Below are positions 1 to 27,249 of a stretch of DNA of 27,249 bases, piece after piece. The DNA lies in contig JALOPK010000051.1 in NCBI GenBank assembly GCA_025453925.1, positions 1 to 27,249 on the forward strand, given 5' to 3'. The translations under genes and the position numbers were made by a program. This DNA comes from Candidatus Eiseniibacteriota bacterium (GTDB lineage Bacteria; JAFGKV01). The notes below the pieces were generated by a model, which saw nothing but the letters and a program-made list of their open reading frames with translations, was not told where the DNA came from and made no database searches. Numbering within the stretch: position 1 is the stretch's first letter; every line of letters begins with the position of its first letter.

Positions 1-815
1 GCGTACAGCATGTCGTCGGCATAGGCGCCCGAGCCGTTGGGGCCGTACTGCATGTTGACCGCGACGCCACAGTGGTAGAGGAGGGTTCGTGCCGGGTTGG
101 TGGGAGTCGTGTTCGACATGGACGCCCAATCATACGTGGTGGTGCCGAAGTTGGCGCTCTGGGCCCCGTAGCCGGGGCAGGTATAGCTGTGCTGCCCCTG
201 GCCCTGCGCCGGGTGGTTCCAGTACCGCATCACCTGGGCCATGGACACGGCACCGCACCCCGCCCACACGTGGCCTCCGGGCCCATCCGGGTCGGCGGGG
301 CAATACTGGTTCCACGACCAACCCTGATCCCAGAGGGAGGACATCAACGGTGCCATCGCCCGCGTCTCCTCGACGCGGTCGAATTCGGCGGGCGGTACCG
401 AGAGGCGCTGCCACTCACGGAGTGTCGCATCATCGGCACGCAGCCCGTGCCGTCGTGCAAAGAGTATCTGCTCCTCGAAGCTGGCGAGCATGGCGTCGAA
501 CTGGGGAGGGTGGTTCGAATCGGAATAGGGATGGTCGAATCCGTACCCCAAGACGGGAACCACGGCATCATCAGCCGCGATCAGCACGAATCCAGGTGGC
601 TCGAAGCTGTACGCGTAGAAGAGGGACTCTGAGTCCCGACTGACGACAACCTCCCCAATGACGTCGATGGCTTCGTGGTCGAACCGCCCCCGTTCAGCAT
701 ACCAGTTGGCCGCCACCCGCCGGGCGGTCGCGGGTCCCACCGGGGCCGCCTGGGTCGACCCGAGAGTGATGAGTAGGAGAAGCACTACTGTGGGTGCGAG
801 GCGTCTGGGCAGCAT
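1..815 (-). CDS. Secreted C10-family (streptopain-like) cysteine protease, 3' end beyond window
   Basis: This is a probable secreted cysteine protease that digests extracellular protein after its prodomain is removed. The start is ATG at 815, preceded by GAGGAG at a good distance. The frame is open to the window edge (271 residues visible). Residues 1-24 look like a signal peptide (MLPRR, then a VVLLLLITLG core). Residues about 25-150 fit the Spi/C10 propeptide (FVLIAADDAVVPVLGYG). The mature enzyme probably begins near 155 with SSLWDQGWSWNQYCP. The nucleophile is C187 in WAGCGAVSMAQVMRYW, and VNMQYGPNGSGAYADDM at about 253-269 matches the second C10 block. The catalytic His and any C-terminal sorting domain lie outside the window. 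The gene diverges from mazE. The family assignment is firm; the substrate is unknown. Confidence 0.88.
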   Translation of the reverse strand, partial: MLPRRLAPTVVLLLLITLGSTQAAPVGPATARRVAANWYAERGRFDHEAIDVIGEVVVSRDSESLFYAYSFEPPGFVLIAADDAVVPVLGYGFDHPYSDSNHPPQFDAMLASFEEQILFARRHGLRADDATLREWQRLSVPPAEFDRVEETRAMAPLMSSLWDQGWSWNQYCPADPDGPGGHVWAGCGAVSMAQVMRYWNHPAQGQGQHSYTCPGYGAQSANFGTTTYDWASMSNTTPTNPARTLLYHCGVAVNMQYGPNGSGAYADDMLY

Positions 816-891
816 GGGGTTCTCCTCAGGCGGGCATGGTTCACCAATTCCAGGCGAAGGTGTCCCTCGCCCGGCGTGCATGCATCCGGTA

Positions 892-920
892 TTGACCAAA
901 GTACGGATGATCTCTATACT
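892..920 (+). promoter_or_regulatory. Sigma-70-type promoter of the mazEF-like operon
   Basis: TTGACC (892-897) and TATACT (915-920) are separated by 17 bp, close to the TTGACA-17-TATAAT consensus. Transcription would begin near 927, just before the AAGGAGGT ribosome-binding site (931-938) of the antitoxin gene. Such consensus boxes stand out in this GC-rich window and fit the strong autoregulated promoters usual for toxin-antitoxin operons. Confidence 0.75.
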
Positions 921-945
921 TAATGGGCGAAAGGAGGTAATACCG

Positions 946-1200
946 ATGCCCAGCATCAAGACGGCGATCTCGCTGGATCGATCTTTGTTTGAAGAGGCTG
1001 ACGCGCTGGCGCAGGAGATGCACCTGTCGCGCAGCCGGCTGTTCGTGCTGGCGCTGGAGGCATTTATCCGTCGACGCCAGAACCGGCAATTGCAGGCCAG
1101 GCTGAACGATGCATATGCCGAGGAAGCTGATCCGAGTGAGGGGGCGCGACTACGAGGCATGCGGCTTCACCATCGTGAGGTCGTGGGAGGCCAGTGGTGA
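946..1200 (+). CDS. MazE-like ribbon-helix-helix antitoxin
   Basis: This 84-residue protein is the probable antitoxin, which would bind the operon promoter through its N-terminus and neutralise the downstream toxin through its C-terminus. Residues 1-48 (MPSIKTAISLDRSLFEEA, then MHLSRSRLFVLALEAFI) have the beta-strand plus two-helix pattern of a ribbon-helix-helix DNA-binding domain. The tail is charged, as in toxin-wrapping segments. ATG 946 was chosen because a near-perfect AAGGAGGT lies 7 nt upstream and because the promoter at 892-920 sits inside any longer reading frame. The stop codon overlaps the toxin start, so the two are translationally coupled. The exact antitoxin subfamily is not certain. 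Confidence 0.85.
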   Translation: MPSIKTAISLDRSLFEEADALAQEMHLSRSRLFVLALEAFIRRRQNRQLQARLNDAYAEEADPSEGARLRGMRLHHREVVGGQW

Positions 1201-1550
1201 TCCGGCAGGGGGAGATCTATTGGATCGACCTGGAGGAGCCGGTGGGATCAGGTCCTGGCTACCTTCACCCGCATGTGGTGATTCAGAACGACATGTTCAA
1301 CTGGAGCAGGATCAACACCGTGGTGGTCTGCGCGCTCACGTCGAATCTGCGACGCGGGGAGGCGCCGGGGAACGTCCTCTTGGACGATGGGGAAGGGGGG
1401 CTTCCGAAGAGGAGTGTGGCGGTGGCATCTCAGGTATTCACGGTGGACAAGAGCCAGTTGGGGGATTGCATAGGGGCGCTCTCGCGCAGGAGGGTACTGG
1501 AGATCCTCGAAGGAGTGAAGTTGGTGCTGGAGCCACGGGAAGTTGAGTAG
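1197..1550 (+). CDS. MazF/PemK-type mRNA interferase toxin
   Basis: This is a 117-residue probable sequence-specific endoribonuclease, active when the antitoxin is degraded. VIRQGEIYWIDLEEP opens the protein as in MazF. HPHVVIQNDMFN and INTVVVCALTSNLRR are the conserved core strands, with the Thr of CALTSN in the usual catalytic position. VASQVFTVDKSQLG and ALSRRRVLEILEGVKL complete the fold. GTG 1197 overlaps the antitoxin TGA by 4 nt, and GGGAGG lies 6 nt upstream; GTG 1194 is an alternative. In related sequences I know, an Arg precedes HPHV; here it is Leu, so activity should be tested rather than assumed. No partner other than the antitoxin is visible. Confidence 0.87.
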   Translation: MIRQGEIYWIDLEEPVGSGPGYLHPHVVIQNDMFNWSRINTVVVCALTSNLRRGEAPGNVLLDDGEGGLPKRSVAVASQVFTVDKSQLGDCIGALSRRRVLEILEGVKLVLEPREVE

Positions 1551-2141
1551 TGCCGATGCGGAGTGGACGCTGCCTTCATGAGCCGCATGTGGCGGGGCAA
1601 CTATGAGCGGTTCTCGTCGTTGCCGTGCCTGGCGCCGGGCACTGTCGCGGAGGTGCATCTCTTGTACACACCCACCCGTGAACCGCCAGCGGTCTGCTCG
1701 CGGCCCGGGAGGGGAAGGGAACTTTCGCCTCCCCTTGCATTCCGCTCGGGCACATCGCCTGTGTCGATACTGGTCGCGGGCTTCCCGGCGCACGGCACAG
1801 GAACCGGCTGTCCCGGTAACCCCGGGGCGCGACACCGGGGACGTGGGCCGTCTAATCACTCTGATTCACAACTACGATCGCATGCGACCGCCGTCGCCTC
1901 CCGAGCAGTCCGGCCACCGGCGGATTGCTCGATGGGTCTTCACATCGCTTCGACCTCACAGGTCGCTGAGATACCACCGCGGATATCCGCCCTCCTCGCG
2001 CCGCGCTGCCCGGTCGCCCCGTCGCTCTCAGTGCGTGACCGTATCTGTGAACCCGAGTACTGACTCATGCGGGCACCAGGGCCCGGCTGTGCGACCCGTG
2101 TCCCGGGCCGTGCGCACTCACGAGAGACAAGGAGTCCGTCA
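1551..2141. other. 591-bp intergenic region without a supported gene
   Basis: Several overlapping frames of 65-200 codons are open here, but their translations are rich in Arg, Pro and Ser, have no domain pattern and lack good ribosome-binding sites, as expected for chance frames in GC-rich DNA. A G-rich tract (about 1708-1721) followed by CGCCTCCCC could fold into an imperfect hairpin after mazF, but no T-tract follows. The last 15 bases contain the ribosome-binding site (ACAAGGAG) of the next gene. Confidence 0.6.
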
Positions 2142-2885
2142 ATGAAGCAGTTCGTCATTACCCCCGCGGCCGGGAAACGCCTCATCGGTCGCGGCATGGT
2201 GGCTCACCCGTCCATTGACCGTGTGCGGGAGAAGGGCACCTTGGTCATCATCGCGGGCACGACCAACGGGTATGTCGCAGAGGAGATCCTCAGATTCCTC
2301 GGCCAGGCGGAGGGTTTCGCGCGGGAAGGGTTCCGGCGGGGTGTTTCTATTGCGCCAGGCGCGGCGACTCCGTCATACGAGTTCCCCGGAGATGTCGTGA
2401 TCAAGGACGGGCAATGGCAGAAGGGTCAAACCATCCTCGACGTAGTCGATGACCTCCGGCAGGGCGATGTCGTGCTCAAGGGAGCCAACGCCGTGGATCC
2501 CTGGGGTCGCGCGGCCGTCCAGGTCGGCCATCCCAAGGGAGGCACCATCGTGGCGGCCTTGGCCGCGGTGGTCGGCCGCCGGGTCGAACTCATCGTGCCC
2601 GTTGGGCTCGAGAAGCGGGTGCTGGAAGACGTCCACGAACTCGCCGCCCGGACCAATGCGCCTGACGCCGAGGGGCCCCGCCTCCTGCCCGTGCCAGGGT
2701 CGGTCTTCACGGAGATCGATGCCATCGGCCTGTTGACCGGCGCCGAAGCCTGCGTGGTCGCCGGCGGCGGAGTGTGCGGAGCAGAGGGAGCGGTATGGCT
2801 CGGCATGTCCGGCACGTCCGAACAGGAGCGACTCGCCATTGACCTGCTGGAGTCCATCGCCCGGGAGCCGCTCTGCCGGCCCTGA
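2142..2885 (+). CDS. Conserved protein of unknown function, related to archaeal and bacterial hypotheticals
   Basis: This is a 247-residue soluble protein with no signal peptide. The start is ATG 2142, with ACAAGGAG 7 nt upstream; a longer frame to 2067 lacks such a site. I recognise the sequence type ([69 protein letters not shown] and GAEGAVWL) as a conserved family seen in methanogens and some bacteria. I know of no assigned function. The glycine-rich IAGTTN and KGAN turns would suit a nucleotide- or sugar-phosphate-binding Rossmann-like or isomerase fold, but that is a guess. It stands alone, 166 bp before the phosphodiesterase-like gene. Coding confidence is high; functional confidence is low. 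Confidence 0.85.
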
Positions 2886-3051
2886 GCGCTCGGTCGTGAG
2901 ATCCCTGCCACGCCCGCCCGGGCGGGGAGGGAGAACGGCATGCTCGCCCAAGGGGCCTGATCCGGCAGTGCGGATGTGGTGAATCGCCGTGGCGCACGGT
3001 AGGTTGCCCGTTCACTTCTCACTCAGCGCCACTCAAGGGAGCGTCCCCGTC

Positions 3052-4320
3052 ATGCATCATCACGCCTTGCCCCCTCCCGTGCGACATACTCGCCCCAGGG
3101 GTTTCCGCGGAGCTGCCACGGCCATGGCAGCCGTGGTCGCGATCGGCCTCAGCACTTCCCATGCCTACGACACCGAAAACGTCATCGTGGTCATCATCGA
3201 TGGGGTTCGCTATAGCGAGGGGTTCGGCGATACCTCCCACACCTATGTGCCGCGTATGTCCGGGCTGGCCCGGGACGGCGCCATCATCGAGCCGTTCCTG
3301 AACGACGGCTACACGTACACCTCGCGGGCGATTCCCGCGATCTGGTGCGGCGCATGGACGGAGGTCTCCACATTCACCGACCCCGACTGCGGGGGTACGC
3401 AGAACAACTACAGCCGGTCTCCTACGGTGTTCGAGTACTTCCGTAAGCAGCTCGATCAACCGGAGGAGGAGTGCATCTACGTGCTCAAGGATGTCGGCTG
3501 CCCGTGGAAGGCGAGCTTCGATCCCGACTATGGGCCTGAGTACTGGCCCATGTACCACAGTGAAGGCTACACGGATCTCGCCGTCTGGGGAGAGGCCCAG
3601 ACGGTACTTGCCACATATGAGCCGAAGTTCCTGATGCTCTATCTGGCCGAAGTAGACCAGGCAGGGCATTCCGGCGACTGGGCATACTACACCCGGGCCA
3701 TCGCCACCGCAGACCGCATCGTGGGCGAGATCTGGGACTACCTGCAGGCTGACCCCGCGTACGCGGGACGAACGACCATGTTCGTCACCAATGACCATGG
3801 CCGGCACACCTACGACTGGACGGGCCACGGCTGCGACTGCGCCGGATGCCGCACCATCCAGCTCCTGGCCCTCGGGCCCGATATCGTCCCGGGCCTCGTC
3901 TCGACCACCCCGCGGACGCTACGCGACATCACTCCGACCGTGGGAGAACTCCTTGGGTTCGACACGGAGGACGCCACGGGTGCCTCCTTGCTCGAGATCC
4001 TGAAGCCTGCCGTCGGCGCAGACGGCAGGCTCCCCGTCGCGCGTGCGGACCTGCGCATCGTCCCCCTGGGAGTGCCGTTCGGACTCCGCAGGGACTTCAT
4101 GCTCTCGCTCCCCTGCCCCGGATTCACCGCGCTCACGGTCCACACCACCGCCGGCCATCTGGTCGCCACGCCGTTCCGGGGTTGGCTGTCGGCCGGGGAT
4201 CATCAGGTGCACTGGTATCCGGCCGAGGCTCGCGGCGGGGCGACGGCCGCCGGCGTCTACATCCTGACGGTGGAGTCTGGCCCAGGCGTCGCCTCGACCC
4301 TGACCGTGCATTTGCCGTAG
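3052..4320 (+). CDS. Secreted alkaline-phosphatase-superfamily hydrolase (phosphodiesterase/sulfatase-like) with FlgD-like tail
   Basis: This 422-residue exported protein probably hydrolyses phosphate mono- or diesters or sulfate esters. A signal peptide (about 1-38, ending LSTSHA) precedes VIVVIIDGVRYSEGFG, where D50 is the first metal ligand. The nucleophile is probably T88, T90 or S91 in YTYTSRAIP. Further ligands are D202 and H206 in AEVDQAGHSGD, D248-H249 in VTNDHGRH and H259 in WTGHG. The set resembles two-metal type I phosphodiesterases. The C-terminal part (about 330-422), with RRDFMLSLP and GVYILTVESG, matches FlgD-like Ig/sorting modules of secreted proteins. ATG 3052 has AAGGGAG 10 nt upstream and places the signal peptide correctly; an in-frame GTG at 2989 is less likely. 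The substrate is unknown. Confidence 0.85.
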   Translation: MHHHALPPPVRHTRPRGFRGAATAMAAVVAIGLSTSHAYDTENVIVVIIDGVRYSEGFGDTSHTYVPRMSGLARDGAIIEPFLNDGYTYTSRAIPAIWCGAWTEVSTFTDPDCGGTQNNYSRSPTVFEYFRKQLDQPEEECIYVLKDVGCPWKASFDPDYGPEYWPMYHSEGYTDLAVWGEAQTVLATYEPKFLMLYLAEVDQAGHSGDWAYYTRAIATADRIVGEIWDYLQADPAYAGRTTMFVTNDHGRHTYDWTGHGCDCAGCRTIQLLALGPDIVPGLVSTTPRTLRDITPTVGELLGFDTEDATGASLLEILKPAVGADGRLPVARADLRIVPLGVPFGLRRDFMLSLPCPGFTALTVHTTAGHLVATPFRGWLSAGDHQVHWYPAEARGGATAAGVYILTVESGPGVASTLTVHLP

Positions 4321-4370
4321 CGCTCCTCCCCTCCCGGTATCACCGCGAAGTCTCACCAGCCTCGAGTCTC

Positions 4371-4399
4371 TTGATCGGCACTAACCGTTTAGTTATACT
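4371..4399 (+). promoter_or_regulatory. Promoter of the tetR-efflux operon
   Basis: TTGATC (4371-4376) and TATACT (4394-4399) have an ideal 17-bp spacer. The AT-rich stretch contrasts with the GC-rich surroundings. The -10 box lies inside the palindrome at 4384-4406, so repressor bound there would block RNA polymerase directly. All seven genes to 11753 follow with overlaps or short gaps, except for the 314 bp before the second ATPase gene. Confidence 0.75.
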
Positions 4400-4406
4400 A
4401 ACCGGT
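4384..4406. promoter_or_regulatory. Probable TetR operator (23-bp palindrome)
   Basis: ACCGTTTAGT (4384-4393) and ACTAACCGGT (4397-4406) form an inverted repeat with 10-bp arms, one mismatch and a 3-bp spacer. It covers the -10 box and ends 35 bp before the tetR start. Length, symmetry and position suit a dimeric TetR-family autorepressor of an efflux operon. The match to this particular repressor is inferred from adjacency. Confidence 0.75.
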
Positions 4407-4440
4407 AAGTTTTTCTATCTATCACTCAATGGAGGGTTCC

Positions 4441-5094
4441 ATGGCTCCTTCCATCCAGCGGGATCGCCGTGCCGACACCCGGGAGAGAATCCTCGCCGCC
4501 GCCGCGGAGGTGTTCGCCGAGAACGGGTTCGCCGGCGCCGGGGTTGACGAGATCGCGAGACGCTGCGGCGTGAACAAGGCGATGCTCTACTATCACGTCG
4601 GCGACAAGCAGACACTGTATACCGCAGTCCTGGTGCGAAACATCGATCGCGCCCGTGAGGTGATCGAGGCCGCCCTTGAGGCGGCGAGAGATCCGGAGGA
4701 ACGGCTCAGCGCCATGCTCCGGGCGCTCACGACCATCGTGCGGGAGGCCCCTGCATACCATCGTCTGGTGCTGCGGGAAATGGCCAGCGGCGGGGCGCAT
4801 CTGGAACACGAGGTACTCCTTCGCTTCGTGGCCATCGTCGGCCTGACCCGGCGCGTCATGGAGGAGGGTCGCGCGGCGGGGGTGTTCCGCGATCTCAACC
4901 CGTTTCTCATCCATCTTCTCCTCATCGGCGGGGTGATCGCCACGGCGGCGCAGCCTCTCCGCCGGCGGTTGGTGGAGTCGGGGCTCTTCGCCCCGGAGCA
5001 GCAGCCAGATGCGCCCGGTGATCCGGCCGAGTTCCTGGTGGATGTAATCCTGAACGGCATTCGATCCCCTGCATCCGGAGGAGTGGTTTCATGA
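4441..5094 (+). CDS. TetR-family transcriptional repressor of the efflux operon
   Basis: This 217-residue regulator probably represses its own operon until a toxic ligand binds its C-terminal domain. The N-terminal helix-turn-helix is at about 13-60: TRERILAAAAEVFAENGF, then GVDEIARRCGVNKAMLYYHVGDKQTL, with the typical YYH in the recognition helix. The rest is helical and hydrophobic, as expected for ligand binding and dimerisation (HRLVLREMASGG and IHLLLIGGVIA). ATG 4441 was preferred because GGAGGG lies just upstream. That site overlaps an earlier ATG at 4429, which would add four residues. The stop overlaps the next start as ATGA. The cognate operator is probably the palindrome at 4384-4406. 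The inducer is unknown. Confidence 0.93.
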   Translation: MAPSIQRDRRADTRERILAAAAEVFAENGFAGAGVDEIARRCGVNKAMLYYHVGDKQTLYTAVLVRNIDRAREVIEAALEAARDPEERLSAMLRALTTIVREAPAYHRLVLREMASGGAHLEHEVLLRFVAIVGLTRRVMEEGRAAGVFRDLNPFLIHLLLIGGVIATAAQPLRRRLVESGLFAPEQQPDAPGDPAEFLVDVILNGIRSPASGGVVS

Positions 5095-6071
5095 TGCGGT
5101 CGTCATTCATCGTTCTGGTGCCGCTGGTCATCCTCTCGGGGTGCAGCGGCGACCAAGGCGGCACCATCTCCGCCTCGGGACACGTGGAGGTCACGGATGT
5201 CCGCGTCGCAGCAAAGGTGGGTGGCCGGCTCGCGTCGCTCATGGTCCAGGAGGGCGACTCCGTGGCCGCCGGGCAAGTGGTGGCCCAGATCGACACCCTC
5301 GACATCATCAACGAACTTGCCCGTGCGCGCGCCGAACTCGTCGGCGCCGACGCCCAGCTGCGCCTAGTCGAGGCCGGCACCCGCCGTGAAGACCTGGCGC
5401 GAGCGGCCGAGGAGCTCGCGCGGGCGGAGGCCGAACTCCGTGCGGCCGGGCGGGATCTGGCGCGGATGGAGGAACTGGCGGGGAGTGGCGCCGCCACCGT
5501 CAAGGCGCGGGACGACGCGGCAACCCGCCACGACATGGCGGAACGATCGGTCGGGGCTCTGCGGGCGGCGCGGGATCGCCTTGTCGCCGGAGCGCGAAGC
5601 GAGGAGATCGACATCGCCCGCGCGCGGCGCGACGCCGCCCGGGCCGTGGTTCAGACCATGATCCAGAGGATGTCCGACGCGACCGTTCGATCGCCCTTGG
5701 ATGGCGTCGTGACCACCCGTGGCGCCGAGCCCGGTGAGATCCTCCCTCCGGGCGCGCTGCTGTGTGTGGTGAGCGACCTCGCCCACCCGTGGCTCGTGGT
5801 GTATCTGGACGAGCCGTCCCTGGGAAGGGTTCATCTGGGGGACAGCGTGGCCGTCCGCGTGGATGGCGTCCCTGGCACGTTCACGGGGAGGCTCCACCAC
5901 GTCGCATCCGTGGCGGAGTTCACCCCCAAGAACGTGCAGACTCCCGACGAACGCGCCAAGCTCGTGTTCAAGGCGAAGGTCTCGCTGGACCACCCGCGCG
6001 GCCTCTTCAAGCCTGGGATGCCCGCCGACGCCGAGTTCACCGCCCGGAGCGTGAATGACCGTGACCGCTGA
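5091..6071 (+). CDS. Membrane-fusion (HlyD/YbhG-type) periplasmic adaptor lipoprotein
   Basis: This 326-residue adaptor would link the inner-membrane ABC transporter to the outer-membrane TolC channel. An N-terminal lipoprotein signal ends in LSGC (C18). VTDVRVAAKVGGRLASLMVQEGDSVAAGQVVAQID is the first half of the lipoyl-like barrel-sandwich domain. About 85-205 is an Ala/Arg/Glu-rich coiled-coil hairpin. DATVRSPLDGVVTTRGAEPGE closes the lipoyl domain, and a beta-barrel segment follows (GLFKPGMPADAEFT). ATG 5091 overlaps the tetR stop by 4 nt and has GGAGGAG upstream; the adjacent ATG 5094 is equally possible. Its end overlaps the ATPase gene by 17 nt. Substrate specificity cannot be read from the sequence. 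Confidence 0.92.
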   Translation: MMRSSFIVLVPLVILSGCSGDQGGTISASGHVEVTDVRVAAKVGGRLASLMVQEGDSVAAGQVVAQIDTLDIINELARARAELVGADAQLRLVEAGTRREDLARAAEELARAEAELRAAGRDLARMEELAGSGAATVKARDDAATRHDMAERSVGALRAARDRLVAGARSEEIDIARARRDAARAVVQTMIQRMSDATVRSPLDGVVTTRGAEPGEILPPGALLCVVSDLAHPWLVVYLDEPSLGRVHLGDSVAVRVDGVPGTFTGRLHHVASVAEFTPKNVQTPDERAKLVFKAKVSLDHPRGLFKPGMPADAEFTARSVNDRDR

Positions 6072-7005
6072 GACCGTCATCCAGGCCTCCGCTTTGGTGG
6101 TGCGCTACGGCGCGACCGAGGCGGTGCGCGGAGTAACGCTGGCGGTCCGGCGTGGTGAAGTGGTGGGTCTCATCGGCCCGGACGGCGCGGGCAAGACCTC
6201 CGTGCTGCGGGTCATGGCGGGGCTTCACCCCGCCAGTGAAGGGAGCGTCACCGTCGTGGGAGAGGATGCCTGGCGCAGTCGCCGCGCCCTCCATGCCCAC
6301 CTTGGTTATCTGCCCCAGCGCTTTGCCTTGTACGGCGACCTCACCGTGGCCGAGAACATGCAGTTCTTCGCGCTCTTGCTCGGCGTTCCCGAATGGCGCC
6401 CGCGGCGGGATGAGCTGCTCAGGAGGGTGGGGCTTGACCGCTTCCGTGACCGGCAGGCCGATCATCTCTCGGGCGGGATGCGCCAGAAGCTGGCGCTGGC
6501 GGTGAGCCTGATGCACGCACCCGGGATTCTCCTTCTTGACGAGTCCACCACCGGCGTGGATCCCGTGACCCGCCGTGAGTTCTGGCGCCTTCTCGCCGAC
6601 CTGGTGGCCGATGGACTCACGCTGGTGTTGGCCACCCCCTATCTCGACGAAGCGGAACGCTGCTCCCGCGTCGTGCTCATGCATCGCGGCGAGATCCTGG
6701 GGGAGGGGTCTCCCCAGCACCTCACCGAACTGGTTCCCGGAACGATGCTCGAAGTCGCCGCGGAACCCCGCGGGCCGGCACTTGACGCCCTACGGGGAAT
6801 GCAGGGCGTCGTGGAAGTCCAGCAGTTCTCGGCCCGCTTCCATGTCCGCCTGGCATCGGGCGCCACCGCCGAGCAGATCAGGGGGGCACTGTCCGGAGCC
6901 GGCGTCATCATCCACGAGGTTCGCGCAGTCGCTCCCCGGCTGGAGGATACGTTTCTCCATCTCACCCGCGCGGCCCAACGCCGCGCAACAGGAGTCATCC
7001 CATGA
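6055..7005 (+). CDS. ABC transporter ATPase, equivalent to the N-terminal half of YbhF
   Basis: This 316-residue nucleotide-binding subunit would power the ABC-2 exporter. Walker A is GPDGAGKTS (41-49), the Q-loop is Q88 in YLPQRFALYGDLT, the signature is LSGGM (138-142), and Walker B is ILLLDE (158-163) with catalytic E163. The H-loop position reads ATPYLDEAE, so P195 replaces the switch His. This is also the pattern I recall for the first domain of YbhF-like tandem ATPases. About 225-316 is the accessory C-terminal domain found in drug-exporting ATPases. ATG 6055 lies inside the adaptor gene; GTG 6061 is an alternative. It probably pairs with the ATPase at 8624-9562, whose signature motif is the altered one. 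Confidence 0.92.
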   Translation: MTVTAETVIQASALVVRYGATEAVRGVTLAVRRGEVVGLIGPDGAGKTSVLRVMAGLHPASEGSVTVVGEDAWRSRRALHAHLGYLPQRFALYGDLTVAENMQFFALLLGVPEWRPRRDELLRRVGLDRFRDRQADHLSGGMRQKLALAVSLMHAPGILLLDESTTGVDPVTRREFWRLLADLVADGLTLVLATPYLDEAERCSRVVLMHRGEILGEGSPQHLTELVPGTMLEVAAEPRGPALDALRGMQGVVEVQQFSARFHVRLASGATAEQIRGALSGAGVIIHEVRAVAPRLEDTFLHLTRAAQRRATGVIP

Positions 7006-8309
7006 AATGCCTCGCCGTGCTCATCCTCGCCGTCATGACCGGCTCGGCCGGCGCGTTCCGGGTCGAGCCCGCACTCGCCGTGGCGCGCGCCCTGGAGGTA
7101 TCGGATGCCGCCTTCGCCGCGGAACTCCGTGCTGACGCCGCCGCGCGCACGGTGGCGGCCGCTGATGCGGCGCTCTTCCCCACACTCTCCGTGTCGGCCA
7201 GCGCGGCCTACCGGAGTTCCGTTCCCGAGTTCTCCATCACCATTCCGGTTCCTGGGCTTACCCCCATGGTGCTGGCGCCGGACATCAGGGAAGTCTATGC
7301 CACGGGCCTGAGGATGCAGCAGGTGCTGTTCTCCGGCGGTGCCGTGACGGGCGCGCGCCGCGCCGCGCGACATGAGCTCGAGGCGGGCCGCCAAATCGCC
7401 GCCCAGATCCGCGCGGATGTCAGGCTCCAGGCGCTGTCAGTCTACTGGTCCGCGGTGCGCGCCGGTGCGGCCCTGCGGGCGGCCGAGGCCCAGGAACGGC
7501 GGGCACAGCGTCTCCACACCGACGCGGGCGCCCTCGATGACGCCGGCATGGCGACCCCGGCGGATCTGGCCGCGGCGCGGGAGCGAATCGCCTCCGCGAC
7601 GGTGCAGCGCATCCGGACGGCGGCGTTGAGCGACAATGCGCACGCCCAGCTCAGATCGCTCCTCCACCTCGATCCGGGCACGCCCATCGAGCTGGCGGAT
7701 TCCCTCGACGGCCCACTTCCCCCGCTTCCTGAGTCCCTGGAGTCGCTTCAGGATCATGCGTTGCGGAGCCGTCCGGAGTTGGCGGCGTCGCGCTCCCGGG
7801 TACGGGTACTGGAGGCGCGCAGGGCGATCGCCGGTGCAGGGTCGTGGCCGAGCCTGAGTGCCGTGACCCAGTGGGACTACAGCCGCCCCAACCAGCGGTA
7901 CTTCCCGACCGAGGATGCCTGGAACGATTCGTGGAGCGTGGGCATCGTCGGCGCGTGGAACGTGTTCGACGGCGGCAAGGCAAGGGCTGACGCCCGTTCC
8001 CTGGAGGCTGCGGCCAGGGGCGCGGCCCGGGATCTCGCCGAGCTCCAGCGGCTGGTTCTCCTCGAAGTGGAGACGGCCCACCGGGATCTCTGCAGCGCCA
8101 TCGCCACGATTGCGGCTGCAGAAGCCGCGCTGGATGCCGCAGGCCAGCGCCAACGCCAGACCGGTGATCGGTTTGCCGCCGGCCTCGCAGCCATAGCCGA
8201 CCAACTTGACGCCGAGGCCCAACTCCAGGCAGCGGAAGGCATGGTCATCGACGCGCACAGCGGCGCATGGATCGCATCAGCACGTCTGGAGCGGGCGGTG
8301 GGAAGATGA
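7002..8309 (+). CDS. TolC-like outer-membrane efflux channel
   Basis: This 435-residue outer-membrane factor would give the pump its exit duct. A signal peptide occupies about 1-18 (MKCLAVLILAVMTGSAGA). Two structural repeats follow, each with long Ala/Arg-rich helices and a short beta segment: ALFPTLSVSASAAYRS at about 60-75 and GSWPSLSAVTQWDYSR at about 282-297. Conserved features include LRMQQVLFSGG, a repeat of VGIVGAWNVFDGG, and SRPELAASRSRVRVLEA. The length matches the family. ATG 7002 overlaps the upstream ATPase stop as ATGA. The gene's position between the two ATPase genes is unusual. After its stop there are 314 bp of low-complexity repeat DNA before the next gene. Confidence 0.92.
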   Translation: MKCLAVLILAVMTGSAGAFRVEPALAVARALEVSDAAFAAELRADAAARTVAAADAALFPTLSVSASAAYRSSVPEFSITIPVPGLTPMVLAPDIREVYATGLRMQQVLFSGGAVTGARRAARHELEAGRQIAAQIRADVRLQALSVYWSAVRAGAALRAAEAQERRAQRLHTDAGALDDAGMATPADLAAARERIASATVQRIRTAALSDNAHAQLRSLLHLDPGTPIELADSLDGPLPPLPESLESLQDHALRSRPELAASRSRVRVLEARRAIAGAGSWPSLSAVTQWDYSRPNQRYFPTEDAWNDSWSVGIVGAWNVFDGGKARADARSLEAAARGAARDLAELQRLVLLEVETAHRDLCSAIATIAAAEAALDAAGQRQRQTGDRFAAGLAAIADQLDAEAQLQAAEGMVIDAHSGAWIASARLERAVGR

Positions 8310-8318
8310 GGAGGCGGC

Positions 8319-8418
8319 GGATGGATGGAAGAATGGAATGGTGGAAGGATGGACGGGCGAAGGAGATGGGAGAACGGCCCATGCCCAGTCCTCCAGTCGT
8401 CCAATCTTCCCACATCCC
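8319..8418. repeat. Purine-rich 7-nt-period array forming an imperfect inverted repeat
   Basis: From 8319 the top strand runs in degenerate heptads (GGATGGA, TGGAAGA, ATGGAAT, GGTGGAA, GGATGGA). From about 8380 to 8418 the composition flips to pyrimidine. Read on the bottom strand this gives GGGATGT, GGGAAGA, TTGGACG, ACTGGAG, GACTGGG, again with a 7-nt period. The two halves are roughly complementary, with arms of about 38 nt. No stable protein reading is expected because 7 is not a multiple of 3. The array lies inside the efflux operon between tolC and the second ATPase gene. Confidence 0.7.
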
Positions 8419-8499
8419 AAGTGGACGCTGCGAAGCTGGGGGCGAACGGTGAATTCCGAGCGGCGCGACGTCAGTCGGCAGGCGGAGGCAAGATGCGAG

Positions 8500-8599
8500 A
8501 CAGAGGGGAAGGTGAAGAAGTGAAGGGGTCAAGAGGTGAACGAAACGGGCGAAGTCGCCTGGTCTTCGACCCCTCCAACCTTCCATCCTTCCCGGCTGT
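8500..8599. repeat. Second imperfect inverted repeat in the same gap
   Basis: The top strand from 8500 (ACAGAGGGGAAGG, later GAAGGGGTCAAG) resembles the bottom strand read from 8599 (ACAGCCGGGAAGG, later GGAGGGGTCGAAG) over about 37 nt, with a 25-nt centre. In RNA it could form a long imperfect hairpin ending 24 nt before the ATPase start codon. The units have a 7-8 nt period like the neighbouring array. It could act as an attenuator, an RNA-stability element or a small inserted repeat; none of these is proven. Confidence 0.6.
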
Positions 8600-8623
8600 G
8601 GGGGGAGGCGGGGAGCCCCCGCC

Positions 8624-9562
8624 ATGAACCCCTCCCCCACCGTCGTGATAGCTGAAGACCTGAGCCGAGCCTTCGGTGACTTCGTGGCAGTGGATCGTGT
8701 CTCCTTCCAGGTCCACCGGGGCGAGGTATTCGGGTTTCTCGGATCCAATGGCGCGGGCAAGACCACCACCATCCGGATGCTCTGCGGGCTGTTGTCGCCA
8801 TCGGGCGGCAGGGCCGCCGTGATGGGGCAGGACGTCGCCGCCCACCCCATGGCGGTGAAACGGCACATCGGCTACATGTCGCAGCGCTTTTCGCTCTACC
8901 GTGACCTGACGGTGCGTGAGAATCTGCGTTTCTGGGGCGGCGCCTACGGCCTGAGGGGCCGCCCGCTGGCGGAGCGGGAGGCCTGGGCCGTGGAAATCGG
9001 GGGCCTGGACGGGCTGGAGGACTCTCTGGTCAGACACCTCCCCGGAGGATTCGCCCAGCGGCTGGCGCTGGGGTGCGCATTGCTTCACCGCCCGCCTGTC
9101 GTCTTCTTGGATGAGCCGACGGGCGGCGTCGACCCCGAAGCCCGGCGGCGCTTCTGGGATCTCATCGAGGGGCTGTCGGGCGGCGGCACCACGGTATTCG
9201 TCACCACCCACTACATGGACGAGGCCGAACGCTGCCACAGGGTCGCCCTGATGCACGCGGGCCGGTTGCTGGCCATGGACAGCATCGCCGGGTTGCGCGG
9301 GGTGTTCGGCAAAGCCGTTCTGGTCGAGATCCACTGCCCAATGGCGCCCCAGGCGCTGGCCACGATCGCGCGCATTCCGGGCGTCACCGAGACCGCGCTG
9401 TTCGGGGAGCGGGTGCACGCCGTGCTGGAGCATTCGGAGCTCCAGGAGCGAGTCAGGAAAGAGTTGGCGGCCGCGGGCTTCGCGCCGGCCGAACTGGAGT
9501 GCATCCCGCCGTCGCTGGAGGATGTGTTCATTCACGTCATCGGAGAGGCCGACCGCACATGA
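8624..9562 (+). CDS. ABC transporter ATPase, equivalent to the C-terminal half of YbhF
   Basis: This 312-residue ATPase would be the second nucleotide-binding subunit of the exporter. Walker A is GSNGAGKTT (40-48), the Q-loop is Q87 in YMSQRFSLYRDLT, Walker B is VVFLDE and the H-loop is intact (H196 in VTTHYMDEAE). The signature reads LPGGF (139-143) instead of LSGG, so its Ser is replaced by Pro. The second domain of YbhF-like proteins has a similar LP-G form, in my recollection. The C-terminal accessory domain ends with PPSLEDVFIHVIGE, typical of drug-exporter ATPases. GGGGAG lies upstream of ATG 8624. The stop overlaps the next gene as ATGA. It is more like a heterodimer partner than a separate pump. 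Confidence 0.92.
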   Translation: MNPSPTVVIAEDLSRAFGDFVAVDRVSFQVHRGEVFGFLGSNGAGKTTTIRMLCGLLSPSGGRAAVMGQDVAAHPMAVKRHIGYMSQRFSLYRDLTVRENLRFWGGAYGLRGRPLAEREAWAVEIGGLDGLEDSLVRHLPGGFAQRLALGCALLHRPPVVFLDEPTGGVDPEARRRFWDLIEGLSGGGTTVFVTTHYMDEAERCHRVALMHAGRLLAMDSIAGLRGVFGKAVLVEIHCPMAPQALATIARIPGVTETALFGERVHAVLEHSELQERVRKELAAAGFAPAELECIPPSLEDVFIHVIGEADRT

Positions 9563-10662
9563 TCAGGCGCATCGCCGCCATGGCGGTAAAGGAGTTCCTG
9601 CACCTGAAGCGCGACAGGCGCACCACCTTTCTCCTCCTCGGCATGCCCGCGGTGCTGCTGGTGTTCTACGGGTTCGCGCTGAGTTTCGATGTGGAACACG
9701 TCCGCCTCGCCATCGTGGACCAGGACAACTCCCGCCAGAGCCGGGAGGCGGCGAACGCCTTCGTGCGGTGCGGATTCTTCGATCTGGTGTGGCAGGGCGA
9801 CAACGCCAGGGACGTGGAGCGTCTGCTCGACGCGGGGAGGGTGCAGGCCGCCCTGGTGATACCGCCTCGCTACGGCGCGACGCTGGCGCAGGGGCGGGAG
9901 GTATCGCTCCAGTTCGTGCTCGACGGGGCCGACGCCCGCATGGCGACGACCGTGCTCGGCTATGCCCGCCAGATCGCCGCCTCCGTCACGCCCGTGACCT
10001 ACGCCGGAGGCCGGATGGGCCCCGTGGTCGCGGTGCCCCGGGTCTGGTACAACCCCAACCTCTCGTCTCCCATCTTCCTCGTTCCGGGCCTCGTCGCGTT
10101 CATCATGGCGATCTCGGCGGTGGTGGCCACTGCCCTGGCCGTGGTGCGAGAGAAAGAGCGGGGGACCATGGAGGCCCTTCGGGCGACTCCGCTGAGGGCC
10201 ATCGAACTGCTCGTGGGTAAGACCATTCCCTACTTTCTCATCGGGTTCGCCGCCGCGGCGGGCTGCCTGGTCACGGCATGGGCGGTGTTCGACATGCCGA
10301 TGCAGGGGTCAATCATCTGGCTCGCGGTGGTGACCGTGCTGTTCCTGGCCGGGAGCCTCGGCTGGGGGGTGTTCCTCTCCACGGTCGCGGATACACAGCA
10401 GATGGCCTTTCAGCTCGGGCTGCTCAGCTCCATGTTGCCCAACATGCTCCTCTCCGGGTTCATCTTCCCGATCTCATCAATGCCCCCCGTGCTGCGTCTG
10501 ATCACCCACATCGTACCGGCGCGCTACTTCCTCGCCGCTCTCCGGGAAATCGTGCTCAAGGGCGCGGGCATGACGGTGTGGTGGCCTGATGCCCTCGGCC
10601 TGGTGGTGTTCGCAGCCGTGGTGCTCCTGCTGGCGGCCGGCCGGATCGTTCGGAGTCTCTGA
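9559..10662 (+). CDS. ABC-2 type transporter permease (YbhS/YbhR-like), first of two
   Basis: This 367-residue inner-membrane subunit would form half of the export path. One membrane helix near the N-terminus (FLLLGMPAVLLVFYGFAL, about 24-41) precedes a large periplasmic domain (about 42-170). About five C-terminal helices follow (for example LVPGLVAFIMAISAVVATAL, then LAVVTVLFLAGSLGWGVFL and ADALGLVV-like segments). REKERGTMEALRATPLRAIELLVGK is the conserved coupling segment, and FIFPISSMPPVLRLITHIVPARYF is the family's ABC-2 motif. ATG 9559 overlaps the ATPase stop; a longer frame from 9499 would sit inside that gene. It is paired with the permease at 10662. The pump exports an unknown substrate. 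Confidence 0.92.
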   Translation: MIRRIAAMAVKEFLHLKRDRRTTFLLLGMPAVLLVFYGFALSFDVEHVRLAIVDQDNSRQSREAANAFVRCGFFDLVWQGDNARDVERLLDAGRVQAALVIPPRYGATLAQGREVSLQFVLDGADARMATTVLGYARQIAASVTPVTYAGGRMGPVVAVPRVWYNPNLSSPIFLVPGLVAFIMAISAVVATALAVVREKERGTMEALRATPLRAIELLVGKTIPYFLIGFAAAAGCLVTAWAVFDMPMQGSIIWLAVVTVLFLAGSLGWGVFLSTVADTQQMAFQLGLLSSMLPNMLLSGFIFPISSMPPVLRLITHIVPARYFLAALREIVLKGAGMTVWWPDALGLVVFAAVVLLLAAGRIVRSL

Positions 10663-11753
10663 TGCACGTCATGCTGGTGGTGTTGAGGAAGGAGCTGGCC
10701 CAGCTTCGACGCGACCCGAGGATACTCCCCATCCTCTTCATCGCCCCGGTGATGCAGATGTTGATCCTTGGATATGCCGCCACCACCGACGTGAAGCACG
10801 TGGAGTTGGCCGTGTGCGATTTGGACCGCTCGCCAATGAGCAGGAGGCTGGTCGAGGCGTTCACCAGTTCCCGCTACTTCCATGTCGCCGCCTTGGTCAC
10901 GTCTCAGGCGGACATAGACCGGCTGCTCCAGGGCGGCGAGGCCCGGATTGCGCTCACGATCCCGGCAGGGTTCGGCGCCGCGCGACAGGCCGGCCGCACG
11001 GGCCGCGTGCAGTTGATCGCCGACGGATCCGATCCGTCCGGCGGCACCATCGGTCTCGCCTACGCCGCCAATGTCATCGGGGGCATGGCCCTGGAGGGCC
11101 TGAAACCTCTTGTGGAGCTGCGGCCCGTGGTGCGATACAACCCCGATCTTCTGAGCAAGAACTTCATGGTGCCGGCGACCCTGGCCCAGATCATCATGGT
11201 GATGACCATGATGCTCACCGGCATGGCGCTGGTGCGGGAAACCGAAGTCGGCACCATGGAACAGCTCCTCGTGACCCCGATCAGGCCCGAGGCGCTGATC
11301 GTCGGCAAACTCCTCGCCTACGCGCTGGTCGCGCTGGTGGAAATCCTCTCGGCGCTGCCGGTCGTGCTGTTCTGGTTTGATGTGCCACTGCGTGGATCGT
11401 TCCTGACTCTGATGGCCCTCTCGCTGCTGTTCATGCTGTGCACGCTGGGTCTGGGGCTCTTGATCTCCACCCTCGCCCGCACGCAGCAGCAGGCCATGAT
11501 GATCACCGCGTTCGTGTTCATGCTGCCGCAGATCTACCTCTCGGGGTTCGCCTTTCCGCTCCAGAACATGCCGAAGGCTTTCCAGCTCATCAGCTACGCC
11601 GTGCCCCTCCGGTACTATGTCACCATCCTGCGCGGGGTCTTCCTGAAGGGAGTCGGTCTCTCGGTGCTTTGGCCGGAGGCGCTGGCCCTTCTGGGGCTTG
11701 GCCTCGCCATCCTCACCCTCGCCCGGTTGAGATTCCGCAAGCGGCTCGGCTGA
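10662..11753 (+). CDS. ABC-2 type transporter permease (YbhR/YbhS-like), second of two
   Basis: This 363-residue inner-membrane protein is the partner of the previous permease. The layout is the same: a first helix at about 22-40 (ILFIAPVMQMLILGYAA), a periplasmic domain with VELAVCDLDRSPMSRRLVEAF, then about five helices. RETEVGTMEQLLVTPIRPEALIVGK is the coupling segment, and FAFPLQNMPKAFQLISYAVPLRYY is the ABC-2 motif. The start shares one base with the previous stop (TGATG), so translation is coupled. It is the last gene of the operon; the next gene, on the other strand, ends 113 bp away. No clear terminator with a T-tract is visible between them. Confidence 0.92.
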   Translation: MHVMLVVLRKELAQLRRDPRILPILFIAPVMQMLILGYAATTDVKHVELAVCDLDRSPMSRRLVEAFTSSRYFHVAALVTSQADIDRLLQGGEARIALTIPAGFGAARQAGRTGRVQLIADGSDPSGGTIGLAYAANVIGGMALEGLKPLVELRPVVRYNPDLLSKNFMVPATLAQIIMVMTMMLTGMALVRETEVGTMEQLLVTPIRPEALIVGKLLAYALVALVEILSALPVVLFWFDVPLRGSFLTLMALSLLFMLCTLGLGLLISTLARTQQQAMMITAFVFMLPQIYLSGFAFPLQNMPKAFQLISYAVPLRYYVTILRGVFLKGVGLSVLWPEALALLGLGLAILTLARLRFRKRLG

Positions 11754-11866
11754 CGTGCCTCGACGGGGCCGTGCCGCCTGCCTTGCGTGCCCGTGTCTGA
11801 GATCGACGTCTGGTGCCGCCTCGAATCCCGCCGTCGCACGCCGGACCCCGCGCTTCGCCCTCAGCG

Positions 11867-13519
11867 CTACGGCCCCAGCTTCAGCGGCGTGAGACACACG
11901 GAGATGAAGTTCAGGCCATCCTTCAGCACTCGCGTCGCCGGTGATGGCCCCATCCTCAGGGGCTCGGCCGATACGACCAGGACCTCTCGAACCCCATGTC
12001 CATGCATAAGAGTGAGCAGGTGGTGAAGATGCTCCTCTCTGTTCACGAGGAAGACCTTCTTGTCATAGAAGACGGTGCCGATCTCCTGTGGAACGAACCA
12101 GCCCAGCGCGGCCACGACCTGTTCCGGGCGTTCGGCCACGAGGCGGCTCAGGGCAGCGGAAAATGACTTGCGCTCGTAGAGCAGCTTCTGCGAGTAGACT
12201 TGCGCGAGTAGCGACACAACGATCACGGCAGCCGCAAGCACTGTCGCGACAGTACGACGTGCCGCGCCCGCGCACCACTGGCTGATCTCGGCGGCCGCCA
12301 GCACGCCCAGCAGCGGGTACACCGAGAGCAAGAGCCTGCATCCCCAGTGGACCCCGGCGGTATTCGCCAGGGGAGACGCCAGCACATAGACGCCCACGTA
12401 GGAGACCACGATCAACCGGATCAACCCCCCGGCGGTGTTCGACTGCCCGCGACTTCCTTCCTCTCTGCCGCGGACCAGTCCGAAGATCAGGACGGGAGAC
12501 GCCGCGAACAGGCCGTTGGCCTTCATGAGCCACCAGATCGGACGCTCGGCGAGGAGATGCCCGCTCGCGACGATCACGCCGCTCGCAAGCCCCACGACGG
12601 CAAGGGTTCGCATCGCGGCGTCGCGTCTCTGCGGGGCTACCCTGGGAGACACGAAGAACAGAACGGCAAACGGCAGCGTGGCGATGAGCGACAGTATCAT
12701 GTTCCCGTGGCCGTTCAGCAGCAACTGGTTGAGCACTTCCGGTCGGTCGCCCAGATGGTGCGCCCAGCCTCCTCCCGCCGAGGCGGCGGAGACGAGACGA
12801 AGGCCGAGCGGATGGCGGAACTGAATCCAGTTGAACGCCCAGAGTGGGGCCAGCGTCACCGCTAGGATAGCGCCGAAGAACAGGACGGGTCTCCACCGAA
12901 AAGGCCGCGCCGCGGCTACCGCGGCCATGAGGGGCGGTGCGAAGAGGTAGAGGTTGTCCCGAAAGTAGACGGAGAAGCCGAGGAAAAGGGCGCCGAGCGC
13001 CAGCGGGCGATACGTCGGCCGAGCGTGGTACTTGAGAACAGCAACCACGCTCCAGGCCACCAGGCAGTCGGCCGGGAGGTGCTCCCAGAAGTCGACGCTG
13101 TAGAACCACACGGGCGTGCAGAGCCCCACGATACCCGTGGCGAGGCTCCGGGGGCGTCCGGGAAGGAGATCGGCCAGAGATCTGACGGCCGCCAGAAGAA
13201 AGAACGCGCTGACGAGGGGAATAACATAGAGCCCGCGGGTGCCAAGGAGCCGGTACGGGAAGGAGGAGAGGAAGGCGAACGGGTGGGAGTAAAATCCGAA
13301 CAGTTTCCCTTCGAACAGCTCCCCGAACGGACGTGGCAGGGGGTTGAAGAGGTAGGCCGGATCCAGCTCCCTGCCGGGCCATGGGATGGAGAAGTCACGG
13401 TACCCCGTCAGGATGAGCCCCTTCATCTGAATGAACTTGCAGGCCGTACTCCCTGACCCTGCGGCTGCCCGTCCGCGAGGGCGACAATTGAGGAGCGCCT
13501 CTATCCCCCGCCCCACCAC
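11867..13519 (-). CDS. Multi-pass membrane protein, GT-C glycosyltransferase-like, probably missing its N-terminus
   Basis: The frame is open for 550 codons. From about residue 28 it resembles GT-C-type membrane glycosyltransferases of the PMT/ArnT kind: FIQMKGLILTGYRDF, IPWPGRELDPAYLFNPLP, then about ten hydrophobic helices (for example LYVIPLVSAFFLLAAV and LMAAVAAARPF) and a soluble tail from about 440. Family members normally begin with a membrane helix followed by a periplasmic loop with an acidic residue. Here the first 27 residues are Arg/Gly-rich, no helix is present, and an in-frame TGA lies just upstream. GTG 13519 has no ribosome-binding site; ATG 13426 is another start. A 5'-truncated gene or a frameshift near the GGGGCGGGGG run is likely. 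The function is uncertain. Confidence 0.7.
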   Translation of the reverse strand: MVGRGIEALLNCRPRGRAAAGSGSTACKFIQMKGLILTGYRDFSIPWPGRELDPAYLFNPLPRPFGELFEGKLFGFYSHPFAFLSSFPYRLLGTRGLYVIPLVSAFFLLAAVRSLADLLPGRPRSLATGIVGLCTPVWFYSVDFWEHLPADCLVAWSVVAVLKYHARPTYRPLALGALFLGFSVYFRDNLYLFAPPLMAAVAAARPFRWRPVLFFGAILAVTLAPLWAFNWIQFRHPLGLRLVSAASAGGGWAHHLGDRPEVLNQLLLNGHGNMILSLIATLPFAVLFFVSPRVAPQRRDAAMRTLAVVGLASGVIVASGHLLAERPIWWLMKANGLFAASPVLIFGLVRGREEGSRGQSNTAGGLIRLIVVSYVGVYVLASPLANTAGVHWGCRLLLSVYPLLGVLAAAEISQWCAGAARRTVATVLAAAVIVVSLLAQVYSQKLLYERKSFSAALSRLVAERPEQVVAALGWFVPQEIGTVFYDKKVFLVNREEHLHHLLTLMHGHGVREVLVVSAEPLRMGPSPATRVLKDGLNFISVCLTPLKLGP

Positions 13520-13840
13520 GGGGTGATCGCCGTCATCTCAGCCGGGTGTCCTCCTTCGTGATCCGCCATCCGATGAGTGGACCCATGCCCCACCACATGT
13601 CCGCTGACTTGTCCGGCGGCCAGGGGGACCCGGGGGCGAGTAGTGCATTGTGGGATTCGGATGAAAGAATCGAGCGTCGCGGGAGCACTGACCGCCAGGA
13701 TGATGTGGCGCGAGACGAGATCGTATCCATCACGGCCCCAAGGTGAAGTTGTCTCTCCAAACGGACTGAACCCAAGGAACCCGGGGCGTTCGCGCGCGTC
13801 AAGCCGCCAGGGTGATGGGGAATGGGGGACTGAGGGAGAG

Positions 13841-13903
13841 CATCCAACATCCACCACCGAACGTCTACCACTCAGCACCGAGCGTTGTACATCGAGCACG
13901 GCA
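13841..13903. repeat. Degenerate 7-nt repeat array (nine units)
   Basis: The top strand reads in consecutive heptads: CATCCAA, CATCCAC, CACCGAA, CGTCTAC, CACTCAG, CACCGAG, CGTTGTA, CATCGAG, CACGGCA. Every unit starts with C, and most follow CAYCNAN. The preceding 30 bases are GA-rich with the same spacing (GGTGATG, GGGAATG, GGGGACT, GAGGGAG), so the purine/pyrimidine flip resembles the array at 8319-8418. Heptameric intergenic repeats are known from cyanobacteria; whether this is the same kind of element is unknown. Confidence 0.7.
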
Positions 13904-14024
13904 GTTCGAGCGAGCCTCGGCGTACCGCTGTCCCGCCAGCGGCCCGCGAGCGGACGACTCCCCTGCACCCGAGGTCACTCCGCCTCCGCGCCGGCCTGTG
14001 GGCATGACTCCTCCTGTATTCCGG

Positions 14025-14044
14025 CCTCGGATCGGAGTCCGAGG
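14025..14044. repeat. Intergenic hairpin
   Basis: CCTCGGA (14025-14031) and TCCGAGG (14038-14044) form a perfect 7-bp stem with a 6-nt loop. No T-tract follows on either strand, so an ordinary intrinsic terminator is unlikely. Confidence 0.4.
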
Positions 14045-14263
14045 TGACGGGCTTCACCCGGAATGTCGATTGCCCGTTCCCCGAGTCAATCGAACGGTGA
14101 CGGCCTCACCGGCACCACCGAGGCTCGCCGGACAGATCGTTCCGCACCAGCCGGCAAGGTCATCGGGGGGAGTTCCGGAACGGCCGCCCCCTGGCGAACC
14201 GGGCGGCCACATGGTAGACTGATCCCCGCGTACTTCAGGTACCATTAGTGAGGGCATTAGGCC

Positions 14264-14298
14264 GCGCGCCGTGGCGGAGCGTCGGCTCCACGGTGCGC
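14264..14298 (+). promoter_or_regulatory. Leader hairpin directly upstream of a ribosome-binding site
   Basis: GCGCGCCGTGG (14264-14274) can pair with CCACGGTGCGC (14288-14298), with one mismatch in 11 and a 13-nt loop. The GGAGGAGG ribosome-binding site of the gene at 14315 starts at the next base (14299). Folding could affect ribosome access or protect the 5' end. A regulatory role is an inference from position. Confidence 0.45.
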
Positions 14299-14314
14299 GG
14301 AGGAGGATGGTGCG

Positions 14315-14830
14315 ATGATTTCGGAAGACGTGGTCAGGCAAGCGCTCGAGGAAGCTTCAGACTACTCTCAGGCCCAGGCAACCTCAGTGGTGGAGTCCAT
14401 CGCGGAGGCGCAACCCGAGTTGTTCTCGTTCGTCGTCGAACTCACGGAAGACCTCTCCGAGGAGACGGTGAACGTGGCGTTGCAGATGTTCGTGACCATC
14501 ATGCGCGCCTACGAGCTGGGCTCGCCTGAGCCTGTCAGGCGGATCGACCGCCGGGCGATGACACGCGCGTACAATAGGAACGAGGAGATGCTCGAAGCCC
14601 TCACCGACGCGGCGAAAGCAGGCATGAGCGAGAGGGCGGATCCCCCGCCCCTTCGCCAACCCCATCTGATGCGGTTTCTGGTGGAGACGGTGATGGAAGA
14701 TGAGGAGCAGTTCACCGCGGAGGAGTCGGGCATGCTGTTTCTGGTGCTGAAGACGGTCATCGACGCTGTGGATACTGCCGCGAAGCCCTTGAGACGAAAG
14801 CCCAGACTCGGGCTGGTCACCAAGGAGTGA
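14315..14830 (+). CDS. Helical protein of unknown function
   Basis: This is a 171-residue acidic protein without a signal peptide or membrane helix. Almost the whole chain looks alpha-helical: ISEDVVRQALEEAS, then VVESIAEAQPELFSFVVELTEDL, then ETVNVALQMFVTIMRAYE. Two similar halves with the pattern of hydrophobic helix plus acidic turn (14-75 and 90-155) may form a helical bundle. The last residues are basic (KPLRRKPRLG). ATG 14315 has GGAGGAGG 8 nt upstream. I do not recognise the family. It lies 7 bp before the acetyltransferase gene and is probably co-transcribed, which may suggest a shared role but shows nothing specific. Confidence 0.75.
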   Translation: MISEDVVRQALEEASDYSQAQATSVVESIAEAQPELFSFVVELTEDLSEETVNVALQMFVTIMRAYELGSPEPVRRIDRRAMTRAYNRNEEMLEALTDAAKAGMSERADPPPLRQPHLMRFLVETVMEDEEQFTAEESGMLFLVLKTVIDAVDTAAKPLRRKPRLGLVTKE

Positions 14831-14837
14831 CGTGGCC

Positions 14838-16013
14838 ATGAGCTCACCATTTGACATCGGTCCTGCCCGGGCAGACGAAGTGCATGACCTGGCGGCCATC
14901 GCCGGATGGGCCTTCACTCCGTCGCCGGCGGATATGCTCCCCTGGTTCGAGAAGATCGGGCTGCCGAGCATCCGTGTCATCCGCGAGGACGCCCGGTCGG
15001 TCGGTATGCTGAGCATCATACGGATGGGGCAGTGGTTTGGAGGAGTGTCCGTGCCCTGCGCGGGTATCGGCGCGGTTGCCGTCTCCGCGCATCACCGTGG
15101 CCGGGGCGTGGCGACCCGCTTGATGCAGGCCGCGCTGCGTGAGATTCGAGATGCTGGCATGTCGCTTTCGGCGCTCTACCCTGCGACCCAGCCGCTCTAT
15201 CGTGCGGTGGGGTATGAGCTGGCGGGAACCCGGTTCGAAGTCACGCTCCCCGCCGACGCCATAGACATCAAGGACCGGGGCCTGGAACTGAGGCCCGCCA
15301 CCGACAGCGACCGGCCCGCCATGGAAGCCGCCTATGCTCGCCGGGCGCGATGGTCCCCGGGCAATCTCGACCGCGACCACTACTTGTGGGACCGGGTGCT
15401 GCATCCGAGAGGCGAACCTCCCCTGTCGTTTCTGATTCTGGGCCCCGCTGGGGTCGAGGGCTACGTGGTGATCTCAAAGGCCGCGCCCGGGACCATACCA
15501 TCGGACTTCGTGGTCCATGATGTCGTCGCCGGCACGCCGGCTGCTGCACGGCGGCTGCTCTCCTTCTTCGCCGATCACCGGTCCGTGGCGAAGAACATCA
15601 TCTGGTTCGGGCCGCCCAGTGACCCATTGCTGGCGGCGCTCCGGGAGCAGCCCTACACCGTCAAGGTCAGGTTCCAGTGGATGGTACGGATCGTTGACGT
15701 GATATCTGCGCTGGAGCAGCGGGGGTACCCCCGGTCCGCCGAGGGTGAACTGCATCTGATGGTCGATGATCCCCTGCTGCCCGAGAACAACGGGTGCTTC
15801 CTGCTGGAAGTGGCGGGCGGGAAAGGCTCGGTCAGGCGGAGCGGCCGGGGAACCTTCCGGGTGCATGTGCGCGGCCTTGCCCCGCTCTACACCGGGTTTC
15901 AGACGCCCGAGGCAGTTCGCGTGGCGGGATTGCTGGAGGCCGAGGAATGCGACCTTGGCGTCGCGGCCGAGCTGTTCGCCGGGCCGGCACCGTGGATGTC
16001 GGACATGTTCTGA
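14838..16013 (+). CDS. Eis-like GNAT N-acetyltransferase
   Basis: This 391-residue enzyme would transfer acetyl from acetyl-CoA to amines; Eis relatives acetylate aminoglycosides and other polyamines. The acetyl-CoA loop is visible in IGAVAVSAHHRGRGVATRLM (77-96). LYPATQPLYRAVGYELAG (113-130) is the typical Eis segment, with Y121 as the candidate general acid. A second GNAT-like domain (about 140-285) and an SCP2-like C-terminal domain (about 290-391) complete the usual architecture. The chain ends in Phe (SDMF); in Eis the C-terminal carboxylate of a terminal Phe takes part in catalysis. ATG 14838 lies 10 nt after AAGGAG; GTG 14832 is an alternative only 4 nt away. The natural substrate is unknown. 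Confidence 0.88.
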   Translation: MSSPFDIGPARADEVHDLAAIAGWAFTPSPADMLPWFEKIGLPSIRVIREDARSVGMLSIIRMGQWFGGVSVPCAGIGAVAVSAHHRGRGVATRLMQAALREIRDAGMSLSALYPATQPLYRAVGYELAGTRFEVTLPADAIDIKDRGLELRPATDSDRPAMEAAYARRARWSPGNLDRDHYLWDRVLHPRGEPPLSFLILGPAGVEGYVVISKAAPGTIPSDFVVHDVVAGTPAAARRLLSFFADHRSVAKNIIWFGPPSDPLLAALREQPYTVKVRFQWMVRIVDVISALEQRGYPRSAEGELHLMVDDPLLPENNGCFLLEVAGGKGSVRRSGRGTFRVHVRGLAPLYTGFQTPEAVRVAGLLEAEECDLGVAAELFAGPAPWMSDMF

Positions 16014-16049
16014 AGCCGGTCCGCCGATCTCCGGAGCCGGTCGCTGACG

Positions 16050-16436
16050 TCAGACGAAAACCGGCGATGGGTTCGATCGAGGGCAATGGGGCAGGGGAAC
16101 CCCCACCGCGGGCAAGGCTCCCGGTCGGGACGGCGGGGGAGTAAGGCCGCGAGCACTGGGGGACGCGATGGGCGTTGCCGTGATGTCCCGGGCGATGCGG
16201 GCAAGCAGCGTGAGCGACCCGGCAGCGACCGCATAGGCATGCCGGATGGATTCACAGCGGGCGCTCACGGTGTGTCCGATGCGAGTCACACCCGCGTGGA
16301 TGGCCCCGGCAAAGCGGTCGCCCAAAGCGCTGTCGGGGGTGCCGAACATGAGGCTTATGAGCACGAGGACCCCGACGCCCGTCATGACCAGGCGGGGGGC
16401 GCCCCGCGCCTCCGTGTCCACATGCCGCGACATCAT
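16050..16436 (-). CDS. Small putative membrane protein
   Basis: This 128-residue protein is not recognised. Residues 1-15 are polar (MMSRHVDTEARGAPR), and LVMTGVGVLVLISLMFG (16-32) is a good membrane helix or uncleaved signal anchor. A helical stretch follows (AIHAGVTRIGHTVSARCESIRHAYAV is spread over about 46-71), and the last 40 residues are Pro/Ser-rich and probably disordered. Support comes from a strong GGAGGAG exactly 7 nt before ATG 16436; the next codon is also ATG. The longer frame to 16469 lacks this. The composition of the tail leaves some doubt about the true end. The gene converges with the acetyltransferase (36 bp apart). A palindrome at 16489-16504 may be its operator. Confidence 0.5.
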   Translation of the reverse strand: MMSRHVDTEARGAPRLVMTGVGVLVLISLMFGTPDSALGDRFAGAIHAGVTRIGHTVSARCESIRHAYAVAAGSLTLLARIARDITATPIASPSARGLTPPPSRPGALPAVGVPLPHCPRSNPSPVFV

Positions 16437-16488
16437 CGAAATGCTCCTCCTGCCGGCCGACCGCGCCATCGGGCGTCAGCCCACCCGA

Positions 16489-16504
16489 ACCTGAGAACTC
16501 AGGT
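16489..16504. promoter_or_regulatory. Perfect palindrome, possible operator
   Basis: ACCTGAG-AA-CTCAGGT has 7-bp arms and a 2-bp centre. It begins 53 bp upstream of the start of the small membrane protein gene (16436, bottom strand), a suitable distance for an operator or activator site. No cognate regulator is evident nearby. Confidence 0.45.
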
Positions 16505-16528
16505 ACCGTGGGCGTGATGGCACCGAGC

Positions 16529-16555
16529 GTCACCGGGTCGCTTTCGCCCGGTGAC
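16529..16555. repeat. 27-bp perfect-arm hairpin
   Basis: GTCACCGGG (16529-16537) and CCCGGTGAC (16547-16555) form a perfect 9-bp stem. CG pairs inside the loop can extend it around a CTTT tetraloop. No T-tract follows on either strand. It could be an RNA structure in a leader transcript or a protein-binding palindrome. Confidence 0.5.
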
Positions 16556-16969
16556 ATGGCCTGATGCGAGACCGTGCAGTGAGTACTACCTCCTGACCGG
16601 GAGCCGTATTCGCGATAGGCCTGCGGTGCACGCCTCCGCGGGCCGCTGTGTCGAGCCGACGGGCTTCCCGGCCTCACTCCAGTGGGATGGCCCGACGGTG
16701 GGCAAGTCGGCCCCGGACGGGATGAGAACCCGGCGACGACGGGGGCGTACAGTCCGGCGGCCGCTCGAAGGCACCTCGAGACCGTGGAGAAACACGGAGT
16801 CCGCAGGCGAGATCGGGTGAAAAGGCGGGGAGAGTGAAACGAACGGCGGGTCAGGCGGCCATGGAAGTGGATTCGGGCGGGCCCGATCCGCGGCGACCAG
16901 CCTCAGCCGGTGGACAGGGTGCCGCGGCGCAGAATCCCGCCCTTACGCGCGGGAGCGAACGGCGAGCGC

Positions 16970-17080
16970 TCAGCTCGGTTTTACTCCGGTCTTCTTTGCC
17001 TTCTTCTCGGCCCGCTTCTCCTTGATGGATTTGCTGGGGGGCTTCTTCGTTTCCTTCTTCGTGTCGCGGCTCTTCGCCAT
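16970..17080 (-). CDS. 36-residue lysine-rich basic protein
   Basis: The sequence starts MAKSRDTKKETKKPPSKS and continues IKEKRAEKKAKKTGVKPS. Fifteen of its 36 residues are Lys or Arg by inspection of the repeated KK/KEK pattern, and there is no hydrophobic core, so it should be unfolded unless bound to nucleic acid or another polyanion. AAGGAGGAG lies 6 nt before ATG 17080, a very strong ribosome-binding site. A candidate promoter is at 17151-17178. Short proteins starting MAKSRDTKKE are familiar to me from several bacterial genomes as hypotheticals; the function is unknown. It lies downstream of selD on the same strand, with a 116-bp gap. The gene is short enough to be missed by length cut-offs. 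Confidence 0.8.
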   Translation of the reverse strand: MAKSRDTKKETKKPPSKSIKEKRAEKKAKKTGVKPS

Positions 17081-17150
17081 GGTCGCTCCTCCTTAGGTGG
17101 GCACCATTGTGGGAGAGATTGACAGATTCCGGCCAAAGCTGGATGGAGGC

Positions 17151-17178
17151 AGTTTATGCGTCTGCCGCCGTGTCGCAA
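17151..17178 (-). promoter_or_regulatory. Candidate promoter of the 36-residue protein gene
   Basis: On the bottom strand TTGCGA (17178-17173) and TAAACT (17156-17151) are separated by 16 bp. The start codon lies about 70 bp downstream, so transcription would give a leader of about 60 nt. The boxes are acceptable but not consensus. Confidence 0.45.
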
Positions 17179-17196
17179 GCATGAACGGCCAGGCGG

Positions 17197-18249
17197 TCAG
17201 CCCGCAACGTGGAGCCCATCCCCCTCGACGACATCGCCTATCATCCAGCATGTCTCTCCGGTCCGTTCGAAGGCTTCCACGACGGCACTGGCCCGGGATG
17301 AGGGCACCGCTGCGAGAAGCCCTCCCGATGTCTCGGGAGAGAACAGGAGCGCGCGTCGCGTGCTCGGGATGTCATCCGTGAAGGAGACCCGCGATCCGTA
17401 GTAGTCTTCGTTTCGGCAGGCGCCACCCGGGAAGTAGTCCTCGTCGGCGTAGCGGAGCGCGCCGTCGAGCAGCGGCACCCGATCCAGATGCACCCGCAGT
17501 GCCACACCGCTCTTGTGCGCGATCTCCAGGGCGTGCCCCGCGAATCCGAAACCGGTGACATCGGTGCAGGCACGGCACCCGCCGGTCTGGAGCGCCCGCG
17601 CCGCCCCGCGGTTGAGCCGCAGCATTGAGGTCACTGCGCCGGCCATGTGGCCCTCGTCGGCGGCCTCGTTCTTGAATGCGGTGGTGATGACCCCGACGCC
17701 CAGCGGTTTGGTGAGGATGAGCACGTCGCCGGGCCGGGCGCCGGTCTTGGTGAACACGCGTTCGGGATGGACGATGCCTACGACAGAGAGCCCGTACTTG
17801 GGCTCGTCGTCATCAATGGTGTGGCCCCCGGCGATAGCCGCTCCCGCCTCCGCCACCTTGTCGGCCCCGCCAACCAGAATCGCGATGACGACCTCGGGCG
17901 GAAAACCTGCGGGAAAGGCACAGATGTTCAGGGCCAGCACGGCCTCTCCGCCCATGGCAAAGATGTCGCTTAGTGCGTTCGCCGCAGCGATCGCGCCGAA
18001 CTGATAGGGATCATCCACGATGGGGGTGAAGAAGTCGACCGTGTGAATGGTGGCGATCTCGTCGCTGACGCGGAAAACCGCGGCGTCGTCGCCGGCGCCG
18101 AGGCCGACGGTGATCCGTGGATGATCCTCGGGTCGAAACAGGCGCTCCAGCGGGCGCAGGACCTGCGCCAGGGCCTCAGGCCCCCGTTTCGCGGCTCACC
18201 CCGCTGCCGTGGTCAGTTTCGTCAAGCGTATGGTCGTGCTGTCGGCCAT
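17197..18249 (-). CDS. selD: Selenophosphate synthase SelD containing selenocysteine (in-frame UGA)
   Basis: SelD makes selenophosphate from selenide and ATP, the selenium donor for Sec-tRNA. Read from ATG 18249 (GAGGA upstream), the protein is 350 residues with one in-frame TGA at codon 18 (18198-18196). The sequence reads LTKLTTAAG-U-AAKRGPEALAQVL, so U18 sits at the family's catalytic Cys/Sec position and K21 is the conserved active-site Lys. Then come GLGAGDDAAVF (ATP/metal binding), ATIHTVDFFTPIVDDPYQFG, FAMGG, GGHTIDDDEPKYG and TDVTGFGFAGHALE, all standard SelD blocks. Without recoding, the call would start at about 18018 as a 273-residue fragment with no active site. A SECIS-like hairpin follows the UGA. 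Its presence implies SelA, SelB and tRNA-Sec elsewhere in the genome. Confidence 0.95.
18153..18169 (-). promoter_or_regulatory. Candidate bacterial SECIS stem-loop in selD
   Basis: On the transcript GGCGCAG-GUC-CUGCGCC forms a perfect 7-bp stem with a GUC loop that begins 34 nt after the UGA. Bacterial SECIS elements are hairpins directly downstream of UGA, typically with a G early in the apical loop. The E. coli fdhF core has a similar GCAGGUC apex. A nearer hairpin, GGGCC-UGA-GGCCC (18171-18183), begins 13 nt from the UGA and is an alternative or lower element. SelB binding would stall and recode here. The structure is deduced by eye. Confidence 0.65.
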
Positions 18250-18565
18250 TGTGTCCTCACCGGAAAGCAGACGGTGACGCCGGGCGCTGCTCCGCGTCGA
18301 TGGCGCTCCTGAACGAACCCGCAATGTCATCCGGCGCCCGTCCGGGCGCAACCATGGGGATCAACGCCCCGGGAGGGGCGCACGAGTGCGGTGAATTCGA
18401 TTCGTCGTCGCGCTGCCTCGCGGAAGCCTCACTCCCACGGCGGGGACCGCCGCGGCGAAGGCGCCGGCACCCCGGGCAGCGCCTCGCGCGACGGAGGCGG
18501 GCGGGTTACTTTGTCTCGCCTGCAGTCCGGGGTCGGCTCCATGACACCGTTGGGAGGACGTTTCC
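18250..18565. other. 316-bp region between divergent selD and pfkB-type genes
   Basis: No gene is supported here. A small hairpin, CGGCGG-GGA-CCGCCG (18438-18452), is present. The right end carries the ribosome-binding site GGGAGGA of the kinase gene. I looked for a tRNA-Sec, since the region lies next to selD, and found no acceptor/T-arm pattern. No clear promoter boxes are visible for either gene. Confidence 0.5.
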
Positions 18566-19462
18566 ATGCGCATCGCGCTCATCGGCCACATACCCCACGA
18601 CCGCTACCAGTTCACGGACGGGACGACCCATACGGGCTTCGGCGGAGTCCTGTATGGAGCGGCGGCTCTGGCCGGATCCATGCGCCCGGGGGACGAGGTC
18701 GTGCTGGTTTCCAGGGTCGGGGATGCTATCGCGCCCGCCATACTGGCGTTGGTGGCTGCCTATGGCCGGATCACGCCGCGCATCGATACCGTCCCCGGCC
18801 ACGGATGGGTGGTCAATGCCGCCTACCTCGACGGAGAACGCCGCCGGGAACAACTCGTGGGCGGGGTTCCTCCCTGGACCGCGGCCGAACTCCTCGACGC
18901 GGTGGCAGGCTGCGACGCGGTGATCCTGAACATGGTCACGGGCTACGAGCTGGACCTGCCCGAATTCCGCGCCTTCGCGGCGGCCTGCCCGCTCCTGCAT
19001 CTCGACTTTCACAGTCTCGCGCTCGGCCGCGACCCCTCGGGCATGCGCGTCCCGGCCCGGAACCCGGCGGCTCGCGAGTGGTGCGAGCGCGCCCGCCTGC
19101 TCCAGATGAACCGTTCCGAGTTGAGATCCGTTCTCCCGGACGTGGAACCCCTCGACGCGGTCTCCACGCTCTTGTCCTGGGGGCCGGAGTGGGTGGCGAT
19201 CACCGACGGCAGCAACGGCGTGCATGTGGCCGAGGCGGGGCGGGCATGGAACCTGGCTGCAGTGGCACCAACAATCACACCCGTGGACCCCACGGGATGC
19301 GGGGATGTGTTCGGGGCGTGCCTCCTGGTGGGCCTACTCCGGGGGCTTCCGGCGATCGAGGCATCCCACTCCGCTGAGCAGGTGGCCCGCCGTAACGCCG
19401 ACCACCGCGGCGTCCCCACGCCGGAGCGCCTTCGGGAGATGTTCAACCCTGCTATTCGATGA
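18566..19462 (+). CDS. PfkB-family (ribokinase-like) sugar or nucleoside kinase
   Basis: This 298-residue cytoplasmic kinase probably phosphorylates a sugar, sugar phosphate or nucleoside with ATP. The N-terminal strand MRIALIGHIPHD and the glycine-rich TGFGGVLYGAAALAG (22-36) fit the substrate-binding start of the family. WVAITDGSNGVHV (209-221) and PVDPTGCGDVFGACLLVGLL (239-258) form the ATP/anion-hole signature, with catalytic base D247. The DTTGAGD motif is changed to DPTGCGD. GGGAGGA lies just before ATG 18566. The gene diverges from selD and converges with the DUF4097-like gene. Specificity cannot be judged; the family is certain. Confidence 0.87.
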   Translation: MRIALIGHIPHDRYQFTDGTTHTGFGGVLYGAAALAGSMRPGDEVVLVSRVGDAIAPAILALVAAYGRITPRIDTVPGHGWVVNAAYLDGERRREQLVGGVPPWTAAELLDAVAGCDAVILNMVTGYELDLPEFRAFAAACPLLHLDFHSLALGRDPSGMRVPARNPAAREWCERARLLQMNRSELRSVLPDVEPLDAVSTLLSWGPEWVAITDGSNGVHVAEAGRAWNLAAVAPTITPVDPTGCGDVFGACLLVGLLRGLPAIEASHSAEQVARRNADHRGVPTPERLREMFNPAIR

Positions 19463-19487
19463 GCCGGTCCTGCCCGCGGGATCCGGC
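19463..19487. terminator. Hairpin between convergent genes, possible bidirectional terminator
   Basis: GCCGG (19463-19467) and CCGGC (19483-19487) pair. TCC/GGA extends the stem past one bulged T. It fills most of the 32-bp gap between the two convergent stop codons. There is no T-tract, so termination by the usual intrinsic mechanism is uncertain. Confidence 0.35.
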
Positions 19488-19494
19488 GGCGCCC

Positions 19495-20385
19495 TCAGAA
19501 GCCCGTGACGGTGATGGCGCCGGTGATGGCTTCCAGGTCGATTCGACCATTGCCGCTGCCCAGAGTGCCGGTGACACGGGTCGGGCTGATTGATGCGCCG
19601 TCCAACGTGACACCGATGAGGGTGATCAGGCCCGTGACGAGCTTGGCCGAGAACGTCGCCGAGGTCGTTGAGGGGATCTCGAGAGTGACGGCGCCGGTCA
19701 CGAGGCTGATCTCGCAGACCCCTCCTGCGGGCAGGTAGTTCTCGGCAACGACGTTGCCGGTCACGGCCTCGACGTCGAGACTGCCGTGGATTCCGTCGAG
19801 CCGGATGTCCCCGGTGGTCAGATCCACCTCCACGTCTCCCGTGCAGTCCGACACGGTGACGAGCCCCGTGGTGCACCGGACGGTGACGTCCTGGGCCACC
19901 GATTGCACGTCAACGTTTCCGCTCACGTTCGCCGCCGACGTCTCCCACGAAGCAGGGATGATGATCTCGTAGTCGACGATGTACTGCCGTCCATGGGTGT
20001 CGCCCGGCTGCTGTGTCGTGACGTCGACTCGCGTGCCTGAGGATGTCACCAGAACCTGGAGGTCCCCGAGGTGCGCTTCCGCGTCGGCCACGCTCTCGGA
20101 CTTGACCCGCCGGCAGCCGATGATCACGACGGTATCCGATTCGGCCACGCCGGCGATCTTGATGGAACCGGTCACCCCCTCGACCACCAGCAGCGAGCGG
20201 GCGTCGGCGGGTACGGTGAACCGAAAGGACGCGGAGGCCTCGAAGTCGGTGTTGTCGACCACCCCGCTCCCCGGCCCCGTCGTGCCGTCATCACACGACG
20301 ACACCAGAATGACCAGGAGAAATGGGGCGACCACAGGAAGGAACCGCCTTGGCATGGTCAATGCTGTCGATTGTCTCGGCGTCAT
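19495..20385 (-). CDS. DUF4097-like beta-helical lipoprotein
   Basis: This 296-residue exported lipoprotein has a signal with lipobox VSSC (C31), followed by a Gly/Thr linker (DDGTTGPGSG). From about 48 the chain consists of short repeated beta-strands of the type VTGNVVAENY, TTGDIRLDGI, VTGAVTLEI, VTGLITLIGV and ITGAITVTGF. This is the parallel-beta-coil pattern of DUF4097, often found near anti-sigma and envelope-stress genes, though no such partner is present here. ATG 20385 is preceded by CAGGAGA, and the longer frame to 20583 has only low-complexity sequence. A second ATG ten codons later is possible. It is probably anchored on the cell surface or in the periplasm. The function is unknown. 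Confidence 0.82.
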   Translation of the reverse strand: MTPRQSTALTMPRRFLPVVAPFLLVILVSSCDDGTTGPGSGVVDNTDFEASASFRFTVPADARSLLVVEGVTGSIKIAGVAESDTVVIIGCRRVKSESVADAEAHLGDLQVLVTSSGTRVDVTTQQPGDTHGRQYIVDYEIIIPASWETSAANVSGNVDVQSVAQDVTVRCTTGLVTVSDCTGDVEVDLTTGDIRLDGIHGSLDVEAVTGNVVAENYLPAGGVCEISLVTGAVTLEIPSTTSATFSAKLVTGLITLIGVTLDGASISPTRVTGTLGSGNGRIDLEAITGAITVTGF

Positions 20386-20575
20386 CTCTGCTCTCCTGTG
20401 CCGATCGCCACGGGGATCACGCCCCGCGTGGAGGAGTCGCCCGGGCCCGCGGATCGGTGCGCCTCCCGTCGTCGAGCCGCGACTGACCGGCTCCCCGTAG
20501 GCTACCCCGTGCCGGGGAGCGCGTTCCGTAGACCCGCGCTCGACACTGCACGCCGCGGCCGGGGCGCGGGGCTGT

Positions 20576-22696
20576 TCACGCATGGGGGCCAGCCCGCAAC
20601 GCTTCGATCAGGGCCCGCGGGTCACTGGTGGGGTTCAGGCACGTCTCACCCCGGCACACGTAGGCTGTTGCCCGACCATCCGCCGGGGCGCTTCCGATGC
20701 CGGGCAGGGGGCTCGCCCGGTGGAAACCCTCCCCGGCAAGGGTCACGACAGTGGCCGGGAGGAAGAGCCCCCTCACGGCGCCCACCAAAGCGTTGGTGTC
20801 GTCTGCGCCGGGTGTTCCGACGATGACGATCTCCGTCGCGGGACCCAGGAGGTGATCCAGTCCCATGAGAAGGAGAGTATGGGCGCTGGGAGCAGCGCCC
20901 ACCCGGGCGGCGACCGCGGAGGCGAGGGTTCGCGCATGCGCCTCCCATCGGCCATCACCGGTCATCCGGCCGAGACGGACCAGGTTGCCCAGCGCGACGG
21001 AATTGGCCGACGGGATCGCGCCGTCGTACACGTCCTTGGTTCGCATGATGATGGTTTCGGCGTCGTCGGACGTGAAGAAGAACCCGCCGCGCGGATCTCC
21101 GAAGCGGTCCACGAGCCGTTCGGTCAACTCCAGAGCGGCGGTCAGGAATGCCGTATCGAATGTTGCCTCGTAGAGCTCCAGGAGACCCCAGCCCAGAAAG
21201 GCGTAGTCGTCCGCGAAACCGTGGATGGCGACGTCTCCGTCGCGCCATCGGTGCAGCAGGCGGCCGTCGGCGGCGCGCATGGAGGTCAGGATGAACTCGG
21301 CGGCCCGCCGGGCGGCGTCGGCATAGAGTGGTTCGCCCAAGGCGGCGGCGGCCTTGGCCAGCGCCGCGATCATCAGACCGTTCCAGTCGGCAAGGATCTT
21401 GTCATCCCGTTGGGGGCGCACCCTGATGGTCCGCGCGGTGAGAAGTGCGGCACGGGCGGCCTCCAGCCGGCTGGCCGCTTCCCCCTCGGAGATCCCGCTG
21501 GCCACGCCGACCTCCGCCAGGGGCCGGGCACGATGCAGGATGTTCCGGCGCTCGGCCGTGCCGCCGGCCTCCGCGCTGAAGTTGCCCTCGGGGCGCACCT
21601 CGAATGCCTGGAGCACGAAAGGCACGTCATCGTGCGGCACCACCGCTCTGATCTCTTCCTCGGTCCACAGGTAGAAGGCACCCTCCTCGCCCTCGCTGTC
21701 GGCATCCTCGGCGGACGCGAACGCTCCTTCGGGCAGCAGCAGGTCCCGCAGCACGTAGGCGATGATCTCCCGGGCCGTATCGGAAAACAGGGAGTTGCCC
21801 GTGGCCTGAAATGCCTCGGTGTAGGCCATGATGAGCAGCGCCTGGTCGTAGAGCATCTTCTCGAAATGGGGCACGAGCCAGCGCGCATCGGTGGAATAGC
21901 GATGGAACCCGAATCCGACGTGATCGTACATTCCGCCCCGCCTCATGGCAGTGAGGGTCTGTTCCACCATCGTAAGCGCCCGCGGATTGCCCGATCGTCT
22001 CCAGTATCGTAACAAGAACATCAGGGTGTGGGGCGTGGGGAACTTGGGGGCGTTGCCGAATCCCCCATGCCGTTCGTCGAATCGCCGTGAAAGCTCCCAG
22101 AATGCCTCCTCGATGACCGCCCTTTCCAGCGGAGGACCGCCCGATCGCGGCGTCCGCGCGAGGGTTTTGGCCATCTGTTCACCCACGTCATGGAGCGCCG
22201 CCCGATCGGTATCCCAGACTCCCCTGATCCGGGGAACCAGCTCGACCAGGCCGGCCCGGCCGTACCGCGCCCGCGGGGGCAGGTAGGTCGTCGCATAGAA
22301 GGGCACCTTGTCCGCCGTCATGAAGATCGACAGCGGCCATCCGCCGCCGCGGGTCATGGCCTGGCACGCCGCCATGTAGATCGAATCGATGTCGGGCCGT
22401 TCCTCACGATCAACCTTGATGCACACGAAGGCGTCATTGAGCAGCGCGGCCACCTCTTCGTCCTCGAAGGATTCGTGGGCCATGACGTGGCACCAGTGAC
22501 AGGTGGAGTAGCCGATGGAGAGGAAGATCGGTTTGTCGTCGGCCCGGGCTCGCGCAAACGCCTCCTCCCCCCAGGGATACCAGTCAACGGGGTTGGTCGC
22601 GTGCTGCAGCAGATACGGGCTTCTCTCGCCGGAGAGCCGGTTGACCGGCAGTTCCGGCGTTGCATGGTCCGAAGGGGGGCGGGGCGGAGGGCTCAC
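20576..22696 (-). CDS. YyaL/DUF255-family protein: thioredoxin-like domain plus alpha/alpha-barrel
   Basis: This 706-residue cytoplasmic protein belongs to the conserved family containing YyaL and human SPATA20. [25 protein letters not shown] is split over 19-43 and is followed by [20 protein letters not shown], where C66 and C69 form a CxxC motif. [13 protein letters not shown] completes the thioredoxin-like part (to about 165). The rest is an (alpha/alpha)6-type barrel: [76 protein letters not shown]. The molecular function is unproven. GTG 22696 has AAAGG upstream; TTG 22729 is an alternative without one. It lies 185 bp after the candidate selenoprotein gene on the same strand, and a redox link is tempting but unproven. 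Confidence 0.9.
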
Positions 22697-22881
22697 GGAG
22701 GTACCTTTCGAGTGTCGTGTCTCAGGCAAACTGCCGGGAAGGAGAGCAAGAAAGGTTCCGAGCGGGTTTCAGGGGGGAGTTCCGGGGCGACCCCGGCCGG
22801 CACGGTATCGAACCGGTCGCGCCGCACCGCCGCCGGGAATGTCACGGCGATCGAATGCCTCGGCATTCGCGGTGCGGGGCA

Positions 22882-23766
22882 CTAGAGATCGAAGTCATCC
22901 TCCCCGGCACGGTTGGACCGCGCGAGCTCTGCGTCCGCGCCGTCCACCGCCATCACCATGAAGGTCCAGTTCACGCCCGGGTCGCCGGCGCCGGTGGAGG
23001 TCGCCCAGGTCGTAGCCGTGCCCGACAGCACATCAAGACGATGCTCGTACGGGGCGACCACCCCCGGAGCGAAGAAGGCGGTGCCGGGCGCGCCGTACAC
23101 CCAGAATGCCGCCGTTCCGTCGCATGGCGCCCAGTCGAGCCTGATGTCGCCGCCGTCTATCGAAGCAAGGAGCGAGAATGCCCCGGAGAAGTGGAGACGC
23201 AGGAGATTCAGGTAGGGCCGAAGCGCACCGGTGGTTGCCGATGGCGCGCTGCCGTCCAGCACCCGGTTGCCCCCCTCGGGATACCATCCCCAGTTGTAGA
23301 CCGAATTCCCGTCATCCCCGTCCCATCGGAACTCGACGATCAGATTCTGAAGGCCATCGTACGCGAAGGGTGTGTCGAAGACGAGCCCCTCCCACTCGTT
23401 GTTCGTCCAGCCGATGTTCAGCGTGGGGACGGCGAACACGGTCTGAGGCGTGTTTCCGCCATAGTTGTCGGCATAGGTGGCGGTGAGTTGGCTCACGGGA
23501 GTGTGGCAGAGGAGGACCTGGGCATCGTTGAACGTGCCATGATTGTACTGCGCGCTACCGCAGAGAAGCTGCACTTCGCGAAGCGAAGCGGGCCCCGCCA
23601 TCTCGTCGGACAGTACCAGGACCTGGTACCGGGCTCCATTCCCTCAGTCGCCGCAGAACGGTCGGTTCAGCAGGGCTCCAGGTGTCGCGCCGATCTGAAC
23701 GTAATCGGCACAGAGGGGGAGCGCAGCCAGGGCAAGCGGCACAAGCGCGCGGGATGCAGGGTGCAT
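22882..23766 (-). CDS. Secreted beta-rich protein with in-frame UGA; candidate novel selenoprotein
   Basis: The reading frame starts at ATG 23766 with AGGAGG 5 nt upstream. It gives a signal peptide (1-20, ALVPLALAALPLCA) and then DYVQIGATPGALLNRPFCGD, meets TGA at codon 41 (23646-23644) and continues open for 253 codons to a TAG. The sequence after the UGA (GNGARYQVLVLSDEM, QVLLCHTPVSQLTATY, NYGGNTPQTVFAVP, WEGLVFDTPFAYDGLQNLIVEFRW) belongs to a family of small secreted proteins in which an N-terminal block like PF..GNG.RYQVL is normally continuous, so both parts are one gene. If read as Sec, the protein has 294 residues and a C38-G-D-U41 motif. A 7-bp stem with a GUC loop follows. Alternatives are a nonsense mutation or a base error. 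Confidence 0.75.
23613..23629 (-). promoter_or_regulatory. Candidate bacterial SECIS stem-loop in the secreted-protein gene
   Basis: On the transcript GUACCAG-GUC-CUGGUAC is a perfect 7-bp stem with a GUC loop. A G-U and a C-G pair extend it to 9 bp (23611-23631). The loop begins 22 nt after the UGA, within the 16-37 nt range usual for bacterial SECIS. The apex CAG-GUC-CUG is identical to that in selD. Because CAG GTC CTG also encodes the family motif QVL, chance contributes; the matching flanks (GTAC/GTAC) are not required by that motif. Confidence 0.5.
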
Positions 23767-23812
23767 CGAGGCCTCCTGACGTGATACGCGGGTCAAATGT
23801 GGGCATGTCGGC

Positions 23813-23832
23813 GCCGCGGCTAGTGCCGCGGC
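23813..23832. repeat. GC-rich inverted repeat between divergent genes
   Basis: GCCGCGGC (23813-23820) and GCCGCGGC (23825-23832) are perfectly self-complementary arms around TAGT. The hairpin lies 21 bp before the ATG at 23854 and close to its ribosome-binding site (GGGGAGGA), and 46 bp from the divergent gene's start. It could affect initiation or serve as a shared regulatory site. Confidence 0.5.
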
Positions 23833-23853
23833 CGCACGCGGGGAGGACTGCGG

Positions 23854-24444
23854 ATGAACTTGGGCTTGACCGCCGGGTATGGCAATGGTGGATTCCATGG
23901 AGATCCGTGCGCAACGTCAGTCAACCCCAGCGAGGTGGCGGAAGTGGAACGCATCGCCCTCGGCAAACGCCCGGCAACGATAGGAGCCCTGGCAAACACC
24001 CATGGGGCGCTCCCCGCTGCCGTGCTGGATGCCTTGTGGGGCTGCGATCTTGTGGTCCATGCCGGCGACATCGGCGAGAACGCGACGCTGGCGGCGCTGG
24101 CCGCCGAGGGGCCCCTGGTCGCGGTGCGCGGCAACAGCGACCGACGCCCGCCTTTCAGCGAACTCCCGGACGCCGTCGAGATAACGGTGGGCGCGACCCG
24201 CATCCTCGCCGTGCACAATCATGCGGCCCTGGCGTGGTCGCCGGCTGAGAGAGGGTTCCAGGTGGTCATCTCAGGATTGTGGCATCAACCATCGGTCACT
24301 ACTCGGGAGGGTGTGATGGTCGTGAGCCCCGGAAGCGCCGCGCCGGGATGGCCGGGCATGCCGGTCAGCATCGCACGCGTCCGGGTCTCGGATTCGGGGG
24401 TGGAGCCGACCATCGTGAGGATCGAGCCTGCCCCAACCCCATAG
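23854..24444 (+). CDS. Degenerate YfcE/MJ0936-like metallophosphoesterase
   Basis: This 196-residue protein has the calcineurin-like phosphoesterase fold but altered metal ligands. IGALANTHGAL (43-53) replaces the usual ISDTHG, so the first Asp is N48 while H50 remains. HAGDIG (D72), VRGNSD (N94) and VHNH (H121) are kept. GLWHQP (141-146) replaces GHTHKP, so one His is lost. VMVVSPGSAAPG matches the end of the family. Two of about seven ligands are therefore changed, and activity may be reduced, changed or absent. ATG 23854 has GGGGAGGA upstream but adds about 35 residues compared with relatives; GTG 23943, with GAGGT upstream, gives the usual length. It is followed 29 bp later by the PqqD-like gene. 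Confidence 0.82.
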   Translation: MNLGLTAGYGNGGFHGDPCATSVNPSEVAEVERIALGKRPATIGALANTHGALPAAVLDALWGCDLVVHAGDIGENATLAALAAEGPLVAVRGNSDRRPPFSELPDAVEITVGATRILAVHNHAALAWSPAERGFQVVISGLWHQPSVTTREGVMVVSPGSAAPGWPGMPVSIARVRVSDSGVEPTIVRIEPAPTP

Positions 24445-24473
24445 GAAACCGACGTGAGGAGAGGAGCGTAGGA

Positions 24474-24755
24474 GTGGAGCACTATCTGGAGGCCAGCCCC
24501 GCGGTAGTGTTGCGGGAGGAGTTCGACGACTGGGCCGTCCTGTTCGATCCCGAGACCGGTGCCGGATTCAGCCTGAATCCCGTTGGAGTCTTCGTCTGGC
24601 GGCACCTCGACGGGCGCCACTCCGTAGATGACATCATGGACGCCATGCGCCGGGAGTTCGCGGAAGTGCCGGAAGACGCCCGCGCGCACATGGAAGAACT
24701 CATCCAGTCGCTGGTCGACAAGGGTCTTGTCGGACGGGTCATGCGGCAGGGTTAG
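24474..24755 (+). CDS. PqqD-like peptide-binding (RRE) protein
   Basis: This 93-residue protein has the fold of PqqD, which in several ribosomal peptide pathways binds a precursor's leader and presents it to a modifying enzyme. Family features are ASPAVVLREEFDDWAVLFDPETG (8-30), then FSLNPVGVFVWRHLDGRHSVDDIMDAM (about 32-58), and a C-terminal helix EELIQSLVDKGLVGR. GTG 24474 is preceded by GAGGAG 7-8 nt away; the longer frame to 24279 is overlapped by the upstream gene. It probably shares a transcript with the phosphoesterase. No radical-SAM enzyme or precursor peptide is visible nearby, so its client is unknown. Its stop codon abuts the stop of the convergent methyltransferase with no bases between. 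Confidence 0.85.
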   Translation: MEHYLEASPAVVLREEFDDWAVLFDPETGAGFSLNPVGVFVWRHLDGRHSVDDIMDAMRREFAEVPEDARAHMEELIQSLVDKGLVGRVMRQG

Positions 24756-25538
24756 TCAGGCCGGCGTCAAGCCGCCGGGGGCGCCGAATGGTCTTCTGCT
24801 GTAGAAGAACAGCCGCCCGCTCTCCGGCGAGGGCGGGCTCAGATCCCGCAGGCTGGCGAAGACCCCGAGTTCCGCGAACCCGGCGGCCTGGAGCATAGCG
24901 CGAATCGCCTCGATCCGGTAGCCTCTTTCATGATGCTGCTCGTCCACGCGGCGCCAGTGTTCGCCCTCCCGGAGGAAGGCGGTGATCCGGAGGGTCGCGG
25001 TATCGGCCTCGAAGTCGTAGCGGGGGCGATGCACTTCGAACACGCCGCCGTCATCACGCTGGACGTAGCATTCAGTCCGCCGCCAGTTCACCGCCAGGCC
25101 GTAGGTGGTGTTCATGTCGAATGCGTAGAGGCCCCCGGGCGCCAGCGCCCCGAAGGCGGAGCCAAACGCCCTCCCCAGAGCCTCCTCGGAGACAAGGTAG
25201 TTAAGACTATCGTACCAGCACGTGACGAGGTCGAACTGCCCGCGGAACGGAAGATGGCGCATGTCGCCGCAGAGGAATCGGACGCTGACGCCGGCGGCCG
25301 CGGCCCGCTGCCCTGCCAGCGCGATCATGCGCGGTGAGGCATCGATGCCCGTGACATCGACGCCTCGGGCGGCCATGGCAACCGCGAAGGAGCCTTCTCC
25401 GCACGCGGCGTCGAGCACCCTCTGCGGCGCGGCATCGAAACGCTCGAGGATCGGGGGCAGCACCTCGGCGATCCGCACCGAGAACGCGGGGTAGTCTCCC
25501 CGGGCGTAGATTTCGGCAAACTCGCCGTAGACGGGCAT
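24756..25538 (-). CDS. Class I SAM-dependent methyltransferase
   Basis: This 260-residue enzyme would methylate an unknown small molecule, peptide or protein. Motif I is VLDAACGEGSFAVAMAA (41-57), the acidic end of strand 2 is VTGIDASPRMIALA, and motif II-like residues are CGDMRHLPFRGQFDLVTCWYDSLNYL (90-115). About 135-240 is a beta-rich C-terminal insert (FDMNTTYG, VHRPRYDFE) seen in Tam/YcgJ-like enzymes. ATG 25538 has GAGGAG 6 nt upstream; the frame continues upstream to 25742 but without homology or such a site. It converges with the PqqD-like gene with no spacing. A joint peptide-modifying role is possible but unsupported, since the two genes cannot share a promoter. Confidence 0.9.
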   Translation of the reverse strand: MPVYGEFAEIYARGDYPAFSVRIAEVLPPILERFDAAPQRVLDAACGEGSFAVAMAARGVDVTGIDASPRMIALAGQRAAAAGVSVRFLCGDMRHLPFRGQFDLVTCWYDSLNYLVSEEALGRAFGSAFGALAPGGLYAFDMNTTYGLAVNWRRTECYVQRDDGGVFEVHRPRYDFEADTATLRITAFLREGEHWRRVDEQHHERGYRIEAIRAMLQAAGFAELGVFASLRDLSPPSPESGRLFFYSRRPFGAPGGLTPA

Positions 25539-25837
25539 GGAACGCTCCTCACAGATGACACGGGCCTGACTCCGGGGGACGCGCAGGGGGGATAGAGCCC
25601 CTGCGGGACGGAGATCCTCGTCCCACCTCGCCGGCACGCGGATGATCGCACGGCCGGCCTCTTCACGCAAGCGAGCCGCCTCCTCCCCGTTCGAGGCGTA
25701 GCGTGTGAGCACCGGTCTCGTCCATTTCCTGCCCGCAGGCACTTGCGCATAACCGGATCATTGGTTTTGTACGGGGCGATTCTCGCTCCCTTTGCTTTGG
25801 GTATCCTGAGTGTCTCGATCGAAGGCAAGGAGCTCTC
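25539..25837. other. Region between methyltransferase and hydrolase genes
   Basis: The methyltransferase frame stays open upstream to 25742 (for example EEAARLREEAGRAIIRVP), but a strong internal start at 25538 makes this stretch probably leader. The right part (25760-25837) is AT-richer and is likely to hold the promoter of the rightward gene; TATCCT at about 25802-25807 is a possible -10 without a convincing -35. AAGGAG lies just before ATG 25838. Confidence 0.45.
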
Positions 25838-27249
25838 ATGCACGGAACCGCCCTTCTCATCGCGGCATGCTGCCTGTCCGCGCCGGGTGTCCTCGCCGAT
25901 CTCGAGATCGGCATGAACGTGGCCGGGCCGACAGACTGGAACAGCGAGTACCCCTTCGTCAACATCATGAAGCTGGGCAGATCATGGGGAACCTGCAACG
26001 TCGCGTGGCATCCGAGTGGGCAGAACCTGTGGGACACGCAACTGATCGACTCCGTCGCCGTGGACGAGAACGGCTATCCTCTGGAGCTCCCGTTCGAGGT
26101 TGACCATCCGAATGCCGACACGTCCCAAGCGGTGTTCTCCGTGTGGACGAACACTTCCAGCCTGCCCTCGGGCACCTACATCCTGCTGTATGACGGCCAG
26201 GGAACGTTCGACTTTGACTTCGATGCCGAGATCACCTCTGTGACCCCGGGCCGACTCGAAGTGTCGGTTCAGCCTGCGGCCGGGATCATGAAGATGGAGA
26301 TCCTCGGTTCGACCCAGGGAGACCATGTCAGGAACATCCGGTTCCTTCTCCCCGGGACGGAGGCCACCTATCAGGACGAGCCGTGGTCAGCGGAGTGGAA
26401 GGAGAAGTTGGCGCCCTTCACGACGATTCGCTTCATGGATTGGGGGTGCACGAACAACTCGATCCTGCGCACCTGGGATCAGAGGCCCGCCGTCGATGAC
26501 TACACCTACACCATCAGCGGCATCCCCTACGAGTGGATGGTCTGGACCTGCAACGAGATTGATGCAGACCCGTGGGTCTGTGTTCCCCACCTTGCCGACA
26601 GCCAGTATGTGGCCAATCTGGCCACATTGTTCAGAGACAGCCTGGACGCGGAGCGCACCATCTACGTAGAGTACTCCAACGAGCTGTGGAACTGGATGTT
26701 CGCCCAGGCGCACTATGGGCTCGACTCCCTGGATCAGGGCCTCCCATGGCCGGAGCGGCTCGGCCCCAGGATCGAAGACGTCATGGCCATCTGGACGGAT
26801 GTGTTCGCAGGTCAGACGAACAGGCTCGTGCGCGTCGTGGGATCACAGACCTACTACCTCGACATCGTCGACCGGATCCTCGATTACGTCGATCCCGATG
26901 TCGTGGACGCGTTGGCCGCCACCTGGTATGTGGGGCTGAACGGCGACTCGCTTGCCTCCTATGGGGCCGGGCTCACCGCCGACAAGGTCTTCGAGCTGGC
27001 ATACGGGGAACTGCGGGGCGACCTGTCATACTTCCTGCGCGGCAACAAGGCCATCGCCGACGATGAAGGTCTGAGGTTCGTCTACTACGAGGGCGGCCAG
27101 CACTTCACCCCCACTCCGTTCGGCAGCGTGCAGCCGTACAACCAGGTGCTGGAGGATGTCCAGACTGATCCCGAGATGTACGCGTTCTACTGTGAACTGC
27201 TCGACACGGTCCGCGCCGTGGATGAGCACTCGCTGGTCACGCACTTCAG
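25838..27249 (+). CDS. Secreted glycoside-hydrolase-like protein (clan GH-A type), 3' end beyond window
   Basis: This partial gene has 470 codons and is open to the window edge. A signal peptide (1-21, LLIAACCLSAPGVLA) begins after AAGGAG and ATG 25838. IGMNVAGPTDWNSEYPFVNIMKLG opens the mature chain, split over 23-46. A beta-rich domain (about 60-160) is followed by a barrel-like segment with TTIRFMDWGCTNNS and WMVWTCNEIDADPWVCVPH. IYVEYSNELWNWMFAQAHYG (about 275-294) carries the Asn-Glu pair (E282) typical of the acid/base in clan GH-A. FVYYEGGQHFTP (about 414-425) has E418 in the position expected for the nucleophile. I know similar proteins as cellulose-binding or hypothetical hydrolases; the substrate is unproven. 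The C-terminus, possibly a sorting tail, is not visible. Confidence 0.85.
   Translation, partial: MHGTALLIAACCLSAPGVLADLEIGMNVAGPTDWNSEYPFVNIMKLGRSWGTCNVAWHPSGQNLWDTQLIDSVAVDENGYPLELPFEVDHPNADTSQAVFSVWTNTSSLPSGTYILLYDGQGTFDFDFDAEITSVTPGRLEVSVQPAAGIMKMEILGSTQGDHVRNIRFLLPGTEATYQDEPWSAEWKEKLAPFTTIRFMDWGCTNNSILRTWDQRPAVDDYTYTISGIPYEWMVWTCNEIDADPWVCVPHLADSQYVANLATLFRDSLDAERTIYVEYSNELWNWMFAQAHYGLDSLDQGLPWPERLGPRIEDVMAIWTDVFAGQTNRLVRVVGSQTYYLDIVDRILDYVDPDVVDALAATWYVGLNGDSLASYGAGLTADKVFELAYGELRGDLSYFLRGNKAIADDEGLRFVYYEGGQHFTPTPFGSVQPYNQVLEDVQTDPEMYAFYCELLDTVRAVDEHSLVTHF

Follow-up and report, generated by a model that had tools for sequence, protein, structure and literature searches.

The locus raises the question of whether an in-frame UGA ends a short exported peptide or encodes selenocysteine (Sec) within a longer exported protein. 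The window, meaning the whole stretch of 27,249 nucleotides that was analysed, carries the gene on its minus strand at 22882-23766. Read through the UGA, the gene specifies 294 residues with Sec at position 41, and its homologues are continuous across this codon. It begins with an ATG at 23766-23764, 5 nt downstream of a Shine-Dalgarno motif, AGGAGG, recognised in the sequence (23772-23777, minus strand), and ends with a TAG at 22884-22882. Forty codons, whose signal-peptide-like start is inferred from sequence, precede the TGA (23644-23646, minus strand), and 253 open codons follow it. The signal-peptide-like N terminus (residues 1-20, MHPASRALVPLALAALPLCA, 23707-23766, minus strand) contains no lipobox; its assignment rests on the sequence and on the relatives, nearly all of which have a hydrophobic start at the same place. 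The UGA is found in the motif PFCGDU, where Cys38 (23653-23655, minus strand), conserved beside the UGA in the family, is the partner of Sec41. A sequence-only reading had claimed that a ribosome-binding site and signal peptide are joined to the 253-codon frame by this single UGA, and had interpreted the product as an exported selenoprotein with a C-G-D-U motif. The first claim held, with an N terminus that is signal-peptide-like, and the second was supported by comparative evidence. We consider it very likely that codon 41 encodes Sec; the evidence is comparative, and there are no protein-level or selenium-incorporation data.

The genome of the window, which is 82% complete, was tested for Sec machinery, and tRNA-Sec (78.8 bits), SelB (333.9 bits) and a Sec-containing SelD were all present. 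SelD (selenophosphate synthetase), a trans-acting component, is encoded in the window itself (17197-18246, minus strand), in agreement with the sequence-only reading. Its AIRS and AIRS_C domains were confirmed, and its own in-frame TGA falls in LTTAAGUAAK, the UxxK site. tRNA-Sec was also detected in 37 of the 42 Fermentibacterota genomes, a phylum in which the family is common, as shown below.

Other genes of the window were noted as well. The next gene 3' of the selenoprotein gene, likewise on the minus strand, encodes a DUF255/Thioredox_DsbH protein (20576-22729); a conserved association with it was not seen in the WOR-3 or unclassified-bacterium loci inspected. A plus-strand frame at 1194-1550 and its upstream frame at 658-1200 resemble a MazF-type toxin and a ribbon-helix-helix antitoxin-like partner. 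The plus-strand frame at 24279-24755 has a PqqD-like (RiPP recognition element) sequence at its end and adjoins a phosphoesterase gene.

Initial contig scans of genomes and viruses with the window protein alone gave nothing useful. A three-row profile, A1, found relatives in four other genomes, with one TGA apiece, and every copy that was translated had a C-x-x-U motif, P-[FYW]-C-x-x-U. A mutated Trp codon was suspected at first because two distant modules have an aromatic residue near the UGA column; this idea was dropped once closer relatives with UGA and CxxC appeared. Codon frequencies were taken from 172 distinct stand-alone relatives with a complete N terminus, drawn from 50 genomes and fetched without selection on TGA. 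A DNA-pattern scan was also run, and since its pattern demanded a TGA, its loci, L224 onward, were left out of the frequencies given for the unselected relatives. Many of its further matches were chance matches in unrelated genomes.

At the motif, UGA was present in 155/172 of the unselected relatives, CxxC in 13/172 and neither in 4/172. All 13 CxxC members encode Cys at the UGA position with TGC or TGT. A Cys was located at most three residues from the UGA in 150 of the 155 UGA members (at -3 in 109, at -2 or -1 in 41 more), and the other five had none within that distance. In variants such as GCU, SCU and CHU, the Cys stays beside the Sec. In an 83-row tree, the Cys rows were nested among the Sec rows, with at least three changes between Sec and Cys. 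The sequence-only reading had named a non-Cys sense codon in homologues as a refutation. Such codons were limited to more distant paralogues and to modules within large surface proteins, which lack the Cys as well; sampling that stopped there would have misled. In the distant Coatesbacteria paralogues, Cys and Sec are both missing and mostly W, Y or other non-Cys residues stand instead; aromatic residues at the column are confined to these more distant paralogues and modules. The Sec/Cys geometries observed in the family (L127-L139, L163, L176, L135) are CxxU, CxU (CHU), CU (GCU, SCU), UC and a Cys-less GIGU, and they offer a natural series for the study of redox tuning.

One alternative is that the TGA arose through an error in sequencing or assembly, or through a nonsense mutation of a Trp codon, and that the gene is a pseudogene. 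In its favour are the aromatic residue that the most distant relatives show near the UGA column, the origin of the window in a draft metagenome assembly, and the lack of the family in the two nearest genomes. Against it, the same TGA recurs in 155 relatives fetched without selection and in records assembled as a single contig or to chromosome level (L243, L307), a hairpin after the UGA is conserved, CxxC paralogues exist, and the part downstream is under purifying selection. In 61 close pairs, dN/dS was ~0.16 before the UGA and ~0.18 after it, which shows that purifying selection acts on both sides. An error or pseudogene is thus very unlikely here and is refuted for the family.

A second alternative is that the UGA is decoded as Trp, or is subject to general read-through, instead of specifying Sec. 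The non-Sec Coatesbacteria paralogues with W or Y in the motif speak for it. However, downstream of the UGA the UGA members use TGG for Trp 783 times and UGA once, and therefore UGA is not a general Trp codon in these genes. In addition, the Cys next to the UGA has no counterpart in the aromatic-type paralogues, Cys is the residue that replaces the UGA, the hairpin is a specific feature of UGA members, and the Sec machinery is present. We regard Trp decoding or read-through as very unlikely.

A third alternative is that translation stops at the UGA, giving a short exported peptide, and that the frame downstream is an independent gene; an ATG at 23601 could be cited for it. Against this, the CxxC paralogues are single uninterrupted frames, neither UAA nor UAG was found at the UGA position among the relatives, and the predicted domain fold spans the parts on both sides of the UGA (AlphaFold2 model). 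This explanation is all but excluded, and decoding as Sec remains the preferred reading.

The hairpin in the window was examined against the published model of the bacterial selenocysteine insertion element (bSECIS), in which the UGA-to-loop spacing is 16-37 nt (PMC13188914). The criteria applied were a loop 16-37 nt after the UGA, a G in loop positions 1-2, a stem of 4-16 bp and an MFE <= -7.5. The bSECIS-type hairpin (23611-23631, minus strand) is formed by pairing of 23631-23623 with 23619-23611 (9 bp) around a GUC loop at 23622-23620, and meets the criteria with a spacing of 21 nt and -14.8 kcal/mol. Its stem starts 12 nt after the UGA and its loop occupies nt 22-24. The sequence-only reading had described a 7-9 bp stem with a GUC loop, which held at 9 bp, placed 22 nt after the UGA, which held in part: 22 nt is the distance to the loop and not to the stem. 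The window hairpin alone is no better than chance (z -0.9; synonymous-shuffle p 0.23), and its significance comes from conservation across the family.

Among the unselected UGA members, the 48 nt after the UGA folded at -15.5 kcal/mol vs -11.3 in synonymous shuffles. The published loop-spacing and loop-G rules (PMC13188914) were satisfied by 88% of UGA members vs 48% expected from the shuffles. For CxxC members the corresponding values were 23% vs 20%, and their folding was worse than expected. Control windows 120 nt further on in the UGA members gave no hairpin signal. Conservation of the hairpin in relatives, which the sequence-only reading had made a test of its claim, therefore held: it is kept in UGA members and absent from CxxC members. 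RNAalifold over all hairpins found no common structure, presumably because the stems use two registers, and the registers were counted separately after this result. In the commoner register, the wobble position of a Tyr codon (nt 18) tracks nt 25 (C-G 54, T-A 29, T-G 1, C-A 0). The GGTACCAGGTNCTGGTACT hairpin is nearly invariant in the clade of the window protein (WOR-3, Fermentibacterota and unclassified bacteria), with a compensatory C-G in one locus, L307. Since the members are related to each other, the hairpin and codon counts are not independent events.

The scale of the family was underestimated by the sequence-only reading, as it is a multi-copy family throughout two phyla. With a nine-row profile, A2, it was detected in 41 of 42 Fermentibacterota genomes, which have as many as 9 copies, and likewise in 11 of the 14 genomes from Coatesbacteria. 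One Coatesbacteria genus has 22-28 copies, of which 8-13 per genome have the TGA, and some are in tandem arrays. Such arrays (G431:C82:12009-18697, G430:C56, G429:C1:2062293-2068084) mix selenoprotein paralogues with paralogues lacking both Cys and Sec. The scan that required TGA gave as carriers Candidatus Fermentibacterota (Hyd24-12, Aegiribacteria, Sabulitectum), Coatesbacteria, WOR-3 and unclassified bacteria. Nearly all of the family genomes are metagenome assemblies. The window protein groups with WOR-3 members in an 11-row clade with support of 99; its closest kin are in WOR-3 (52% identity to L281) and have PFCGGU and the same GGTACCAGGTNCTGGTACT hairpin. In searches with the window protein alone, its N-terminal domain was found nowhere else in the three genomes of the window's phylum, and the family is missing from the two relatives in the window's own taxonomic family.

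The possibility of a misbinned contig can be addressed with the C-terminal domain (residues 198-293, 22888-23175, minus strand). This domain occurs ~50 times in the window's own genome, mostly at protein C termini, and being native to that genome it argues against misbinning. The copies inspected (22888-23175 minus; L002-L020) are mostly the ends of longer proteins. No Pfam model exists for the domain. It is absent from the WOR-3 and Fermentibacterota relatives, whose C termini differ, and the C termini of relatives in the window's clade are sorting-domain-like. It could be a lineage-specific surface-sorting or anchoring domain.

The exported domain (residues 21-195, 23182-23706, minus strand), which includes the CxxU loop, was delimited with profiles A2 and A3, AlphaFold2 and CBM-like folds. 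The AlphaFold2 model built with profile A3 covers residues 1-177 of the mature protein with a pLDDT of ~97 and is nearly all beta by DSSP. Its best structural matches are jelly rolls resembling carbohydrate-binding modules (CBMs), with Z of 10-11.7 and rmsd of ~3.2 A. The beta-sandwich criterion for a carbohydrate-binding module was met by the predicted model, and there are no carbohydrate-binding data. The criterion for a thioredoxin alpha/beta fold was not met, as strands make up almost all of the confidently modelled residues 1-177. The CxxU corresponds to residues 18-21 of the mature protein and is predicted to lie in a loop ahead of the strand at 24-31.

Gene neighbourhoods in Fermentibacterota provided a possible link to electron transfer. 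Among the 125 members for which 150 nt or more of downstream sequence was available, 29 had a membrane 4Fe-4S protein (PF12801, NapH/NosR type) encoded within the next 300 nt. This neighbour, with Cys-rich repeats, was found immediately 3' of one selenoprotein copy in over 20 Fermentibacterota genomes. The repeats in the Fer4_5 neighbours (L279:1473-2867, L261:4793-6463, L074, L075, L093 and others) are N-terminal and of the form CPLGYTPxxAC...CDNPG. In several Fermentibacterota loci, a DsbD_2 protein is encoded a few kb from the selenoprotein. These neighbours suggest, by inference, an electron supply to the exported CxxU centre. No NapH homologue was found at E 1e-5 in the window's genome, which is incomplete as noted above.

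In the mechanism that we propose on comparative evidence, SelB, tRNA-Sec and the hairpin directly after the UGA would recode codon 41 as Sec. The signal peptide, inferred from sequence, would carry the protein out of the cytoplasm, where the mature protein is predicted to be a CBM-like beta-sandwich with the C-x-x-U pair on a loop ahead of the main strand. Beyond the cytoplasmic membrane, the pair would act as a redox-active thiol/selenol (selenenylsulfide) centre. Many Fermentibacterota genomes have one copy that adjoins the NapH/NosR-type 4Fe-4S membrane protein, which may be the electron source. That the protein is an extracytoplasmic CxxU redox protein is likely; this remains inferred, from the CxxU, its replacement by CxxC and the joint loss of both residues.

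A less likely possibility is that the protein is a selenoprotein whose CxxU binds metals or metalloids (e.g. soft metals), or stores selenium at the surface, without redox chemistry. The many copies per genome, the extracytoplasmic location and the lectin-like scaffold would fit, and several catalogued selenoproteins are linked to mercury or other metals (PMC13188914 Table 1). Against this, one CxxU pair for which CxxC can substitute is the classic layout of a redox site, and the NapH-type and DsbD_2 proteins encoded nearby in Fermentibacterota are consistent with electron transfer. Extending the redox interpretation, a bolder reading is that the whole candidate phyla Fermentibacterota and Coatesbacteria, along with some WOR-3 and related bacteria, possess a redox system outside the cytoplasm that consists of many paralogous, lectin-like CxxU selenoproteins and is fed in Fermentibacterota by a NapH-type membrane Fe-S protein. 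We judge this a shade more likely to be wrong than right. If true, these lineages would have, beyond the cell membrane, a selenium-dependent system dedicated to electron transfer or thiol chemistry.

The gene is one of a family of exported selenoproteins that appears not to have been described before, the selenoprotein identity being very likely in the absence of protein-level or selenium-incorporation data. Nine members had no match in Pfam and, apart from a stray hit to alpha-amylase (E 0.015), none in NCBIfam; a PDB sequence search found no relative. The sequence-only reading knew of no selenoproteins in this secreted family, and none of the 119 prokaryotic selenoprotein families and subfamilies in a 2026 catalogue corresponds to it (PMC13188914). 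We found no description of the family in these phyla in the open-access literature searched; reference 66 of PMC13188914 reports unvalidated selenoprotein candidates from groundwater MAGs. The lack of a family model is possibly because annotation that reads UGA as a stop truncates or splits the genes. The family spreads through whole uncultured phyla, with amplification to 8-13 copies with UGA in each genome of one Coatesbacteria genus, and selenium would matter for the surface chemistry of the lineages that carry it. The presence of Sec, CxxC and non-redox paralogues in one family permits direct tests of what Sec contributes.

Compared with known systems, the TonB-dependent receptor of the FCYXU motif type (NF049945) is similar in being an envelope selenoprotein with a CxxU-type motif; it differs in being a named outer-membrane receptor, and members of the new family have no NCBIfam match to NF049945. 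The beta-sandwich modules without Sec that occur in large surface proteins (L022, L023 and others) are the same domain by profile but have aromatics in place of C and U and are embedded in long proteins. The fold of residues 1-177 is shared with N-terminal domains of acetyl-xylan and PVA esterases, phage tail-tip domains and the lectin-like domain of Cwp84. These CBM- or lectin-like jelly rolls have only 4-12% identity to the new family and no CxxU, and sugar binding by the family has not been shown. The catalogued CxxU selenoproteins (SelW-like, AhpD-like, GrdA, Prx-SUH and others; PMC13188914) have in common with the family a Sec-UGA, a downstream bSECIS hairpin, a CxxU pair and CxxC replacements. 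In contrast to them, the new family has a signal peptide, as many as 13 paralogues with UGA in a genome and a predicted all-beta CBM-like fold that is neither thioredoxin-like nor any other catalogued fold. The family would thus add to the known selenoproteins one built on a CBM-like beta-sandwich, a scaffold not among the catalogued ones, and located outside the cytoplasm.
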